Shown here one piece after another: positions 1-64,000 of a DNA stretch of 64,000 nt (position 1 is the stretch's first letter; each line of letters opens with the position of its first letter). The translations under genes were made by a program, and so were the position numbers. Origin of the DNA: Hyphococcus sp. (GTDB taxonomy: Bacteria; Pseudomonadota; Alphaproteobacteria; Caulobacterales; Parvularculaceae); contig JAJFFY010000007.1 of NCBI GenBank assembly GCA_021776415.1, positions 124,001-188,000 on the forward strand, read 5' to 3'. The notes under the pieces are model-generated. The model had not been told where the DNA came from. It made no database searches and saw nothing but the letters and a program-made list of their open reading frames with translations.

Positions 1-54
1 AAGGACCAGCACTGAGAATATTGCGGTTGTAATTTTTCTGCTGAACGGTTTCAT
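1..54 (-). CDS. N-terminus of a secreted protein or lipoprotein (partial)
   Basis: Reading leftwards from an ATG at 54, 18 codons run off the window edge (begins MKPFSRKITTAIFSVL). A strong GGAGG ribosome-binding site lies about 7 bases upstream. The start is a typical signal peptide n-region and h-region: Lys and Arg followed by a hydrophobic stretch. The gene lies downstream of the CsgG-like gene on the same strand, but a terminator hairpin separates them. The function cannot be known from 18 residues. A lipoprotein or outer-membrane accessory of the CsgG-like protein is only a guess. Confidence 0.6.
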   Translation of the reverse strand, partial: MKPFSRKITTAIFSVLVL

Positions 55-144
55 AGCAAAACCTCCGTATCGTGAGTTTGTTGATGTACGTTTGAATGTT
101 TTCGGGTTGTGGGTGGTGGTAGTCATGGCGGGTGTTCCTTTTTG

Positions 145-181
145 AAAAAAAGCAACCGCCCGGAGCCGCAGCTCCGGGCGG
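145..181 (-). terminator. Rho-independent terminator after the CsgG-like gene
   Basis: On the minus strand a perfect 11-bp stem (CCGCCCGGAGC, loop of four, then its complement) is followed by a run of T about 5 bases later. It starts about 10 bases after the stop codon of the CsgG-like gene. It is a textbook intrinsic terminator. Confidence 0.85.
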
Positions 182-191
182 CCCGGGGCTA

Positions 192-1235
192 TTACTCAGC
201 CCCGGACGCTCCCCCAAGCTGGGCGAGTTGCGGGTTGGAATAGGTGAGGATGTCGCCGGCTTCCGGCGCTGTCATTGCGTTGAACGTGGCACGGGCGTAT
301 TGTTCAGCGACACTTGCAATAACCGCGTTGCCGATTTCAACTTTTTCGATGCCGAGGGCGGCGCCGGTAATCGGGTCGATGATTTGTTCGACGATGCGAT
401 AAATTTTCAGGCTGTCGCCAGGTTGCAATCCGGCATCGGCGCCGACATTGACGTAAAGCGTGTCGGCGCGGACCTGGGCCACATGGGCCGACCAGGAGCG
501 GTTTTGCAAAGCCTGTGAGATACGCATGGAAGCTTCGGCGATGGCTTCGCGTGCAGCCTTGCCAAGCGGCGTGTTCTTGAAGGTGTTGGCGCCAACATTA
601 TAGCCGCTCTTAGCAGCAGAGATGGCGATCGATTTGCTTTTGATTTTACGTTTGACTGAGAAACTCTCGACCACTTCGCCGGTGGTAGAATCAATCACCT
701 GAAAATCGATCGAGATGCGGCCGGTGCGTGATTGCGGGCTGATGCCGCCAAGAACGCCGCCGACCGTGCCGCCGAGGGAAATCCCGCCGCCTTTTTCCGA
801 GAGAGTGAAATCAGTCACCGAACCGCGCACCAGATATTGTGCGCCGAGCAGCTGACCGGGGGTTGCGGTCCGGGCGGCGGTAAGGCCGTTGGCGGAGAGC
901 TGTTGCTCGTAGAGCGCGGCGTCGAGATGGCTGCGATTGGCGAGGCGGAACTGGTCGGTTTGCGAAAGTTCCGTTTCCAGCATCGCTGCGAGGCCGCCGC
1001 CGGCTTCCCATTCGCCATATTGGTAGAGGAATGAGCCGTTGGCGCTGAAGTCGATGACGGCGAGTGATTTTTTCGGGCCAAGGCGGACCTGCGAGGCTAC
1101 CGTTTCAATCGCCTCACCATCCTGATTGTGCTTGGCGGCGACCGGTGCGGTCATCATACCGGCCATCACAACAGCCATTGCGGCGCATGAGGCGGATTTA
1201 AAAAAGTTCGGTTTATTCAAAGTGTTAGTGGACAT
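192..1235 (-). CDS. CsgG/HfaB-family secreted protein
   Basis: The protein has 347 residues. An N-terminal signal peptide (about residues 1-34) ends in a PVAAK-type cleavage region. No lipobox is seen, although CsgG itself is a lipoprotein. Residues about 55-240 match the CsgG fold: the KKSLAVIDFSANG strand, LGAQYLVRGSVTDF, and a glycine-rich loop that would lie in the pore-forming region. A stretch on binding-site-like 'DTTTGEVV' lines (IDSTTGEVVESFSV) follows. The C-terminal about 90 residues (VNVGADAGLQPGD) resemble the domain found in many CsgG-like alphaproteobacterial proteins. The RBS GGAGAGAAGAA supports the ATG at 1235. CsgG proteins form outer-membrane secretion channels, and HfaB is the holdfast-anchor homologue in Caulobacter. 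No curli subunit genes are visible here, so the substrate is unknown. Confidence 0.8.
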   Translation of the reverse strand: MSTNTLNKPNFFKSASCAAMAVVMAGMMTAPVAAKHNQDGEAIETVASQVRLGPKKSLAVIDFSANGSFLYQYGEWEAGGGLAAMLETELSQTDQFRLANRSHLDAALYEQQLSANGLTAARTATPGQLLGAQYLVRGSVTDFTLSEKGGGISLGGTVGGVLGGISPQSRTGRISIDFQVIDSTTGEVVESFSVKRKIKSKSIAISAAKSGYNVGANTFKNTPLGKAAREAIAEASMRISQALQNRSWSAHVAQVRADTLYVNVGADAGLQPGDSLKIYRIVEQIIDPITGAALGIEKVEIGNAVIASVAEQYARATFNAMTAPEAGDILTYSNPQLAQLGGASGAE

Positions 1236-1460
1236 TTCTTCTCTCCGTTTGATTGGCGCCCTGGGGGGCGTCGTGAATTACCGGGAGAAGTTATGGGCGG
1301 GCGGAGAATTTGCCTGTGAGCCCGCGCACAGGGTTAACTGGTTTATGGAATTTAACCGTGATTTTAGGCCCTGGCGGCGGCGTGACGGGCCTTGGAGATG
1401 GCGCTATAGTTAATCTGAAGCGGAAACGCCGGCTCGTGGGCCGGTGTGGAGTTGGGCAAA

Positions 1461-2153
1461 ATGACCATATTTCGGTCGATCATCGCCGCCGGCCTGATGG
1501 CTGCGATCTCAAGCGGCGCGGGCGCGCAAGACCGCCCCATAGCGCTGGTTGAGCACGTCGATGTGCCGGGCGCAGCAGTGCAGCCATTCGATTATGTTTA
1601 CGCTGGCGACAAGATAGATTTGCGCCCCGGCGGAGAGTTGCGTCTGGCCTATTTTGACAAATGCATTGTCGAGACTTTCAGCGGCGGCGTGATCAAGCTG
1701 AAAGATGACGCGGTAAAAATCACCAAGGGCGGCTCGTCGATAAAACAGCCACGGGCCTGTCAGACGGCGGCGTTGTTGGTAACCGCTGATGCAAGGGAGG
1801 CTGGCGTTTCGGTCAAACGCGTCACGCCTTTTTCCGGCGAGGACTGGAAGGAAATTTCTGTTGCAGTGATGACGCCGCGCTTTATCTGGCCGCGCGATAA
1901 AAAGACTGATGGCGCCGCCTCTGTCAGTATCTACCTTCTTGAAGCTGAACCGGCGCAGCTGGTCTGGCAAGGCGATGCTGACGGCAATTATCTGATGTAT
2001 CCGGAAGATGCCCCGGGGCTGATACCCGGACTGCCTTATCGGGTGATCGTATCGTTTGACCCAAAACGCCAGACTTCGGCGGTGTTCTCGATTGACCCGC
2101 AGCTGGAATTGCCCGACGGTCTTCTGACCACAGCGGTGCCCCTTGGGCTTTAA
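1461..2153 (+). CDS. Secreted protein paired with the CHASE2 cyclase, FecR-like
   Basis: The protein has 230 residues from the ATG at 1461; a GTG at 1446 would add five. A clear signal peptide (TIFRSIIAAGLMAAISSGAGAQ) directs it to the periplasm. The middle part (DKIDLRPGGELRLAYFDKC, then GGVIKLKDD) recalls the beta-rich sensing domain of FecR-like proteins, which have 'G..l..g..L.L.yfd.C.ve...GG.v' lines. The resemblance is weak and made by eye. It has conserved-looking cysteines at DKC and RAC. The last bases overlap the start of the CHASE2 adenylate cyclase, so the two are almost certainly co-translated. FecR-like periplasmic proteins next to CHASE2 cyclases are a recurrent arrangement. 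A role in supplying or modulating the CHASE2 signal is inferred. Confidence 0.6.
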   Translation: MTIFRSIIAAGLMAAISSGAGAQDRPIALVEHVDVPGAAVQPFDYVYAGDKIDLRPGGELRLAYFDKCIVETFSGGVIKLKDDAVKITKGGSSIKQPRACQTAALLVTADAREAGVSVKRVTPFSGEDWKEISVAVMTPRFIWPRDKKTDGAASVSIYLLEAEPAQLVWQGDADGNYLMYPEDAPGLIPGLPYRVIVSFDPKRQTSAVFSIDPQLELPDGLLTTAVPLGL

Positions 2154-4032
2154 AAAACCTGGCGAAAGCACGTTTAGCCGGCGTGCGCAACAATATCGTT
2201 TTCCGGTCGCAGCCGGGCTTTGTTTTATCATCGCGTTGCTGGCCGCGCTGCCGCAGGCGGGATACTTTGTGCGTCTCAGCGGTGATTTTTTAACCCCGCT
2301 TGCGGCAAAATTTTATCAGCAGCAAGATGAATTGGATAATGCGCCGGTTGCGCTGGTGGTGATTGATGAGATCACCCATCAGACGCTGCCTTTTTCCGAA
2401 ACCCCGGAAGTCGCATGGACGCCATTTCTCGGCGAGGTCATGACGGCGATTGCCGCCGCCGATCCCCAGGTGATCGGCCTTGATATGATCTTTCCAAAGT
2501 CGATCGCCGGCCGCGATATTGCCCCCGGCTATGACCGCTCGTTTTTGCAGGCGATGGCGAGGATCAGCGCCCAAGGCAAGCTGGTGCTTGCCGAGGCAAG
2601 GCTGTCCGATCTGCCGATCCGGCCTTATACCGGCCAGGAGATAGCTGTTGGTGGGCCGGATAATATTCGTCCGGTGCATTTAACCCCCGACCGCGACAAT
2701 GTCGTACGGCGTCACCCGGCGTTTTTGGCGCTGGAAGATGGCGGCCGGGTTCCCTCTTTTGCGGCTGAGTTAAGCGCGCGCGGTGGTGTGGCGGTGAGCC
2801 ATGAGATCTTGATTGACTACATAACCCCGGCGGACAATTTTCCGACCTACCGGTTTTCAGATCTTTATGCCTGCCTCCAACAAGGCGATGCAGCTGTGTT
2901 CGAGAGCTTTCGTGGCAAGGTCGTTGTGATCGGTACGGCGCTTGATATTGAAGACCGTCATGTTGGCGCCAACCGTCTGCAACGCGATAAAACCTCGAAA
3001 ATATTGGATGTTGCTTGCGGGCGCGGCGTCGTTCAAACCGCGACGGCGATCTATCGCGCCTCCATGCCCGGCGTCTTTGTTGAAGCGCGTGCGGTTTATA
3101 CGTTTTTGAAAACAACGGCGCCGCAAGCGCCATCCGGTTGGTTTGTATTTTTCAGCACGCTGATTTACCTGGCCGGATTAGGCTACGCCTATTTCCGCCT
3201 TGGCCCGGCTGCCGGATTTGCCCTGCTTGGCGTGACTGCGGCGGTGCTGTGGCTCATTAGCGCTGTTCTGCTTTCGCGCGGCGTATTGGCCCCGATTATG
3301 CCGTGGATTATCGGCGGCTCAATTTTATATGTCGTTCTTTATTGCTACCGCGTTATCCTGGAAGACCAGTCCAAGCGCTGGGTGATGCACGCCTTTGAGC
3401 ATTACCTAAATCCGGCGCTGGTTAGTCAGCTGGCGGAGGACCCCGAGGCCTTAAGACTTGGCGGCGAACGCCGGCGAGTTGCTGTGTTGTTTGCCGACCT
3501 TGCCGGCTTCACCACCACAGCCGAGAAAATGGCTGATCGGCCGGAAGCTTTGGTTGCGCATCTCAATGCCTTTTTTCAGATCATGGCGGAAAACATTGAG
3601 GCGCATGATGGCTATATTGATAAATTTATCGGCGATGCGGTGATGGGCGTTTGGGGCGCGCCGGCGTCTGTCGATGAGCCGGAGCGCTGCGCGTTGAGCG
3701 CGGCGATCGCCTGCGCCGAGGCGGTCGAGGCATATAATGCCGGCAACAGCGATGGGTTGGCGATAAAGATGCGCATCGGCATCAGTGCCGGCGAGGTCAT
3801 TGCCGGAAATCTCGGATCAAAAGATCGTTTCAACTACACGGTGATCGGCGATGCGGTGAATCGCGCCGCAAGGCTTGAGCAGAAAAACAAGCAATTGAAT
3901 ACGCAAATTTTGATGGATGCATCAATCGCTGAGCATTTGCCAACCGAGACCGGCGTCAGGTTCATCGAAGAAACGCAATTGCAGGGCCAAGCGCAAGTGA
4001 CAAAAATCTATACGCCGGAGAAAACCCAATGA
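2143..4032 (+). CDS. CHASE2-domain class III adenylate cyclase
   Basis: The protein has 629 residues. An N-terminal membrane anchor (about 20-45) and a periplasmic CHASE2 sensor domain (about 45-325; ALVVIDEITHQTLP, VIGLDMIFP, VVVIGTALDIED) are followed by two to three membrane segments (about 330-410). A class III nucleotide cyclase domain (about 440-625) completes it. Catalytic features are present: the metal-binding Asp in VLFADLAGF, the second Asp and substrate Lys in DKFIGDAVMG, and the Asn and Arg in GDAVNRAARLE. The Lys plus Thr (NYTVIGD) pair favours ATP, so the product should be cAMP. The start is a TTG inside the end of the upstream gene (11-base overlap), implying coupled translation. 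An in-frame ATG further in would cut into the anchor. Confidence 0.9.
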   Translation: MGFKKPGESTFSRRAQQYRFPVAAGLCFIIALLAALPQAGYFVRLSGDFLTPLAAKFYQQQDELDNAPVALVVIDEITHQTLPFSETPEVAWTPFLGEVMTAIAAADPQVIGLDMIFPKSIAGRDIAPGYDRSFLQAMARISAQGKLVLAEARLSDLPIRPYTGQEIAVGGPDNIRPVHLTPDRDNVVRRHPAFLALEDGGRVPSFAAELSARGGVAVSHEILIDYITPADNFPTYRFSDLYACLQQGDAAVFESFRGKVVVIGTALDIEDRHVGANRLQRDKTSKILDVACGRGVVQTATAIYRASMPGVFVEARAVYTFLKTTAPQAPSGWFVFFSTLIYLAGLGYAYFRLGPAAGFALLGVTAAVLWLISAVLLSRGVLAPIMPWIIGGSILYVVLYCYRVILEDQSKRWVMHAFEHYLNPALVSQLAEDPEALRLGGERRRVAVLFADLAGFTTTAEKMADRPEALVAHLNAFFQIMAENIEAHDGYIDKFIGDAVMGVWGAPASVDEPERCALSAAIACAEAVEAYNAGNSDGLAIKMRIGISAGEVIAGNLGSKDRFNYTVIGDAVNRAARLEQKNKQLNTQILMDASIAEHLPTETGVRFIEETQLQGQAQVTKIYTPEKTQ

Positions 4033-4119
4033 GCGTAAATGCTGTGCTGCGAGGGCGGATTTGCGCTTTTTATCGGGATTGGGCATTGTCCGTGTTGATG
4101 ATGACGGGGAGGAATTAAG

Positions 4120-5034
4120 ATGCGGCTGGATGAAGTGAAAATTTCACGTCGCGCCCTGGCCTCGGGGCTTGTCGGATTGTCGCTTGGCGCAAGCATCGCG
4201 CCCGCGCAAGCCCAATTCCGGATTGATCTTGGAAAGATCAAAGATATTGGCCGTATGCTGAAGAGCGTCAATCTTGATGAAGAAGACGAGATTGAACTGG
4301 GCAATTCGCTGTTTAGTGCGCTTATTCAAACCATGGGCGGGATTTACCGAAACTCCGATGCGCAATCGGCGGTGACATCAATTGCCCGCAGACTGTTTGA
4401 AACCAGCGCGCGCAAAGCGTTTGGCTGGGAAGCAGTGATTGTCGATAATAACGAGGTTAATGCATGGGCGCTGCCCGGCGGCAAGGTTGGCGTCAATAAA
4501 GGCTTGCTGCGCTATGTCGACAGCGAGGACGAGCTGGCCGCGGTGATTGCCCATGAGATGGGCCATGTGGAGTTCAGTCACGCGGCTAAGGAAATGCGCA
4601 AGAAGGCGTTTTATTCGGGGCTGTCGACCGCAGCGCAGGCGGCGGCGGTTGCGGCGACAGACAAAGAAACGCGGATCGGCGCTGGCGCCGGTATGAGATC
4701 GATCGCGCTGCCGATGATGCGGCTTGTAACCGCCGGTTATTCCCGAGATTTAGAGGCCGAAGCCGACATGCATATTGTCGATGTCTTTTCCAAGACCGGC
4801 TACAATGTAATGCGCGGGGCCGGGTTTTATCAAACGCTGCTGGATATTGTCCCGCGCAAAGCCAAAGGTACGACGTCATTATTTGCCGGTCATCCGCAAA
4901 CCACAAAGCGTCTGGCGGCATTGCAGGAGGCGGGGGAAGGGACGGCGCAACCCGATTTGCTTTTTAACCCTGACTACTACGCTTTGAAACAATCCTTCCC
5001 GACACGGAAAATATACAAGCGAACGGCGGGTTAA
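4120..5034 (+). CDS. M48-family metallopeptidase (periplasmic)
   Basis: The protein has 304 residues. The zinc-binding HEMGH motif (VIAHEMGHVEFSH, about residue 146) and a downstream third ligand in the RDLEAEADMH line define an M48 (Ste24/HtpX/BepA-like) peptidase without the multiple membrane segments of HtpX. The N-terminus has a twin-arginine-like signal (SRRALASG plus a hydrophobic stretch ending APAQAQ), so export through Tat is possible. The start is supported by GGGAGGAA six bases upstream. It follows the CHASE2 cyclase by 87 bases and could be in the same transcript. BepA/LoiP-type enzymes handle outer-membrane protein quality control, and a similar job is likely but inferred. Confidence 0.87.
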   Translation: MRLDEVKISRRALASGLVGLSLGASIAPAQAQFRIDLGKIKDIGRMLKSVNLDEEDEIELGNSLFSALIQTMGGIYRNSDAQSAVTSIARRLFETSARKAFGWEAVIVDNNEVNAWALPGGKVGVNKGLLRYVDSEDELAAVIAHEMGHVEFSHAAKEMRKKAFYSGLSTAAQAAAVAATDKETRIGAGAGMRSIALPMMRLVTAGYSRDLEAEADMHIVDVFSKTGYNVMRGAGFYQTLLDIVPRKAKGTTSLFAGHPQTTKRLAALQEAGEGTAQPDLLFNPDYYALKQSFPTRKIYKRTAG

Positions 5035-5044
5035 CGCCGTTCGC
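5019..5044. terminator. Hairpin between convergent genes
   Basis: A perfect 10-bp stem (GCGAACGGCG / CGCCGTTCGC) with a 6-base loop spans the stop codon of the M48 gene and lies 22 bases from the end of the convergent VWA gene. The T-tract is poor on both sides, so it may be a weak bidirectional terminator or an mRNA 3'-end stabiliser. Confidence 0.5.
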
Positions 5045-5065
5045 TAAGTTCTCGTTTCGGTGTGT

Positions 5066-6805
5066 TTAGGGATTAAGCACCACTTCGATTTTTTTCTCCT
5101 CTCCAGATTTCAACGACATATTGGCGCGGGTGATTTCTCCGCCATATCTGACCGCGATAATGAAGTCGCCCTCGGGAAGGATGAAAATAGGTTCGGCCGA
5201 GCCTGTGTAAGTGATCTGTTTTTCGGTTCCTTCAAGATCGCCTGTCGGCTGGTAAACCCACCAGTAAAGACCGCTGGTCAAGGCCTGTCCGCCTTGGGTC
5301 TGGAATGCGTTGAGTTTCACGCGGCCCGAGTTTTGGACGATCAATTTGTCGGTGAGGACGCCGGGCGTGACGGTGACGGTCGTATCCTTGAACGCGACGC
5401 CATGGCGCGAGCGCAAGAGATAATCACCGGCCGGCAGGCGGAAGATATCCTTCGCAGAGCCTGAATAGGTGACCGTTTTGCGGTTGCCTTCAAGATCCAT
5501 ATTCGGCTCAAACACCCAATAATACATGTCTTTATCAAGGGGCGCTCCGCCTTCGCTCATTGTTGTGGCGACACGGAGGTAACCGGCGTTCATGTCGAAA
5601 GTGAGGTCGGTGAGCTCGCCTGGCTTGATGGTGACCGTTTGCTCCGCAAAAGCGTTGCCGTGGCGTGCGCGGACAAGATAATCGCCAGCGGACAGGCGGA
5701 AAATCTCTTCCGCCGACCCGGAATACGTAACCGTCTTGCGGTTGCCTTCAAGATCCGTATTCGGCTCAAACACCCAATAGTACATATTGTCTTTGAGGAT
5801 ATCGCCGCCTTGGGTCGCCGCCGCGTTCACGCGGAAATTTCCAGCGTTAAGGTTGAGTACAAGATCCGTCAGTTTTCCCGGCTCAACCGTCACCTCCGTG
5901 TCAGCGAAAGTCACGCCGTAACGCCCGACAATCTGATAATTGCGCGTCGGTAGTTCAAGGATATCGGTTGCGCTGCCGGTATAGGTGACGTTCTTGCGAT
6001 TGCCTTCGATATCCTGTTCGGTCTCGTTGACCCACCAGAACATATTATCTTCAACAATATCGCAGGTCTCGCAAAGTTTGGCGCGCAGACGCACGCCTTG
6101 AGGGCCCTCGTTCACGGGTTCGGGTTCTGCTTGCGCAACAATCTGCACCGTTTCGATAAGTGCGGTTGTCAACTCGCTGGCGTTGCCGGCGCTGATGAAA
6201 CGTCCGCCGGTGTTTTCTGCAAGGCAGGACAGTCCGGCTTTTTCTTCTTCGGTAATATCAAAGCCGATAACGTGAGTTGTAAAATCGACGCCAGCCGCCT
6301 CTAGCTCGTTCGCCAATGCGCATGGGTCGGCATTGCAGGTCTCCAATCCGTCGCTTACCAAAATGACGGTGGCCTTTTCTTCCGTATATTTCAGGGCTTC
6401 AGCGGCCTTGCGCACGGATGCGGAGATCGGGGTTTTGCCTTTGGGGTTAATCGCATTGACTTTTGCCATGACCGCAGAGCGATCTACGGGGCCGACATTG
6501 ATTAATGTTTCAATATCGTCGCAAGAGCCTTTTACTCGGTGACCATAGGCCATCACGCCAAGCTGGAGGTTCGGGCTCCACCCATCCAGGAGATCGCCGA
6601 TCACATCACGGGCAATTTCGATTTTTGAAACGCCGTCAATCTGGCCCCACATGCTGCCAGAGCCATCGAGAACCATCATCACCGATTGCGGCTCGGTTGT
6701 ATCTGTTGGCGTGGCTTCTTGCGCGCTTACGGCGGTGAGCGCCGCCGCAAATGCGGCTCCGGCCGCGAGGATTGTTTTGCGGATAGTGTTATTGTGTCGT
6801 TGCAT
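5066..6805 (-). CDS. Secreted von Willebrand factor A protein with four tandem repeats
   Basis: The protein has 579 residues from the ATG at 6805. An upstream in-frame start would add 26 residues before an obvious signal peptide (KTILAAGAAFAAALTAVSAQ), so the internal ATG with its AAGGTG site is preferred. A VWA domain (about residues 35-225) carries the metal-ion-dependent adhesion motif DGSGSMW, the downstream Thr in KGKTPIS and the Asp in LVSDGLET. The rest is four consecutive repeats of about 86 residues, each with a 'YYWVFEP..DLEGNRK.VTYSGSA..IFRLPAGDYL' core and probably an Ig-like or carboxypeptidase-regulatory-like beta sandwich. VWA proteins of this sort are periplasmic or surface adhesion or complex-assembly factors. 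The binding partner is unknown. Confidence 0.85.
   Translation of the reverse strand: MQRHNNTIRKTILAAGAAFAAALTAVSAQEATPTDTTEPQSVMMVLDGSGSMWGQIDGVSKIEIARDVIGDLLDGWSPNLQLGVMAYGHRVKGSCDDIETLINVGPVDRSAVMAKVNAINPKGKTPISASVRKAAEALKYTEEKATVILVSDGLETCNADPCALANELEAAGVDFTTHVIGFDITEEEKAGLSCLAENTGGRFISAGNASELTTALIETVQIVAQAEPEPVNEGPQGVRLRAKLCETCDIVEDNMFWWVNETEQDIEGNRKNVTYTGSATDILELPTRNYQIVGRYGVTFADTEVTVEPGKLTDLVLNLNAGNFRVNAAATQGGDILKDNMYYWVFEPNTDLEGNRKTVTYSGSAEEIFRLSAGDYLVRARHGNAFAEQTVTIKPGELTDLTFDMNAGYLRVATTMSEGGAPLDKDMYYWVFEPNMDLEGNRKTVTYSGSAKDIFRLPAGDYLLRSRHGVAFKDTTVTVTPGVLTDKLIVQNSGRVKLNAFQTQGGQALTSGLYWWVYQPTGDLEGTEKQITYTGSAEPIFILPEGDFIIAVRYGGEITRANMSLKSGEEKKIEVVLNP
5069..6100 (-). repeat. Four tandem ~258-bp coding repeats in the VWA gene
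   Basis: Four units of about 258 bp (86 codons) fill the 3' part of the VWA gene. The two central units are close to identical at DNA level over the stretch encoding EPN.DLEGNRKTVTYSGSA (near 5470-5527 and 5730-5787). The outer two are more diverged. This is the pattern expected from recent internal duplication or gene conversion of the middle units. Confidence 0.8.
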
Positions 6806-7210
6806 GGTGTTCACCTTGTTGAATGAAGCTGGGTCGAATGAAGTTGGTTGAAAACCTAAACTCAAACTCGAACTATCAGGCAACGCCAGTGCGTCCTGTG
6901 CGCCGGATCACAGGTTTGGGGCGGCGGTAAAACGAAACACGAAATTAATTGCGGTTGTCCCCAAACCAGGCGCCGTCCCTCTTAAGGGTGCGCGCCGCCA
7001 AGGGATTATACCGTGATTGCTGCGCGATCGCCATGAGCCCGGCGCATCTTCGCTTGTGCATAGCATGGCCGCGCCAATAACCAATTGAAATATAATAACA
7101 TTCTTGTTTCTCCAACACAAACCATCGGGGTCTGTGCGCGAGATCACAGTCGGATTTCGCCCGCCCGCCTAGGGTCGTTTCAACAGCAAAAACGACCTCA
7201 GGAGAGACAA
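6806..7210. other. Intergenic region between the VWA gene and a small ORF
   Basis: There are about 400 bases with no convincing gene. A perfect TATAAT lies at 7091-7096, about 115 bases before the small plus-strand ORF, but no good -35 is seen at the right distance. No stable RNA or repeat was recognised. Confidence 0.4.
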
Positions 7211-7309
7211 ATGTTGGAATTTATTTTGATCGCTTTTATCGCAGCCACAATGAGCCTCGGCGCATCCAGCTACCTCGTTCCGGCGATAGCAACGCGCGGC
7301 AGACGCTGA
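7211..7309 (+). CDS. 32-residue hydrophobic small protein
   Basis: A 32-codon ORF (MLEFILIAFIAATMSLG...) is preceded by a near-perfect ribosome-binding site (AGGAGAGACAA then ATG). It has one hydrophobic segment of about 20 residues and a basic tail (ATRGRR), as in small single-pass membrane proteins. It lies 149 bases upstream of the MFS transporter on the same strand. The family is not recognised. The RBS makes it more credible than chance, but no homologue can be checked. Confidence 0.4.
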   Translation: MLEFILIAFIAATMSLGASSYLVPAIATRGRR

Positions 7310-7457
7310 GCACCGGCGGCTCCGGTAACGGTTTTTGGTTTGAGCCGGCGCCATCCGGATACAGATATTGATACGGGAGAACGGATTTCGAATTGGCAAA
7401 GCCTGATGATTGCGCCAGACTCAGCGGACTCATATCAGCAATGGCAAATGATTCTTT

Positions 7458-8777
7458 ATGGCAAATACGGCGGCTCCCCGTGGCGACATCCGTGGACAGA
7501 TAGAAACCGGTCCAATGACCACGTTCCAGCTTGTGGCGATCGGCATATGCTGGACCATCAACATGCTGGACGGCTTTGATGTTCTGGCGGTTGCGTTTAC
7601 CGCGCCGGAAGTCTCGCGCGAATGGGGGCTAAAGCCCACCGAGCTTGGCATTGTTTTTAGCGCCGGACTTTTTGGCATGATGGCGGGCGCGCTGATGCTA
7701 GCGCCGATCGGAGATTATTTAGGCCGCCGTCTAACCATTCTCGGCGGGCTGGTCACCATCACCGGCGGCATGATCGCGACCGCTTATGTCGATAATGTGT
7801 CCGAGATGGTGTTGATGCGCGTCATTACCGGCCTCGGCATCGGCACGATACTCGCCAGCCTGACCACCATGGCGGCGGAGTATTCATCGAACCGCCGACG
7901 CAACCTCGCAATCAGCTTTATGCATGCCGGCTATCCGGTTGGCGCGATTATCGGCGGGCTGATCTCTGTTTATTTGATTCACGCCTATGGTTGGCGGTCG
8001 GTGTTTATTTTTGGCGGCGCGGCTTCGGCGATCATGATCCCGCTGGTTTATTTCCTGCTGCCGGAATCGGTCAATTATCTGCTCGACAAGCAACCACGCA
8101 ATGCGTTGCGCGATATCAACGCCATCGCCGGTCGCTGCAAGGCGCCTCCGTTGGAAAACCTTCCAGCCAAGCCGGTGCAGGGCGAGGCGCCGCGGATCAG
8201 CGTGGCGGTGCTTTTCTCGCGCGACTATCTGGCGCCGACCTTGGCGTTGTGGGCGGCGTTCTTCCTTTCCATGGTGGCGCTGTATTTCCTCTTAAGCTGG
8301 ACGCCGAAAGTGATCGTCAATTCCGGGTTATCTGCTGACCAGGGGCGGTTTGCGGGCGTGTTGATGAATGCTGGCGGCGCTGTGGCGATGACGATGCTTG
8401 GATGGCTGTCGGCGAGGTTCGGTTTAAAACGGTTGATACAGATTTATTTTCTCACATCGGCTGTGATGATAATGATTTTTGCAACCGCGCCCTTGCCAAC
8501 CGGACTGCTGATGGTTTTCGCGTTCCTCATGGGCAGCGTCATGGCCGGGCTGGTCGGGCTTTATTCGGTGGCGGCGCGGCTTTATCCGACGCAAATCCGT
8601 AATACCGGCGTCGGCTGGGCGATCGGGATCGGGCGCTGGGGCGCAGTTCTTAGCCCCGCAGCGGCGGGCTGGATGATCGCCGCAGAGCTTGACCGGTGGA
8701 CATATTTTCTGGCGCTGGCGGCGGCGCCGACGGTTCTTGCTGCTATCGCCGTCGGGTTTATCAGGCTGCGTGAGTAA
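7458..8777 (+). CDS. MFS transporter, aromatic acid:H+ symporter type
   Basis: The protein has 439 residues with 12 predicted membrane helices. The first helix line (ICWTINMLDGFDVLAVAFTAP) and the loop 2-3 motif GDYLGRRLTILGG are characteristic of the AAHS branch (PcaK, BenK, MhpT) of the major facilitator superfamily. A DG.D motif in helix 1 is diagnostic for these carriers of 4-hydroxybenzoate, benzoate or phenylpropionate. A second signature is in the second half (SARFGLKRLIQ). No aromatic catabolic enzymes are adjacent, so the substrate cannot be assigned. The start lacks a strong RBS, and the Met 20 codons in is an alternative. Confidence 0.85.
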   Translation: MANTAAPRGDIRGQIETGPMTTFQLVAIGICWTINMLDGFDVLAVAFTAPEVSREWGLKPTELGIVFSAGLFGMMAGALMLAPIGDYLGRRLTILGGLVTITGGMIATAYVDNVSEMVLMRVITGLGIGTILASLTTMAAEYSSNRRRNLAISFMHAGYPVGAIIGGLISVYLIHAYGWRSVFIFGGAASAIMIPLVYFLLPESVNYLLDKQPRNALRDINAIAGRCKAPPLENLPAKPVQGEAPRISVAVLFSRDYLAPTLALWAAFFLSMVALYFLLSWTPKVIVNSGLSADQGRFAGVLMNAGGAVAMTMLGWLSARFGLKRLIQIYFLTSAVMIMIFATAPLPTGLLMVFAFLMGSVMAGLVGLYSVAARLYPTQIRNTGVGWAIGIGRWGAVLSPAAAGWMIAAELDRWTYFLALAAAPTVLAAIAVGFIRLRE

Positions 8778-8805
8778 ATCAATCCGTATACGAATATAAC
8801 GAAAA

Positions 8806-9876
8806 TTACTTCGCGCCGGCCTTGACCGCGTAATGCCAGGCGAGCACCGCAAGCGGTCTGATCTGCTTGCCCATTTCGATCGCTTGCGGCGAGGATGCGT
8901 TGCCCTGAAGCGCGCGGGCATAAACCCCCTGGGCGATGGAGCCGAGCCTGAACATGTTATAGGCGAGACAAAATTCGAGATCGGGAACGTTGTCGCGCCC
9001 CATCTGTTTGCAATACCGCGCCACCGCATCGTCAAGGCTTGGAATGCCGAGCGCGTCAATATCAACGCCAGCGAGGCCGCCGCGTACCGACGGCGGGAAG
9101 TGCCACACCATCAGGAAATAGGTAAAATCCGCAAGCGGATGACCGAGCGTTGATAATTCCCAGTCGAGAACGGCAAGCGATTTTGCTTGCGTCGGGTGCA
9201 TGATGACATTGTCGAAGCGGAAATCGCCATGGACAATCGACGTTGCGTCATCGGCGGGAATGGCGGTGGGCAGCCATTTGATCAACGCGTCCATCTCTTC
9301 GATTTTTTCCGTTTCCGCCGCCTGATATTGTTTTGACCAGCGACCGATCTGGCGCTCGAAATAATTGCCGGGCTTACCATAATCACCAAGGCCTGCCGCC
9401 ACATAGTCAATCTGGTGAAGCTGGGCCAGCGTATCTATCAGCGCATTGAACAGCGGCGCGCGCTCGTCGCGGCTGGCTTCCGGCAGGCTCGCATCCCAGA
9501 AGATCCGGCCTTCGACAAAATCCATGATGAAAAACGCCGTGCCGATAATGTCGGGATCTTCGCACAGAGCATAAGTCTTCGGCACCGGAAAGCCTTGGCC
9601 GCCAAGTGCCGTCATCACTTTATATTCACGGTCAACGGCGTGGGCGGAGGGCAGGAGCTTGCCCGGCGGTTTGCGCCGCAGGACATATTTTTTTGCCGGC
9701 GTGGTCAGCAAATAGGTCGGGTTGGATTGCCCGCCCTTGAACTTTTCAACCGTGATCGGTCCTTCAAAGTCTTCCACATGCGTTTGCATATAGGTGGTGA
9801 GCGCGGCCTCATCGAATTTCAGGTGGTCGGGCGTTGCGGCGACGCCGGTAAAATCTGCAGCAGGATCGGACGACAT
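8806..9876 (-). CDS. ACAD10-like phosphotransferase family protein
   Basis: The protein has 356 residues and an aminoglycoside-phosphotransferase/choline-kinase fold. Visible elements are the nucleotide-binding strand (KFKGGQSNPTYLLTT), the ATP-binding lysine (KKYVLRRKPPG), the catalytic HGDFRFDN (Brenner motif) and the metal-binding LDWELSTLGHP. The overall sequence resembles the kinase-like domain of ACAD10/11, which acts beside acyl-CoA dehydrogenases on 4-hydroxy acids. Bacterial homologues are usually annotated as 'phosphotransferase family protein' in fatty-acid catabolism contexts. It is followed, on the same strand, by nothing closely linked. Upstream, UPF0016 ends 12 bases before its start, so it is probably the last gene of the purD-hydrolase-UPF0016 run. 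Confidence 0.85.
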   Translation of the reverse strand: MSSDPAADFTGVAATPDHLKFDEAALTTYMQTHVEDFEGPITVEKFKGGQSNPTYLLTTPAKKYVLRRKPPGKLLPSAHAVDREYKVMTALGGQGFPVPKTYALCEDPDIIGTAFFIMDFVEGRIFWDASLPEASRDERAPLFNALIDTLAQLHQIDYVAAGLGDYGKPGNYFERQIGRWSKQYQAAETEKIEEMDALIKWLPTAIPADDATSIVHGDFRFDNVIMHPTQAKSLAVLDWELSTLGHPLADFTYFLMVWHFPPSVRGGLAGVDIDALGIPSLDDAVARYCKQMGRDNVPDLEFCLAYNMFRLGSIAQGVYARALQGNASSPQAIEMGKQIRPLAVLAWHYAVKAGAK

Positions 9877-9887
9877 CTAAAGCTCCT

Positions 9888-10166
9888 TCAGGCGGCGCGG
9901 AAATGCTCGGCAATCATTAGCACGCCAATGACGACAAAGCCGATGCCGGCGAGCAGTTTCAATGGCGCCATAGTGAGATATCGCTCCGCCATCGCGCCGA
10001 GCAGGACCGCCAGACCGGTCGATGCAATCAGTGCGAGCGATGCGCCGGCAAACACGAGAGATTTTGGGCGGCCGTCTTCGGTGGCGAAAAGCACGGTGGC
10101 AAGTTGGGTTTTATCGCCAAGCTCGGCGAGGAAGATGCTGAAAAACACGGTCAAAAAAGCGCTCAT
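9888..10166 (-). CDS. Half-size UPF0016 (TMEM165/GDT1) family cation transporter
   Basis: The protein has 92 residues with three hydrophobic segments. One copy of the family signature E-L-G-D-K-T (FLAELGDKTQLATVLFA) is at residues 14-19. Full-length members have about 190-200 residues with two such motifs and transport Mn2+ or Ca2+. Half-size members must dimerise to build a complete site. Its start overlaps the stop of the upstream hydrolase gene (ATGA), so translation is coupled. No second half-size gene is visible nearby, which suggests a homodimer. Manganese export is the most likely role by family knowledge. Confidence 0.85.
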   Translation of the reverse strand: MSAFLTVFFSIFLAELGDKTQLATVLFATEDGRPKSLVFAGASLALIASTGLAVLLGAMAERYLTMAPLKLLAGIGFVVIGVLMIAEHFRAA

Positions 10167-11068
10167 GACAAGTCCGTTCCGATATTGGCGTGAAAATCAA
10201 AAAATGCGCTCAAAACTCGGTCCGGCGCCTCTGTTTGCGGATAGTGGCCAATATCATCAAGCAACACCGCATCAGCGTCGGCAATCTCCTGGCGGTAATA
10301 GTCATAAAGGTGCCGTCCGGAGACCGGATCGACGCCGCCATCGATCAGCCGTATCGGCGCGCGCGCCTCGTGCAATGCCCCCACCCAGCGGGTGCGATAT
10401 TTTTTGCGCTCCGGAATGTAGTGTAGCAGCTTGTGCAGCATCTTGTTGCCGTCCTGTTCGCGGATCAGCGACCAGTGGCCGTTAATTTCAAGGTCAGAGG
10501 CTTTGGTCTCTGGCCCGAAGATCTGATCGAAGGTGTTGCGAAACTTATCGCGGGTCATCAACGCGCCAAGCAAAAAGCCGAGCGGCGACAGGCCTAGCCT
10601 CTGGACCGGGCGCGGCCGGTGCTGTTCGGGAAATAACCCGCCATTTAGAAAACACATTGATTTGATGACGAAACTTAAACCGCCTTCATTGTGGCGCGCC
10701 AGCAATTCCTGACCGACAGTGTTGCCATAATCGTGGACAAATAAATGCGCTTCGCTGATGCCAAGTCGCGCAAGCAAGGCTTCCTGCAGGTCGGCCTGGC
10801 GGCATATACTGTACACGAATGATTGCGGTTTGTCGGACAGGCCAAAACCGAGCATGTCGAGGGCTATGAGGTTGAATTTTTCTTCCAGCCCCGGCCACAC
10901 CGCCGTCCAGTCCCATGACGAGGTAGGGTAGCCGTGAATCATGAGCAGCCAGGGCTTGTCGTTTGCCGGGCCTTCCTGTGTGGCGTCGGCGCTGGTCCAA
11001 TAGGCGATCTGATGTCCATTGGCGTCAAAATATTGCGCTTGCGCGCGCCATTGATCGAGTGGTTTCAT
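10163..11068 (-). CDS. Alpha/beta hydrolase, MEST-like (Asp nucleophile)
   Basis: The protein has 301 residues. The oxyanion line LMIHGYPTSSWDW and the nucleophile elbow VHDYGNTVGQE show an Asp nucleophile, as in haloalkane dehalogenases, epoxide hydrolases and mesoderm-specific transcript (MEST) proteins. The segments NGGLFPEQHRPR and HDYGNTVGQELLAR are particularly MEST-like. The acid/base part (DGGVDPVSG, DDIGHYPQTE) supplies Asp and His. Its ATG overlaps the purD stop, and its stop overlaps UPF0016, so three genes are translationally coupled. The natural substrate is unknown. Hydrolysis of an ester, epoxide or halide through a covalent Asp intermediate is the family chemistry. Confidence 0.82.
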   Translation of the reverse strand: MKPLDQWRAQAQYFDANGHQIAYWTSADATQEGPANDKPWLLMIHGYPTSSWDWTAVWPGLEEKFNLIALDMLGFGLSDKPQSFVYSICRQADLQEALLARLGISEAHLFVHDYGNTVGQELLARHNEGGLSFVIKSMCFLNGGLFPEQHRPRPVQRLGLSPLGFLLGALMTRDKFRNTFDQIFGPETKASDLEINGHWSLIREQDGNKMLHKLLHYIPERKKYRTRWVGALHEARAPIRLIDGGVDPVSGRHLYDYYRQEIADADAVLLDDIGHYPQTEAPDRVLSAFFDFHANIGTDLS

Positions 11069-12327
11069 GACGCGCTCCCGCCTATATCACTGCGATAAAA
11101 CCCTTGCGGCCAATCGATGGCCTCAACCCCGCGATAGGCGCGGTCAATCGCTTCACGCAAGTTGGCGCCGGTTGCGGTGATGTTCAAAACCCGGCCGCCA
11201 TTGGCGACAAGCGCGCCGTCTTGTTCTCGAGTTCCCGCATGAAACACAACCACGCCCGGCAAGTCGTTGGCCGCATCGACGCCGCGGATTGTCGATCCCT
11301 TTTCATAGCCCTTCGGATATCCTTGCGCCGCCATCACCACCAGCGCTGCGGCGTCGTCGGTCCAGTCAAAGCACTGACCTTCCAGTTTCCCGCAAGCTGC
11401 TGCATGGAGGACGGGAAGCAAATCGCTTTTCATACGCCGCATCATGATCTGACATTCCGGATCGCCGAACCGGGCGTTAAATTCGACCAGGCGCGGGCGC
11501 TCATTTTCTATCATCAGCCCGGCATAGAGAACGCCGACATAAGGTGCGCCGCGCCGCGCCATTTCTGCGACCACCGGTTCGATGATGTCGTTCATGGTGC
11601 GCTCATAGACAGCGTCGGTGAAAATCGGGGCGGGGGAATAGGCGCCCATGCCGCCGGTGTTGGGTCCCTTGTCGCCATCATAAGCGCGCTTATGGTCGCG
11701 CGCGGCTATCATCGGCAAAATCGTCACGCCGTCGGTGATGGCGAAAAAGCTCGCCTCCTCGCCGGTCATGAATTCCTCAATCACAATCGCGGCGCTGGCC
11801 TCGCCAAACCGTCCGGCGAGCATCTCGTCGATAGCGGCGTCAGCCTCAACGAGGGTGTCTGCGATCACCACGCCTTTGCCAGCGGCGAGCCCGTCGGCCT
11901 TGATGACATAGGGCGGGGTTTGTTGGCGCAAGAACGCCTTCGCCTCGGCGGCGGCGGTAAATCTCCCATAGGCGGCGGTCGGCGCGCCAGCGGCGGCGCA
12001 GACTTCTTTCATGAAACTTTTTGAGGTCTCCAAGCGCGCGGCCGCCTTATCGGGGCCGAAACAGGCGATACCCGCTTCGCGCAAGGCGTCGCCAAGCCCG
12101 GCGGCCAGCGGCGCTTCGGGCCCGATGATCACAAGATCGACATTATTATCCTTAGAAAATGTGACGAGCCCTTTCGTGTCATTTTCTGGTATGGTCAAAG
12201 TCTCGCCGATGTGATTGAGACCTGGGTTGCCAGGCGCCACAAAAAGCTTGGACAATTCGGGACTTTGCGCAATTTTCCATCCCAGCGCATGTTCCCGGCC
12301 GCCGCCGCCGATCAACAGGACTTTCAC
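11065..12327 (-). CDS. purD: Phosphoribosylamine-glycine ligase (GAR synthetase)
   Basis: The protein has 420 residues from a GTG at 12327, which gives the conserved N-terminus VKVLLIGGGGREHALGWK. Upstream in-frame sequence is non-homologous and is not used. It catalyses ATP-dependent ligation of glycine to 5-phosphoribosylamine in purine synthesis. The ATP-grasp features are clear: VIKADGLAAGKGV, MTGEEASFFAITDG, GPNTGGMGAYSPAP and the metal-binding LVEFNARFGDPE. The length is normal for the family. It is the first gene of a four-gene minus-strand run with overlapping ends (hydrolase, UPF0016) that are unrelated to purine synthesis. It is divergent from the Pro-Glu protein, with about 56 bases between the starts for the promoters. 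Confidence 0.95.
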   Translation of the reverse strand: MKVLLIGGGGREHALGWKIAQSPELSKLFVAPGNPGLNHIGETLTIPENDTKGLVTFSKDNNVDLVIIGPEAPLAAGLGDALREAGIACFGPDKAAARLETSKSFMKEVCAAAGAPTAAYGRFTAAAEAKAFLRQQTPPYVIKADGLAAGKGVVIADTLVEADAAIDEMLAGRFGEASAAIVIEEFMTGEEASFFAITDGVTILPMIAARDHKRAYDGDKGPNTGGMGAYSPAPIFTDAVYERTMNDIIEPVVAEMARRGAPYVGVLYAGLMIENERPRLVEFNARFGDPECQIMMRRMKSDLLPVLHAAACGKLEGQCFDWTDDAAALVVMAAQGYPKGYEKGSTIRGVDAANDLPGVVVFHAGTREQDGALVANGGRVLNITATGANLREAIDRAYRGVEAIDWPQGFYRSDIGGSAS

Positions 12328-12383
12328 TTGGGCCACCTCATCTATTCGTCCTCCGCGTTTAAGCGCCCCTATATCAGGGATCA

Positions 12384-13826
12384 ATGGCGCAGGGATCAAT
12401 GCCAGGCCGCATGACGGAAAACGCCGACCATTCGCCGGGTAAAAACGGCGCGCGAAAAGCGCATATGGGCCACGCGCTGCTGCGCGCCTTTGTGGCTGTG
12501 CGCCGGTTGTGGCGGCGGATCTACGGCCCGTTTGACCGCGCCAGCGCGCGAATACTGGATCGTCTCGCCGCCGATGATCGCCGCCGCCAGACCACGGCGC
12601 TGGTGATCGCAATTTCCATAAATCTCATTGTCTTGACCTCGCTGTCGGTGTTTGGGCGCGTGCGAATCTGGACCCAAAATGAAACTGGCGCCTCTATCAG
12701 CGTCACCCTGGTTGAAATCCCGCGACTGGATCTGCCGGAGTTGCGTGATCCGGAATTGAACCCGGAACCGGAAGAGCCGGAGCCCGAGCCGATACCGGAG
12801 CCGGAGCTTATCGAAGAACCGGAGCCAGAACCCGAGCCTGAACCAGAGCCCGAGCCAGAACCTGAACCAGAGCCGGAGCCAGAACCAGAACCGGAACCCG
12901 AGCCAGAGCCAGAGCCTGAACTGGAACCGGAACTTACCCTCGACCTTGAGCCGGCATTTGCGCCGCCGGCCGAAGATCCCGAGCCGCTGATTCTTGATGC
13001 TGCGGATGCGGCGCAAGACGAGCTGACTTTGCCGGCGCCGGAAGAAGACGCTGTCGATCAGGCGCCCGTGGAAGATGACCCCGAGCCGCTGCTCACGGTT
13101 GAACCGGAACGGCGCCAGGAGGCCGGTCTCGATGAATTCATCGGCGACGATGACGATGATGGCGAGGATAACGCCGGCGATGATGGGGCTGATGACGAAG
13201 GCGCCGAGGAGGGGGCCGAAGAAGAGCCCGAAGACGAGCGGCTCGCCGAAGATGAGCCCGAAGAGCAGCCTCAGAACGACGATATCTTCGATCAGCCGCC
13301 GGTGTTTTCCGGCCGTCGGTTTGTCCGGCCGCTGGTGCAGTTGCCGCTTGGCGAGGCGCCGATCAATACCGGATCGTCCGGCGTGGTGGCGATCTTTTGT
13401 CCGGAAGAGTTTGAGGACGAAGACAAGGCCGCCGAATGCGCCGGGCGGCGCGAGCTGTATTCCGGCTGGCGGCCCGGTGATTCCGGTGAGAATTATTCGC
13501 GTGCGATTGAGCTTATGCGCGACGCGCGCAAGGGCGGCCGGACCGGGCCGGAGCTTGATAAGTTGATCGGCCGCAAGAGTGCGCGCCGCCTTGAGGACCA
13601 GCGCCGTATCGACGGGTTGCGAGATTTCCGCCGCGATGTCCCCGGCGCCGGCGCCATTGCTGAAGGGTTGGACGACAACGTCATGGGCGGCGTTAAGGGC
13701 AACCGCCCGGATATCGGCCCTGATACGCCGCAGCCGGGATGGGCGCTGCGTGAGGACCCGGACCTGACGCAAAAGGATCTCCGCGAGCTCGAAAAAGCCC
13801 TCGAAGAGGCCGAGAAGAACAAGTAA
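12384..13826 (+). CDS. TonB-like membrane protein with a (Pro-Glu)n spacer
   Basis: The protein has up to 480 residues. Three possible starts (12384, 12399, 12411) each follow an AGG, and the first two share the repeated bases AGGGATCAATG. A cytoplasmic basic segment (about 30-75) leads to one membrane helix ([20 protein letters not shown], about 72-92). After it come a (Pro-Glu)n spacer (about 125-185), a very acidic stretch and a soluble C-terminal domain of about 170 residues. That domain has two cysteines in an [17 protein letters not shown] line and a Trp (SGWRPG). TonB shares the inner-membrane anchor plus Pro-rich spacer plan, but no TonB C-terminal domain is seen. A periplasm-spanning energy-transducer-like or envelope-linker role is inferred only. 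Confidence 0.65.
12763..12935 (+). repeat. Pro-Glu codon repeat
   Basis: About 29 nearly uninterrupted alternations of Glu and Pro codons (GAR CCN) encode a rigid extended spacer. Codon third positions vary (CCG, CCC, CCA, CCT), so the array is old enough to have diverged at synonymous sites or is held by selection on the protein. Confidence 0.85.
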
Positions 13827-13971
13827 ATTTGTTCTATATACATATTAATAGCTTTCCCGCGCCGCGACTCGCACGAGTCCGAACGTATAAGGGTGGAGAG
13901 GTTGCGCGAGACGCGAAACATCCAAACAAATATTTAAACACGGGACGCATCGCATCTCGCGCGCGGCTTTT

Positions 13972-14191
13972 ACAGCGCCGTCAACCGGTTGCGTAACGGG
14001 ACCGCCCTTTGAAAAGCACCGGGCGCTGTCACGGGTCCGAAAGGCCCGGTTGGAACAGCCGGCCGGGCAAATAGCGTCCGTCCGTAGATGCGAATTTGTT
14101 TATCCCGACAAATCTGCCGGACGCCTGCCCGCTCGCCGCGATCCGGATCATTGAGGAAACGGTAGGCCTCACGCCTCTCCATATCCGGACT
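13972..14191 (-). ncRNA. Candidate structured RNA (unassigned)
   Basis: Nested complementary segments suggest a folded transcript read leftwards: 14064-14069 with 14126-14131, 14074-14079 with 14119-14124, 14094-14099 with 14108-14113 (8-base loop), 13972-13979 with 14022-14029 (8 bp, perfect), and 14141-14148 with 14183-14190. The last pair holds a G-U on the minus strand but an A-C mismatch on the plus strand, which favours minus-strand transcription. A TATACT box at 14203-14198 would place the start at about 14191, just at the first stem. It does not match tmRNA, RNase P, SRP RNA or tRNA as far as I can judge. 6S RNA cannot be excluded. No T-tract terminator is evident. Confidence 0.25.
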
Positions 14192-14327
14192 GCATGCAGT
14201 ATAAGGCCGCCGGAATCGGTGAGGATAACTTTTCACCAAATATAGGTTTTATGGCCGACTACCCTCTCTGGGTTGCAAAATCGAAGATTCGATTCGTGTT
14301 GTGGTTGTTTGGATTTATTGGGCTCAA

Positions 14328-14458
14328 GGGCCCCCTCCGTCACCTTCGGTGACACCTCCCCCGTTATCACGGGGGAGGAATTAGGTTGCGCTTGAGGTAG
14401 AGCTCTTTCTTCCCCCGTTTACGGGGGAAGTGGCCGCGAAGCGGTCGAAGGGGGCCTC
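14328..14458. repeat. Dispersed palindromic intergenic repeat (GGCCCCCTC type), copy 1
   Basis: The outer ends (GGGCCCCCTCCG ... CGAAGGGGGCC) are complementary. Inside are several short hairpins: CACCTTCGGTG, CTCCCCCGTTATCACGGGGGAG, TTCCCCCGTTTACGGGGGAA and GACCGCTTCGCGGCC-like. The same architecture recurs at 25088. It abuts the stop codon of the ArsC-like gene and may act as that gene's 3' end structure. Such CCCCCTC/GGGGGAG repeats are common in alphaproteobacterial intergenic regions. Confidence 0.8.
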
Positions 14459-14800
14459 TTACTTCAACAGCGCATCCTGAACGTCTTGAGCCCAACCGAC
14501 CGTGACCTTGCCGCCCGCTTCAATCACCGGGCGCTTGATCAGCGCCGGATGTTCCTGCATCAGCGCGATCGCCTTGTTCTCATCGACTTGCGCTTTGTCT
14601 TTATCGGCAAGCCCGCGCCAGGTCGTAGAGCGCGTATTCAACAGCGCCTGCCAACCGGCGGCCTTGGCCCATTTGGTGAGATAAGCTTTCGTCACGCCAT
14701 CGACGCGCACATCATGAAAGTCCGGCTGACGCCCGGCATTTTGCAGAGCCTTCAGCGCCTTGCGGCAAGTGTCGCAATTTTTGAGACCGAAGAGTTTCAT
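14459..14800 (-). CDS. ArsC/Spx-family thioredoxin-fold protein
   Basis: The protein has 113 residues. The N-terminal FGLKNCDTCRKALKAL carries a CxxC-type pair (NCDTC) as in the Spx/MgsR/YffB branch of the ArsC family. The conserved Arg residues RSTTWRGL and the KRPVIEAGGKVTVGW line match YffB-like proteins. These are small thioredoxin-fold proteins. YffB is suggested to be a glutathione-dependent thiol reductase, and arsenate reduction is not assured. The ATG shares one base with the stop of the upstream cystathionine beta-synthase gene (TGATG), so the two are translationally coupled. A shared link to sulfur and thiol metabolism is a reasonable inference. Confidence 0.85.
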   Translation of the reverse strand: MKLFGLKNCDTCRKALKALQNAGRQPDFHDVRVDGVTKAYLTKWAKAAGWQALLNTRSTTWRGLADKDKAQVDENKAIALMQEHPALIKRPVIEAGGKVTVGWAQDVQDALLK

Positions 14801-16188
14801 CAAGCCACCTGCAACCTTAAATAATTCAACAAATCCGTACGCGTAATAAGTCCTTCGAATTTGCCTTCGGCGATGACGACGGCGACGTGGCCTTTGGCGA
14901 AGATTGGCAGCAGTGATTGCATGTCCTGGTCGGCCTCGACGGTCTCGACGCGATAGGTCATCGCCGATTTTACCGGGTCAGAGAACTTGTCGCGGTTCCG
15001 AACCACGGCGAACAGCAAATCCTCTTCGTCGAGCAGCCCGATGACAGCTCCCGCATCGTCGAGTACGGGGAGCTGCGAGATGTCGTAGAGCTTCATCTTG
15101 CCATAGGCCTGCATCAGCGTGTCGTCGGGTTTGACGGTGACGGTGGCGCGCTCGGAATGGCGCCGTGAGATGAGATCGGTGAGGTCGCCCTTGGGCGGGC
15201 GTTTTAAAAAGCCCTGATCATACATCCAATAATCGTTGAACATTTTCGACAGATATTTATCGCCACGGTCGCAGATAAACGCGACGACGCGCTTTTTGCC
15301 TTTCTGCTCGCGGCAATATTTCAGCGCCGCGGCGAGAATCGTGCCCGAGGACGAGCCGCCAAGGATGCCTTCTTTCTTGAGCAAGTCGCGCGCCGCCTCG
15401 AAGCTTTCCTTGTCGGAAATCGGATAGGCTTTTTTGGTGTGGGAAAGGTCGGCAATATCGGGAATGAAATCCTCGCCAATGCCCTCGACCAGCCATGAGC
15501 CGACCTCGTTGGGGATCGCGCCGGTATTGACATAGTCGGTGAGGATCGAGCCGACCGGGTCGGCAAGAATGATCTCCGTTTTCGGAGAGTTCTCACGGCA
15601 GAATTGCGACAGGCCTGCAATCGTGCCTCCAGAACCGACGCCAGCAACAATTGCGTCGACATCTTCGTCCATCTGGCCGAAAATCTCCGGACCCGTCGTA
15701 TCCATATGCGCTTTCGGATTGGCGGCGTTGCCGAATTGGTTGATGTAGAACGCGCCGGTCTCCTCGGCGATGCGCTCGGCCATGTCCTGATAATATTCCG
15801 GATGGCCTTTGCCGACATCGGAGCGAGTGAGGCGAACATCGGCGCCGAGGGCTTTTAGGTGAAAGATTTTCTCCTGCGCCATCTTGTCGGGAACGACGAT
15901 GATGGTCTTATAGCCCTTTTGCGACGCGACCAGCGCCAGAGCGAGGCCGGTATTGCCGGCGGTCGCCTCGATGATGGTGCCGCCGGGTTTCAGCTTGCCC
16001 TCGCGTTCGGCCGCGTCGATCATCGCAACGCCGATCCGGTCCTTGATCGAACCGCCGGGATTGTTGGCTTCAAGCTTCAGGAAAAGCTCACACGGACCGG
16101 TGTCCATATGCGAGACCTTGACCATCGCCGTCTTGCCGATGCCTTCCAGAACATTGTCGTAAACCGGGCCGAACGGGGTGTCTTTCAT
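14800..16188 (-). CDS. cbs: Cystathionine beta-synthase (PLP enzyme with CBS pair)
   Basis: The protein has 462 residues. A fold-type II PLP domain (about 1-325) contains the catalytic-lysine line ANNPGGSIKDRIGVAMI, the substrate loop ATAGNTGLALALVA and the phosphate-binding loop GVGSGGTIAG. A C-terminal pair of CBS modules (about 345-460; VTVKPDDTLMQAYGKM and GLITRTDLLNYL) would bind a nucleotide such as AMP or SAM-like ligands. The domain order is that of cystathionine beta-synthase. Without the C-terminal modules the sequence could equally be a cysteine synthase, so O-acetylserine sulfhydrylase activity is the alternative. It catalyses serine plus homocysteine to cystathionine, the first step of reverse transsulfuration. 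The downstream ArsC-like gene overlaps by one base. Confidence 0.88.
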   Translation of the reverse strand: MKDTPFGPVYDNVLEGIGKTAMVKVSHMDTGPCELFLKLEANNPGGSIKDRIGVAMIDAAEREGKLKPGGTIIEATAGNTGLALALVASQKGYKTIIVVPDKMAQEKIFHLKALGADVRLTRSDVGKGHPEYYQDMAERIAEETGAFYINQFGNAANPKAHMDTTGPEIFGQMDEDVDAIVAGVGSGGTIAGLSQFCRENSPKTEIILADPVGSILTDYVNTGAIPNEVGSWLVEGIGEDFIPDIADLSHTKKAYPISDKESFEAARDLLKKEGILGGSSSGTILAAALKYCREQKGKKRVVAFICDRGDKYLSKMFNDYWMYDQGFLKRPPKGDLTDLISRRHSERATVTVKPDDTLMQAYGKMKLYDISQLPVLDDAGAVIGLLDEEDLLFAVVRNRDKFSDPVKSAMTYRVETVEADQDMQSLLPIFAKGHVAVVIAEGKFEGLITRTDLLNYLRLQVA

Positions 16189-16302
16189 GGAAAAATCCTC
16201 TTGCGATGTTTAGCCGGACTTACCCCAAAGCCGAGCCTTGGGGCAAGGTTGAGCATTGAAGCTGGGCTTCACCAATTTGATAAAACCAACACCTAATCTC
16301 CG

Positions 16303-16493
16303 CTCTTTCCCGCGAAAGCGGGAATCCAGCATGGTTTCATATTTTGGAGGTTTAGTCAGAAAAGCCAATACACAGCCGCTGGATCCTCGCTTTCGCGAGG
16401 AGGAGCGGTGGAATTGTATTTGTAGACCACTTGTCAATTATGAATTGAGCCGTATCGCTTCACCATGCTGGATTGCCGGAACAAGTCCGGCAA
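16303..16493. repeat. MITE-like inverted repeat plus adjacent hairpin
   Basis: Two imperfectly inverted arms of about 30 bp (16303-16330, CCCGCGAAAGCGGGAATCC type, and 16378-16408) flank a 47-bp centre. The arms themselves contain small hairpins (CGCGAAAGCG, CTCGCTTTCGCGAG). A second hairpin follows at 16473-16493 (TTGCCGGA, five-base loop, TCCGGCAA). Elements of this CCCGCGAAAGCGGGAATCC kind are widespread in alphaproteobacterial intergenic DNA. It sits between cbs and mnmC. Confidence 0.7.
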
Positions 16494-16509
16494 TGACAAA
16501 CTCATACAA

Positions 16510-18453
16510 TCAGCCCGTCTTCACCCGCTTCAAATCGCGGATGAAAAACCGCGCCGGGTGGAGCGCTTCGGCGACGCCGGCCTCGACCGGGGCGGGCGCG
16601 CCGGCGATCTCGGCGGCGATCATCGCCGCGGCGAGCGGGGCGGAGACTAACCCCCGTGAGCCGAGCCCGGTGAGGATGTAAAGCCCCTCTTGGGATTGGC
16701 CGTCTGAGTATGGGTGGGTGAGGCCGTGGCGCAGGCCGTCATAGGCGTCCGCATAGGCGCGCCAATCGGGGACCGGGCCGGCAATCGGCGAGCGGTCCGG
16801 TGTGGTGCAGCGAATGCTGGCGCGGGGGCGGGCGGCTTCTGGCGTTAGGGCGGCGCCAAGCTCGGGGAACTTGGCGCGCACGGCGTCGATATTGGTTTGC
16901 GTCGCCTCGGGCGAGAAGGCTGGCGAGCGGCCGATGGCAATTGGCGCATAGGTCGCGCCGATCACCAATCCGCCTTGGGGCGCCGGGGCGACGTAAGGCC
17001 CGAATGCGATGGCGCCGGCAGGCGTCTGTGCTTCCGAGAACCATTCGATCTGGCCGAGCGCGCCGGCGAGCGGCAGCGCGCTGACTTGCGCAAAACCAAG
17101 CGCGTCCAGCCCGTTGGCGATAATCACCGCATCAAAGACATCGCGATTGCCGTCAGCGTCTTCGGTGCGCCATTTTTCGTCTTGCTTGTCCAGGCGAATA
17201 ATTTTCGCCCGGCGCAGCGGCGTGGCGCCGAGCAGGGCGTGAACGAACGCTGATGGATCAACGACGCCGGCCTGGGGGAAGTATAAATCCTCGCCCGCTT
17301 GTTCGAGCCAGCCATCGGGCAGGGCGGCCATCGCCAGGCGTTTGGCATGCCGCGCCTTGTCATGATCGTAAGCTGCGCAAAGGCGCACCCCGCAAGCATT
17401 GAACAATGGCGTGGGCGCATCTTGTTGCAGTTTATTCAGTAGACGTATGGTATGCAGATAGGCGTGGGCGAAATAGTGCGCGGTCGGAGTGGTGTCGACA
17501 TCGAGGCGCGGCATCACAAGCCCGGCGGGATTGCCCGATGCGCCGCTGGCGGGCGCGTCTGCCTCATAGACAATCGGCGCCAGCCCAAGAGTGTTGAGCG
17601 CGTAAGCAAGGCTCGCCCCGGCGATGCCTGCGCCGATGATGGCGATGCGTGCATCGTCGGCTAACGGCGCTGCCGGTCGGGTGTTGAACCAGGCGGCGCG
17701 GATTTTTGTATGGCTCGGCGGTTGTTTTAAAACCCCGGCGAGCATTTCGCGCTTGCGGCCAAAGCCGGGGCGTTTTTCCGGTGCAAAGCCCGCCGCCGTC
17801 AGCGCCCGGCGCACCGCGCCTGCGACTGTAAATGTTCCGAACGTCGCGCCGGGGGCCGAAAGCCGCGCAACTTCGCGGAAAATTTCCGGCGACCACATCG
17901 CCGGATTGCGATCCGGGGCAAAGCCGTCAAAAAACCACGCGTCGATTTGAGCCTCAGCGCGAGCCAGCCCCACCAGCGCGTCGCCGAGATAAAGCGTCAG
18001 CGTGACGTCGTCGTCAAAGGTCAGTTGATGAAACCCGCGATGCGGCGGCGGGTAGGCGGCAATCAGCTGTTGCGACAGATCGGCGAGCGCGGGCCAGGCG
18101 CGGTGGGCTTTGCGCAGATCATCGCGCCCGAGGGGAAAGGCTTCGACCGATAGAAAATGCAGCCGCGCGCCGGCAGGTTTTTTTGCTCGCCGCCATAGCT
18201 CCCAGGCCACTAGGAAATTCAGCCCGGTGCCAAAGCCCAATTCGCCAATCGCGAAACTTCGCGCGGTTGCAAATCGCTGCGGCAGGTTATTGGCGTCAAG
18301 GAAGACATGGGCTGTCTCAGTAAGCCCGTCTTCGGAAAAATAAATGTCGTCAAACAGCAGCGATCGCGGCGCGGGGCGTTCATCGTCAGCGGCGCCCCAA
18401 TCCAGCGAAGCTCTGGCCAGCGAAGCTTTATCTATGCGCGTATCATCGGTCAC
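16510..18453 (-). CDS. mnmC: Bifunctional tRNA wobble-uridine modification enzyme
   Basis: The protein has 647 residues from a GTG at 18453. The N-terminal methyltransferase domain (MnmD, about 1-245) shows the SAM-binding IGELGFGTGLNFLVAWELW and the family motif DAWFFDGFAPDRNPAMW. The C-terminal FAD-dependent oxidoreductase domain (about 265-645) begins with the dinucleotide fold IAIIGAGIAGASLAYAL and ends with the LGSRGLVSAPLAA line. The enzyme removes the carboxymethyl group from cmnm5(s2)U34 and then methylates nm5U to give mnm5(s2)U in certain tRNAs. The two-domain length is normal. The gene stands alone between the cbs and lytic transglycosylase genes on the same strand. Confidence 0.95.
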   Translation of the reverse strand: MTDDTRIDKASLARASLDWGAADDERPAPRSLLFDDIYFSEDGLTETAHVFLDANNLPQRFATARSFAIGELGFGTGLNFLVAWELWRRAKKPAGARLHFLSVEAFPLGRDDLRKAHRAWPALADLSQQLIAAYPPPHRGFHQLTFDDDVTLTLYLGDALVGLARAEAQIDAWFFDGFAPDRNPAMWSPEIFREVARLSAPGATFGTFTVAGAVRRALTAAGFAPEKRPGFGRKREMLAGVLKQPPSHTKIRAAWFNTRPAAPLADDARIAIIGAGIAGASLAYALNTLGLAPIVYEADAPASGASGNPAGLVMPRLDVDTTPTAHYFAHAYLHTIRLLNKLQQDAPTPLFNACGVRLCAAYDHDKARHAKRLAMAALPDGWLEQAGEDLYFPQAGVVDPSAFVHALLGATPLRRAKIIRLDKQDEKWRTEDADGNRDVFDAVIIANGLDALGFAQVSALPLAGALGQIEWFSEAQTPAGAIAFGPYVAPAPQGGLVIGATYAPIAIGRSPAFSPEATQTNIDAVRAKFPELGAALTPEAARPRASIRCTTPDRSPIAGPVPDWRAYADAYDGLRHGLTHPYSDGQSQEGLYILTGLGSRGLVSAPLAAAMIAAEIAGAPAPVEAGVAEALHPARFFIRDLKRVKTG

Positions 18454-18529
18454 AGGGCGTCATAGCGCGAGCTTGCGATTTTGTCTTACGCTTTTGTTGA
18501 TGTGCCGGCGAAAATCCGAGCGCGCCGCG

Positions 18530-19726
18530 TCACGATTGCAGCGCAGTCAACACCGCCAGGGAGGCGTAGCCATCCGCGGGCAGGCCGGCGGCTTTCTGCC
18601 ACGCCCGCAACGCGCGTCTTGTGCCAGCGCCGATGATCCCGTCCACGGGCCCCGGATTATAGCCGCGGTCAAGCAGCGCCTGCTGCAACGCTTTGCGCTG
18701 GTCGAAGCCGAGGGGCTTGTCGTCGCGCGGCCACAGCGTGGCGACGCGCCCGCTTCGGCCGGCGACTTCCTCGCTCAACAGCCCGACGGCCAGAGCATAG
18801 GCGGTGGAGCGGTTATATTTTAAAATCGCACTGAAGTTGTCGAATACCAAAAACGCCGGCCCGCGCGCGCCGGCGGGCAGAATAAGCCGGCTGCGCATAT
18901 TCGGATCATTGCGCTCCAATAGCGACGCGCCGTGCGGCTGGGTGAGGCCCATGGCCGCCCACTCCACCAGCGGCTTGCGGATCGAGGCGTCGGCCAGAGC
19001 ATAGTCAAATCCGTCGGGCAGGCGCGCTTCTGCGCCCCACGCCTCATTTTGCCGGTAGCCTGAAACGCTGAGATAATTTGCCGTGGACGCGAACACATCG
19101 CCGAGATTGTTCCAGATATCGCGCTTACCATCCGCATCGTGATCAATCGCGTAGGAAAGATAGGTGGTCGGGATAAACTGGGTGTGTCCCATGGCGCCCG
19201 CCCACGAGCCTTTCAGCTCATTGCGGTCGGCATAGCCGTTCTCGATAATCTTCAAGGCGCCGATGAGCTGGGTGCGGCCAAACCTTGTGCGCCGTCCTTC
19301 AAACGCCAATGTCGCCAGCGCCTGGATTGTGTCGTAATTGCCTAAAATTGCTCCGTATGAGGATTCAAGACCCCAGATTGCAACAATGATTTCCGCATCG
19401 ACGCCATAGGCTTGTTCGATCACCGAGAGGAGCGAGCTCTGTTCGGCTATCTTGGCGCGGCCGCCGGTGATGCGCGCCTCCGACACTGCGCTGTCGAGAT
19501 AACTCCAGATCGCCCGCGAGAACTCCGGCTGATTGTCATTGAGCTCATAGACCCGTTGATTGATGGTCACGCCCTCAAACGCTGCGTCGAACACTTGGGC
19601 GCTGATCCCCGCGGCGGTCGCTTCTGCGCGGAAGCCTTCGAGCCAGGTAGTGAAATCGGGATTCTGCGCCGATGCGGGCGCCATGCTGGCCGCCCACAGG
19701 GCGAATATCGCAAACAAAACTCTCAT
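18530..19726 (-). CDS. Lytic murein transglycosylase with peptidoglycan-binding domain
   Basis: The protein has 398 residues from the ATG at 19726; an upstream in-frame TTG would only lengthen the signal peptide (MRVLFAIFALWAASMAPASAQ). The MltB-type transglycosylase domain (about 25-320) shows the catalytic-Glu line WGLESSYGAILGN and the MGHTQFIPTTYLSYAID stretch typical of SLT_2. A C-terminal peptidoglycan-binding domain (about 340-398; LQQALLDRGYNPGPVDGIIG) completes it. It cleaves the glycan strand of peptidoglycan to 1,6-anhydro-muropeptides in the periplasm. No lipobox is seen, so it is probably a soluble or loosely bound form. It is a common alphaproteobacterial architecture. Confidence 0.92.
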   Translation of the reverse strand: MRVLFAIFALWAASMAPASAQNPDFTTWLEGFRAEATAAGISAQVFDAAFEGVTINQRVYELNDNQPEFSRAIWSYLDSAVSEARITGGRAKIAEQSSLLSVIEQAYGVDAEIIVAIWGLESSYGAILGNYDTIQALATLAFEGRRTRFGRTQLIGALKIIENGYADRNELKGSWAGAMGHTQFIPTTYLSYAIDHDADGKRDIWNNLGDVFASTANYLSVSGYRQNEAWGAEARLPDGFDYALADASIRKPLVEWAAMGLTQPHGASLLERNDPNMRSRLILPAGARGPAFLVFDNFSAILKYNRSTAYALAVGLLSEEVAGRSGRVATLWPRDDKPLGFDQRKALQQALLDRGYNPGPVDGIIGAGTRRALRAWQKAAGLPADGYASLAVLTALQS

Positions 19727-19920
19727 CACCGTCCCCACAAAATTCAACGACTCATAACGTGATGTCGCCGCATATCACAAGCATTTCCGCCAATATGCCC
19801 CCATAGAACGACAGGACTATGGCGATAATTTGCTGGCGCGCGGCGCTTGGCGGGTGGTATCGTCGCCCGGTTACAACGGCTTTAGCTGGCGGGCGAGGCC
19901 AAGAACGGGGAGAAGACATC

Positions 19921-20517
19921 ATGCATTTTCATAAATTAGCGGCAGCATTAGGCGCCGCCTCAATTGCCGGGGCAATGATCGGCGCACCGGCGCTTGCGGA
20001 AGAGACAACCAAAGATGTGTTGAAGGATTTGGCGCGCCGCGCGATTGGCCAGCCGCAATTGCCCCAGGTTGATAGAACCATAGGCCGGGCTAGTTATGAT
20101 AGCGGCGCCACTCACTGGATATCACCGATGCTGCGCAATGCGCCGGGCACCATTAGTGGCGAGATCTATACCATTAACAGCAAACGCCTGACGCGAACTT
20201 TTGAGTTTTCCGTGATCAATCCCAGCGCAGAAAATAGCGTCACCGCTTATGTCGCTTGTTATGATGCGAGCGGGGCGCCGCTCAGCCGCTATAGCTATAG
20301 TTTAAATGTGCCGCCCATGGGCGCCGTAAACTGGAACTCGAACCTCGTATCGCCGCCGGTAAGCTCCGATGGCGCCACCGAAGAAGTTGACGATGTCTGG
20401 TGTGTGGTTGGCGGCGACGGCCCGACGGTGGTGTTCGGATCGACGGCGCGCAACTACGGGGGCGAGGTCTCCAAGTCTCACTTTTCCCTCGAACGGGCGG
20501 CCCCGACGGCGCGCTGA
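19921..20517 (+). CDS. Secreted protein of unknown function
   Basis: The protein has 198 residues from the ATG at 19921, with a GGGGAGAAGACATC site just upstream. The longer in-frame ORF has no support before it. A signal peptide (AALGAASIAGAMIGAPALAEE) is followed by a helical segment (TTKDVLKDLARRAIG) and then a beta-rich domain (about 75-185). That domain looks like a sensory or carbohydrate-facing sandwich (TRTFEFSVINPSAENSVTAYV, VVGGDGPTVVFGS). Two cysteines (YVACYD, VWCVVGG) could form a disulfide. I do not recognise the family. It is followed by the lipoprotein peptidase on the same strand after 122 bases. Confidence 0.6.
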   Translation: MHFHKLAAALGAASIAGAMIGAPALAEETTKDVLKDLARRAIGQPQLPQVDRTIGRASYDSGATHWISPMLRNAPGTISGEIYTINSKRLTRTFEFSVINPSAENSVTAYVACYDASGAPLSRYSYSLNVPPMGAVNWNSNLVSPPVSSDGATEEVDDVWCVVGGDGPTVVFGSTARNYGGEVSKSHFSLERAAPTAR

Positions 20518-20639
20518 TCGTCGCAGCCTCATATCTTGTCCGAATGAAGGCCCCAGGCGGGTTTATCGCCGGGCGTTAGCGCATTATGGTGCGCGCAACG
20601 AGATTGATGTTTGACCTCATATATCTGGAGCCGGTCCCC

Positions 20640-22361
20640 ATGAAAGTATTATTGATCGCAAGCCTTGCTGTGATGACTGTCGCATGCGGCGGCGAAACCA
20701 CTTCGGCGCCCCCCGCGCAGACTGCGCCCGTCGAGGACAGCGCCGCGGCGACTGACGAACATGAGAGCCAAGCCATCCCGGCGGCCAACACTGAAGCGCT
20801 CGGCGTCATGCGTGATCAATTTGCGATTGTCGAGATGGCTCCGGACACATCTTTTTTGAACGCGGAAGAGCGCGCCGTCATTAACAAGCTCAATCAGGTT
20901 GGCGCATTGATGTCGGAGATCTATCTGCGCCAGCGCAGTGAGGCGAATCCGGCGTGGCGCGAACAGATTGCGTCGGGCGATATCGCAAACAAAGATATCA
21001 TTCTTGACCTGTTCGATCTGCATTTCGGTCCGTGGGATACGCTCGACCACAACAAGCCTTTTTATGGCGATACGCCAATGCCCGAAGGCGCGGCGTTTTA
21101 TCCGGCGGATATGACGCGCGAGGAATTTGAGGGCTGGATCGAAGCGCACCCCGAAGACAAAGACGCATTTACCAGCGGCTATACGGTGATCCGCCGTGAT
21201 GGCGACGCGCTTGTGGCGATTGCCTATTCAGAGCATTATCGCGAATGGCTGGAGCCAGCCGCGGCGCTGTTGCGCGAGGCGGCGGAGATGACGAGCAATG
21301 CAAGCCTCAAGCAGTTTTTGTCGTTGCGCGCGGAAAGTTTCCTCACCGACGATTATTACGATTCCGAGATGGCGTGGATGGACCTCGACGGTCCGATCGA
21401 GGCGGCGATCGGCCCTTATGAGGTCTATACGGATGGTATGTTTGGCTACAAGACAGCGTTTGAAGCCTTCATCACCGTCAAGAATCCGGAAGAAAGCGCG
21501 GCGCTGTCCAAATACAAGGACTTCCTGCGCGATATGGAAGCCAATCTCCCGGTCGACGAGCGCTACAAGAACTTCAAGCGCGGTTTTGAATCGCCGATTG
21601 CAGCGGCCTATCAGGTTCATGGCGGCGGCGACAATGTTCCGGGCGTGCAGACCATCGCCTTCAACCTACCCAATGACGAACGCGTGCGCGAGGCCAAAGG
21701 CGCCAAGAAGGTGATCTTGAACAATGTCCTCGGCGCCAAATTTGACCGCATCCTCAACCCCATGGCCGAGGCGGTGCTGGTCGATGAACAGGCCGGGCTG
21801 CTGGTTAAAAAATACATGACCAACGAGACCTTGTTCCACGAGCTCGCCCACAGTCTCGGGCCGGGCTCGATCACCAAAGATGGCGTGGAAACCAGCGTCG
21901 CGGCGGAATTGAAAGAGCTTTATACCATGACCGAAGAAGGCAAGGCCGATGTTCTGGGCGCCTATAACATCCTTTATATGATGCAGCGCGGCGAGTTGCC
22001 GGCGGCGGAAAAAGAAAGCTTCCTTGCGACTTATTTTGTCGGCCTGTTTCGCGCCATGCGCTTTGGCATTAACGAGGCCCATGGCGGCGGCGCGGCTTTT
22101 CAATATAGCTACTTTAAACAAGCCGGTGCGTTTGAGTGGGATAAGAATGAGGAAAAATTCCGCATCAATTTCGCCGCGCTCGAACAGGCGATTTCCGACC
22201 TTACCCGCGATATCATTATCGTTCAGGGCGACGGTGATTATGATAGTGCGAGAGCGTTTCTCGATACTTACGCAAAGCTTGACGCCAATGCCGAGCACAT
22301 CATCGCCTCGCTGACCTACCTGCCGGTGGATATCCAGCCGGTTTATGCAGACGCGTTATAG
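20640..22361 (+). CDS. M49-like zinc hydrolase lipoprotein (dipeptidyl-peptidase III family)
   Basis: The protein has 573 residues from the ATG at 20640, which starts a lipoprotein signal (LLIASLAVMTVACGG) with the lipidated Cys at 16. A low-complexity Ala/Thr/Glu linker follows. The zinc site is LFHELAHSLGPGS (about residue 400), with a third ligand in the TEEGKADVLGAYN line. This pairing is seen in M49-related bacterial proteins and plant Nudix3, whose HExxxH motif differs from the HExxGH of true DPP III. The length fits that family. A surface-exposed or periplasmic peptidase is most likely, but peptidase activity is not proven for this branch. Its stop TAG is in frame with a hydrophobic downstream stretch (see findings). 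Confidence 0.8.
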   Translation: MKVLLIASLAVMTVACGGETTSAPPAQTAPVEDSAAATDEHESQAIPAANTEALGVMRDQFAIVEMAPDTSFLNAEERAVINKLNQVGALMSEIYLRQRSEANPAWREQIASGDIANKDIILDLFDLHFGPWDTLDHNKPFYGDTPMPEGAAFYPADMTREEFEGWIEAHPEDKDAFTSGYTVIRRDGDALVAIAYSEHYREWLEPAAALLREAAEMTSNASLKQFLSLRAESFLTDDYYDSEMAWMDLDGPIEAAIGPYEVYTDGMFGYKTAFEAFITVKNPEESAALSKYKDFLRDMEANLPVDERYKNFKRGFESPIAAAYQVHGGGDNVPGVQTIAFNLPNDERVREAKGAKKVILNNVLGAKFDRILNPMAEAVLVDEQAGLLVKKYMTNETLFHELAHSLGPGSITKDGVETSVAAELKELYTMTEEGKADVLGAYNILYMMQRGELPAAEKESFLATYFVGLFRAMRFGINEAHGGGAAFQYSYFKQAGAFEWDKNEEKFRINFAALEQAISDLTRDIIIVQGDGDYDSARAFLDTYAKLDANAEHIIASLTYLPVDIQPVYADAL

Positions 22362-22430
22362 GGCAGTCAGGATATTCGTAACCTCATCCTCATCCACATA
22401 GGTCTGTTCGTACTGATCTTGGCGCTCGTT

Positions 22431-22577
22431 ATGATTGCTACGGGTGATTTTGTAATGATTGGTGTGGCGTTGCTGGGGGGGCTGGTTTTTTTGGCTAGCG
22501 GTAGCCTGACGGCTTACTTTTATTTTAAGCGAGGGAAAGTTTATGAAAAACGTGGTGAAAGCGGCCCTGACGGTTAG
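22431..22577 (+). CDS. Possible 48-residue small membrane protein
   Basis: Forty-eight codons from an ATG at 22431 encode a strongly hydrophobic segment (FVMIGVALLGGLVFLASG) and a basic tail (YFKRGKVYEKRG). The frame stays open back to the TAG that ends the M49-like gene and is hydrophobic there too (LILIHIGLFVLILAL), so the true start may be further upstream at a non-ATG codon. No RBS precedes the ATG. The 3' end overlaps the start of the serine hydrolase gene in another frame. Amino-acid usage is that of a two-helix inner-membrane protein. It is either a real small gene or the remnant of one. Confidence 0.35.
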   Translation: MIATGDFVMIGVALLGGLVFLASGSLTAYFYFKRGKVYEKRGESGPDG

Positions 22578-23931
22578 TTTTTTGGCGGCGGCGACGTCTG
22601 TAAACGCCCAAACCGCCGACCCCGCGCATCGCTCGCTTGCCGCCGGCTACAAGGCGGCGTTCACCTGCTCGGCGTATTTTAACGCCGGGCGGTCGGTGGA
22701 ACAAATCAACGGCGATGAGATCAACCGCATCTATCCCGGCTATCGTGACGCCTTGGCCAGCCTGCCGGATGCTGTGATCGACGAGAAAAAGAAAACTGTC
22801 TCGGTGCAGTATACGAATGATTTCCCACCGCGCATCTCCGCATGGCGGCCCTATCTTGGTTGCGCGCAACTGCCAACAGGGGCGAGCGCTAAAGCGGTCA
22901 AAAAACTTCCCTCTGCGCGCGTCAGGCAAACCCGCGACTTGCCGCGGCCTTTGCCTGAAACATTGCTGGACGATGCCGGATTTGCCGCCGCGATTGACCG
23001 CGCCTTTGACCATGCGAGCTATGGCGAGGGGACGGAAACGACGGCGGTGCTTATCGTCCTCGACGGCGCTATCATCTCCGAGAAATATCGCGATGGATTT
23101 GATCAGGAAACGCCTCAGCGCACCTGGTCGGTCGCCAAATCCATCGCCGCGACAGTGATCGGCGCGGCGGTTCTGGACGGGATCATTGATATTGACGACG
23201 AGGCGGGGCTCGCGGCGTGGTCTGCGCCCGGTGATCCGCGCGGCGAAATCACCATCGCCAATTTGCTGAACATGTCGAGCGGGCTAGATTCCGGTCCGGC
23301 CGGTAATCGCACCGACGATGTTTATCTCGGCGGCGGGCGGGTGATCGATCATGCGATCACACGGCGGCTCATTGCAACGCCGGGGACGCGCTGGAGTTAT
23401 GCAAATAACGACTCGCTGATAGCCATGCGCGCACTGCGCGAAAAGATCGGCAGCGACAAAAAATTTCACGCCTTTCCGTTTGAGCGCGTTTTGCATCCGC
23501 TCGGTATGAGCCATACGTTTTTAGAGACTGACTGGAACGGCGATTTCATCATGTCGAGCCAGGTGTGGACGACGGCGCGCGATCTTGCGCGGTTGGGGCT
23601 TGTCTATCTCAATGACGGCGTCTGGGAAGGGAAGCGTATTATCCCGGAAGGCTGGGCGGCGTATGTCGCCAGCCCGGCGATGGACCAGCCGCCTTTGCAG
23701 CGCCGTGACGGCAGCCTGATCGGCGGTTATGGCGCGCAGTTCTGGCTGTTTGGCGCCCGGCACGGACTGCCCGCCGGAACTTATGCAGCGCTAGGCAATC
23801 GCGGCCAGCATCTGGTGATCATCCCGTCACGCAATATGCTGATCATCCGGCGCGGCTTCGACGATAATGGCGGCGCGCGGTTTGATATCATGGCTTTTGC
23901 ACATGATGTGCTGGCGGCGCTGCCGGAATAA
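22543..23931 (+). CDS. Serine hydrolase, class C beta-lactamase / penicillin-binding fold
   Basis: The protein has 462 residues with a signal peptide (AALTVSFLAAATSVNAQ). The SxxK motif is in TWSVAKSIAATVIGAA and the YxN motif in WSYANNDSL. A third, HGL-type motif near the C-terminus (FWLFGARHGLPAG) fits the KTG-like position. These define the beta-lactamase/esterase (S12) superfamily of serine hydrolases. A roughly 140-residue N-terminal extension with two Cys precedes the catalytic domain. Most such proteins are esterases or D-Ala-D-Ala peptidases rather than antibiotic resistance enzymes. Its start overlaps the small membrane ORF. Confidence 0.87.
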   Translation: MKNVVKAALTVSFLAAATSVNAQTADPAHRSLAAGYKAAFTCSAYFNAGRSVEQINGDEINRIYPGYRDALASLPDAVIDEKKKTVSVQYTNDFPPRISAWRPYLGCAQLPTGASAKAVKKLPSARVRQTRDLPRPLPETLLDDAGFAAAIDRAFDHASYGEGTETTAVLIVLDGAIISEKYRDGFDQETPQRTWSVAKSIAATVIGAAVLDGIIDIDDEAGLAAWSAPGDPRGEITIANLLNMSSGLDSGPAGNRTDDVYLGGGRVIDHAITRRLIATPGTRWSYANNDSLIAMRALREKIGSDKKFHAFPFERVLHPLGMSHTFLETDWNGDFIMSSQVWTTARDLARLGLVYLNDGVWEGKRIIPEGWAAYVASPAMDQPPLQRRDGSLIGGYGAQFWLFGARHGLPAGTYAALGNRGQHLVIIPSRNMLIIRRGFDDNGGARFDIMAFAHDVLAALPE

Positions 23932-23962
23932 GCAATCGCAGAGATGTCGGCGAAGAAGTAGC

Positions 23963-24122
23963 GTCATCCCGTACACGATGCAGCATCCGCGCGCGAAGGC
24001 GCGCAATTTATTAAACGACCGCCTTTGCGGTCGGGATGCCGCTTCGCAGATACGGGATCTCCTGAAGCAGATCCCGGACCAGCATCGCGTCATCAAAGAT
24101 GCCGCAATGCATCCGGGATGAC
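23963..24122. repeat. GTCATCCCG/CGGGATGAC repeat carrying the nested double-hairpin module
   Basis: The terminal inverted bases (GTCATCCCG at 23963-23971, CGGGATGAC at 24114-24122) mark a dispersed alphaproteobacterial repeat type. Inside, at about 23984-24038, is a ~50-bp module. It has one hairpin (CGCGCGAAGGCGCGC), an AT-rich spacer and a second hairpin (GACCGCCTTTGCGGTC), bounded by CATCC and GGATG. The same module occurs inside different elements at about 42675 and 51943. The gap between the serine hydrolase and HMG-CoA lyase genes holds nothing else. Confidence 0.75.
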
Positions 24123-24171
24123 GAGGATTGTTAGAAAATTGGAATGCCAGTTCGGCGCTACCCGACAGCGA

Positions 24172-25080
24172 CTACATTTTCTGGATCGTCGCGGCGGTCT
24201 TTGCCCGCGTTACTTTCGAGGCCGGGCGGCGGCCGAGCCTTTCTGAAATCCACACGCTGGTGACGACCAGCGCGTCGAGATCGGCGCCGGTCTCATAGCC
24301 TGATCCGTGCAGCATATAGACAACGTCCTCGGTCGCGACATTACCGCTCGCGCCCGGCGCATAGGGGCAGCCGCCTAATCCGGATACAGAACTATCAAAA
24401 GTGCGCACGCCTTCTTCCAGGCTCGCATAAATATTGCTGAGCGCCTGGCCGTAGGTGTCGTGGAAATGTCCGGCCAGCGCGGTAATGGGAACCTCCCCCG
24501 CGACGGCGCGGATCATCGCGCGGGCTTCGCCCGGCGTGCCGGCGCCGATCGTGTCGCCGAGGGAAATTTCATAACAACCCATACGGTGCAGCGCTTTTGC
24601 AACGCGCACCACATCCTTGACGGGGATATTCCCCTCATAAGGACAGCCAAGAACGCAAGAGACATAGCCGCGAACACGCACGCCATCGGCCTTCGCCGCC
24701 TCGACGACAGGCTTGAACCGCTCAAGGCTTTCTTCAATCGTCGCATTGATGTTTTTGGCTGAAAAACTTTCCGACGCGGCGGCGAATATCGCGATCGTAT
24801 CAGCCTTGCCGGCGCGCGCGCCTTCATAGCCCTTCATATTCGGGGTGAGGACCGGATAGGAAACGCCGGGCTTGCGCTTGATGCTCGCCAGCACCTCGTC
24901 CGACGCCGCCATTTGCGGCACCCATTTCGGAGAGACAAAAGCGCCGGCCTCAACGGTTTTCAATCCCGCATCGGCAAGCTGTTCAATCAGCGTGACTTTG
25001 GTCGCGACATCAATGGTCTGCTTTTCATTCTGCAACCCGTCGCGCGGTCCGACTTCGATGATGTTTACGTGGTTGGTCAT
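24172..25080 (-). CDS. mvaB: Hydroxymethylglutaryl-CoA lyase
   Basis: The protein has 302 residues. The HMGL-like TIM barrel signature is complete: EVGPRDGLQNE at the N-terminus (metal and substrate), VSPKWVPQMA, the SCVLGCPYEG line, GHFHDTYGQAL (metal ligands), and the catalytic-Cys loop SGLGGCPYAPGASGNVATED near residue 250. It splits HMG-CoA to acetyl-CoA and acetoacetate, the last step of leucine degradation. It is the final gene of the minus-strand leucine cluster, separated from mccA by a palindromic repeat of about 120 bp that may modulate its expression. Confidence 0.95.
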   Translation of the reverse strand: MTNHVNIIEVGPRDGLQNEKQTIDVATKVTLIEQLADAGLKTVEAGAFVSPKWVPQMAASDEVLASIKRKPGVSYPVLTPNMKGYEGARAGKADTIAIFAAASESFSAKNINATIEESLERFKPVVEAAKADGVRVRGYVSCVLGCPYEGNIPVKDVVRVAKALHRMGCYEISLGDTIGAGTPGEARAMIRAVAGEVPITALAGHFHDTYGQALSNIYASLEEGVRTFDSSVSGLGGCPYAPGASGNVATEDVVYMLHGSGYETGADLDALVVTSVWISERLGRRPASKVTRAKTAATIQKM

Positions 25081-25087
25081 TATGAAG

Positions 25088-25207
25088 AGCCCCCTCCGAT
25101 CGCTGCGCGATCACCTCCCCCGCAAGCGGGGAAGGAATAAAATAGCACCGCGGTAAACTTGCTCCCCCGTTTACGGGGGAGCTGTCGGCGAAGCCGACTG
25201 AGGGGGC
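25088..25207. repeat. Dispersed palindromic intergenic repeat (GGCCCCCTC type), copy 2
   Basis: This has the same architecture as the copy at 14328: outer AGCCCCCTCCG ... TGAGGGGGC, with inner hairpins GATCGCTGCGCGATC, CCCCGCAAGCGGGG, CTCCCCCGTTTACGGGGGAG and GTCGGCGAAGCCGAC. It sits in the short gap between mccA and mvaB inside the presumed operon, so it would be part of the polycistronic RNA. Confidence 0.8.
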
Positions 25208-25225
25208 ACGGTGTGCAAACGTGCA

Positions 25226-27262
25226 TCACGCGCTTTCCTCAAATTCCACCAGCAGGTCGCCGTCTTTTACCTGATCGCCGGGGCTGAACTTATAGGCTTT
25301 GACGACGCCGTCATAGGGGGCTTTGATGGCGTGTTCCATTTTCATCGCTTCCATCACGAGGAGGGGCTCGCCAGCCGTCACTTCATCGCCGGGTTTGGCG
25401 GACAGAAGCGTGACGACGCCGGGCATTGGCGCGGTGAGCGAGCCTTCGCTGGAGTGATGCGAGGAGATGCCGGCGAGGGGATCGGGGAAGGATATGTCCC
25501 AGTGATCGGCGCCGATAAAGATGCGCATGCCGGCATTATGTGGTGCGGCGAAGGCGGTGAGATTTGCGCCGTCGACTGTGAGCCGGTGTACGCCTTCCGC
25601 GTCGGTTCCGCCCTGGAACGAAAACTCTATTGTCTCGCCCGCTTCTTCGCCCTCGCGCCGTGCGGCGGCCGATGCGTTGGGCTCAAGCGTGACGTGAATG
25701 CCGCCCTCGCGGCGGCAAAGCGTCGCCAGCGCCGGTTTGCTGTCATGGTCAATCCAGTAAACAGCTTTTTGCGGCCGGTTGAGGCGGAAGCCGGTGAGCG
25801 CCTCCCACGGGTCGGCGCCGCAGCCTGCGCGGGATTGCAGATGGCGCGCATAGAGCGCCGCTGACAGGACCCGCGCATCGACCGGCGGGCGGTGAAACAG
25901 GGTCGCTTCATGCTCGTCGATATACTGGGTTGAAACTTTGCCGGCGGCAAAGTCCGCATCAGCGGCGAGGGCGTGGAGGAAGCTTGTATTGGTCTCAAGT
26001 CCGGCGATGCGGGTTTGCGCCAGTGCGGCGCGCAGGCGCGCAAGCGCCGCCTCCCGGCTCGGCCCATGGGTAATGATCTTGGCGATCATCGGGTCGTAAT
26101 AGGGGGTGATTTCCTGGCCTTGCTCAACCCCGGAATCAACGCGGGCGGCTTCCTTCGGCAATACGAGGGTTGTCAGTGTGCCGATGGATGGTGCAAAATT
26201 CTGATCAGGGTTTTCCGCATATAGCCGCGCCTCGAAAGCGCAGCCGGTCTCGGTGATCTCATCTTGCGCCAGCTGCAGGCCTTCGCCCGCAGCAATGCGC
26301 AGCTGCCATTCAACGAAATCAAGCCCGGTAATCGCCTCCGATATGGGGTGTTCCACCTGCAGGCGGGTGTTCATCTCCATGAAATAAACATTGCCGCCAT
26401 CGTTCGCCCCGGATTGCGATTCGGGGTCATAGAGAAACTCGACCGTGCCGGCGCCGCGATAGTTGACCGCTTTGCCGGCCTCAACGCCGGCGCGCAAAAG
26501 TGTCTGGCGTATGGCGGCGGCGAGGTCCGGCGCCGGGGCTTCCTCGATAACTTTTTGGTGGCGGCGCTGCACCGAGCAATCACGCTCAAACATGTGCACC
26601 ACATTGCCGGCGCCGTCGCCAAAGATCTGCACCTCAACATGGCGCGCACGGGCGACATATTTCTCTATCAGAAAACGGTCATCGCCAAAGGCGGACTTGG
26701 CTTCGCGCTGAGCCGATTTGAGCGCGCCTTCAAGCTCGGCCTCATTTTCGACCATGCGCATGCCCTTGCCGCCGCCGCCGGCGGTGGCTTTCAGGAGCAC
26801 CGGATAGCCAATGCGTTTGGCCTGTTTTTTAAACGTTGCAACCGCCTGGTCCTCGCCCTGATAGCCGGGTGTTGTCGGCACCCCTGCCGCTTCCATCAAA
26901 TCCTTCGCCGCAGATTTTGAGCCCATGGCGCGGATCGTCTCCGCCGTCGGGCCGATGAACGCAACGCCCGCCGCCTCCAGCGCATCGGCAAAGGCGGCGT
27001 TCTCCGACAGGAAGCCATAGCCGGGGTGAACCGCCTGCGCGCCGGTCCGTTTCACAGCATCAAGAATTTTATCCGCACACAAATAACTCTGCGCCGCCGC
27101 CGCCGGGCCGATATGCACCGCTTCATCACAGGTGCGGACATGCGGCGCGCCCGCATCGGCATCAGAATAGACCGCAACAGTCTTGATCCCCATCCGCTGC
27201 GCGGTCCTCGCGACACGGCAGGCGATCTCTCCGCGATTAGCGATCAGAATTTTGTCGAACAT
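25226..27262 (-). CDS. mccA: Methylcrotonoyl-CoA carboxylase, biotin-containing alpha subunit
   Basis: The protein has 678 residues. Biotin carboxylase (about 1-450) shows the N-terminal IANRGEIACRVARTAQ, the ATP-grasp glycine loop KATAGGGGKGMRMV, and the catalytic lines EMNTRLQVEHP and ERDCSVQRRHQK. A BT-type linker domain follows. The C-terminal biotinyl domain carries the biotin-lysine motif EAMKMEH about 35 residues from the end. Biotin-carboxylated alpha subunits of acetyl-, propionyl- and methylcrotonyl-CoA carboxylases look alike. Adjacent mccB, methylglutaconyl-CoA hydratase and HMG-CoA lyase point to the leucine pathway enzyme. It carboxylates 3-methylcrotonyl-CoA together with MccB. 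Confidence 0.94.
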   Translation of the reverse strand: MFDKILIANRGEIACRVARTAQRMGIKTVAVYSDADAGAPHVRTCDEAVHIGPAAAAQSYLCADKILDAVKRTGAQAVHPGYGFLSENAAFADALEAAGVAFIGPTAETIRAMGSKSAAKDLMEAAGVPTTPGYQGEDQAVATFKKQAKRIGYPVLLKATAGGGGKGMRMVENEAELEGALKSAQREAKSAFGDDRFLIEKYVARARHVEVQIFGDGAGNVVHMFERDCSVQRRHQKVIEEAPAPDLAAAIRQTLLRAGVEAGKAVNYRGAGTVEFLYDPESQSGANDGGNVYFMEMNTRLQVEHPISEAITGLDFVEWQLRIAAGEGLQLAQDEITETGCAFEARLYAENPDQNFAPSIGTLTTLVLPKEAARVDSGVEQGQEITPYYDPMIAKIITHGPSREAALARLRAALAQTRIAGLETNTSFLHALAADADFAAGKVSTQYIDEHEATLFHRPPVDARVLSAALYARHLQSRAGCGADPWEALTGFRLNRPQKAVYWIDHDSKPALATLCRREGGIHVTLEPNASAAARREGEEAGETIEFSFQGGTDAEGVHRLTVDGANLTAFAAPHNAGMRIFIGADHWDISFPDPLAGISSHHSSEGSLTAPMPGVVTLLSAKPGDEVTAGEPLLVMEAMKMEHAIKAPYDGVVKAYKFSPGDQVKDGDLLVEFEESA

Positions 27263-27271
27263 GCAGCTTCC

Positions 27272-27805
27272 TCAGGAAAGAGCGTCAAACGCCGGGTGGT
27301 AATGAATGAGACGCGGCTCATTGGTATTCATGTCATCGATTGGATTTTCATCATCGACTATGACGCGAAAAGCATCGCCCGCATCCTGCACCGCCCAGCG
27401 GATTTTTTTTACAGCACCCGGTTCAAAGCCGAAGCGGGCGTAATATTTTGGATCGCCAAGTACGGCGATCAGCCTGGCGCCGGCCTCGCGGCAGGCCTTC
27501 AGCCCATCCTCAATCATCGCCGCGCCGAGGCCGGTGCGTTGATGTGCTGGCGCCACCGCTACGGGGGCCAGGCCAAGCAATACCCCGTCCAGTTTGGGGG
27601 TGCAGGTGATCGGGCTAAACGCGCAATAGCCGACAATTTTACCGTCGATTTCCGCTAGCCTTTCGATTGTGATGGCGCCGGCAGCCCATAGCCGTTCCAC
27701 CAACGCCGTCTCATCATCCTGACCAAACGCCGCCGTCACGATAGCGCACACATCGTCATGATCAGCATCATGAACATCGCGGATGATATGGGTTTTCGGC
27801 GCCAT
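27272..27805 (-). CDS. GNAT-family N-acetyltransferase in the leucine cluster
   Basis: The protein has 177 residues from the ATG at 27805. That ATG shares a base with the hydratase stop codon (TGATG), so translation is coupled. GNAT hallmarks are the substrate-side VDGKIVGYCAFSP-like strand and the acetyl-CoA loop VAPAHQRTGLGAAMIEDGL (Q/R-x-x-G-x-G/A). The C-terminal GFEPGAVKKIRWA line is typical of YhbS-like acetyltransferases. The substrate is unknown. Small GNATs are often found in leucine/isovalerate operons. Protein or CoA-linked acyl chemistry in the pathway is inferred only from position. Confidence 0.85.
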   Translation of the reverse strand: MAPKTHIIRDVHDADHDDVCAIVTAAFGQDDETALVERLWAAGAITIERLAEIDGKIVGYCAFSPITCTPKLDGVLLGLAPVAVAPAHQRTGLGAAMIEDGLKACREAGARLIAVLGDPKYYARFGFEPGAVKKIRWAVQDAGDAFRVIVDDENPIDDMNTNEPRLIHYHPAFDALS

Positions 27806-28596
27806 CAACCCTTAACCCAGCTGGGTTTGCGTTTTTCCAAAAACGCCGACATGCCTTCTTTGCCTTCGGCGCTTGCGCGTATTTGGGCGATGCGCCCGGC
27901 GGTGTCTTTCATCACGCCCTCGTCGATGGAACGGCCGGAGACGGAGCGGATCAGATCTTTCGCCTCGCGCATGGCGACAGGCCCGCAGCACAGCAGCTTG
28001 CCGGTCATCTCGTCCAGCGCGGCGTCAAGACCGGCCAGCGGCGCAGTTTCGTGGAGCAGGCCGATAGTCTTTGCTGTCTCCGCATCAAAGCGCTCGCCGG
28101 TGAGGAAAAGCCGGCGCGCTTGTCGCGGGCTGATCGCCTGCAGGACAAACGGGGAAATCACCGCCGGAATAAGACCGATACGGACTTCCGTCAGTGCAAA
28201 GAAGGCTTCATCCGCGCCGATCGCAATGTCACAAGCGGCGATCAGGCCGAGCCCGCCGCCCATCGCCGGGCCATTGACCAGCGCAATGGTCGGCTTTGGC
28301 GAGTCATAAATTGAGATCAACATATGAGCGAGGCGGCGTGCGTCGTCCTTGTTCTGCGCTGAGGAATATCCCGCCGCGCGCTGCATCATGTTGAGATCGG
28401 CGCCAGCCGAGAACGCCTTGCCGGCGCCGGTCAGAACGATGATGCGTACTTTTGGATCGCAGCTCAGCCGGCCCATCGTGTCGCAAATCTGATTGACGAT
28501 CTCTTCATTAAAAGCGTTGCGCAACTCCGGCCGGTTCATGGTCAGCCGGGCAACGCCGTTGTCGTCAGTCGTGGTGATAAGGACTTGTTCGGACAT
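27805..28596 (-). CDS. Methylglutaconyl-CoA hydratase (enoyl-CoA hydratase family)
   Basis: The protein has 263 residues and a crotonase fold. The oxyanion-hole loop FSAGADLNMM and the catalytic region AMGGGLGLIAACDIAIGADEAFFALTEVRIGLIPAVI carry the two catalytic-type Glu positions (loops near residues 112 and 138). The C-terminal LEKRKPSWVKG is usual. The neighbouring MCC genes and HMG-CoA lyase assign it to hydration of 3-methylglutaconyl-CoA to HMG-CoA. A general enoyl-CoA hydratase is the alternative. Its stop overlaps the GNAT start and it sits 18 bases after the MBL hydrolase, all in one probable operon. Confidence 0.87.
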   Translation of the reverse strand: MSEQVLITTTDDNGVARLTMNRPELRNAFNEEIVNQICDTMGRLSCDPKVRIIVLTGAGKAFSAGADLNMMQRAAGYSSAQNKDDARRLAHMLISIYDSPKPTIALVNGPAMGGGLGLIAACDIAIGADEAFFALTEVRIGLIPAVISPFVLQAISPRQARRLFLTGERFDAETAKTIGLLHETAPLAGLDAALDEMTGKLLCCGPVAMREAKDLIRSVSGRSIDEGVMKDTAGRIAQIRASAEGKEGMSAFLEKRKPSWVKG

Positions 28597-28614
28597 GATG
28601 GGCGTCTCTTTCGG

Positions 28615-29526
28615 TTAGTGAAAATTTCCGCCGAGCTTGTTTGCGTCGACAAGCTCGTCAAGCCAGGCTTTGTCATGGCTGGGCAGGAGGATCAGCGACG
28701 GCTCGGCTGCGCTAAGATCATGCAGCGCGCGCACCTGGCGCTGAACCATGGCGCGGTCTTCGCCGCCTTTGAAGAACATATATTGCAACAGGCGTGGGCG
28801 GCCCCACGCCTTTTCGACATTTTTCATCGCCCAGACGATATCGCCAACAAGAAGATATTCCTGCCCGTTATCAGTGCGGATTAGAAAAATTTGCGAGCCG
28901 GGGGAGTGGCCCGGTGTTGGCGCAATGGCGATGCCGGGCGCCAATAGCTGCGGCGCTGACAAGTCGGCAGGCGCAAGGTTTTTGTAGTCACCCGCCAACT
29001 CGCCGCTCGCCGCCAAACCCGCCATAGCGTCAATTTGCGGCGCGCTCAACATCAGATGCGGCGCCAGCGCCGCCGGGTCGGGCGCGCGGACAATGCCGCC
29101 GAGATGGTCGATATGTTCATGAGTGATCAGCGTTGCGTCGGAGGCGAGCATGGCGTCGTGCATCCGGCGATAGCCCGCATCGGAGAACACCGCCTCCTCA
29201 CTCTGTTTTGCATCTTCAAACAGGCTCTCATCCATAGCGCCGCCGATAATGATATCGCCGTCAGCGCCCTTCACCTGAAAGCTGGTCATGGCGAGCTGGA
29301 ACGGCTCAAAATGCAGGCCGGCATGAGCGGCCAGCAGCGGGGCTTTATCGGTGCTGATGAATTCAACATTGAGCTGTGTGGGCAAGGGGCGCTCATTGGC
29401 GTCGATGAGGCCGCGCATTTGCGCCAGCGGGAATTCATAGTCAGCATTGTTCGGTGTTGAGCCATCAAGAACGAACCAATAGGCGCCGGCGCCGACCATC
29501 AACAAAAAGGCAATCAGAATACGCAT
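28615..29526 (-). CDS. MBL-fold metallo-hydrolase, membrane-anchored
   Basis: The protein has 303 residues. An N-terminal hydrophobic segment (IAFLLMVGAGAYWFVLDGS) makes it a probable inner-membrane or exported protein. The metal motif HEHIDHLGG (about residue 135) is complete, and APTPGHSPGSQIFLI and LLVGDIVW supply the remaining ligands. It falls in the glyoxalase II/beta-lactamase-like superfamily. The substrate is unknown. It lies between the cupin and the hydratase in the leucine run and would be co-transcribed, but a metabolic link is not evident. Confidence 0.82.
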   Translation of the reverse strand: MRILIAFLLMVGAGAYWFVLDGSTPNNADYEFPLAQMRGLIDANERPLPTQLNVEFISTDKAPLLAAHAGLHFEPFQLAMTSFQVKGADGDIIIGGAMDESLFEDAKQSEEAVFSDAGYRRMHDAMLASDATLITHEHIDHLGGIVRAPDPAALAPHLMLSAPQIDAMAGLAASGELAGDYKNLAPADLSAPQLLAPGIAIAPTPGHSPGSQIFLIRTDNGQEYLLVGDIVWAMKNVEKAWGRPRLLQYMFFKGGEDRAMVQRQVRALHDLSAAEPSLILLPSHDKAWLDELVDANKLGGNFH

Positions 29527-29595
29527 GGAAAATCCTTCGCATCTATTATGTCGTGCATAGAGGTGAGCACGTTAGGCGTTTGTCCAACCATCATC

Positions 29596-30027
29596 TTATA
29601 GGCCTTTAGGATCTGCTTTTGAGAAAAAGACAATCACCTGGAGGTCTTCTTCTATGTTGATAAATTTGTGCGGGACTTTGGTTTTTACGAAAAACACCGA
29701 CCCGCTTGTGGCGTCATATTCTTTATCGCCGGCAATCAGCGTTGCGCGGCCTTTCATCACCACATAAAGCTCGTCCAGCTTGTGTGGTCCTTGGGGGTCT
29801 TGGCCTCCGGCGGGGATTTCATAAATTCCCGTGAACATCGTATTGTTATCGAAGAATTTCAGCCATGGACCGTCTTGCTCGCCATTCAGGATTGACAGAT
29901 CATCGGTGTGAAATGCGGCTGATAATGTTTCTTCACTATCATTACCCTTTGCCGATGCATCTGTCGCGATAAGCGCGCTCAGCGCCGCGGCGCCGGCAAT
30001 AGCGTCCCGCCGTGTTGTCTTTGGCAT
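29596..30027 (-). CDS. Tat-exported cupin-domain protein
   Basis: The protein has 143 residues. The signal has a twin-arginine (KTTRRDAIAGAAALSALIA). A single cupin barrel follows (about 45-140), with histidine and glutamate metal positions in GPHKLDELYVVMKGRATLI and PHKFINIEEDL. Small cupins of this type bind a metal and often act as sensors, isomerases or dioxygenases. The substrate is unknown. It lies 45 bases after mccB on the same strand, with its own short gap. It could be a passenger gene in the operon rather than part of the pathway. Confidence 0.75.
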   Translation of the reverse strand: MPKTTRRDAIAGAAALSALIATDASAKGNDSEETLSAAFHTDDLSILNGEQDGPWLKFFDNNTMFTGIYEIPAGGQDPQGPHKLDELYVVMKGRATLIAGDKEYDATSGSVFFVKTKVPHKFINIEEDLQVIVFFSKADPKGL

Positions 30028-30072
30028 TTTTGACCTCCTCGTTGCGGGCTGAGATTTGTTGGCAAAAAGCCC

Positions 30073-31680
30073 CTACATTCTGAATACGCCGAACTTGGTT
30101 TCCTCGACCGCCGCATTCATCGACGCCGACAGGCACAAGCCCAACACGTCTCTGGTTTGCGCCGGGTCGATAATACCATCATCCCAGAGCCGCGCGGAAG
30201 AATAATAGGGCGAGCCCTGAATATCATAATCAGCGCGGATTTTGTCCTTGAATGCTTTCTCGTCGGCGAGCGGCCAGTCTTCGCCCTTGGCGGCCATACC
30301 GTCGCGCCGGACCGTGGCGAGAACGCTTGCCGCTTGCTCGCCGCCCATCACCGAGATCCGCGCATTCGGCCACATAAACATAAATCGCGGCCCATAAGCG
30401 CGCCCGCACATGCCGTAATTGCCTGCCCCGTATGAGCCGCCGACAACGATGGTAAATTTTGGCACCGCCGCCGTCGCGACCGCGGTGACCAGCTTGGCGC
30501 CGTCCTTGGCGATGCCGCCTTCTTCGGCGGCGCGCCCGACCATGAAGCCGGTAATGTTCTGTAGAAAGACCAACGGAATTTTTCGTTGGCAGCACAGCTC
30601 GATGAAATGCGCGCCTTTCTTGGCGCTTTCCGAAAACAGGATGCCATTATTGGCGAGGATGCCGACCGGAAACCCGTGCAGCCGCGCAAAGCCGGTCACC
30701 AGGGTAGAGCCGTAAAGCGGTTTGAACTCGTCGAAATTTGATCCGTCGACAATCCGCGCAATAATTTCGCGCGCATCATAGGGCTTGCGCGCATCCGCCT
30801 CGACCACGCCATAGAGCTCTTCGGCATCATAGAGCGGCGCCTCGGGCGCGACCATGGTCACCTCGCCGAGCTTCACCCAGTTGAGCCGCGAGACGATTTG
30901 CCGGGCCAGCCCCAGGGCATGATCGTCGTCATCGGCAAGGTGATCGGCGACACCGGAGATGCGCGTATGGGTATCGCCGCCGCCGAGATCTTCCGCCGAG
31001 ACAATCTCACCGGTTGCCGCTTTCACCAGGGGAGGGCCGCCGAGAAATATCGTGCCCTGTTTTTTAACAATGATCGCCTCGTCCGACATCGCCGGCACAT
31101 AAGCCCCGCCGGCCGTGCAGCTGCCATGGACAACGGCGATTTGCGGGATGCCTTTGGAGGACAGGGTTGCCTGGTTGAAGAAGATTCTGCCGAAATCGTC
31201 CTTATCGGGAAAGACTTCATCTTGCATCGGCAAAAACGCGCCGCCGCTTTCGACCAGATAAACACAAGGCAGGCGATTTTCGAGCGCGATCTCTTGCGCG
31301 CGCAAATGTTTTTTGACCGTGATCGGATGATAGGTGCCGCCTTTGACGGTCGGGTCATTGGCGAGGATCATGCACTCAACGCCATTGATGCGGCCAATGC
31401 CGGCAACGACGCCGGCCGACATCACATCGCCGGAATACATTTCCCAGGCGGCGAACTGGCCGATTTCAAGAAATGGCGCACCAGGATCCAGCAGTCGCGC
31501 AATGCGCTCGCGGGCGAGAAGCTTGCCGCGGGTTTTGTGGCGCTCGGCATATCGGGCGCCGCCGCCCTCTGCCACACGATTGGAATTGGCGTGGAGCGTC
31601 TCAATCAACGCCCGCATGGCGCTTTCATTGGCCGCGAAACTGTCAGATTTGGTATCGATGCTGGATTGAATTATCGCCAT
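30073..31680 (-). CDS. mccB: Methylcrotonoyl-CoA carboxylase, carboxyltransferase beta subunit
   Basis: The protein has 535 residues. Both halves of the acyl-CoA carboxyltransferase fold are visible: [19 protein letters not shown] and [15 protein letters not shown] in the first, and [39 protein letters not shown] and [16 protein letters not shown] in the second. It transfers CO2 from biotin on MccA to 3-methylcrotonyl-CoA. It is the first gene of the minus-strand leucine cluster. It diverges from the isovaleryl-CoA dehydrogenase gene across about 185 bases that hold a FadR-type palindrome. The length and family lines match MccB rather than the propionyl-CoA enzyme. Confidence 0.95.
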
Positions 31681-31772
31681 GGGCCCGCGCTTTTGTCCGT
31701 TATTTTCATTGGTTTATCACAAGGCAAGGATAGAGCCCCGCCAAAAACCTCAGCTTTTGTACCATAAATATG

Positions 31773-31783
31773 TTGTCCGACAA
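31773..31783. promoter_or_regulatory. Predicted GntR/FadR operator between mccB and ivd
   Basis: A perfect inverted repeat TTGTC-C-GACAA matches the T-N-G-T-N3-A-C-N-A operator type of FadR-subfamily regulators. Its core GTCCGAC is the same as in the E. coli FadR site. It lies about 93 bases from each divergent start (mccB at 31680, ivd at 31866). It is adjacent to ivd, whose next gene encodes a GntR/FadR-type regulator. Confidence 0.55.
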
Positions 31784-31865
31784 TCCTAATATGTGATAAT
31801 AGGACGACATTCGTTGATTTCCTCTGAACCGCAGATGGTTCGGTCCCGAAAGGACAGTGATTCTC

Positions 31866-33038
31866 ATGGCGCGATCCAACAGTCTGACCTTTAATTTTGG
31901 CCTCGATCCGGAGCTGGAGGAAATGCGCGACATGATTTCCCGCTGGGTTGATGACAAGCTGGCGCCGCGCGCCGCTGAGATCGATGCGAGCAATGAGTTC
32001 CCGCGCGATCTATGGCCGGCGCTGGGCGAGCTGGGTCTGTTGGGGATCACCGCCGACCCGGAATTTGGCGGCACGGGTCTTGGCTACCTGGCGCACTGCA
32101 TTGCCATGGAGGAAATCTCGCGCGGCTCGGGCGCCGTTGGGCTGTCTTATGGCGCGCATTCAAATCTTTGCGTCAATCAGATCAGCCTCAACGCCAGCGA
32201 CGAGCAAAAAGCGCGCTACCTGCCCAAGCTTATCGACGGCGAGCATCTCGGCGCATTGGCGATGTCGGAACCCGGCGCCGGCTCTGATGTCGTCTCGATG
32301 AAACTCAAAGCCGAGAAAAAAGGCGGCTGTTATATTTTGAACGGCAATAAAATGTGGATCACCAATGGTCCGACTGCGGATGTTGTCGTCGTCTACGCCA
32401 AAACCGCGCCGGAAAAAGGCTCGCGCGGGATTTCCGCTTTCATCATCGAGGAAGGCTTTAAAGGTTATTCGACCGCACAAAAACTCGACAAACTTGGCAT
32501 GCGCGGATCGGACACTGGCGAGTTAGTGTTTGAAGATTGCGAAGTGCCGGAGGAAAACCGCATTGGCGAGGAAGGCGACGGCGTACGCATCTTGATGAGC
32601 GGGCTCAATTATGAGCGCACGGTTTTATCGGCCGGATCGCTCGGCATTATGCAAGCAGCGATGGATCTAGTGCTTCCCTATATTCACGACCGTAAGCAAT
32701 TTGGAAAATCGATCGGCTCGTTCCAGCTGGTGCAGGGAAAAATCGCCGATATGTATACCGCCATGAACGCCAGCAAGGCTTACGTCTATGCGGTGGCGGC
32801 GGCGTGTGACCGCAAGGAGACGACCCGCGAGGATGCCGCCGGCTGCATCCTTTTCGCCTCGGAGAAGGCCACGCAGATGGCGCTCGACGCAATCCAGCTA
32901 TTGGGCGGCAATGGTTATATCAACGAGTTTCCAGCAGGGAGGCTGCTTCGTGATGCGAAGCTCTATGAGATTGGCGCCGGCACCAGTGAAATCCGCCGTA
33001 TGCTGATTGGCCGGGAAATCTTTGAGAAGAGCGCATGA
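31866..33038 (+). CDS. ivd: Isovaleryl-CoA dehydrogenase
   Basis: The protein has 390 residues from the ATG at 31866; an upstream GTG in frame adds three. Acyl-CoA dehydrogenase lines: N-terminal helix bundle, [19 protein letters not shown] (FAD and substrate site), [36 protein letters not shown] and the C-terminal [44 protein letters not shown] oxidises isovaleryl-CoA to 3-methylcrotonyl-CoA, the step before MCC. The pairing with divergent mccB supports this over a general medium-chain enzyme. Its stop overlaps the regulator start (ATGA). Confidence 0.9.
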
Positions 33039-33769
33039 AGATGGCGCATAAATTCAAAACCCTCGATCGCGCGCCGGTCTATGTCAAAGTCTGCAATGCG
33101 ATTGAGGCCGATATTCTGTCCGGTGTTCTGAAAGAGGGCGCGTTGCTGCCGACCGAGGCTGAGCTTTGCGTGCAGTTTGGCGTAACGCGTTCCAGCGTGC
33201 GCGAAGGCATCCGCCTGTTGCAGCAATCGGGACTGGTGGAGCGCGGGGCGGCCAAGCGCCTGGTGGTGAAAAGCCCGAAGACCATTGAGATCGCAGAAGC
33301 GGCAAGCCGTAGCATGGCGCTTGGCGGGGCGACTTTTGGCGAGGTGTTTGAAACTTTGGCGATGCTTTACCCCGAGGCTGCACGGCTCGCCGCGAGACGG
33401 CTTAGCAGTGAGGCGCTCGACGCGCTTTGTGCTGTGCGTGACGGCTTGCGTGATGCGCCGCCGGATGCTGCCGATGAAATTGTCGACTATGCGGTTGAGT
33501 TTTTTCAACAGCTGGCAAGCGGGCTCGACAACCGGGTGATGCTGGCGATGTTGCAGTCGTTAAATTTGATGATCGGCGCCAGTCTGCAGCTGGTGATCGA
33601 CCAGACGCCGAATGCGCATGAGCGCATTTTAAATGCGCAATCTGAGATCATTGAGGCGCTAAAAAATCATGATGAGGCGCGCGCGCATGCGTGGATGACC
33701 AAGCATATCGAAGATCTGCGGCGCGGCTATGTGGTCGCCAAGGTCAATCTCGACGCGCGGATACTTTAG
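33035..33769 (+). CDS. GntR-family transcriptional regulator, FadR subfamily
   Basis: The protein has 244 residues. The N-terminal winged helix (about 15-75) shows [21 protein letters not shown] and [22 protein letters not shown], the GntR signature. The rest is an all-helical FCD-like ligand domain (about 95-235). The metal-binding pattern of FCD is weak: the usual FH is EFF here, and a Q sits where the next His is expected ([10 protein letters not shown]), although a final HIEDL His remains. Its ATG overlaps the ivd stop, so it is autoregulated with the operon by arrangement. It is the obvious candidate for binding the palindrome at 31773. An acyl-CoA or branched acid ligand is inferred. 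Confidence 0.85.
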
Positions 33770-33838
33770 GCGCCATCGGCGCTGTTTTGATGTTGGCGTC
33801 ACTGCTATCATTGTTGCGAAACCTTGGAGCGCCAGGCA

Positions 33839-34681
33839 ATGAGCATCAAAGTTACCGCCAGCGGCGAGGCTTGTGGGGCGCGCGTTGACGGCGTTGATCT
33901 GACCGCGCCGCTCTCCGACAGTGAAGTTGCAGATATTTGCGCCGCCTGGCTGCGCTACCATGTGCTGTCCTTTCCGGGGCAGGCGATGAGTGACGACGAC
34001 CTTGAGCGGTTCACGCTTTATTTCGGGCCGTTCGGAGACGATCCGTTTATCGCGCCCATTGCCGGGCGCGAGCATGTGATCGCCGTCAAGCGTGAGGCGG
34101 ATGAGAAAAGCCCGGTCTTTGCCGAGACCTGGCACACGGATTGGAGCTTTCAGGAAATGCCGCCGGCAGGCACATGCCTGATGGCGATTACGATCCCGCC
34201 GATTGGCGGCGATACGCTGTTTGCAAATCAACATCTGGCGCTGGAGACCATGCCGGAGAGTTTGCGCACCAAGCTCAAAGGCAAGCAAGCTGTTCACTCC
34301 GCACGCGCCGCTTACGCTCCTGACGGCGCCTATGGGGCGGCGGATCAACTGACGCGTTCAATGGATATCAGGCCCTCAGCGGACGCCCATGGCGAGCATC
34401 TCCATCCCATCATTCGCGCCCATCCCGAGACCGGACGCAAAGGCATTTTTGGTTGCGCCGGTTACATTGTTGGCTTTGCCTATGAAGATCCGGCGGCGAG
34501 CTTGGCGGTTCTCGGCGAGCTCTACCAATGGCAGACCCGCGAGGAATTTCAGTATAGACACAAATGGGAAGAGGATATGCTGGTGATGTGGGACAACCGC
34601 TCGGTCCTCCACATGGCGACAGGCGGCTATGCAGGCCATGCGCGGTTATTGCACAGAACGACGATTGGCGAGCGGGCATAA
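33839..34681 (+). CDS. TauD/TfdA-family Fe(II)/2-oxoglutarate dioxygenase
   Basis: The protein has 280 residues from the ATG at 33839 (GGAG nine bases upstream). The facial triad is visible: His and Asp in ETWHTDWSF (about residues 99-101) and the distal His in RSVLHMATGGYAGHARLLHRTTIGE (about 255), with the following Arg binding 2-oxoglutarate. The family hydroxylates small acids such as taurine, sulfonates or aryloxyalkanoates, releasing CO2 and succinate. A metabolic link to the leucine cluster upstream is not evident. The 69-base gap from the regulator leaves room for an own promoter. Confidence 0.88.
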   Translation: MSIKVTASGEACGARVDGVDLTAPLSDSEVADICAAWLRYHVLSFPGQAMSDDDLERFTLYFGPFGDDPFIAPIAGREHVIAVKREADEKSPVFAETWHTDWSFQEMPPAGTCLMAITIPPIGGDTLFANQHLALETMPESLRTKLKGKQAVHSARAAYAPDGAYGAADQLTRSMDIRPSADAHGEHLHPIIRAHPETGRKGIFGCAGYIVGFAYEDPAASLAVLGELYQWQTREEFQYRHKWEEDMLVMWDNRSVLHMATGGYAGHARLLHRTTIGERA

Positions 34682-34708
34682 AGGCGCCGGCTTCAACCCC
34701 ATGCGTAA

Positions 34709-35032
34709 CTATTCGCGATAACCAAATACCAAACCAACCGCGCGGTTGGTTTCTTTATCGACGATGCTGGAGCGCTCAATGTGCTTGCTTTTGAAGCTGG
34801 CTTGCAAAATTTCCGTCTCGGTCAAGCCAACTTCTTTCATCAGATGAAAATATGTGTGCTGGCCTTGTTTGCCGCGCCTGTCGTCCGATGCTGTCGCTCT
34901 GACGTTCTTGAGATAGGTCTCAAGTTTTATGCGTTTGCTGTAAAAGTCCCAGCGATAATATATGTATCCGCCGCCGGCGATCAGAAATGTTGCTATTGCG
35001 GAGAGCTGCCCGGCGATTTCTAAGGCTTCCAT
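34709..35032 (-). CDS. Small membrane protein of unknown function
   Basis: The protein has 107 residues from the ATG at 35032; the longer frame starts in low-complexity sequence and is less likely. A single N-terminal membrane helix (IAGQLSAIATFLIAGGGYIYYRW, about 5-27) is followed by a charged cytoplasmic tail of about 80 residues (KLETYLKNVRATASDDRRGKQ). The tail has a helix-turn-helix-like line (LMKEVGLTETEILQASF). I do not recognise a family. It begins two bases after the stop of the upstream membrane protein gene, so the two form a tight pair. Confidence 0.55.
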   Translation of the reverse strand: MEALEIAGQLSAIATFLIAGGGYIYYRWDFYSKRIKLETYLKNVRATASDDRRGKQGQHTYFHLMKEVGLTETEILQASFKSKHIERSSIVDKETNRAVGLVFGYRE

Positions 35033-35033
35033 G

Positions 35034-35546
35034 TCATTGATCCCCGGTATTGGCATTCCCGGTGCTGGCATCCCCGGCATCAGCGTGATGGGTTTCTATT
35101 TCCTTAGCCACATACTCTCTGAAACTGGCCGCATAGATGTCTTTGTTTTCCTCCCACCATTGTCGAATGCGCGGATTGGACAGCATCCGCCGCAAGCGCC
35201 CCGCCGCGCCCTGCCATAATTCTTCTTCATAGATATCATAGCGGCGATGGGCATGGAGGACTTCTAGATGGCGAAACCCGGTGGAGACAAAGTTGGAAAC
35301 ACGCAAACGCTCAGCATCAGTGAAGTCGTCAAAGGTTCCTCGCACGCCGGTGAGAAGTTCGGCGAGCTCGGGGCTGTCGGTGACCCGGCCCAAGTTTTCC
35401 GCCAGCAACTGCGCGCTGGTTTGCGCCGCGCTCATTCGGGCGATGCGGGTATTGTAGCGCACCTGCAGGCCGACAAAGATCAACGTCGCAACAACCGCGA
35501 CGGCCTGAACGACGTCCGCCACCAGCGCAATTTGTTCAAGTTCCAT
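35034..35546 (-). CDS. Membrane-anchored protein of unknown function
   Basis: The protein has 170 residues from the ATG at 35546 (longer upstream frame lacks support). One N-terminal membrane helix (VADVVQAVAVVATLIFVGLQV) precedes a helical soluble domain with many Arg and Glu residues (about 35-155; ETLARRYDIYEEELW-like). The C-terminal tail is low complexity (DAGDASTGNANTGDQ) and is encoded by short repeats of about 12 bases. Proteins with this plan are common in marine Alphaproteobacteria, but the function is unknown. The downstream gene starts one base beyond its stop. Confidence 0.6.
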   Translation of the reverse strand: MELEQIALVADVVQAVAVVATLIFVGLQVRYNTRIARMSAAQTSAQLLAENLGRVTDSPELAELLTGVRGTFDDFTDAERLRVSNFVSTGFRHLEVLHAHRRYDIYEEELWQGAAGRLRRMLSNPRIRQWWEENKDIYAASFREYVAKEIETHHADAGDASTGNANTGDQ

Positions 35547-35615
35547 TCTTGCGATCCTTCCGTTCCGTGAGAATGTTGTAAAGGCAGCCGGTACTGGAAA
35601 CAACGCGGCGCCGGC

Positions 35616-36059
35616 TCAGGTCAAACCCAGCAATACAGCGCGCAGCGCAGCGGGCAAAGGCGCCGGCTTTCTGCTCGCGCGGTCAACATAGACATGAACG
35701 AAGTGACCTTCGGCGACCGGCGCATCTTCGCCTTTTTTAAAAATGCCGATCTCATAACGCACCGAAGAATTACCCAGATGCGCAACCCGCAAGGCGCCTT
35801 CAAGTTGATCAGGAAAGGCCGCCGGCGCGAAATAATTACAATGGGTTTCCACAACAAGACCAATCACGGCGCCGTCATGAATATCAAGCGCGTCGGTGCG
35901 GATCAGATATTCATTCACAATCGTGTCGAAGAAACCGTAATAGGCGACATTGTTGATGTGGCCGTAAATATCATTATCCGCCCAGCGGGTTTGCAGCGGA
36001 CGGATGTGACGATAAGCGCTCCGGCTAGTTTTTTCTGCTACAGTCAAGAAACACTCCAT
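35616..36059 (-). CDS. Hotdog-fold acyl-CoA thioesterase
   Basis: The protein has 147 residues. The [22 protein letters not shown] line is the catalytic-Asp region of the YbgC/FadM/4-hydroxybenzoyl-CoA thioesterase group, and [16 protein letters not shown] is the following strand. The length is typical of single-hotdog thioesterases, which act as tetramers on short or medium-chain acyl-CoA. It lies alone between the membrane-protein pair and a plus-strand gene. The substrate is unknown. Acyl-CoA recycling beside the nearby degradation genes is a reasonable guess only. Confidence 0.85.
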
Positions 36060-36111
36060 CTAGATTTTATGGCGCTATTACTAGCGCATTGGGCGATAGG
36101 CGGCGAATACA

Positions 36112-36140
36112 TTGACAATCTATGGATAGCCCCGTTTGAT
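36112..36140 (+). promoter_or_regulatory. Possible sigma-70 promoter for the membrane protein at 36176
   Basis: A perfect TTGACA at 36112-36117 is followed, after 17 bases, by TTTGAT (four of six matches to TATAAT). It sits about 36 bases before the ATG. The spacing is ideal, and the -10 match is moderate. Confidence 0.35.
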
Positions 36141-36175
36141 GTCGATCAGGGGTTATTTCGGGGTGGGATAATATC

Positions 36176-37138
36176 ATGAAAACGCCAGTATTGCGTCCGC
36201 CGGTTGAGGCGGTGCTATTCGGATTCGAACGGATCGGCATGGTCATCCGGATTGCGTGGCTGCCGATTGTTCTGAGTATTGGTCTTTATGTCGCGTCATT
36301 TTGCGCGCTCGTCGGGGGGGAGGTCATTGGTAACGTTGATTGGTCAGCAGCAGATCCGTCCCTCGCAACAGATCCGTCCATCGCATTAAAGAGTATTGTG
36401 GCTCATGAAAGTTTTGCACAATTCTACTTGCTGAATAGTCTTGTCCTGCCGCTCCTGGCGTCGCTGATCCTTTCATGCGTATACGTTGCGACAACGCGCG
36501 CCTCGACATTGGCCGACTATGAGCCGCCATCCTTGCCGTTTTATTTCGCCCTTGGCCCCAGGGAGCTGCGTTACTTCGTTGTTCGGATACTTTACGCAAT
36601 TCTTATTATTGTCACTGCGGTGATATTTTTTGGGCTCATCGCCGGCGTCGTCGCGGCTGTGATCGCCGTGACCGGGTCCATTGACGCCGGAGCCAATCCG
36701 CTGGTGATCGCACCGGGCGCGGCTGTCGCGATCTGGCTTTTCATTGTTTGGGTTTGGATTGTCATGCGGTTTTTGCCGGTGTTGCCGATTGCTGCGGTGG
36801 AAAACCGGATCGCCTTTGGCGCTGCATGGAAAATGACAAAGGGAAATTTTTGGCGCCTGGTGGTCTCGGGATTGTTTTTTCTGGCCTTGATGCAAGGTAT
36901 TGTAACGACGCTGATGCTGGTCATCTTTGTCCCAGCAGTGCTGATTTTGGGGCTTGTGGGCGCCTTTGCTTACAGCTTTGCCGGCGCCGCTAGTGTTGCA
37001 GTCTTTGCTTTGCTCGCCGTGGTGGCAATTCCCGCCTTTATCGCCATTGGATCCTTCGCGCTTGCCGCCGAAGCGGCGTTTCCCGCACGGATCTACGCCT
37101 ATCTGTCCGACTGCGGCGAAGAATGTAAAATCTATTAG
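36176..37138 (+). CDS. Multi-pass membrane protein of unknown function
   Basis: The protein has 320 residues with six or so hydrophobic segments: about 25-45, 85-105, 135-160, 170-195, 235-260 and 270-300. The ends AGAVAVVAIPAFIAIGSFALAAEAAF and the SDCGEECKIY tail carry closely spaced Cys residues. The lines AAVENRIAFGAAWKMTKGNFWRLV and LGPRELRYF resemble the repeat of DUF-type 'glycerophosphoryl diester phosphodiesterase membrane domain' proteins, but this is a by-eye similarity. The function is unknown. Confidence 0.55.
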   Translation: MKTPVLRPPVEAVLFGFERIGMVIRIAWLPIVLSIGLYVASFCALVGGEVIGNVDWSAADPSLATDPSIALKSIVAHESFAQFYLLNSLVLPLLASLILSCVYVATTRASTLADYEPPSLPFYFALGPRELRYFVVRILYAILIIVTAVIFFGLIAGVVAAVIAVTGSIDAGANPLVIAPGAAVAIWLFIVWVWIVMRFLPVLPIAAVENRIAFGAAWKMTKGNFWRLVVSGLFFLALMQGIVTTLMLVIFVPAVLILGLVGAFAYSFAGAASVAVFALLAVVAIPAFIAIGSFALAAEAAFPARIYAYLSDCGEECKIY

Positions 37139-37210
37139 GATTTGTTCGCGGAATTCATATCTGCAGGCGGGTAGCGTTTGGCGCAGCGAAGAATAGTCTT
37201 CGCTCTCCCA

Positions 37211-38356
37211 CTATAATACTTCCGTATAAAGACGCAAAGCATCATCATAGGTCATGGGGCGGGGGTTGTTTTTCAGTAGCCGCTCGATTTTGATCACGTC
37301 TTCGGCCAGTTGCGGCAGGGCGTTGTGGGACACACCGACATCGCTGAGGCGGTTCTTCACGCCGGTTGCGGAGCAAATCTCTTGCATCTTCGCAACAAAC
37401 GCGCCGGCGCGGGCGCTATAGTCGCCGGTGTCATTGGCGCCGATGACATCGCCAAGCTCGGCGTAAAGCGGCGCCGCCTTGGGCATGTTAAATTTCAACA
37501 CCGGCGCCAGCATCAGCGAATTGGCAAGCCCGTGCGGCACATGAAAATGAACGCCGAGCGGATAGGCCATGGCGTGCACGGCGGCGCATGGCGCGTTGTT
37601 GAACGCCTGGCCGGCAAGCATTGCCCCCAGCAACATGTTCTCGCGCGCTTCAATGTCATCGGGCGCGGTGCAGGCGCGCACAATGTTGGACGACAACAGC
37701 TTAAGCGCGCGCGCGGCCAGCGCGTCGGAGACCGGGTTTTTTTGCAGCTTGGTGGTGTAGGCCTCAATCGCGTGGACCATGGCGTCAATGCCGGTGGCGG
37801 CAGTGACATGGCGCGGCGCCGTCAGCGTCAGCGCGGCGTCAAGGACGGCGATATCAGCATAGAGCGGGCGCGCGACGATGCCCATTTTCTGATCATCTTC
37901 AGAGGTGATGACGGCGATATTGGTGACTTCCGATCCGGTGCCGGCGGTGGTCGGCAGGAGGATCAGCGGCGCCGATTTCCCCGTCGCTTTTTCCATGCCG
38001 TATATGTCTTCAAGGCTTTGCGATGAATTCATCAGCACGGCGATGACTTTGGCGATATCCAAAGACGAGCCGCCGCCAAAGCCGATGACGCCGTCACAAT
38101 TATTCGCGCGCGCGGCGTCAATCGCGGCTTTAACAACTTTCGCCGGCGGGTCAGCCTCGACTGCGTCAAACAGGAAATGGTCAAGCCCCGCAGCTTTAAG
38201 GCTTGTCAGCGCATCGTCGAGCAGTCCGGCGGCGATCACGCCCTTGTCGGTAACAACACAGGGGCGTTTCATATGCGGCGCAACAATCTCGCCAAGCCGC
38301 GCCGCCGCGCCGGTCTCAAAGATGATGGAAGGGACGGTGTCGAAGGTGAAGTTCAT
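37211..38356 (-). CDS. Iron-containing alcohol dehydrogenase
   Basis: The protein has 381 residues and a type III ADH fold. NAD-binding GGGSSLDIAKVIAVL (about residues 92-106) and the metal-site lines AVLDAALTLTAPRHVTAATGIDAMVHAIEAY and HAMAYPLGVHFHVPHGLANSLML are all present, with the expected Asp and three His ligands. The length is normal. The family includes lactaldehyde, ethanol, butanol and maleylacetate reductases, and the sequence alone does not settle the substrate. The gene is monocistronic by position. Confidence 0.9.
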   Translation of the reverse strand: MNFTFDTVPSIIFETGAAARLGEIVAPHMKRPCVVTDKGVIAAGLLDDALTSLKAAGLDHFLFDAVEADPPAKVVKAAIDAARANNCDGVIGFGGGSSLDIAKVIAVLMNSSQSLEDIYGMEKATGKSAPLILLPTTAGTGSEVTNIAVITSEDDQKMGIVARPLYADIAVLDAALTLTAPRHVTAATGIDAMVHAIEAYTTKLQKNPVSDALAARALKLLSSNIVRACTAPDDIEARENMLLGAMLAGQAFNNAPCAAVHAMAYPLGVHFHVPHGLANSLMLAPVLKFNMPKAAPLYAELGDVIGANDTGDYSARAGAFVAKMQEICSATGVKNRLSDVGVSHNALPQLAEDVIKIERLLKNNPRPMTYDDALRLYTEVL

Positions 38357-38456
38357 TATACGCCTCTGCAGCTATCCAATTATGCATATCTGCGAGAGTG
38401 AGACTTCGCGCCGTTGATGGCAAGAGACCTCATCGTGACGGGGGCATTATCGCCGA

Positions 38457-39029
38457 CTATTCCGGCTTTCGCGACATTCTGGCCGCCCATGCGCTGAAGC
38501 TAGGCCGCCAGGTTTTTCCGCCATCATCTGACTTTTCCTCCTGTTGCCGGAAACTGTTATCCTGAAAATTGAAAAACCGTATTCTCGATGTTGCCTCTGC
38601 GCCGTCTTGATACATAATAACTTGATTATCGTCCTGCACAGCGGTGAACTCCTCAAACCCGGCGCCAAAATTATGGCTCCAGCGGATTAGCCATTTTTTT
38701 TGTTCGGTATCGAATATGCGGAGATTTGTTCCGACTCTGTCGCGTCCGCGCTCGGGCGGCATGGGATGAGTGTAAAAATCCTGTATTGCGAACCCGCCAA
38801 GCGTCGAATACCAGTGCCATGAAGCTTTGCCATCGCGAACTATGCCGCCATGTTCGTCATAGGCTTCCCAGCGAATATCCCAATCGCCCAGCAACCGCCC
38901 CCAATAATGAACTTCCTCCGGCGCATCTTCGTGAACGAAGCGTCCCAAAAACTCCGTAGGCACATCATTTGCGAATACAGAGACTGGCGCAAACAAAAAT
39001 CCAATGATAATTGCAAGCTTTTGCATCAT
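38457..39029 (-). CDS. Secreted protein, DUF1579-like
   Basis: The protein has 190 residues from the ATG at 39029, which starts a signal peptide (MMQKLAIIIGFLFAPVSVFAND). The domain (about 30-180) has the lines YWGRLLGDWDIRWEAYDEHGG, SWHWYSTLGGFAIQDFY and KWLIRWSHN, which recall a beta-barrel lipocalin-like or DUF1579 protein used in binding small ligands. Several Trp residues line the barrel. The start two codons earlier in the longer frame is not supported. I cannot assign a ligand. Confidence 0.55.
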   Translation of the reverse strand: MMQKLAIIIGFLFAPVSVFANDVPTEFLGRFVHEDAPEEVHYWGRLLGDWDIRWEAYDEHGGIVRDGKASWHWYSTLGGFAIQDFYTHPMPPERGRDRVGTNLRIFDTEQKKWLIRWSHNFGAGFEEFTAVQDDNQVIMYQDGAEATSRIRFFNFQDNSFRQQEEKSDDGGKTWRPSFSAWAARMSRKPE

Positions 39030-39177
39030 GGGTTTTCCTCTCTGGCCGCACTGGCAAAAAAGTTGTGACCCGTTCACCAATTAAATGAAAGCGTAATGGA
39101 AAATTGATGGACGTCAGATCACAAAATAGTGAGCATCAGAAAGTTTGGAGTGCTGTGATAATCAACAACGCCAAGCA

Positions 39178-40926
39178 TCACCCAAACCTTACCAACCGCC
39201 CAGGCCGTGCGTCGGTGATCTGATCATTATCGATCACCTGTTCGCCGGCGACCAGCGTTGCGCGGTAGCCGGTGACCGGTTGCAATAGGCGTTGCCCGCC
39301 GGCGGGGAGGTCCTGGACCATATGCGGGGTCCCGAGGCGGAGTTTGGTGTGGTCGATGACATTGATGTCGGCGCGCATGCCTTCGCGCAGACGTCCGCGG
39401 TCTTTGAGGCCGAGATAATCGGCGCCGTCGGCGGTCAGCATTTGCACGGCGCGCGCAAGATCGATGCGGTCTTGGTCGCGGCACCAGTAAGACAACAGAT
39501 AAGTCGGAAAGCTGGCGTCGCAGATGGTGCCCACATGGGCGCCGCCATCGGACAGGCCGGGCAGGGCGTTGGGGTGGGTCAGCATCTTATAGACATTGTC
39601 GTAGTTGAAGTCGGTGTAATTATAGATCGGGAAATAGATCAGCTGGCGGCCATCCATCTCCAAGCAAGTATCGTAAAGCTTTTCCATCGCGCTAACGCCG
39701 TCGCGCTTGGCTTCGGCGCCGAGGGATTGATCTGCAGGCTGCTCATAGTCCGGCGTCTCGCCAAGCCGGAAGAATTTATTGGCGACCAGTTCAATCGCCG
39801 CGATCATCGTATCGGCGATCGGCGGCACCGAGGAGCCTTCACCGGCAAGCTTCAGGGGCGTCTCGGACAGGCATTGTTTTTTAAACGCCGGATCGCGCAT
39901 GATCGCCACGCGCTCGGCCAGCGGTTTGTCCTTAATCTCAACATAGCTGGGCTGTGCCATGATCGGGTGGAAAGTGCATTGCAGCCCCTGAAACACGCCG
40001 ATGGCGCGCGGCGCGACCTGGACGTGAAGCTTAACCCCGTCGGCATTCAGCCGTTCCGTTTCATCAAGGATGCGCCGCCAGTCACCCGGCGCCATGTCGC
40101 GTTGCATCAGCGATATTGAAGCCGGCTTGTCGCCGCTGGCGCGCAGGAATGCTTCGACTATTGAAAATTCCTGATCGAACTGGTCGCCTTCACGTTCGAG
40201 GTTAAAATCATTGACGATCTGCAGGACGCCATGGTCGAGACCGTCAAGCGCCGAGGCAATACCGGTCAATTCGTTGACGCTGGCTTCGGCGCTTGGCGTC
40301 CAGTCGCCGTCGGCGGTGCGGTGAACATCGGTGCGGCCGATCGAAAAACCGGCGGCGCCGGCTTCCATTGCCTCGCGGACGATGTCGCGCATTTTTGTAA
40401 TGTCGTCCTCGCTCGCCTTTTCATGGCTGCAGGCGCGCTCGCCCATGGCGTAGACCCGCACCGGGTCGTGGCCGATCATGACGCCGAAATCGATCGTATG
40501 CGACATCGCGTCGATGGCGTTCATATAATCGGGAAAGCTTTCCCAGTTCCAGGTCAGGCCTTCGTGAAGCGCCGTGCCCGGAATATCTTCAACGCCCTCC
40601 ATCAGGCGCACCAACCGGTCATGATCTTGGGGTTTTACCGGTGCGAAACCAACGCCGCAATTGCCCATCAGCATGGTGGTCACCCCATGATTGACCGAGG
40701 GCCGCATTTCCTGGTCCCATGATATCTGTCCATCATAATGGGTATGCAGATCAATGAAGCCGGGCGTGACGATGGCGCCGCCGGCGTCGATGGTCCGGTC
40801 CGCCTCAGCGTCGCAAGCGCCAATTTCAGTGATGCGTCCGTCCTTGACGCCAATATTGGCGTGGATCGGTGCGCCGCCGTCGCCGTCATAGACAATGCCG
40901 CCGGTGATCTTGAGGTCAAAGCTCAT
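39178..40926 (-). CDS. Amidohydrolase, N-acyl-D-amino-acid deacylase family
   Basis: The protein has 582 residues from the ATG at 40926. The N-terminal [17 protein letters not shown] strand and the metal-site line [17 protein letters not shown] mark a D-aminoacylase-type amidohydrolase. Others are [24 protein letters not shown] and a late [18 protein letters not shown]-terminal [18 protein letters not shown] stretch is the usual beta-domain end. It hydrolyses N-acyl-D-amino acids or related amides and dihydropyrimidine-like compounds, the exact substrate being unclear. Its ATG overlaps the stop of the BASS transporter gene (ATGA), implying coordinated uptake and hydrolysis. Confidence 0.85.
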
Positions 40927-41840
40927 GGGTTTCCTCTTTGTCGGTCGAGATATCTGAACCATGCGATCATAGCCCCGCCGGAAAAGAAGTGCCAAACGCC
41001 CCAAGCAGCTGCAATTGCCGCAGCGCCGCCAAGACCCTTGAGTTGCGCCAGAAGTAGAACCACCGCCAGACCGGCGTTTTGAATGCCGACTTCAAAGGTG
41101 AGTGTGCGACGGCGCGCTCTGTCGGCGCCAAGCGCGCGTCCGGCGCCGGCTCCAAGCGCGAAAGCCGCGGCGTTGTGAGACGCGACAGGGATAAGAACGA
41201 GCGCCCAGCCCGCGACCAGGATCGACCAGAATTCAAGAACGCCGTCGATAATGACAAAGCCAAGAACACCGGCGCCAAACCAGGCGAGAGGTTTTCTGAT
41301 TTTTTCAGCAGCAGAAGGCCAGAAGTGCGCCGCAAGCATGCCGAGACCAAGGGGCGCGGCGAGCATCAATGTTGTCTGCAGTACAAAAGTGACGCGGTTA
41401 AAGTCTATGGTTTGCAGAAGATCGGCGGTTGGCGGGTATAGCGCTGACCAGAATAAAATCGCGGCTGGCGTCCAAAACGCCGCAATGACGCTGGACCCGG
41501 CGGTCAGCGACACTGAATAAGCCGCATCGCCGCGTGCGGCGAAGGTCATGAAATTTGAAACATTGCCGCCGGGACAAGCCGCGACGACGATCATGCCGAG
41601 CGCAATCGACGGCGGCGGCGACAGCAGCGCGACCAGTGCGATAGTCATCGCCGGCAGGCCGATCAATTGCGCGGCGAGCCCGCCCCAGAAAAGTTTCGGT
41701 TTGGTTTTGAGAAAGCTGAAATGTTCGGGTTTAAGCCCGAGGGCGATGGCGAACATCATTGTGACGATGGCGCCGGCGAGCAATAGCTGTGCTTCGGGGC
41801 CGAGCGTGATGGTCAGTTGGTCAAGCGTTGTGGCGTTCAT
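40923..41840 (-). CDS. Bile acid:sodium symporter (BASS) family transporter
   Basis: The protein has 305 residues with about nine to ten hydrophobic helices. Diagnostic lines are FALGLKPEHFSF, VVAACPGGNVSNFMTFAARGDAAYSVSLTAGSS (crossover region of helix 4) and FEVGIQNAGLAVVLLL (the second crossover, helix 9). Prokaryotic members take up organic anions (bile-acid-like compounds, pantoate) with Na+. The downstream amidohydrolase is translationally coupled, so import of an amide-conjugated acid is likely by arrangement. The substrate is unknown. Confidence 0.88.
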   Translation of the reverse strand: MNATTLDQLTITLGPEAQLLLAGAIVTMMFAIALGLKPEHFSFLKTKPKLFWGGLAAQLIGLPAMTIALVALLSPPPSIALGMIVVAACPGGNVSNFMTFAARGDAAYSVSLTAGSSVIAAFWTPAAILFWSALYPPTADLLQTIDFNRVTFVLQTTLMLAAPLGLGMLAAHFWPSAAEKIRKPLAWFGAGVLGFVIIDGVLEFWSILVAGWALVLIPVASHNAAAFALGAGAGRALGADRARRRTLTFEVGIQNAGLAVVLLLAQLKGLGGAAAIAAAWGVWHFFSGGAMIAWFRYLDRQRGNP

Positions 41841-41849
41841 GGGTGCGCG

Positions 41850-42083
41850 CTATCCGGCAAAGAAAAGGACGATGGCCCGCGTAAGCATTGTTACTATAAG
41901 GGTTACGATTATATCGCGTCCAATCGTCCACCCCACAAAAGCGCCAAGACCTGCTGTTATCGTGCTGATGATCCAGAAAAAAGCCAGATTGAAAATGCCC
42001 AACTGCACCCATATGTAGATGGAAATACCGAAGGAGATAAAGGCTGCAAGTAAAATATGAACAAGAAAACTGTTGTTTTTCAT
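41850..42083 (-). CDS. Small membrane protein, 77 residues
   Basis: The protein has 77 residues from the ATG at 42083. Two or three membrane helices (about 8-30, 33-55 and 58-75) include the lines FGISIYIWVQLGIFNLAFFWII and GLGAFVGWTIGRDIIVTLIV. No family was recognised. It ends nine bases before the BASS transporter start and might be co-transcribed. Confidence 0.5.
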   Translation of the reverse strand: MKNNSFLVHILLAAFISFGISIYIWVQLGIFNLAFFWIISTITAGLGAFVGWTIGRDIIVTLIVTMLTRAIVLFFAG

Positions 42084-42104
42084 CAATCAAAACCCGATGC
42101 GCAT

Positions 42105-42590
42105 TTAGTAAAATCCCCAGATAAACAAACGGGCGACAATCAGCGAAATCGCCAGCCCCGCCCACAGGGTGAGACGGATGCGCAGTTGTGCGTACCAGCG
42201 TGGCAAAACCCCGGCGGAGGCGGCCTGAAGATCGCGCATCAGGAGATAGATCAGCAACGCGAGGATAATAAGATGTCGCCATGCCGCATCGAGCGAGAAG
42301 AAGAAAACCCCGCTTGGAATAACCGCGAGAAAAGCGACTAAGGTGATGAGCTGTCCGGGCAGGAAGGATTCATATTGCTTCACCGCCGGAGACAGCGTGA
42401 TGCCCGCGCCCGCGCCGGCGAGATAGGCAACCATAACGCCGCCATAGATCAGCGCGAACTGATGAAAATCCAGCGCGAAATATTGCGGCAATGGCCACGG
42501 GCTCATCCACAAGGCGACGGCGGCGACAATGAACGGCAAAAGCGATAATAGCCCAAGCCGCGTCATCTGTTCTTGTTGCCGGTTGGCCAT
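42105..42590 (-). CDS. DUF3429-family membrane protein
   Basis: The protein has 161 residues with five hydrophobic segments. The line LLPFIVAAVALWMSPWPLPQYFALDFHQFALIYGGVMVAYLAGA is the recognisable DUF3429 N-terminal part (AxFxxFLxGxxW-like). The function is unknown. Members are short inner-membrane proteins of Proteobacteria, often near respiratory or membrane genes. It lies upstream of the 77-residue protein and BASS transporter on the same strand. Confidence 0.75.
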   Translation of the reverse strand: MANRQQEQMTRLGLLSLLPFIVAAVALWMSPWPLPQYFALDFHQFALIYGGVMVAYLAGAGAGITLSPAVKQYESFLPGQLITLVAFLAVIPSGVFFFSLDAAWRHLIILALLIYLLMRDLQAASAGVLPRWYAQLRIRLTLWAGLAISLIVARLFIWGFY

Positions 42591-42610
42591 ATTACCCCTC
42601 CGGCCTCAGC

Positions 42611-42757
42611 CTATAGCAAAATGCGTTCAATATGAATACGTGCATTTTGCTATAGTTTTTGTAGCCGCATCCGCCCGCGCGCGAAGGCGCGCTAATCATA
42701 AATTGACCGCCTTTGCGGTCGACGCGAAAACCGCCGCACACTTTTCGCTCGATGCTT
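42611..42757. repeat. Composite dispersed element, copy 1 (with nested module)
   Basis: A perfect 14-bp inverted repeat (CTATAGCAAAATGC at 42611-42624, complement at 42642-42655) is followed by TTTTTGTAG. Then comes the double-hairpin module (about 42675-42723; CGCGCGAAGGCGCGC, GACCGCCTTTGCGGTC). It ends in GAAAACCGCCGCACACTTTTCGC. The plan matches the copies at 44552 and 51881 although the inverted-repeat sequence differs. It lies between the DUF3429 gene and the TIGR02186 gene. Confidence 0.7.
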
Positions 42758-42766
42758 TGACCATAT

Positions 42767-43549
42767 TTATGATTTGCGAAACGCAAGCGCTGCAATCCAG
42801 CCTGCAAAAAGCGATATGACGACGCAGAGGATGCCGTAAGTCACCGGCTGGTCGTGGGCGAGGTCGAAAATACGCCGCTCAATGCCGACTTTGTTGACCA
42901 CCAGCTCAGCCTCGTCGCGCCCCAGCAATATGCCGTCCTGATAGAGATACACCACAACGCTGTAATCGCCGACCGGCGTATTGGCGGGCAGATCGACATT
43001 GATGGTAAACAGGGCGCCTTTTTTGAATTCAACGCCGCCGACCCGGTCGCGATAAAGGCCGGTATCTTCGGCTTCGCTGACAAAGGCTTTGGCGAACAAT
43101 TCGGCATGGGCGTCGGTTTGCGCCTCATCCGCCGCCTCTACATCATCCTGCGCCGCATTTATTGTCAGAAAATCCGCACCAAGATGATAGGCGGCCTGGT
43201 CCGGCAGGGGGGCGATGTCGGTGATCGGCCGGTTGGCGTTGGTCAGGTATAGCCCGGGCGCATCCTTGATTGCATGGGTGTTGCCGGGCATCCATATAGG
43301 GCCTCTTTTTTCCAGTTGGCGAATTTGAAATTGCGTTGCCGGCCCGCGGATGACTGAAATAATATCAACGCCGGCGCCATCGTCAGCGCTGGGCGTCTCA
43401 ACGCCGCTAATGGCGCCGAACAGCGTCAGCCGGGCGCCGGAAAATCCGGTATCGACCTCAACACGGTCATCGGTCAGGGCAATGGAAAGATCGGCGGCCT
43501 GCGCCGGCGCGAGCATGAACCAGACCCATAAGATGGCGATCAAACGCAT
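42767..43549 (-). CDS. TIGR02186-family protein
   Basis: The protein has 260 residues from the ATG at 43549; a longer frame through the transporter gene is an artefact of open reading. A signal peptide (LIAILWVWFMLAPAQA) is followed by a periplasmic beta domain (about 20-220), with the lines IALTDDRVEVDTGFSGARLTLFG and VSVYLYQDGILL-type. A C-terminal membrane helix (about 235-255) completes it. Proteins of this family almost always accompany a TauE/SafE permease in Alphaproteobacteria. The first ATG shares one base with the permease stop (TGATG). An accessory periplasmic role for the permease is likely. Confidence 0.85.
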   Translation of the reverse strand: MRLIAILWVWFMLAPAQAADLSIALTDDRVEVDTGFSGARLTLFGAISGVETPSADDGAGVDIISVIRGPATQFQIRQLEKRGPIWMPGNTHAIKDAPGLYLTNANRPITDIAPLPDQAAYHLGADFLTINAAQDDVEAADEAQTDAHAELFAKAFVSEAEDTGLYRDRVGGVEFKKGALFTINVDLPANTPVGDYSVVVYLYQDGILLGRDEAELVVNKVGIERRIFDLAHDQPVTYGILCVVISLFAGWIAALAFRKS

Positions 43550-44463
43550 CAAGGCGCCCCCACAACAATGAAGGGCGAGGCCGGCGGCGTCACCAGACCA
43601 AACAGCAGCCGGGCGCAAACGCCGAGCACGATCAACGCCAGCAGCGCACGCAACTGCTCGCCTTTTAGTCGTCGTCCCGCCCGCGCGCCGATCTGTGCGC
43701 CGATCACGCCGCCGGTCAGCAGCAATAGTGCAAGCACAATATCGACAGTCTGGTTTGCCGCCGCATGCAGGACCGTTGCAATCGCGGTGACGAATATGAT
43801 CTGAAACAGCGACGTGCCGATCACAACATTTGTCGGCATCTTTAAAATGTAGAGCATCGCCGGCACCATGATGAAGCCGCCGCCGACGCCCATGATTGCC
43901 GAAAGCACGCCGACCAGAAAGCCAAGTATGATCGGCGGGATCGGGCTGATATAAATTTGCGAGCGGCGAAACCGCATCGCGAACGGCATCACCGCCATCC
44001 ACTCGACGCTGCGATGTTTGCGACGCGGGCGCGGCGCATCGGGCGAGCGCAACAAGGCGCGCACAGATTCCACCATCATCAGAGCGCCAATAAGCCCGAG
44101 GAAAATAATATAGGCGAGCGAGATAAAGGTCTCGATCTGGCCCATGGCGCGGAAATACCGGAATATAAAAATGCCGACAACCGCGCCGACGCTGCCGCCG
44201 GCGACTAAAAATCCGCCCATCATAAAATCGACGGTCTGTCGCTTTAAATGCGCCAGGACGCCGGAAACCGATGAGGCGACGATTTGCGAGGCCTCGGTGC
44301 CGACCGCGACCGCCGGGGGGATGCCGTAGAAGATTAATAGCGGGGTCATCAAAAAGCCGCCGCCGACGCCGAACATGCCGGAGAGAAACCCGACCACCGC
44401 GCCCATAAAAATTACGACGAACGGATCGACCGGAATCTCCGCAATGGGGAGATAAATGAGCAT
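43549..44463 (-). CDS. TauE/SafE-family sulfite or organic-anion permease
   Basis: The protein has 304 residues with eight or so helices and two internal repeats. The signatures FLSGMFGVGGGFLMTPLLIFYGIP and LVGVLSAIMGVGGGFIMVPAMLYILKMP are the two 'GxGGGx' halves of the TauE/SafE family. The family exports or imports sulfite, sulfoacetate and other organic anions. It is translationally coupled to the TIGR02186 protein downstream. The exact anion is unknown. Confidence 0.9.
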   Translation of the reverse strand: MLIYLPIAEIPVDPFVVIFMGAVVGFLSGMFGVGGGFLMTPLLIFYGIPPAVAVGTEASQIVASSVSGVLAHLKRQTVDFMMGGFLVAGGSVGAVVGIFIFRYFRAMGQIETFISLAYIIFLGLIGALMMVESVRALLRSPDAPRPRRKHRSVEWMAVMPFAMRFRRSQIYISPIPPIILGFLVGVLSAIMGVGGGFIMVPAMLYILKMPTNVVIGTSLFQIIFVTAIATVLHAAANQTVDIVLALLLLTGGVIGAQIGARAGRRLKGEQLRALLALIVLGVCARLLFGLVTPPASPFIVVGAP

Positions 44464-44551
44464 GGCGCCTGCGTCGCAATACGTGCCGAAAAGAAGTGAA
44501 CCTTAAGGGCTCGCTTATAGAGGCGCCGGGTCGCTCGCGGCAAGCGCCAGC

Positions 44552-44656
44552 CTAGAACATCGGCCGATTAAGAAGAATCGCCCGATGTTCTAGATTCTTT
44601 GTAGTACGCCGGGGTTTTCGAAAAACCGGTTTCCACTTTTTCGCCCGGCGTTCTAG
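44552..44656. repeat. Composite dispersed element, copy 2 (no insert)
   Basis: An 18-bp inverted repeat with a single mismatch (CTAGAACATCGGCCGATT at 44552-44569, its partner at 44576-44593, six-base loop) is followed by ATTCTTTGTAGTACGCCGG. It ends in GGTTTCCACTTTTTCGCCC then GGCGTTCTAG at 44656. The last CTAG supplies the TAG stop of podJ on the minus strand (44653-44655). No nested module is present, so this is the uninterrupted form. Confidence 0.8.
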
Positions 44657-47613
44657 CCAGCTGGCGCGATCTCGTTTGCTTCCGCATCGGGTGTGCGCGC
44701 TTGCCACTCGGCGATGGTTTTGTCGAGCTCTGCTTTTTGTGCCGTGGTGAGTGCGTTGGCGACGCTTGCGGCGAGCGGCTGGGCTTGCTCATCGCCATTG
44801 CTGGCGGCGAGCGAGTACCAGTAATAGGCTTTGCCAGCGTCCTGAACGCCGGACGGCGTTCCATCGCCGGTGGGGTGGAAAATCGCGCCGAGATTATATT
44901 GCGAATCCACCAGTCCGCGATTGGCGGCAAGTTCAAACCAGCCGATGGCTTCGCCGGCGTCAGCCGGTCCGCCTTCACCGCGCGCGGTCATGATGCCGAT
45001 ACGGTGCATGGCGAGCACATTGCCGCCATTGGCGGCGCGCCGGAACCAGGTGCGGGCGCGGCCGAGGTCGACATCGACGCCCTGGCCGGTTTTGAAAAAT
45101 TCGCCAAGCTGCAATTGCGCCGGCGGATGGCCGAGCGCGGAGGCCTCGCGCAGCTTGGTGATTGCGGCGGTGGATTCTGCATCCGTTTCGGCCGCCCCAA
45201 GCCCGGCCATGGCGTCGCTATAGAGGGCGCGTGGGTCAATCGTCGGTGCGTTCGGCACATCAAGCGTATTGTCGGCGGCGGGCGGCGCATCGCCAGTCGA
45301 CGGACCCGCGACAAGTCCGCCGCGGTCAACCGCGTCGGGGGATTTGAACACAATATCTTTGACCATAAAGAACAGCACGGCCAGCGAGAGGAAAATGCCG
45401 ACGATCAGCGCCAGCGTCAGCGGCCGCGCCGATGCGGTTGCTTTCAAGGTTTCAAACGCCGCCCGGTCCCCATTGCGCAAGCGCGCCTCTTCGGCTTCCG
45501 GCGCTTCCGGTGCAGGGGCGGCGGTCTGTTCGGTTTTGCTCTTGGCGCCGATAAAGGGCAGCTTGCTGCGAAGCGCGGCAAAGGCGCCGGCTGCCCCGGA
45601 TGGGCGGTCATTTTCCTCAGCATAATCATTTTGCGGCTCTGCGGCGGCTTCCTGCAGTGCTTCTTTTGCGGCCGCGGCTTTGATAGTATCGACCGGCACA
45701 TCGATCTCGCCGCGCGCTTCGGCGAGGCGTTTTTTCCGCGCTCGTGCAACGAGGATAGCTTTTTGCTTCGGCGTTAGCTTTCGGCGGCGGGGTTTTTTAT
45801 CTTCTTCCGCGCGCGCGGCCGCGTCTTTTACTTGCCGGCGCGCCGCCTGGAGATAGTCATCCGGCTTTTCTTTCGGCTCACCGGCTTCAGTATTTTCTTC
45901 GCCGAAGAGCAACGACATAGCTTGTTGTCTCGCACGGTCCTCGGCTTCTTGGTCGGTATCAGTATCAGTCTGTGGGGTTTCAAGCTTGGGCGCATCAAGA
46001 TCAGATGCATCAAGATTGGGCGCATCAAGATCAGACGCAAGGTCCGGTTGAACGTCGCCGGTCATGTCGTCGAGGTCGGAGAGGATCTGGTCGAGGTCGT
46101 CGCGCGGCTCGGGTTCGATCTCGGTATTGTCGGCGGCGGAAGCTGCTGGGCCGCCTTGCGGGTTCATGCCGAACACATCGTGGACTTCTGATAACAGGGC
46201 TTGCGCTTCTGCGTCTGCATTATTTTCGACGGCGCTGCGCGGTTCGTCGTCCAGCTCAAAAGAAAAGTCGTCCTTGGCGTCGTCGCCGGCGGAGACTTCG
46301 TCGAGCGCGGCGTCGATTTCGTCAGCGAAGGAGAACGGGTCTTCATCTCCTTCTGCGGCGTTATCTTCAACCGCTTCAACCGCCGTTTTCGGGTCGGTGC
46401 TGGGCGCTTCATCGCTTACGGGTTCGTCCCCGCTTACGGTTCCGTCGTCTTTATCGGCGTCATCCTTGTCGCCAAAGCCGAGGGCGGCGGCGAGGGATGA
46501 GAAGGCGGACTTTCCTGTAGCGTCTTCGTCTTTTGCTTCGTCTTTTGCATCGTCGCTTGGTTCCGCGTCCTGCGCCGCGGCGTCTGGTTCTGCGGGAGCC
46601 GATTCAGGAGAGGGCGCAGCCAGCGCCTCGCCGGAGGTCTCCATGCGCTTGGTGAGAGATTCAAAAGAGCTTTGCAGTTTTTCAAAGCGTGCGTCGGCCT
46701 CCCGGGTCACCGCGGCAACGGCGGCGTCAATGTCTTTCCGGCTGGCGCCGTCGGATGTTTCCTTGCTGGAAGTCCCTTGCAAATCTGCAAGCGTTTCCAT
46801 GACCTTCTGGAGGCCTTCCGCGTTGCGCCGTTCTGCCGCGTCGATTTGGCCGGATAATTTTCCGATGGTGGTTTCAAATGTGCGAATCTGGTCGCCGCTG
46901 CGTTTGATTTCATCGCCAAGCACGCGCAGCCGGTTGCCGGTGCTTTCGACAAAGGCCGGGTCAGCCCCGCCGCTGGCGCCTTGTTTTTGTGCGGCGGCAT
47001 CGCCGGCGAGTTTTTCAGTGCGGGTGAGACGCGCGGTCAGACCGTCAATTGCGTCTTTGACAAATCCGAGATCGGAGGCCCCGCCGCCATCGCCGCCGCC
47101 GTCAACGCGTTCGGCAAATTCCTGCAATTGGCGTTCTGTTGCGTCGAGGCGTTCAATCGTCATCTTTTGCGCGGTGTTAAATTGTACCGCGACTTGTGTG
47201 ACTGCTTTTTCAAGCGCTTTGAGCGCGTTGATGCGCTCAATATCGTTGCCGTCGGCTTCGAGTTTTTCGATCCTTGCGCCAAGGCCGCTGTCGCCGCCTG
47301 CGGGCTTGACCCTTTCCAGGCGCTGCACCCGTTCAACCACATCGCCAATCTTGCGGGTGACCTCGCTGACATTCTCGGCGCCGGCGGTGTGGGTCTGCGC
47401 AACTTGTTTGTGCAGATGTTCAATCGCGGTGATGATGTCGCGCAGCTTCAGCCCCTCGACCTCGCCGCCGGAAGATTGCGGCTCGCCAGCGGTGTAGATC
47501 ATCTGGTTGAGCCACTCGCCAACGGTCAGGCCTTTGCGCTTGGCGGCTTCTTTTGCCGTTTCACGAGCATCGCGTTCGATGCCTTTGACGCTCCAGGGCG
47601 CATTCGACTTCAT
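44653..47613 (-). CDS. podJ: PodJ-like polar localization factor
   Basis: The protein has 986 residues from the ATG at 47613; an upstream in-frame start adds ten. The N-terminal signature (SNAPWSVKGIERDARETAK, then GLTVGEWLNQMIY) is PodJ. Coiled-coil segments (about 60-330) and a long acidic, low-complexity region (about 350-590) are followed by a basic linker. A single membrane helix (about 730-750; LALIVGIFLSLAVLFFMV) leads to a periplasmic part with three or four Sel1-type repeats (about 800-950). PodJ localises polar factors (pili, holdfast, PleC) in Caulobacter and is cleaved periplasmically. No peptidoglycan-binding domain is seen. The stop codon is provided by the CTAG end of a repeat element. 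A CtrA box lies about 170 bases upstream. Confidence 0.88.
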   Translation of the reverse strand: MKSNAPWSVKGIERDARETAKEAAKRKGLTVGEWLNQMIYTAGEPQSSGGEVEGLKLRDIITAIEHLHKQVAQTHTAGAENVSEVTRKIGDVVERVQRLERVKPAGGDSGLGARIEKLEADGNDIERINALKALEKAVTQVAVQFNTAQKMTIERLDATERQLQEFAERVDGGGDGGGASDLGFVKDAIDGLTARLTRTEKLAGDAAAQKQGASGGADPAFVESTGNRLRVLGDEIKRSGDQIRTFETTIGKLSGQIDAAERRNAEGLQKVMETLADLQGTSSKETSDGASRKDIDAAVAAVTREADARFEKLQSSFESLTKRMETSGEALAAPSPESAPAEPDAAAQDAEPSDDAKDEAKDEDATGKSAFSSLAAALGFGDKDDADKDDGTVSGDEPVSDEAPSTDPKTAVEAVEDNAAEGDEDPFSFADEIDAALDEVSAGDDAKDDFSFELDDEPRSAVENNADAEAQALLSEVHDVFGMNPQGGPAASAADNTEIEPEPRDDLDQILSDLDDMTGDVQPDLASDLDAPNLDASDLDAPKLETPQTDTDTDQEAEDRARQQAMSLLFGEENTEAGEPKEKPDDYLQAARRQVKDAAARAEEDKKPRRRKLTPKQKAILVARARKKRLAEARGEIDVPVDTIKAAAAKEALQEAAAEPQNDYAEENDRPSGAAGAFAALRSKLPFIGAKSKTEQTAAPAPEAPEAEEARLRNGDRAAFETLKATASARPLTLALIVGIFLSLAVLFFMVKDIVFKSPDAVDRGGLVAGPSTGDAPPAADNTLDVPNAPTIDPRALYSDAMAGLGAAETDAESTAAITKLREASALGHPPAQLQLGEFFKTGQGVDVDLGRARTWFRRAANGGNVLAMHRIGIMTARGEGGPADAGEAIGWFELAANRGLVDSQYNLGAIFHPTGDGTPSGVQDAGKAYYWYSLAASNGDEQAQPLAASVANALTTAQKAELDKTIAEWQARTPDAEANEIAPAG

Positions 47614-48070
47614 CTTAAGGTACCCGCCTTTTGTGAGGGCCAATTCCCCCGAAATAGTGTAGTCGCGGCGTTATCAACACCGGGACCTAACATTAAGCTG
47701 TTAAGGCGCTTCGCATTGCTGGCAAAGCCTTACTGCCGCCACGGCGCTCCGAACAGCTTGCCGACATCACAATTGCCGACAATTAACGAAACCTTAACGG
47801 CGATTCGGGGCCGGGCGGGTTCATTTCAGGGCTGTTGGGGAGAAATATTGCCCGGTTTAGTGCATTCGGCGACGCCGCCCGCCGTTACCGCCGCGATGAA
47901 CGAGAAATTACAGCGCATGCGATGGCGCGTTTCGCCTGTAGCGGTTATGAATTCTGGAAAATGTTAGGATGCCGTTTCTAAACTTGCTATTTAGGAGTTA
48001 CGTCCTGATTTCAGGCCGCTAAGGCCATTTCGACAATTAATATTGCGACGATCAAGAACCGAGGAACGCC
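47614..48070. other. podJ upstream region (457 bases)
   Basis: There is no gene here. The minus-strand podJ promoter should lie in the left half and the plus-strand acyl-CoA dehydrogenase promoter in the right half. A perfect CtrA-type box is present (listed separately). A closely spaced TTAA pair, TTAAGCTGTTAA, also occurs at about 47694-47705. Confidence 0.6.
47783..47798. promoter_or_regulatory. CtrA-type binding site upstream of podJ
   Basis: The bases TTAACGAAACCTTAAC fit the CtrA consensus TTAA-N7-TTAAC exactly, with both half-sites perfect. It lies about 170-185 bases upstream of the podJ ATG (minus strand) and about 275 bases upstream of the divergent acyl-CoA dehydrogenase. It is strong evidence for CtrA control of one or both genes, in a cell-cycle type regulatory network. 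Confidence 0.65.
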
Positions 48071-49855
48071 ATGACCGAATACGCCGCCCCGCTCAAAGAC
48101 ATGCAGTTTGTTCTGAACGATGTTTTGGAGATTTCGAAATATTCAAATTTGCCAGGTTTTTCAGAGATTTCCGACGATCTTGTTGAGGCGATCCTTGAAG
48201 AGGGCGGCAAGCTGGCGGCGAATGTTCTCCACCCCATTAATCAGTCCGGCGACAAGGAAGGCTGCATCCGCCATGACGACGCTTCGGTGACCACGCCGAA
48301 GGGCTTTAAAGAGGCCTACGAGGCCTACAAAGAAGGCGGCTGGCAGGGGCTGGCCTTCGATCCTGTATATGGCGGGCAGGGGTTGCCTTATATTATTGGC
48401 GTTGCTGTCGGCGAAATGGTCTCTGCGGCGAATATGGCGTTCGGGATGTATCCCGGTCTGGCGCGCGGCGCCGCCGAAGCCATCTACGCCCATGGCACAG
48501 ATGAGCAGAAACAAAAATATCTGCCGAGCATGATGTCCTGCGAGTGGGGAGGGACCATGAACCTCACCGAGCCCCATTGCGGCACCGATCTCGGGCTGTT
48601 GCGCACCAAGGCGGTCCCGCAAGAGGGCGGCGCTTATAAAATTTCCGGGTCCAAGATTTTCATCTCCGCCGGCGAGCAAGACCTCACCAATAACATTATT
48701 CATCTGGTGCTGGCGCGGATTGAAGGCGCGCCGGACGGGGTGAAGGGGATTTCGTTGTTTATCGTGCCGAAATTCCACATCAATGATGATGGCTCGCTGG
48801 GCGATCGCAACGGCGTTGCTTGCGGCTCGATTGAAGAAAAGATGGGCATCCACGCCAACTCCACCTGCACGATGAATTTTGACGATGCGACCGGCTATCT
48901 TCTCGGCGAGGAGAACAAGGGCCTCAAAGCCATGTTCACGATGATGAACGAGGCGCGGCTCGGCGTTGGCATGCAGGGCATGGCGATTTCGGAGGTCTCC
49001 TATCAGAACGGCGCGGCCTACGCCAAGGACCGGCTGCAAGGCCGGGCGCTGACCGGGCCGGCCGAGCCTGACAAGCCCGCCGATCCGATCATTGTTCATC
49101 CCGATGTACGGCGTATGCTGATGGATCAGCGCGCCTTCACCGAGGGCGCGCGCGCCTGGATGTACTGGACGGCGCTGCATGGCGATCTGCACAAAAAATC
49201 TGAAGACGAGGCGACGCGCCAAAAGGCTGACGATTTTATGGGCCTGATGACGCCGATCTTGAAATCTTACCTCACCGATAAAGGCTATGCACACGCCACC
49301 AATGCTCAGCAGGTGCTTGGCGGTCATGGCTATATTGCCGAATGGGGCATGGAGCAGTTTGTCCGCGATGCGCGCATCGCCATGATCTATGAAGGCGCCA
49401 ACGGCATTCAGGCGCTCGACCTTGTCGGTCGTAAGCTGATGAAAGACGGCGGCCGCGCCTGGCAGTCTTATTTCGCTGAGATCGATGAGTTCATCGGCGA
49501 TAATCAGGGCAATGAAGAACTTAAACCTTTCCTTGACGGCCTGGCGACAACCAAAGCCCAAACGTTGGAAGCGACCCAGTGGATGGGCGCTAATGCGATG
49601 CAGGATTTCAACAATGCCGGCGCCGCGTCGATGGATTACCTCAACCTCTTTGCGCTCACCTGCCTGGCCTTCGCCTGGGCGCAAATGGCCAAAGCGGCGA
49701 TCGAGAAACAATCTGCGGATGATGATTTTTACAAAAACAAACTCATCACCGGGCGCTATTTTGTCGAGCGGATGCTGCCGGACGCTGGCGCGCATCTTGA
49801 AAAAATCAAGGCTGGCGGGGCGGCGACCATGGCGCTTCCGGCGGAAGCGTTTTAG
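48071..49855 (+). CDS. Long-form acyl-CoA dehydrogenase
   Basis: The protein has 594 residues, larger than IVD because of a C-terminal extension (about 460-594), as in DmdC and other acyl-CoA dehydrogenases of this clade. Core lines: FDPVYGGQGLPYIIG, GTMNLTEPHCGTDLGLLRTKA, SAGEQDLTNNIIHLVLARIEG and QVLGGHGYIAEWGMEQFVRDARIAMIYEGANGIQALDLVGRKL, the last being the flavin and tetramer region. The substrate may be an acyl-CoA (fatty acids) or 3-methylmercaptopropionyl-CoA. Nothing next to it settles which. It is followed by an intrinsic terminator, so it is probably monocistronic. Confidence 0.9.
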   Translation: MTEYAAPLKDMQFVLNDVLEISKYSNLPGFSEISDDLVEAILEEGGKLAANVLHPINQSGDKEGCIRHDDASVTTPKGFKEAYEAYKEGGWQGLAFDPVYGGQGLPYIIGVAVGEMVSAANMAFGMYPGLARGAAEAIYAHGTDEQKQKYLPSMMSCEWGGTMNLTEPHCGTDLGLLRTKAVPQEGGAYKISGSKIFISAGEQDLTNNIIHLVLARIEGAPDGVKGISLFIVPKFHINDDGSLGDRNGVACGSIEEKMGIHANSTCTMNFDDATGYLLGEENKGLKAMFTMMNEARLGVGMQGMAISEVSYQNGAAYAKDRLQGRALTGPAEPDKPADPIIVHPDVRRMLMDQRAFTEGARAWMYWTALHGDLHKKSEDEATRQKADDFMGLMTPILKSYLTDKGYAHATNAQQVLGGHGYIAEWGMEQFVRDARIAMIYEGANGIQALDLVGRKLMKDGGRAWQSYFAEIDEFIGDNQGNEELKPFLDGLATTKAQTLEATQWMGANAMQDFNNAGAASMDYLNLFALTCLAFAWAQMAKAAIEKQSADDDFYKNKLITGRYFVERMLPDAGAHLEKIKAGGAATMALPAEAF

Positions 49856-49883
49856 GCCTTCGGGCGTAATCATAAAGACTATT

Positions 49884-49914
49884 AAGGCGGCGCAGCAATG
49901 CGCCGCCTTTTTTC
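49884..49914 (+). terminator. Rho-independent terminator after the acyl-CoA dehydrogenase
   Basis: A GC-rich stem (AAGGCGGCGCA, short GCAA-type loop, TGCGCCGCCTT) is followed by a T6 tract and lies 29 bases after the stop codon at 49855. Confidence 0.9.
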
Positions 49915-50011
49915 TTATCGACAAACTGTTTGTTCTGGCTGCGCGAGCGGGCTAGGGTCTGATACCAAGCAGCTAGCTAAATAAAACAAAATTCAAATCA
50001 GGGGTATTTCA

Positions 50012-51868
50012 ATGCGAAATTTATTCTTGGCGCTGATGGGCGCTACCACGCTAACTGCTTGCGGACAGCAAGCATCTACGCCAACAGAACCAGCGCAGAT
50101 TGCGGAGCCAAGCGCTGAGGCGATCACAGCGGAAACGGCCCGGCTTAATGAATGGTTTGCCGCGCGGTGGGAGGAAGAGCTTGATTTTTCGCCGGTCACC
50201 AAAACGTTTCTGGGCCGCAAGGACGACAATGACAAAATCGACGACTTGTCAGAGGCTGCTGAGGACGTACAGCTCGCCTGGCGCCGCGAAAATGGTCGGG
50301 CGCTGAAAGAAAGCTTTGACTACGCGCTGCTTACGCCTGAGGCGAAAACTTCCTACGATATTTGGCTTTATCAATTGGCGCAGACTGAGGCGTCCTACCC
50401 GTTTCGCCGGCGCGGTTATGTCTTCCACCAGATGCGTGGCGTGCATTCTTTCTTGCCAAACTTCCTGATCAACTTTCACAAAGTTGAGACCGCCGACGAT
50501 ATGCGCGCTTATATTACACGTATCAGCGGCGCCGCCCGGGCGTTGGGCCAGGCGCTAGAACGTGCGAAGCTGGCGGCGGCGGAGGGCGTGCATGCGCCAG
50601 ATTTTGCTTATGACGGTGTCTTGAAGCAATCGCGTGCGCTGATTGCCGGCGCCCCGTTTGAGGGTGAGGGGGAGGCGCCGCTCTGGGCGGACGCAAACTC
50701 CAAGATTGATGCGCTGATTGAATCCGGCGCCGTCAATGAAGAAGAGGCAAGCGACTTGCGCGCGGCGGCGCGCACCGCGCTGATCGATGCGTTTAAACCT
50801 GCCTACGATGCGCTGATCGCCTGGGTTGAAGACGAAAAGCCGAATGCACCGGAGACATCTACGGGCGTCGGTTCGCTTCCTGACGGCGAGGCCTATTACA
50901 CCGAGCGCCTGGCCTTTGCGACAACGACGGATATGACGCCGGATGAGGTGCATGCGCTCGGGCTTGCAGAGGTTGCGCGGATCAAGGGCGATATGGAGAC
51001 GCTCAAAACCACGGTCGGCTTTGACGGGACGCTTGATGAATTCTTCAGCTTCGTTCGTGAAGACGAGCAGTTTTACTACCCAAATACCGATGAAGGGCGA
51101 GACGCCTATCTGCAATCGGCGCGTGACCATCTTGCTTTTATCAATGAGCGGCTGCCCGAAAAATTCGGCCTGTTGCCGAAAGCGGATCTAATTGTGAAAC
51201 GCGTCGAAGCGTTTCGCGAACGTGACGGCGGCGCTCAGCATTATTTCCCCGGGACGCCGGATGGCTCGCGGCCCGGTACTTTTTATGCGCATCTTTCCGA
51301 CATGAGCGCGATGCCGATCCCGCAGCTTGAGGTTATCGCCTATCATGAGGGCAACCCTGGCCACCACATGCAAAATTCGATTGCACAGGAAGTCGAAGGC
51401 CTGCCGGAATTTCGCAACCAGGCGGGCTTTACCGCCTATGGCGAAGGCTGGGCGCTTTATTCAGAAATACTTGCCAAGGAGATGGGCGCCTATGACGATC
51501 CTTATTCCGACTTTGGTCGCATGACGACGGAAATCTGGCGAGCGATCCGACTTGTTGTGGACACCGGGCTGCACGCCAAAGGCTGGACGCAAGAACAGGC
51601 GGTGGAATATTTCATCTCGAATTCTCCGGCCGCCGAAGGCCAGATCCGCTCCGAAGTGCGGCGCTATATAGTGATGCCCGGCCAGGCGACGTCTTACAAA
51701 ATTGGCATGCTGAAAATTCTTGAGCTGCGCGAGAAAGCCAAGACCGCGCTCGGTGATGAATTTGATATTCGCGGCTTCCACGACACAGTGCTCGGCGGCG
51801 GCGCCTTGCCGTTGTCGGTATTGGAGCGACGTGTCGATGAGTGGATCGCGGTGCAACAAGCGTCCTGA
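50012..51868 (+). CDS. DUF885 metallopeptidase-like lipoprotein
   Basis: The protein has 618 residues. The lipoprotein signal is MRNLFLALMGATTLTACGQ, with the lipidated Cys at 17. The metal motif HEGNPGHH (YHEGNPGHHMQNS, about residue 450) is the zinc signature of DUF885, a thermolysin-like family of secreted peptidases or esterases. The final region (PGQATSYKIGMLKILELREKAK) is typical. The substrate is unknown. It is followed, 12 bases after its stop, by a composite repeat element. Confidence 0.88.
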   Translation: MRNLFLALMGATTLTACGQQASTPTEPAQIAEPSAEAITAETARLNEWFAARWEEELDFSPVTKTFLGRKDDNDKIDDLSEAAEDVQLAWRRENGRALKESFDYALLTPEAKTSYDIWLYQLAQTEASYPFRRRGYVFHQMRGVHSFLPNFLINFHKVETADDMRAYITRISGAARALGQALERAKLAAAEGVHAPDFAYDGVLKQSRALIAGAPFEGEGEAPLWADANSKIDALIESGAVNEEEASDLRAAARTALIDAFKPAYDALIAWVEDEKPNAPETSTGVGSLPDGEAYYTERLAFATTTDMTPDEVHALGLAEVARIKGDMETLKTTVGFDGTLDEFFSFVREDEQFYYPNTDEGRDAYLQSARDHLAFINERLPEKFGLLPKADLIVKRVEAFRERDGGAQHYFPGTPDGSRPGTFYAHLSDMSAMPIPQLEVIAYHEGNPGHHMQNSIAQEVEGLPEFRNQAGFTAYGEGWALYSEILAKEMGAYDDPYSDFGRMTTEIWRAIRLVVDTGLHAKGWTQEQAVEYFISNSPAAEGQIRSEVRRYIVMPGQATSYKIGMLKILELREKAKTALGDEFDIRGFHDTVLGGGALPLSVLERRVDEWIAVQQAS

Positions 51869-51880
51869 CGCTGGGCCTGT

Positions 51881-52031
51881 CTAGAGCGTTGGGCGATTAA
51901 TAGGAATCGCCCAACGCTCTAGATTCTTTGTTGTGCGCCGGCCTGCTCGCAAAGGCGCGCTGATAATAATCAGACCGCTTTCGCGGTCGGGTACGAAAAA
52001 TCGGTTTCCACTTTTCCGCCCGGCGCTCTAG
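51881..52031. repeat. Composite dispersed element, copy 3 (with nested module)
   Basis: A perfect 18-bp inverted repeat (CTAGAGCGTTGGGCGATT at 51881-51898, its partner at 51905-51922) is followed by ATTCTTTGTTGTGCGCCGG. The double-hairpin module is inserted next (about 51943-51992), then CGAAAAATCGGTTTCCACTT to the terminal GCGCTCTAG at 52031. Apart from the insert, its right end aligns with copy 2. The terminal CTAG supplies the TAG stop of the acyltransferase gene on the minus strand (52028-52030). Confidence 0.8.
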
Positions 52032-52480
52032 TCGGTAGGAGTGATAGTTTTTGCCGGCACGCCGACAGCGGTGCAGTTTGCAGGCACATCTTTTAAGACG
52101 ACGGCGTTGGCGCCAATGCGAGCACCTTTGCCAACCTGAATTCGTCCGAGCACTTTAGCGCCCGCACCGATATAGACACCGCGTTTGATATTTGCCGCAC
52201 CATCCCCCGTCTGACCGATAGTGACCTGCTGCATAATCAGGCAATCATCTTCGATGATTGCCTCTTGGTGAATGACAATTCCATTTAGATGAGGCATTCT
52301 TACGCTGACTGCAATCACAGCGTCACGATGGATATCGGATGCTGTCAATGTGCTCCACATAATATGCTGAACTTTGTGGTAGTGGTTGCGCAACTTATTG
52401 AAAACACCAGAGTGATTTTTAGTTTTGCGATACGCGGCGAGGTTCCTCAATAGTTTCGCATCGGCATTTCTCCAAAACAT
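52028..52480 (-). CDS. Hexapeptide-repeat acyltransferase, serine-acetyltransferase-like
   Basis: The protein has 150 residues. The left-handed beta helix of the hexapeptide transferase superfamily is visible (IGQTGDGAANIKRGVYIGAGAKVLGRIQVGKGARIGANAVVL, then a V-P-A turn). Related serine acetyltransferases carry the same HLNGIVIHQEA- and GQTGD-type lines. It is shorter than CysE (about 270), and the N-terminal domain of CysE is missing. A serine or sugar O-acetyltransferase is possible. Its TAG stop is the CTAG end of a repeat element. It precedes the VirK-like gene on the same strand by about 20 bases. Confidence 0.8.
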   Translation of the reverse strand: MFWRNADAKLLRNLAAYRKTKNHSGVFNKLRNHYHKVQHIMWSTLTASDIHRDAVIAVSVRMPHLNGIVIHQEAIIEDDCLIMQQVTIGQTGDGAANIKRGVYIGAGAKVLGRIQVGKGARIGANAVVLKDVPANCTAVGVPAKTITPTD

Positions 52481-52501
52481 TATTTTTTTGTTCCTTACGC
52501 G

Positions 52502-53422
52502 TCATGTGTCAGCAAACCAGACCGGTGTCAGGGCTGGTAAATCATCTTGCAGGCGTTCGCCAATGGCGTCCAGAAACTCATACCTTTTGCGATACATTGA
52601 GCGTTTTTTCGGTTTGATGTCGGCAAGGTCGCGGCGGCTTATTTCCCGACTCAGCTCAAAAGTCTGTTGGTCCACGATTACGCCGCCGCGGTCCAGCCAG
52701 ATTTCATCGTAATTGGTCGAAAAATCTGTCTTGTTCTTGAAATAGGCGTGGCGATGATGCCGGTAGGCGTCCGCAACGGCGAGAATGCGCTCAACGCCGG
52801 CAGCCTGGCAGACCATGCGAAAAATTTCGATCAGGAAGTCCCGCGGGCGAATACCAAAGAGTTTTTTTGTCAGATCGCGGTAAGTCGCTAAAATATCCTC
52901 TCGGTTGCGCCCTTGTATGGCGCCAATATAGGCGGTTATGGCGCCGTCTTCTTCCTTGAAGAACGAAAATGCGAGTGAGAACGCTCGAAAATCGTTGATG
53001 AATATATTCACAACCAGCATGCCTTCGCGCATGAACCATTTGGGCTGGTCAAGAACAACTTTGAAGCCGGGCAAAATGTCTTCGAGATCGAGCAGGATTA
53101 GGCGTTTGTCGGCGCTGAAGGTAAAGGGTGCGCCCAGCGCGTCGATAATTTTTGTATGGTCAATAATTCGCGCCCAGCGCTCGCGCGGTGTCCATGCGGC
53201 GTTTTGATATGGCCAAATGAATGCGCCGAACATTTCCGGGCGTTCGGTTAGCAGCGTTGATAGGCTTGAGCGTGTATCAGCTTGCCGAATTTCCGCAACA
53301 ATTTCGGGTGCGTTCCATGCAGAGAGGAATAGTCGCAGGCGTGTTTTCCATCCCGCAATGCTATTTTCACCAGCGGCCCCTTGTGACGCTGACCACAGCC
53401 ATTTGGTCGTTTCAATATTCAT
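52502..53422 (-). CDS. VirK/YbjX-family protein (DUF535)
   Basis: The protein has 306 residues. Recognisable lines are ITAYIGAIQGRNREDILATYRDLTKKLFGIRPRDFLIEIFRMVCQAAGVERI and, near the end, RSMYRKRYEFLDAI, as in VirK/YbjX. The family has unknown function, although Salmonella VirK and E. coli YbjX are linked to lipid A/outer membrane changes. It sits with the acyltransferase, and the pair lies 150 bases from vsr and dcm. The region is otherwise not connected to metabolic genes, and a small accessory island is possible. Confidence 0.82.
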   Translation of the reverse strand: MNIETTKWLWSASQGAAGENSIAGWKTRLRLFLSAWNAPEIVAEIRQADTRSSLSTLLTERPEMFGAFIWPYQNAAWTPRERWARIIDHTKIIDALGAPFTFSADKRLILLDLEDILPGFKVVLDQPKWFMREGMLVVNIFINDFRAFSLAFSFFKEEDGAITAYIGAIQGRNREDILATYRDLTKKLFGIRPRDFLIEIFRMVCQAAGVERILAVADAYRHHRHAYFKNKTDFSTNYDEIWLDRGGVIVDQQTFELSREISRRDLADIKPKKRSMYRKRYEFLDAIGERLQDDLPALTPVWFADT

Positions 53423-53526
53423 AGCATGGTCCTAGCGGCCGGGCAGAAGTCGGACTAGTGTGCAGCGCGCATATTATTGGCGCAGTTGTCAATAATTGAT
53501 GCATATTTGAGCTGAAAACGCTTTCA

Positions 53527-53940
53527 TCATCGTTTGATCGGGATGTTAGCAGGATTGAGTTTTTTAAGCTCGCATTCCCAGACGGTAATGACGCGCCAGC
53601 CGAGTTTTTTGAGCGCGGCTGTATTCTTCTTGTCGCGCGCCTTGTTGCGGGCGATTTTCTCCGTCCAGTAGGCGGTGTTGGTTTTAGGAACGCGCTTGCC
53701 CCGCTTGCAACTGTGACCATGCCAGAAGCATCCGTGGACGAATATAACAGCGCGGTGTTTTGGAAAGACCAGGTCCGGTTTTCCGGGCAGGGTTTTGACA
53801 TTGAGCCGGTAGCGATAGCCGAGCGCGTGCAGCGCCTTCCTGACGGCGATTTCGGGTTTTGTGTCCGTGGACTTCACCGCCCGCATCACCGCCGAGCGCT
53901 TTTCAGGAGAAAAAACGTCGGTGCGGGGCTTGGCGGTCAC
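53527..53940 (-). CDS. vsr: Very short patch repair endonuclease
   Basis: The protein has 137 residues from a GTG at 53940. The MRAVKSTDTKPEIAVRKALHALGYRYRLN line and FVHGCFWHGHSCKRG match the Vsr signature (nicking of T:G mismatches arising from deaminated 5-methylcytosine). The metal site includes the Asp in KPDLVF. The Cys/His cluster binds a structural zinc. It overlaps the end of the dcm gene (GTGA), so it is translationally coupled to the cytosine methylase, as in E. coli dcm-vsr. Confidence 0.95.
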   Translation of the reverse strand: MTAKPRTDVFSPEKRSAVMRAVKSTDTKPEIAVRKALHALGYRYRLNVKTLPGKPDLVFPKHRAVIFVHGCFWHGHSCKRGKRVPKTNTAYWTEKIARNKARDKKNTAALKKLGWRVITVWECELKKLNPANIPIKR

Positions 53941-55070
53941 GCGGCCTTGATTGCGCGTATGAGCAATGCAGGCTCGAAGATATTCTCACCCAGCCATTGC
54001 ACCAGCGGCGCGCACACTCCGTCGCCGCACAGTTTGAGCGCTGCGGTTGTGCTTTCCGGGAGGATATAATCTTCCCGCAGCCCCATCAGTCGCGCCGCCT
54101 CTCGCGGGCTCATCAACCGGGTGCGGACTTTGCCGCCCTCAATCGCAATAACGATCTGGCGTGAGGAGCCGCCTGCCGGCGTGCGCAAGCATCCAGCGAG
54201 GCCGTCAAACCGCGCCTCAAAACGCTGAACGCTGTTGCCGTTCTCTGCGCGCGTGCGACGGAAACCGGCGCCGGCGCGGCGGGCGCCGTTTCGCATGATT
54301 GCCTCAATGCGTGCGCGTTGCGATGCGCTCATCATGTCGACAAGGGCTTTGGTTTGCTCTGGCGGATGCCAATCCGCGGCGTTCCAGTCGATGATATCGC
54401 CAAGGCGGATGTTTCTACGCGGCCCCGGCTGCGGCGCGAGCCACAGCCATTGCGCCCGCGCCTCTGGCGGCAAATGATCGAGGGCTGAGATCAACGCCGG
54501 CGGCGCCAATTTTTCTGACGTTGGTGTTTTGGCAGTGGCCGGTGCGGCCGCGGGCCCGAAGCCGAGGATAAACAGGCGCGGCCGCGATTGCGGCGTGAAG
54601 GCGCGCGCATCGAGAACTATCGCGGTGACCCTATAATCGAGCGCCGCCAGACACTCGACCACGACGGCAAAGTCGCGACCGCCATTCGACGTCATCAGCC
54701 CGGCGACATTTTCAAGGGCGACAATGTGGGGCGCCCGCCCGGCTGTGTGGAGTTGTTCAACCAGACGCCGGAAGCCGAAAAATGCGCCGCTGCGTTTTGC
54801 ATGAATGCCGCCGCGCGCGCCGGCCAGCGACAGATCCTGGCACGGGAAAGAGCCCCATATCAGATCAGCGCGCTCGCCCGGCAGGTCGTTGAGGTTGAGA
54901 GCGGCGATATCGGCTTCGATCAGGTCATTGTCGCCGAAATTGGCGCGATAGGCGGCGCATTTTTGCGGGTCGAAATCATTGGCCAGCAAACACCGCCACG
55001 AATCACCAAGGCCCAAACGGGCCATACCGCCGCCGGCAAAGAATTCGAGGAATGAAAACTGCTGCATCAT
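53937..55070 (-). CDS. DNA cytosine-5 methyltransferase
   Basis: The protein has 377 residues. Motif I (FLEFFAGGGMARLGL, AdoMet), motif IV (GSFPCQDLSLAG, catalytic Cys), motif VI (ALENVAGLM), motif VIII (QSRPRLFILGF) and motif X (GDGVCAPLVQWLGENIF) are all visible. The target-recognition region is between VIII and X, about residues 190-310. Its target is unknown. No restriction enzyme gene is adjacent, and the partner is Vsr, so it is an orphan-type methylase. Motif I is of the EFFAGGG form found in many Alphaproteobacteria. Confidence 0.93.
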   Translation of the reverse strand: MMQQFSFLEFFAGGGMARLGLGDSWRCLLANDFDPQKCAAYRANFGDNDLIEADIAALNLNDLPGERADLIWGSFPCQDLSLAGARGGIHAKRSGAFFGFRRLVEQLHTAGRAPHIVALENVAGLMTSNGGRDFAVVVECLAALDYRVTAIVLDARAFTPQSRPRLFILGFGPAAAPATAKTPTSEKLAPPALISALDHLPPEARAQWLWLAPQPGPRRNIRLGDIIDWNAADWHPPEQTKALVDMMSASQRARIEAIMRNGARRAGAGFRRTRAENGNSVQRFEARFDGLAGCLRTPAGGSSRQIVIAIEGGKVRTRLMSPREAARLMGLREDYILPESTTAALKLCGDGVCAPLVQWLGENIFEPALLIRAIKAA

Positions 55071-55285
55071 GATTGTGATGTTATCGCGCTTTGCCGCATT
55101 TCCGCCTCATTTGTCCGCATACGTATGGCATCGGCCTCATTAGCGTCACAATCGCCATGTTTTCGCCGTTTTTCAAGCCATTATATCGCAGTTTCTTGAT
55201 CGTAGACGGATTGACGCTGCGCGTTTCATATCGCAAATTGTCATCGGGCGCTAAGGGGGCTCGCTGGACGAATAAGGAGAAGCGA

Positions 55286-56377
55286 ATGCCCTTGATGGAT
55301 ATCAAACAAGTAGGCTGCGTGGCAGCGTCAATGTTGGCTTTCGCCATTTTGGCTGGGCCGGCGCAGGCGGCGGGCAGTCAGACGCAAGGCGCTGACATAA
55401 TTAAGCCGTTTCAAATAGCGGTGAATGAACAACGCGAGCCGCGGAAAGCCGATCACCAAGGTTACCGTGGCGAGGACCGTAGTGGCGGCGACCGCGCAAG
55501 GCGTAATAAAGACGCAAAGCGCAAGGCTCAAAAACAAGAGTCTCGTCGCTCATCGGAACAACGGAGCAGTCGCCAGCGCAACGCTGCACGCACGCAGGAA
55601 ACCCGTGATAGCCGCCGCGCCAACCATCGCAGCGACCGTCGCAGCGATACTCGCCGCAGCGACACTCGGCGCAGTGATCGCCGCAGTGACACCCAACGCA
55701 GCAACAATCATCGCAGCGATCGCCGTAGCGATACTCGCCGCAGCAACAACCATCGCAGTGATCGCCGCAGGGACACCCAACGCAGCAACAATCATCGCAG
55801 CGACCGTCGTAGCGATACTCGCCGCAGCAATAATCATCGCAGTGATCGCCGCAGTGATCGCCGCAGCAACAATCATCGCAGTGATCGCCGCAGGGATACT
55901 CACCGCAGCAACAATCACCGCAGCAACAATCATCGCAGCGACCGCCGCCGCGACACCCACCGCAGCAACAACCATCGCAGCGATCGCCGCCGCGACCACC
56001 GCCGCGCCGATCGGCGCAGCTCCCACCGTCGCTCCGATCACCGCCGGAGCCATTACGGCAGCGGCCACTACAGCCATCCGGCGGCATACTCCGGGCGTCA
56101 CTACCGGCACGGTTACGGGCCGAGCCGCGGGCACGGGTATTACTGCTCGTTTCATAACCTGTTTCACTATAATTCCGGCTATGATCCGCTCGGCTGGCTG
56201 TTTGTGAGCTTTGGCTATGACCGCTATTCGTCGCGTTATCTCGACGACTGCGATGTGGTCTCGCAAACCTTCTATCGCCGTGGTCGACGCTATGAGGAAG
56301 TTGCGCTGCTTTGCTACGACTCATATGGCTACGGCTATATCAAGCGTGGCAGCCGCCAGGTCTATCGCACCTACTAA
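55286..56377 (+). CDS. Secreted Arg/Ser/Asp/His repeat protein
   Basis: The protein has 363 residues from the ATG at 55286, with AAGGAGAAGCGA just before it. Longer frames start in non-coding sequence. A signal peptide ([17 protein letters not shown]) is followed by a highly basic segment and then about 140 residues of degenerate repeats of the type '[14 protein letters not shown]'. After this come a His/Gly/Tyr-rich part and a C-terminal domain of about 90 residues with two Cys ([30 protein letters not shown]). The repeats may bind anionic polymers or metals. I do not recognise a family. It is followed by a terminator. It is divergent from the dcm gene. Confidence 0.7.
55620..56040 (+). repeat. 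Short tandem coding repeats (CGCAGC/AACAATCATCGC type)
   Basis: A degenerate array of 12-to-30-base units (CGCAGCAACAATCATCGCAG, GATCGCCGCAG and similar) encodes the Arg/Ser/Asp/Asn/His region of the secreted protein. Base composition is unusually purine-poor in stops, so long unrelated frames open on both strands across this stretch. Such an array is expected to be length-variable between strains. Confidence 0.8.
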
Positions 56378-56401
56378 CACTGGCTTGTCTTAACGGTTTT
56401 T

Positions 56402-56429
56402 GCCGGGCGCACACTGCGCCCGGCTTTTT
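56402..56429 (+). terminator. Rho-independent terminator after the Arg/Ser repeat gene
   Basis: A perfect GCCGGGCGCA/TGCGCCCGGC stem with a three-base loop is followed by TTTTT. It lies 24 bases after the stop codon. Confidence 0.9.
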
Positions 56430-56536
56430 CCACAGCTGCTTTTCGCCAAGGCGCGCTGTTTTGCACCTAGCCCCGAGATTGACGATTACCCCCGACTCCG
56501 GCGAGAGTACGCCCTTCAGCTGGGCACCCGAAAAGT

Positions 56537-57625
56537 ATGGCGGCCATAACTTTCAGAAAGCGCGTTCTCGCGCCAACCATTTGTGCATGGATGCTCGCCA
56601 CCGCGGGCATGGCGGCTGTCGCCTATGCGACCGCGCCTGAGGGCTTTCCCCCTTCGTCGGCGGCAGCGACGGACGACGCCGGCGCGAGCATGGCGATTGG
56701 CGATATTCAGGTTGGCGAGCGCGGCAATCAGACCCGGATAGCATTTTTATGCGATGGCGCCTGCATCTTGGAAAAACGCGAAGCCGATGCATTTTATCTC
56801 AGCGGTGTCGATGCATCATTCATTCTTGACCTCTCCCGGCGCAGCAAGCGCGTTCAAAGCCTTCGCGCCATCCCCCAAGGCGACGGCTCGATGCTGCGGA
56901 TTCGCACCGACGCCGTTATCGACCACACCCGTGTGAAACCCTGCACCGTCGGCGGGCGCGATGCGGCGTGCCTTGATCTGTTCTTTGTTGCGGCTTTGCA
57001 GAAAAACCCGTCGCCATCGGCGCCGTCCAAGCAACCCAAACCCATGCAACAGGCCTCTGCCGCCAGCGCTTCAGGCGCTGCCGCCTCGCCGCCGCCCAAG
57101 CCGGCTTTGCGCGAGGGCGCGCCAGAGCGTTTCAAAAGATTTGCGCAGTTGGCGGCGCCGGAGCGGCTGGCCCCGCCGGTGGGCGTCATCTTAGCGAAAG
57201 TCCAGCCGATCGAGCCTTCCGTAGAGGTGCGCAAACCGGCCATCCGCAAAAGCCAGCCGCTTGTTGAGCCGGTAAAGCTGGATTTTACCGCGCGCGTTAA
57301 AACACTCCTGAAGAAGGACCTGAGTTCCGCATTTTGCAACAATGCAGCAGCGGCGTTGCAGGCCGATGCATGGGCGCTTGGGGCGATGGTTGATGTTGGC
57401 TTGTGTGCGGCGGCGCGCGGCGATGTTGTTCAGGGCGACGTCACGCTGGCGCGGCTGCTGGAATATACGCCCGACAATTACCAAGCCCTGGTCGGGCGCG
57501 CGCTGATCGCCGAACAGGCCAAAGAAAAGGGCGTCGCACGCAAATATTATCAGGACGCGCTCAATTCCCTGCCGCCGATTGAAGAATCCAACCGCATCGT
57601 TCAGGCCATGGCGGCGCTTGAATAG
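56537..57625 (+). CDS. Secreted protein with a TPR-like C-terminus
   Basis: The protein has 362 residues with a signal peptide (ICAWMLATAGMAAVAYATAPEG). The N-terminal domain (about 50-160) has the line VGERGNQTRIAFLCDGACILEKREADAF and paired Cys residues, as in SH3-like or PilZ-type sensory domains. A Pro/Ala-rich linker (about 165-195) leads to a C-terminal alpha-helical part (about 265-362; GDVTLARLLEYTPDNYQALVGRALIAEQAKEKG) resembling tetratricopeptide repeats. It probably binds a periplasmic partner. The function is unknown. Confidence 0.6.
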   Translation: MAAITFRKRVLAPTICAWMLATAGMAAVAYATAPEGFPPSSAAATDDAGASMAIGDIQVGERGNQTRIAFLCDGACILEKREADAFYLSGVDASFILDLSRRSKRVQSLRAIPQGDGSMLRIRTDAVIDHTRVKPCTVGGRDAACLDLFFVAALQKNPSPSAPSKQPKPMQQASAASASGAAASPPPKPALREGAPERFKRFAQLAAPERLAPPVGVILAKVQPIEPSVEVRKPAIRKSQPLVEPVKLDFTARVKTLLKKDLSSAFCNNAAAALQADAWALGAMVDVGLCAAARGDVVQGDVTLARLLEYTPDNYQALVGRALIAEQAKEKGVARKYYQDALNSLPPIEESNRIVQAMAALE

Positions 57626-57635
57626 GGCTTAATAA

Positions 57636-58853
57636 TCAGGTGACTTTGCGACGCGCAGAATATTTCGCCTCGCGCCATTTTTGCGTCTCCAGAATATCTG
57701 CGAGTATGCTCGCCGCATTCCAAACATCGCGATAGCCAAGAAACAACGGCGAGAACCCGAACCGCATGATGTCCGGCTGTCTGAAATCGCCGATCACTCC
57801 ATGGGCGATCAACGCCTGGATAACCGCATAGCCATGATCGAACCGTACCGAGACATGACCGCCGCGACGCTCCGACGGCGGCGGCGAGATGCTTTCAAGA
57901 CCGAGCGGCGCGCAGCGTGCAAGGAACAAATCCCCCAGCATTTTCGCTTTCGCCTCAATGGCGGCGATGTCGATATCGGCAAAAACATCGAGCGCCGCAT
58001 CACGCGCGCTCAACGACAGGATTGGCGGCGTGCCGCTGGCGAACCGCTCAACCCCGGGGGCGGGGGCGTAGTCCGGGGCAAACTCAAACGGCGCGGCATG
58101 GCCCATCCAGCCTGATAGCGGTTGGTTGAGCGTTGCGGCGGCCTGGCGCCCGACATAGACGAAGGCCGGCGCGCCGGGGCCGCCATTTAAATATTTATAG
58201 CCGCAGCCGACGCCATAACGCGCGCCGGCCGCTCGCATATCAATATCGAGAACGCCGGTGGCGTGGCTCAGATCCCAGATGATCTCCACATGGTTTTGCG
58301 CCGCCGCCTGCTCCCATGCAGCGATATCGGCGACCGCCGCAGTCTTATAGTGGACGGCGCTTTTGACCAGCACGCTGATCTCTGAACCAAGGGCGCCATG
58401 GTCTGCGTCAGGCGCCAGGCGCATCAGCGGCGCACCAGTGAGATTTGAAAGGCCTTGCAGAATATAGCCGTCGGTGGGAAATTCATCCGCATGGTAAGCA
58501 ATCGCGCCGGGCGCATTGGCGCTAAGCGCGGCGGCGAGTTTGAAAATATTGACTGACACGCTGTCGGCGATGATGACCTCGTCCTCGCGCCCGCCGATCA
58601 GCCGCGCGATCTTTGCGCCGCAGGTCTTTGGCAGGTCGATCCATCCCGCGTCGTTCCACGACTTAACCAGCCCGCTGCGCCATTCCGCCTCGCCGGTGGA
58701 TTGGATACGCGCAAGCGCCGCCTTTGGCGGCGGGCCGAGCGAATTTCCGTCAAGATAGATAATCCAGTCAGGCAGATCGAACAGGGTTTTATATCGCGCT
58801 AGCGGGTCCTTATCGTCGAGCGCGTCGGCTTCACTTGCGGAGACCGGCGTCAT
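57636..58853 (-). CDS. kynU: Kynureninase
   Basis: The protein has 405 residues. PLP-enzyme signatures are the N-terminal DGNSLGPPPKAALARI and the internal aldimine-lysine line VGCGYKYLNGGPGAPAFVYV (about residue 225). The lines DLSHATGVLDIDM and GHVSVRFDHGYAVI are typical kynureninase. The enzyme splits L-kynurenine to anthranilate and alanine. Its ATG overlaps the stop of the upstream formamidase gene (ATGA), and the pair is transcribed leftwards. Kynurenine catabolism without visible tryptophan dioxygenase in the window suggests that kynA lies elsewhere. Confidence 0.95.
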   Translation of the reverse strand: MTPVSASEADALDDKDPLARYKTLFDLPDWIIYLDGNSLGPPPKAALARIQSTGEAEWRSGLVKSWNDAGWIDLPKTCGAKIARLIGGREDEVIIADSVSVNIFKLAAALSANAPGAIAYHADEFPTDGYILQGLSNLTGAPLMRLAPDADHGALGSEISVLVKSAVHYKTAAVADIAAWEQAAAQNHVEIIWDLSHATGVLDIDMRAAGARYGVGCGYKYLNGGPGAPAFVYVGRQAAATLNQPLSGWMGHAAPFEFAPDYAPAPGVERFASGTPPILSLSARDAALDVFADIDIAAIEAKAKMLGDLFLARCAPLGLESISPPPSERRGGHVSVRFDHGYAVIQALIAHGVIGDFRQPDIMRFGFSPLFLGYRDVWNAASILADILETQKWREAKYSARRKVT

Positions 58854-59488
58854 TCGAGAACCCGCAGCAAGGCGCGCACCGGCGCGGCGTCGAGCCCTTC
58901 AAGTTTCAATGGCGGGGCGATCAATTCATACGCGCCGGCCGGCGCATCATCGAGGCATAAGCCTTCCAAAATCCGCATATTATGGGCGAAGACGGCGCGG
59001 TGGGCATCCATAATTTTCGATGAGGCAGGGTCGAGCGACGGCGTGTCGACGCCGATCAGCCGGACGCCCTCATCGGCGAGCCATGTGATTGCCGCGGCGC
59101 TGATAACGGTAAAGGCCGGATCCCAGACTTTCGGCTGCCGCTGATAGGTGCGGATCAGAACCCGCGGTGCAATTTCTGTAACGGTCTGGGCGAGGGCGTC
59201 GCGCACCATGTCCCGGCTCAGCAGCGCAGCATCGTTGATAATATGAACAACTGTACACGGACCGATATAGGCGGCGACATCGACAGCATTGATTGGCGCG
59301 CCGCTCGCATCATAGTGCAAGGGCGCATCGGCATGGGCGCCGGCATGGGACGAAAGGGTCAGCCGCGAGACATTGACCGGACCATTCTTGCCGATCGCCA
59401 TTGTCGATTGCGCCTCAAACGGCGTGTCGCCGGGAAAGACTGGCGTCGCCGCGGAGATTACGGGGGTGATATCGATGAAGCGGCTCAT
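58850..59488 (-). CDS. kynB: Kynurenine formamidase (arylformamidase)
   Basis: The protein has 212 residues. The cyclase/KynB metal motif HAGAHADAPLHY (HxGxHxDxPxH) is complete, and a later GVDTPSLDPA line is typical. It hydrolyses N-formylkynurenine to kynurenine and formate. It precedes kynU with overlapping codons. It is divergent from the dimethylargininase operon, with about 76 bases between the starts. Confidence 0.95.
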   Translation of the reverse strand: MSRFIDITPVISAATPVFPGDTPFEAQSTMAIGKNGPVNVSRLTLSSHAGAHADAPLHYDASGAPINAVDVAAYIGPCTVVHIINDAALLSRDMVRDALAQTVTEIAPRVLIRTYQRQPKVWDPAFTVISAAAITWLADEGVRLIGVDTPSLDPASSKIMDAHRAVFAHNMRILEGLCLDDAPAGAYELIAPPLKLEGLDAAPVRALLRVLE

Positions 59489-59564
59489 GGATTGCGGGCT
59501 CTCTCAAATCATCTGAACAGTTGGCTTGACTGCGGCGATGGTTGCACACCAGTGTTACCCGAAG

Positions 59565-60386
59565 ATGATGGACAACGTAAATACGCCGCCGGACCGGCCG
59601 GTCTTTGAATTTGACACGGCGATCGTGCGCCTGCCGTCAAAATCCGTTGCCAGCGGTTTGCGCGCCGGCGATGGCGGTGATCCCGCCTATCCGGGCGTGC
59701 GATCAGAGCACAAGGCCTATGTCGCGGCGCTGGGCGAGGCTGGTATTGCCGTGATCCCGCTTGGCGTGCTTGAGGCCTATCCCGACGCCATGTTTGTCGA
59801 AGACCCGGCGCTGGTCTTCCCCGAGGGGGCGATTTTGCTTCGCCCGGGGGCGGCTAGCCGCGCCGGCGAGGTCTCTGAGATCGCCAGCGCCCTGCGCGAT
59901 CAATTTACCACCGTGCTTGAATTGTCAGGGGAAGGCTTTGTCGAGGGCGGCGATATTTTGACGACGCCGGAAAAAGTTATGATCGGCCTGTCGAGCCGCA
60001 CCGATCAAGCGGGCGCGCATGAGCTGCAAAAACTGCTCGCCGAATTTGGCCGCGCCAGCGAAATCGTCGAGACGCCGGCCGATGTTTTGCATTTCAAAAC
60101 CGATTGCTCGCTGCTCAACGAGGGGACCGTGCTGTCGACGGCGCGGCTGGCGCGCTCAAACGTCTTTGACGGCTTTGACGTTGTGCTGACGCCCGAGGGC
60201 GAGGAAGCAGCGGCAAATGCATTGCGCGTCAATGATGTGGTGATGGTCGGCTCCGATTTTCCTCGCACCATAGAGTTGCTCGACAAGCGCGGGTTTCATG
60301 TGGTCCCGCTCAGAACAACCGAGATTGGCAAAATCGACGCCGGTCTGTCTTGCATGTCTTTGCGATGGTGCAAGGCGACGGGGTGA
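59565..60386 (+). CDS. ddaH: Dimethylargininase (NG,NG-dimethylarginine dimethylaminohydrolase)
   Basis: The protein has 273 residues from the first of two adjacent Met codons (59565 and 59568). Catalytic features of DDAH are clear: LEAYPDAMFVEDPALVF, FVEGGDILTT (Glu/Asp pair), VLHFKTDCSLLNEGTV (His) and a C-terminal DAGLSCMSLRW with the nucleophilic Cys. DDAH splits asymmetric dimethylarginine to citrulline and dimethylamine. A related amidinohydrolase activity is possible. It starts a plus-strand run with an amino-acid permease and a Rieske oxygenase. Confidence 0.9.
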   Translation: MMDNVNTPPDRPVFEFDTAIVRLPSKSVASGLRAGDGGDPAYPGVRSEHKAYVAALGEAGIAVIPLGVLEAYPDAMFVEDPALVFPEGAILLRPGAASRAGEVSEIASALRDQFTTVLELSGEGFVEGGDILTTPEKVMIGLSSRTDQAGAHELQKLLAEFGRASEIVETPADVLHFKTDCSLLNEGTVLSTARLARSNVFDGFDVVLTPEGEEAAANALRVNDVVMVGSDFPRTIELLDKRGFHVVPLRTTEIGKIDAGLSCMSLRWCKATG

Positions 60387-60429
60387 GTTTTTATGTTGAC
60401 GAAGCCACCGAGGGCATGAGGGTCTGGCA

Positions 60430-61746
60430 ATGAATCAGCCTGCTGAGCAATTGAACGATACTGGTCCTGATACTAAACCCGCTGCGGGTTTTGGGTTCTG
60501 GAAATGCTGGTCGCTTTCGGTCGGGGTGATGATCGGCTCCGGGGTGTTCCTGCTTCCCGCGGTGCTGGCGCCATACGGATCGATCAGTTTCCTCGGCTGG
60601 ATTGTCACCAGCATCGGCGCCATTCTGATCGCCCTTGTGCTTGGCCGCCTGGCGGGGCGAACAAATCGCAGTGGCGGTTTTTACGTTTATACCCGCGATG
60701 CGTTCGGCGATCTTGCCGGGTTCATTGTCGGCTGGAGCTATTGGCTCAGCATCCTGTTTGCCGTCGCCGCCATCAGCGTTGCTTTTGCCGGTTACGCCGG
60801 CGCGGTTATCCCGGCGCTTGGCGCTAACACCATCACTCAGGCGCTGGTCGCAACATCGATCATCTGGATGCTGACGGGTATCAACATCAAAGGCGTATCG
60901 GAAGCGGCCTCGGTACAACTGGTGATGACGATCTTAAAGATCATCCCGCTCTTGGTGATCATTGCGCTCGGAATTGTCGCCGGGGCGCCGGAGAATATTC
61001 CGCCGTTCAATCCGCAAGCCCTGCCCATAGGCGAGGCGTTGGCGACAACGGCGCTACTGACCATGTGGGCGTTCATCGGCATTGAAGCCGGCGTTGTCCC
61101 CGCCGCAGACGTGATTGACGCCAAGCGGACGATCCCGCGCGCTGTCATCGCCGGTACGCTCTCGGTTGCGGCGATCTATATTGCCGCGACTGCCGCGGTG
61201 ATGATGCTGGTGCCGGTGGATACGCTGGCGCAGTCCGAGGCGCCATTCGCGGACGCCGCCCGCGCGCTCGGCGCCTTTGGCGGGCCGTTGATCGCCATCG
61301 GCGCGCTGGTCTCAACCGCCGGGTCGCTCAACGGCAACATTTTGCTCAGCGGGCAAATGCCCATGGCGGTCGCTCTCGACGGATTGGCCCCCAAAGCATT
61401 GGCGAAGAAAAACGCCGGACACGCGCCGATTGTCGCGCTGATCCTGTCCTCGACGATTGCAACGCTGCTATTGATTTTCAACTACAGCGACGGGTTGGTC
61501 TCGGCGTTTGTGTTTCTGATTTCCATGTCGACGCTGGCGACGCTGATGCCATATGCGGTGTCGGCCCTTGCGGAGTTGCGCTATTCGATCAAGTCGGCGC
61601 GAGCGTGGGCGGTGATTGCCATCGTCGCGCTGGTTTATGCGATCGTCGCCATGGCCGGCGCCGGCCTTAAGCCGTTGCTCTGGGGCGTGTTGTTACTTGC
61701 CGCCGGGCTTCCGGTATTTTATTGGACAAAGCAATCCACGCGTTGA
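60430..61746 (+). CDS. APC-family amino acid permease
   Basis: The protein has 438 residues and about 12 membrane helices. The helix-1 line SVGVMIGSGVFLLPAVLAPYG (G-S-G motif) and helix 6 (MWAFIGIEAGVVPA) are typical of the amino acid-polyamine-organocation family. It would import amino acids or polyamines. It lies 43 bases after ddaH and 15 bases before the Rieske gene, so the three are a likely operon. A dimethylarginine or aromatic amino acid substrate is inferred from position only. Confidence 0.88.
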   Translation: MNQPAEQLNDTGPDTKPAAGFGFWKCWSLSVGVMIGSGVFLLPAVLAPYGSISFLGWIVTSIGAILIALVLGRLAGRTNRSGGFYVYTRDAFGDLAGFIVGWSYWLSILFAVAAISVAFAGYAGAVIPALGANTITQALVATSIIWMLTGINIKGVSEAASVQLVMTILKIIPLLVIIALGIVAGAPENIPPFNPQALPIGEALATTALLTMWAFIGIEAGVVPAADVIDAKRTIPRAVIAGTLSVAAIYIAATAAVMMLVPVDTLAQSEAPFADAARALGAFGGPLIAIGALVSTAGSLNGNILLSGQMPMAVALDGLAPKALAKKNAGHAPIVALILSSTIATLLLIFNYSDGLVSAFVFLISMSTLATLMPYAVSALAELRYSIKSARAWAVIAIVALVYAIVAMAGAGLKPLLWGVLLLAAGLPVFYWTKQSTR

Positions 61747-61761
61747 GCAGGGCGGAGCAAA

Positions 61762-62916
61762 ATGGCGGCGCAAACGGACATCGAAACGGGCCTACCGGCA
61801 TGGACGTATACCGACCCCGATTTTTTCGCCCTTGAACGCGCCAAACTGTTTGCATCAAGCTGGCAGATTGTCTGCCATGAAAGCGACATCGCCAAGCGCG
61901 GCGCCTATGCGACCTTGAATTTTCTCAGTGCGCTTGCGTTTGTGATCCGCGGCGATGACGGCGTTATTCGCGCATTTCAAAATGTCTGTCGCCATCGTGC
62001 GGCGCGGCTTCTGGACGACCCGTTCGGTCAGTGTTCCTCGCGCATTGTCTGCCCTTATCATGCATGGACCTATGACCTTGGCGGGCGGCTGGTCGGCGTG
62101 CCGGAGCAGGATGGATATGAGGCGTTTGACAAAAAAAACTATGGGCTAAGGCCTTTGGCGCTTGGCGAGTGCGGCGGGTTTGTGTTTGTTCGCTTTGGCG
62201 AGAACGGTCAGTCGTTCGATGAATTCGCAGAGCCGTTGCGCGAAGAGTTCGAGATGTACAAAACGGCGCAGATGCGTGCGCTTGGCCGCATCACCATGCG
62301 GACGCGCGAAGTCAACTGGAAGATCGCAACGGAAAATTATGTCGACTGTCTGCATTTGCCTGTCGCCCATGACGGCCTCAACGGTCTTGTCGGTGATACC
62401 TATAAATTGAGCATCAAAGGCGATGCGTATTATATTGATGCGAGCGTAGAAGATTTGCCGAGCCAGTCGCTTTCGGTGCGCGCCTATCGCAAATTTCTCC
62501 CCGAAGTTGCGCATCTGCCGCCGGAGCGGCAGCGCCGCTGGGTCTATATCAAGCTTTGGCCAAACCTCGCCTTCGATATTTACCCAGATCAAATCGACTT
62601 TATGCAGTTTATTCCGTTATCGCCGGAGCGGACATTGTTGCGTGAAATCTCCTACGCCCTGCCGGATGACCGCCGCGAAATGCGCGCGGCGCGATATCTC
62701 AACTGGCGCATTAATCGCGTGGTCAATATTGAAGATATGGATATCATTGAACGCGTTCAGGCGGGCTTTGGCATGGGCAATTATGAGCCGGGCCCAATCT
62801 CACGCGATGAGATTTGCCTGATCGATTTCGCTGAGCGCATGCGCCGCGAGCTGCCGGTGTGCCGCGAGCGCGTGAGGCCCGGCCATGATGCGTTGCGCAA
62901 ACTGCTAGATGCCTGA
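61762..62916 (+). CDS. Rieske non-haem iron oxygenase, alpha subunit
   Basis: The protein has 384 residues with a GGCGGAG site before the ATG. The Rieske cluster ligands are C-x-H in QNVCRHRAARLL and C-x2-H in IVCPYHAWTYD. The catalytic-iron line ENYVDCLHLPVAH gives His-x4-His, and the conserved Asp or Glu is expected in the NIEDMDIIERVQAGF line. The C-terminal half is the oxygenase domain. The fold resembles single-component-alpha enzymes of the choline/carnitine/glycine-betaine type as well as ring-hydroxylating dioxygenases. No reductase or ferredoxin is adjacent. The substrate is unknown. Confidence 0.88.
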   Translation: MAAQTDIETGLPAWTYTDPDFFALERAKLFASSWQIVCHESDIAKRGAYATLNFLSALAFVIRGDDGVIRAFQNVCRHRAARLLDDPFGQCSSRIVCPYHAWTYDLGGRLVGVPEQDGYEAFDKKNYGLRPLALGECGGFVFVRFGENGQSFDEFAEPLREEFEMYKTAQMRALGRITMRTREVNWKIATENYVDCLHLPVAHDGLNGLVGDTYKLSIKGDAYYIDASVEDLPSQSLSVRAYRKFLPEVAHLPPERQRRWVYIKLWPNLAFDIYPDQIDFMQFIPLSPERTLLREISYALPDDRREMRAARYLNWRINRVVNIEDMDIIERVQAGFGMGNYEPGPISRDEICLIDFAERMRRELPVCRERVRPGHDALRKLLDA

Positions 62917-62997
62917 GCCCGATGCCAGAGTTGAGCTTGACCGGCAGACGGCGCGCGCATAGCGTCCCGCTCCATTTCATTTTCTGGAGTATCTCAG

Positions 62998-63615
62998 ATG
63001 TCCGAACCGATCAAAATTTACGGCGTGCCGGTCTCGCAAAATGTTCGCAAGCCGCTCGCGGTCGCAGCTCACCTCGGCATCAGCGTTGAGTCCATTCCTT
63101 GTCGGCCCCATGACCCGGCGGTCACGGCGGTCAATCCGTGTGGGCGCATTCCGGCGATGGATGATGACGGGTTCAAGCTTGGCGAGTCGAATGCGATCAT
63201 GGTGCATCTTGCTAGCAAAAAACCCAGCGACATCTATCCGGAGAATGCGGCCGCACGTGCCGAGATAAATTCCTGGTTGTTTTGGGATAATGCCCATTGG
63301 ACGCCAGCCTATCAGCCTATACAGTATGAGCGGTTCATCAAGCCGATGCTCAATCGCGGCGAGACCGATGAGGCGATTGTCGAGATTGCGCTCAAGGCGT
63401 TTGAGCGTGAAGCCGCGCATCTGGATGCGGCGTTCGCCGGCAAGCTGTGGCTGGTTGGCGACGGCCCAACCATCGCCGACATGGCCGTCGGCGCCGGGTT
63501 GACCCACGCTGCCGCAGCGAAATTTCCGCTCGACGACTATGCCAATATCCGCGCCTGGTATGAGCGCCTTGGTGCGCTGGATTGCTGGAAACAGACCGCG
63601 CCGCAGATGGGATAA
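62998..63615 (+). CDS. Glutathione S-transferase family protein
   Basis: The protein has 205 residues. The N-terminal thioredoxin-like domain (about 1-80; PVSQNVRKPLAVAAHLGI, NPCGRIPAMDDDGFKLGESNAIMVHLA with the SNAI loop binding glutathione) and the C-terminal helical domain (about 90-205) form a GST fold. The active-site residue at the end of the first strand is not settled by eye. It may be a detoxification or reductive enzyme, linked to the Rieske gene by an 81-base gap on the same strand. Confidence 0.85.
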   Translation: MSEPIKIYGVPVSQNVRKPLAVAAHLGISVESIPCRPHDPAVTAVNPCGRIPAMDDDGFKLGESNAIMVHLASKKPSDIYPENAAARAEINSWLFWDNAHWTPAYQPIQYERFIKPMLNRGETDEAIVEIALKAFEREAAHLDAAFAGKLWLVGDGPTIADMAVGAGLTHAAAAKFPLDDYANIRAWYERLGALDCWKQTAPQMG

Positions 63616-63693
63616 GAGCCGGCCGCGCCGCCGGTTGTTGACTGTGACGGCGATTTCAGGTGCAACCCGGCGACGCGTAACATATGTAGCCTC

Positions 63694-64000
63694 ATGAGCG
63701 ATTTGAAAAAAAAGCGGTCCTTTCAGGGCCTCATCCTCGAGCTCCAGCATTATTGGGCTGATCAGGGCTGCGTTATCTTGCAGCCCTATGACAAGGAAAT
63801 GGGGGCGGGGACTTTTCATCCGGCGACGACGCTGCGCTCGCTTGGGCCAAAGCCCTGGAAGGCTGCCTATGTGCAGCCTTGCCGGCGCCCCACTGACGGA
63901 CGCTATGGCGCCAATCCCAATCGCTTCCAACACTATTACCAGTTTCAGGTGAGTTTGAAGCCGTCGCCGGAGAATATTCAAGAGCTCTATCTCGGATCAC
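63694..64000 (+). CDS. glyQ: Glycyl-tRNA synthetase alpha subunit (partial, N-terminus)
   Basis: An ATG at 63694 opens a frame that runs off the window edge (102 codons plus one base). The N-terminal lines [32 protein letters not shown] and [18 protein letters not shown] are GlyQ. It encodes the catalytic alpha subunit of the heterotetrameric glycyl-tRNA synthetase. The beta-subunit gene glyS is expected beyond the edge. The gene is on the plus strand, 78 bases after the GST gene. Confidence 0.96.

Follow-up and report, generated by a model that had tools for sequence, protein, structure and literature searches.

The region analysed here, a 64,000-nucleotide stretch of a Hyphococcus sp. contig (the window), contains a repeated element whose terminal CTAG coincides with the stop codons of two unrelated genes, and the question raised is whether the element remade the ends of these proteins or entered stops that were already present. 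Copy A extends from CTAG to CTAG over 44552-44656. The element proper (44555-44653, plus strand) lies between two TA dinucleotides, one at its left edge (44553-44554), taken as a duplicate on the basis of empty sites at other copies, and one at its right edge (44654-44655), which with the complement of C44653 forms the stop of a podJ-like gene (44653-47643, minus strand, 996 aa, C-terminus EIAPAG). This TAG, read on the minus strand from 44655 to 44653, lies within the right-hand CTAG that ends at 44656. The name podJ is that of the original prediction; a Pfam search of the gene product returned Sel1 repeats only. Copy B spans 51881-52031 from CTAG to CTAG, with the element proper at 51884-52028 (plus strand), a GC-rich nested insert at about 51943-51989, and TA duplicates at 51882-51883 and 52029-52030. 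The right-hand duplicate and the complement of C52028 form the TAG (52030-52028, minus strand, within the right-hand CTAG) of a hexapeptide acyltransferase (52028-52480, minus strand, 150 aa, PF00132), which scored too low in codon usage to enter the statistical counts but is supported as a gene by its Pfam domain. The minus-strand open reading frames thus confirmed that the terminal CTAG supplies both stops, and copies A and B were observed in the same orientation relative to the genes they close, as originally predicted. A DUF885 gene (50012-51868, plus strand) converges on copy B, with its own TGA ending 12 bases before the element CTAG. A third copy, degenerate and of the sister type described below (about 42611-42761, plus strand, boundaries drawn by eye), carries the same GC-rich nested insert and was not at a stop codon, the adjacent gene stopping a few bases outside.

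The element is short (about 100 bp, rising to about 145 bp where the nested insert is present), lacks coding capacity, and consists of two hairpins with inverted GAGC-like ends. In copy A these parts are a 5' hairpin (44552-44593 including the CTAG ends), a ATTCTTTG linker and a 3' arm ending in GGCGTTC; its closest other copies are 92 and 87% identical. The left end was CTAG in most copies and the right end mainly CTAR, unlike the GTAG that tags one end of GTAG REPs. We distinguished two types, a primary family to which copies A and B belong, and sister elements.

Exact coincidence of element ends with stops was general in this genome, as the genome-wide listing suggested by the original prediction brought out: 21 of 50 copies examined had an end exactly on a gene stop. 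These 50 were drawn from 99 listed matches, some of them opposite-strand matches of the hairpin to itself; eight truncated or degenerate copies from among 30 weaker ones were omitted (C80:99363, C22:10838, C13:82308, C83:9, C8:11749, C63:1487, C49:4363, C13:45481), and ten further weaker matches lay outside the set. Counting as coding only those open reading frames with a codon-usage score above 20, 28 ends were reached by a coding frame, of which 22 stopped exactly at the edge and 6 ran deeper, against one third exact expected by frame (p = 1.2e-6). In five other genomes (G016, G009, G004, G021, G022), sampled as 60 of the best listed among 212 matches, 14 ends were exact and 2 deeper, or 11 and 1 with G009 left out. 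The coincidence occurred at both element ends, not at the right end alone; A-type right ends numbered only four, too few to judge the influence of the last base. The right-end motif (at most 3 mismatches) occurred twice in the window and never in 100 shuffles, and chance was rejected on the basis of these shuffles and the 22 of 28 exact ends. Copies in this genome were also at stops more often than non-coding CTAR sites of the window (21/50 versus 7/44, Fisher 0.005), while the same comparison for the other genomes (13/60, Fisher 0.32) showed no excess. CTAG itself is rare in the window, with 33 sites against 79 expected.

Insertion sites were examined for target duplication. Both ends carried TA in 35 of the 50 copies of this genome and in 34 of 60 elsewhere; some ends, those of sister and other-genome copies, had been shifted by as much as 1-2 nt onto the closest TAG or CTA, which favours TA. 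The left TA was preceded by C in 38 of 42 copies and the right TA was followed by a purine in 35 of 39. Among the 46 alignments to empty sites with an identity of 18/30 or better, the far flank resumed at the native TA, with an offset of 0 in 22, +1 in 9 and other values in 15. The 2-bp TA target duplication of an IS630-type MITE was therefore found; TA was favoured over CTAG or CTA as the duplicated sequence, since in cases 1 and 10 the far TA is preceded by A and the near one by C. At one stop the site was empty in G019 (CGC-TAA-GCCGGCTTTGCAAG) and filled by a primary-type element in G026 (CGC-TAG...CTC-TAA-GCCGGCTTTGCAAG), and in the present genome the same stop was occupied by a sister element in the opposite orientation. 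Case 22 (atpF, identified by eye) was empty in G006 (AATTAATGGCGCC) and filled here (AACTAG...CTCTAATGGCGCC). In cases 8 and 9, one copy parts two genes that share a single convergent CTAA in G006, and after insertion both genes keep their end residue, each with its own TAG.

If insertion had truncated or extended unrelated genes, with the element CTAG making new stops and remodelling both C-termini as first proposed, relatives lacking the element should end elsewhere, and the comparison with orthologues went against this. For the podJ-like protein, the closest three relatives, with identities of 94, 93 and 89% across the C-terminal 263 aa, lack the element and share the end EIAPAG with a TAG stop, and two more distant ones (G011 and G010, 71% identical) also end in PAG, with TAA. 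Among the closest three, the G006 locus has no repeat after the stop and is not a clean empty site, carrying 15 nt more there, and in G026 and G009 a different GC-rich repeat directly follows. Overall, 58 of 74 comparisons with element-free relatives (24 cases) ended at the same residue by their own TAA, TAG or TGA. Acyltransferase homologues, only 43-45% identical, ended 0, 0 and 2 residues away (stops TAA, TAA and TGA), which is consistent, though weakly, with a pre-existing stop. The 74 pairs include these three homologues and a second G009 locus (case 14), and leave out cases 11, 17, 19, 28, 29 and 30; two rows of case 24 were removed since G009 and G019 carry the element there (76 to 74 pairs, 60 to 58 agreements). 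Case 2 had G006 as its sole comparison, and the protein tails in cases 6 and 26 are of low complexity; there, other alignment settings changed the lengths in case 6 and gave no match in case 26. Among the excluded cases, 17 and 19 kept the same end residue in 4/4 and 3/3 relatives, and in case 29 three relatives differed by 1-2 residues, and in one of the three the frame seems to run on into a different element.

Some C-terminal changes, few in number and limited to 1-9 residues, are real and favour remodelling at those sites: case 3 was 2-9 residues shorter than in all four relatives, case 27 one residue shorter than in all three, case 11 (outside the 74) one residue shorter than in 4/4, and in case 28 (C13:12923), where the terminal TAG has decayed, the frame continues into the element and the protein exceeds that of 4/4 relatives by 7 residues. 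The frequent TAA or TGA in relatives where carriers have TAG points the same way. Set against the exactness of 22 of 28 meetings and the agreement to the residue in most comparisons, remodelling is very improbable as a general account; it appears largely refuted by orthologue ends, being rejected for the podJ-like gene and unlikely for the acyltransferase. What stood of the original interpretation is that the G of the stop comes from the element, in many cases at stops that are TAA in relatives, and that the coincidence extends across the genome. We consider it unlikely, if less so, that the hairpins of the element, acting as 3' UTR structures or terminators, account for its retention at gene ends, with stop overlap a by-product of selection for closeness. 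The 5' stem covaries (10 of 32 pairs changed on both sides) and 27 other gene ends lay outside but within 300 nt of the 50 copies, yet closeness alone would leave the exact register, with a TA at each edge, unexplained, and no T run follows the 5' hairpin. A known RNA family was also rejected, as an Rfam search of 42000-54000 returned no family at gathering score and four sub-threshold matches only. Least credible was a REP of the GTAG type with a RAYT (Y1) transposase as its mover. The termini of such REPs are reported often to supply TAG stops to flanking ORFs (PMC3733652), and one PF01797 match was observed in this genome (E 2.6e-6). However, they are 20-40 bp long, carry GTAG at one end and are linked to RAYTs, and the section on termini in that source describes neither target duplication nor a pre-existing stop; the present element has CTAG, duplicates TA, measures about 100 bp and combines two hairpins with inverted GAGC-like ends. 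PF01797 was detected in 6 genomes out of 30, G004 with its 16 element matches not being among them, a weak point since PF13358 has the same gap.

We therefore return to insertion into existing stops and hold, with good confidence, that a non-autonomous element resembling the IS630 (Tc1/mariner) type uses stop codons as harmless landing sites. The element would insert at the TA of CTAR sites and duplicate it. If the target dinucleotide belongs to a TAA or TAG stop, its near copy and the terminal G of the element would re-form TAG, whichever end and orientation are involved; the native stop, in many cases TAA, would be pushed to the far end and survive there. Stops would act as harmless landing sites because such insertions leave the protein unchanged and are tolerated, whereas those at CTAR sites within genes would be lost. 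The comparisons show stops that are older than the element, as well as exact coincidence with stops, TA at the two ends, empty and filled sites, and different elements in one and the same stop codon. We infer mobilisation by an IS630-type transposase and, as the filter for surviving insertions, selection; the positive selection for stop creation originally suggested is not needed to explain the pattern. It is possible, though doubtful, that the family is adapted to stops, with the inward terminal G maintained at both ends because, whichever way the element lies, TA+G gives back a stop, and that TAA and TAG stops, especially shared convergent CTAR stops, form a dedicated safe harbour entered independently by different elements. 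Insertion into existing stops gives a simple testable rule, that TA-inserting elements can accumulate in compact bacterial genomes within stops rebuilt on landing, and would explain repeat ends that coincide with gene ends yet bring no new protein ends. For annotation, a gene that ends on a stop derived from an element is not necessarily truncated, and the empty and filled sites form a set usable for studying insertion, TAA to TAG stop switching and the separation of overlapping convergent genes.

Candidate transposases were searched for in this and related genomes. Three of six IS630-family (PF13358) loci examined in related genomes, one from the genus and two from the order, had TA|GAGC ends in CTAG. 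In 400 end-to-end comparisons between element and IS630 ends, 6 matched at least 15 of 20 positions (0.33 expected from shuffles), representing five distinct sister-element ends with a best of up to 16/20; the primary family, including the window copies, shared only the first few bases. IS427-group genes (PF13340) were found in 9 of 30 genomes, and 6 of 14 loci examined had TA-flanked inverted repeats; these also lie at TA, mostly in CTAG, but have ends unlike GAGC, and the group was rejected as mover. No PF13358 gene was found in the present assembly (85% complete), and because of this we describe the element as most likely an IS630-mobilised miniature element in its manner of working, not a proven member. 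Our confidence is not higher because PF13358 was also not found in G004, and because the primary-family ends match poorly; the PF13358 copy in G009 is broken.

Precedents exist for stops supplied by GTAG REPs and for IS630 and IS870 at CTAG. Tenzen and Ohtsubo are said to have described in 1991 a preference of IS630 for the TA in CTAG, and Fournier et al. reportedly found in 1993 that IS870 depends on a CTAG target for the creation of a stop codon. IS870, an IS5-family element of Agrobacterium, differs in that the target completes its own ORF, whereas the element here restores the stop of a host gene. IS630 and ISY100, of the Tc1/mariner family, target and duplicate TA (PMC2170065), but are autonomous and encode a transposase, while the element encodes none. 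A likeness in form is seen in RUP, the repeat unit of pneumococcus, which is 107 bp, non-coding and present in many copies, with a TA target and IS630-like ends, and is proposed to be mobilised by IS630-Spn1 (PMC2229807); its sequence and host differ, and the portion of that source drawn on here does not describe stop restoration. Rhizobial intergenic palindromes (RIME and similar) may also be comparable: a sister copy partially matched 39 plasmid records, 25 of them from Sinorhizobium, mostly at 80-90% identity over 40-50 bp among the matches listed, with 0 of the 39 covering 80% of the query.

The window contained two intact palindromic copies of the element, at 44552-44656 and 51881-52031, each consisting of a 42-bp 5' hairpin with CTAG ends, followed by the linker ATTCTTTG and then a 3' arm with terminal GGCGYTCTAG. 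Exactly as originally noted, the right-hand CTAG contained the TAG stop of a minus-strand ORF in both instances, the podJ-like ORF (44653-47643) at the first copy and the acyltransferase ORF (52028-52480) at the second. The second copy also carried a GC-rich double-hairpin unit of ~47 nt (CGCGCGAAGGCGCGC..GACCGC..GCGGTCG) at 51943-51989, observed again at 23987-24033 and 42675-42721. This unit was found alone and also nested at one constant position in 7 of 28 copies of the primary family (the subfamily of the two intact copies), one of which carried it twice; similar units adjoin the podJ-like stop in the related genomes G009 and G026. CTAG was rare in the whole window (33 sites versus 79 expected from shuffles), with six of the 33 being part of the intact elements. 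Other repeats included a 42-nt-period array within an ORF (55569-56042) and a dispersed 45-nt pair, 82% alike (14411-14455 and 25163-25207; CCCCCGTTTACGGGGG...), by eye unlike the element.

A DNA search of the source assembly (3.31 Mb, 85% complete) returned 52 element matches; with a covariance model derived from 20 copies the number rose to 99, opposite-strand self-matches counted in. The 5' hairpin covaried, 13 of 20 sequences differing on both sides at one pair. Matches at E <= 0.001 were observed in 23 of 40 genomes searched, 20 of them from the same genus, including the Hyphococcus genome itself. An exact-pattern search of named genomes gave 10 stretches, all from two MAGs named Marinicaulis, which the taxonomy look-up placed in Hyphococcus, Parvularculaceae. 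Weaker matches represented sister subfamilies with different arms, a common layout and ends mostly TAGAGC.

The coincidence with stops was found across the genome and at both element ends. Codon usage in 20 long ORFs of the window provided the table for scoring ORFs near 28 primary and 22 sister copies; a score >20 counted as coding, and an ORF was called exact if it ended at the terminal stop, formed by TA and the first base of the element. Coding ORFs entered the element at 28 ends, of which 22, in 21 of the 50 copies, were exact and 6 deeper (p = 1.2e-6, frame chance 1/3); at 27 more ends the gene terminated outside the element, <=300 nt away. Sixty copies from five other genomes, among the best listed of 212 matches, gave 14 exact ends, in 13 copies, against 2 deeper (p = 1.2e-5, frame chance 1/3), or 11 and 1 (p = 4.7e-5, same frame chance) when we left out G009, a near relative that may have common insertions by descent. 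The result held at score cut-offs of 30 and 50.

Comparison of filled and empty sites showed how a stop is both entered and restored. The empty site in G019 reads CGC-TAA-GCCGGC and is filled in G026 as CGC-TAG-element-CTC-TAA-GCCGGC, while the Hyphococcus genome carries a different sister element there in opposite orientation, with far end CTAG-CCCGGC. In carriers, the flank past the element resumes at the TA of the native stop. Insertion duplicates TA, the near copy forming a TAG stop with the element's terminal G and the former stop remaining at the far end. The duplicated unit is TA rather than CTA, since A precedes the far TA in cases 1 and 10 (cases being gene ends that meet an element copy). 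At C18:9573 an element parts two convergent genes that have CTAA in common in G006, with end residues unchanged. The stop of case 23 is occupied in G009 by another subfamily, to whose far end a further element is attached; the two elements of this tandem (L214) belong to different subfamilies, and the second begins within the first one's far CTAG, as though a filled site were itself a target.

Orthologous gene ends for 24 cases were sought in near relatives, then fetched and aligned. Element-free relatives ended at the same residue in 58 of 74 comparisons (76 first counted, minus two misclassified rows of case 24, G009 and G019, which both carry the element); stops in the 76 were 36 TAA, 29 TAG and 11 TGA. 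These alignments show the stops to be older than the insertions. The suggestion that insertion remodelled the podJ-like C-terminus was contradicted, as G026, G009 and G006, lacking this element, share the last residue and close on TAG (another GC-rich repeat follows directly in G026 and G009, none in G006), and in G011 and G010 the protein terminates at the same position on TAA. For the acyltransferase the comparison was less decisive, its homologues, at only 43-45% identity, ending 0, 0 and 2 residues away. Exceptions were case 3 (four relatives longer by 2-9 residues), case 27 (three longer by 1), cases 9 and 10 (three each shorter by 3, G006 identical) and cases 6, 12 and 13 (one relative each). 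Remodelling nevertheless takes place in a minority of cases, since at C13:12923, where the terminal TAG is mutated (CCAG), the gene reads into the element and gains 7 residues relative to 4/4 relatives. Left ends were decayed there (L044) and at C41:167587 (L132), the gene entering 14-26 nt to give short element-coded C-terminal tails.

The target sequence is C-TA-R: in 38 of 42 copies a C precedes the left TA, and in 35 of 39 a purine follows the right one. Among 119 window CTAR/YTAG sites outside elements, 75 lay in called genes and 7 were stop codons, the other 37 being non-coding; stops would represent 16% of remaining sites if gene-interior insertions are lost. Stops held 21 of 50 copies in the Hyphococcus genome, above this 16% (Fisher test, 0.005, which allows for the small background), and 13 of 60 in the other genomes, not significantly above it (0.32). 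Target choice and loss of damaging insertions would account for most of the pattern, and an extra attraction to stops may contribute.

A study of IS630 reportedly describes a CTAG preference, and IS870 is said to require CTAG to make its own stop, whereas the element restores the stop of the host gene. In the literature searched, which covered few subscription papers, we found no description of a repeat that inserts at TA, enters the stop codons of host genes and rebuilds them. The TA target is common to ISY100 and IS630, which duplicate it (PMC2170065), to the IS630-linked repeat RUP (PMC2229807) and to the element; GTAG REP termini, like the element's ends, supply TAG stops to flanking ORFs, and do so frequently (PMC3733652); and a Coxiella MITE lengthens a gene by 33 residues (PMC5896051).

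IS630-family genes (PF13358) were observed in 4 of 30 genomes, and PF13358 was not found in the Hyphococcus assembly (85% complete) or G004. IS427-group elements, also considered, likewise lie at TA, mostly in CTAG, yet their ends are unlike the element's. Ends beginning TA|GAGC, in CTAG, were present at 3 of 6 IS630 loci examined, and many element ends begin alike. Some sister elements have up to 16 of their first 20 bases in common with the G009 IS630 copy; in the primary family the likeness ends after the first few. The TA|GAGC ends and the sister-element likeness therefore lead us to infer mobilisation by a putative IS630-type transposase.
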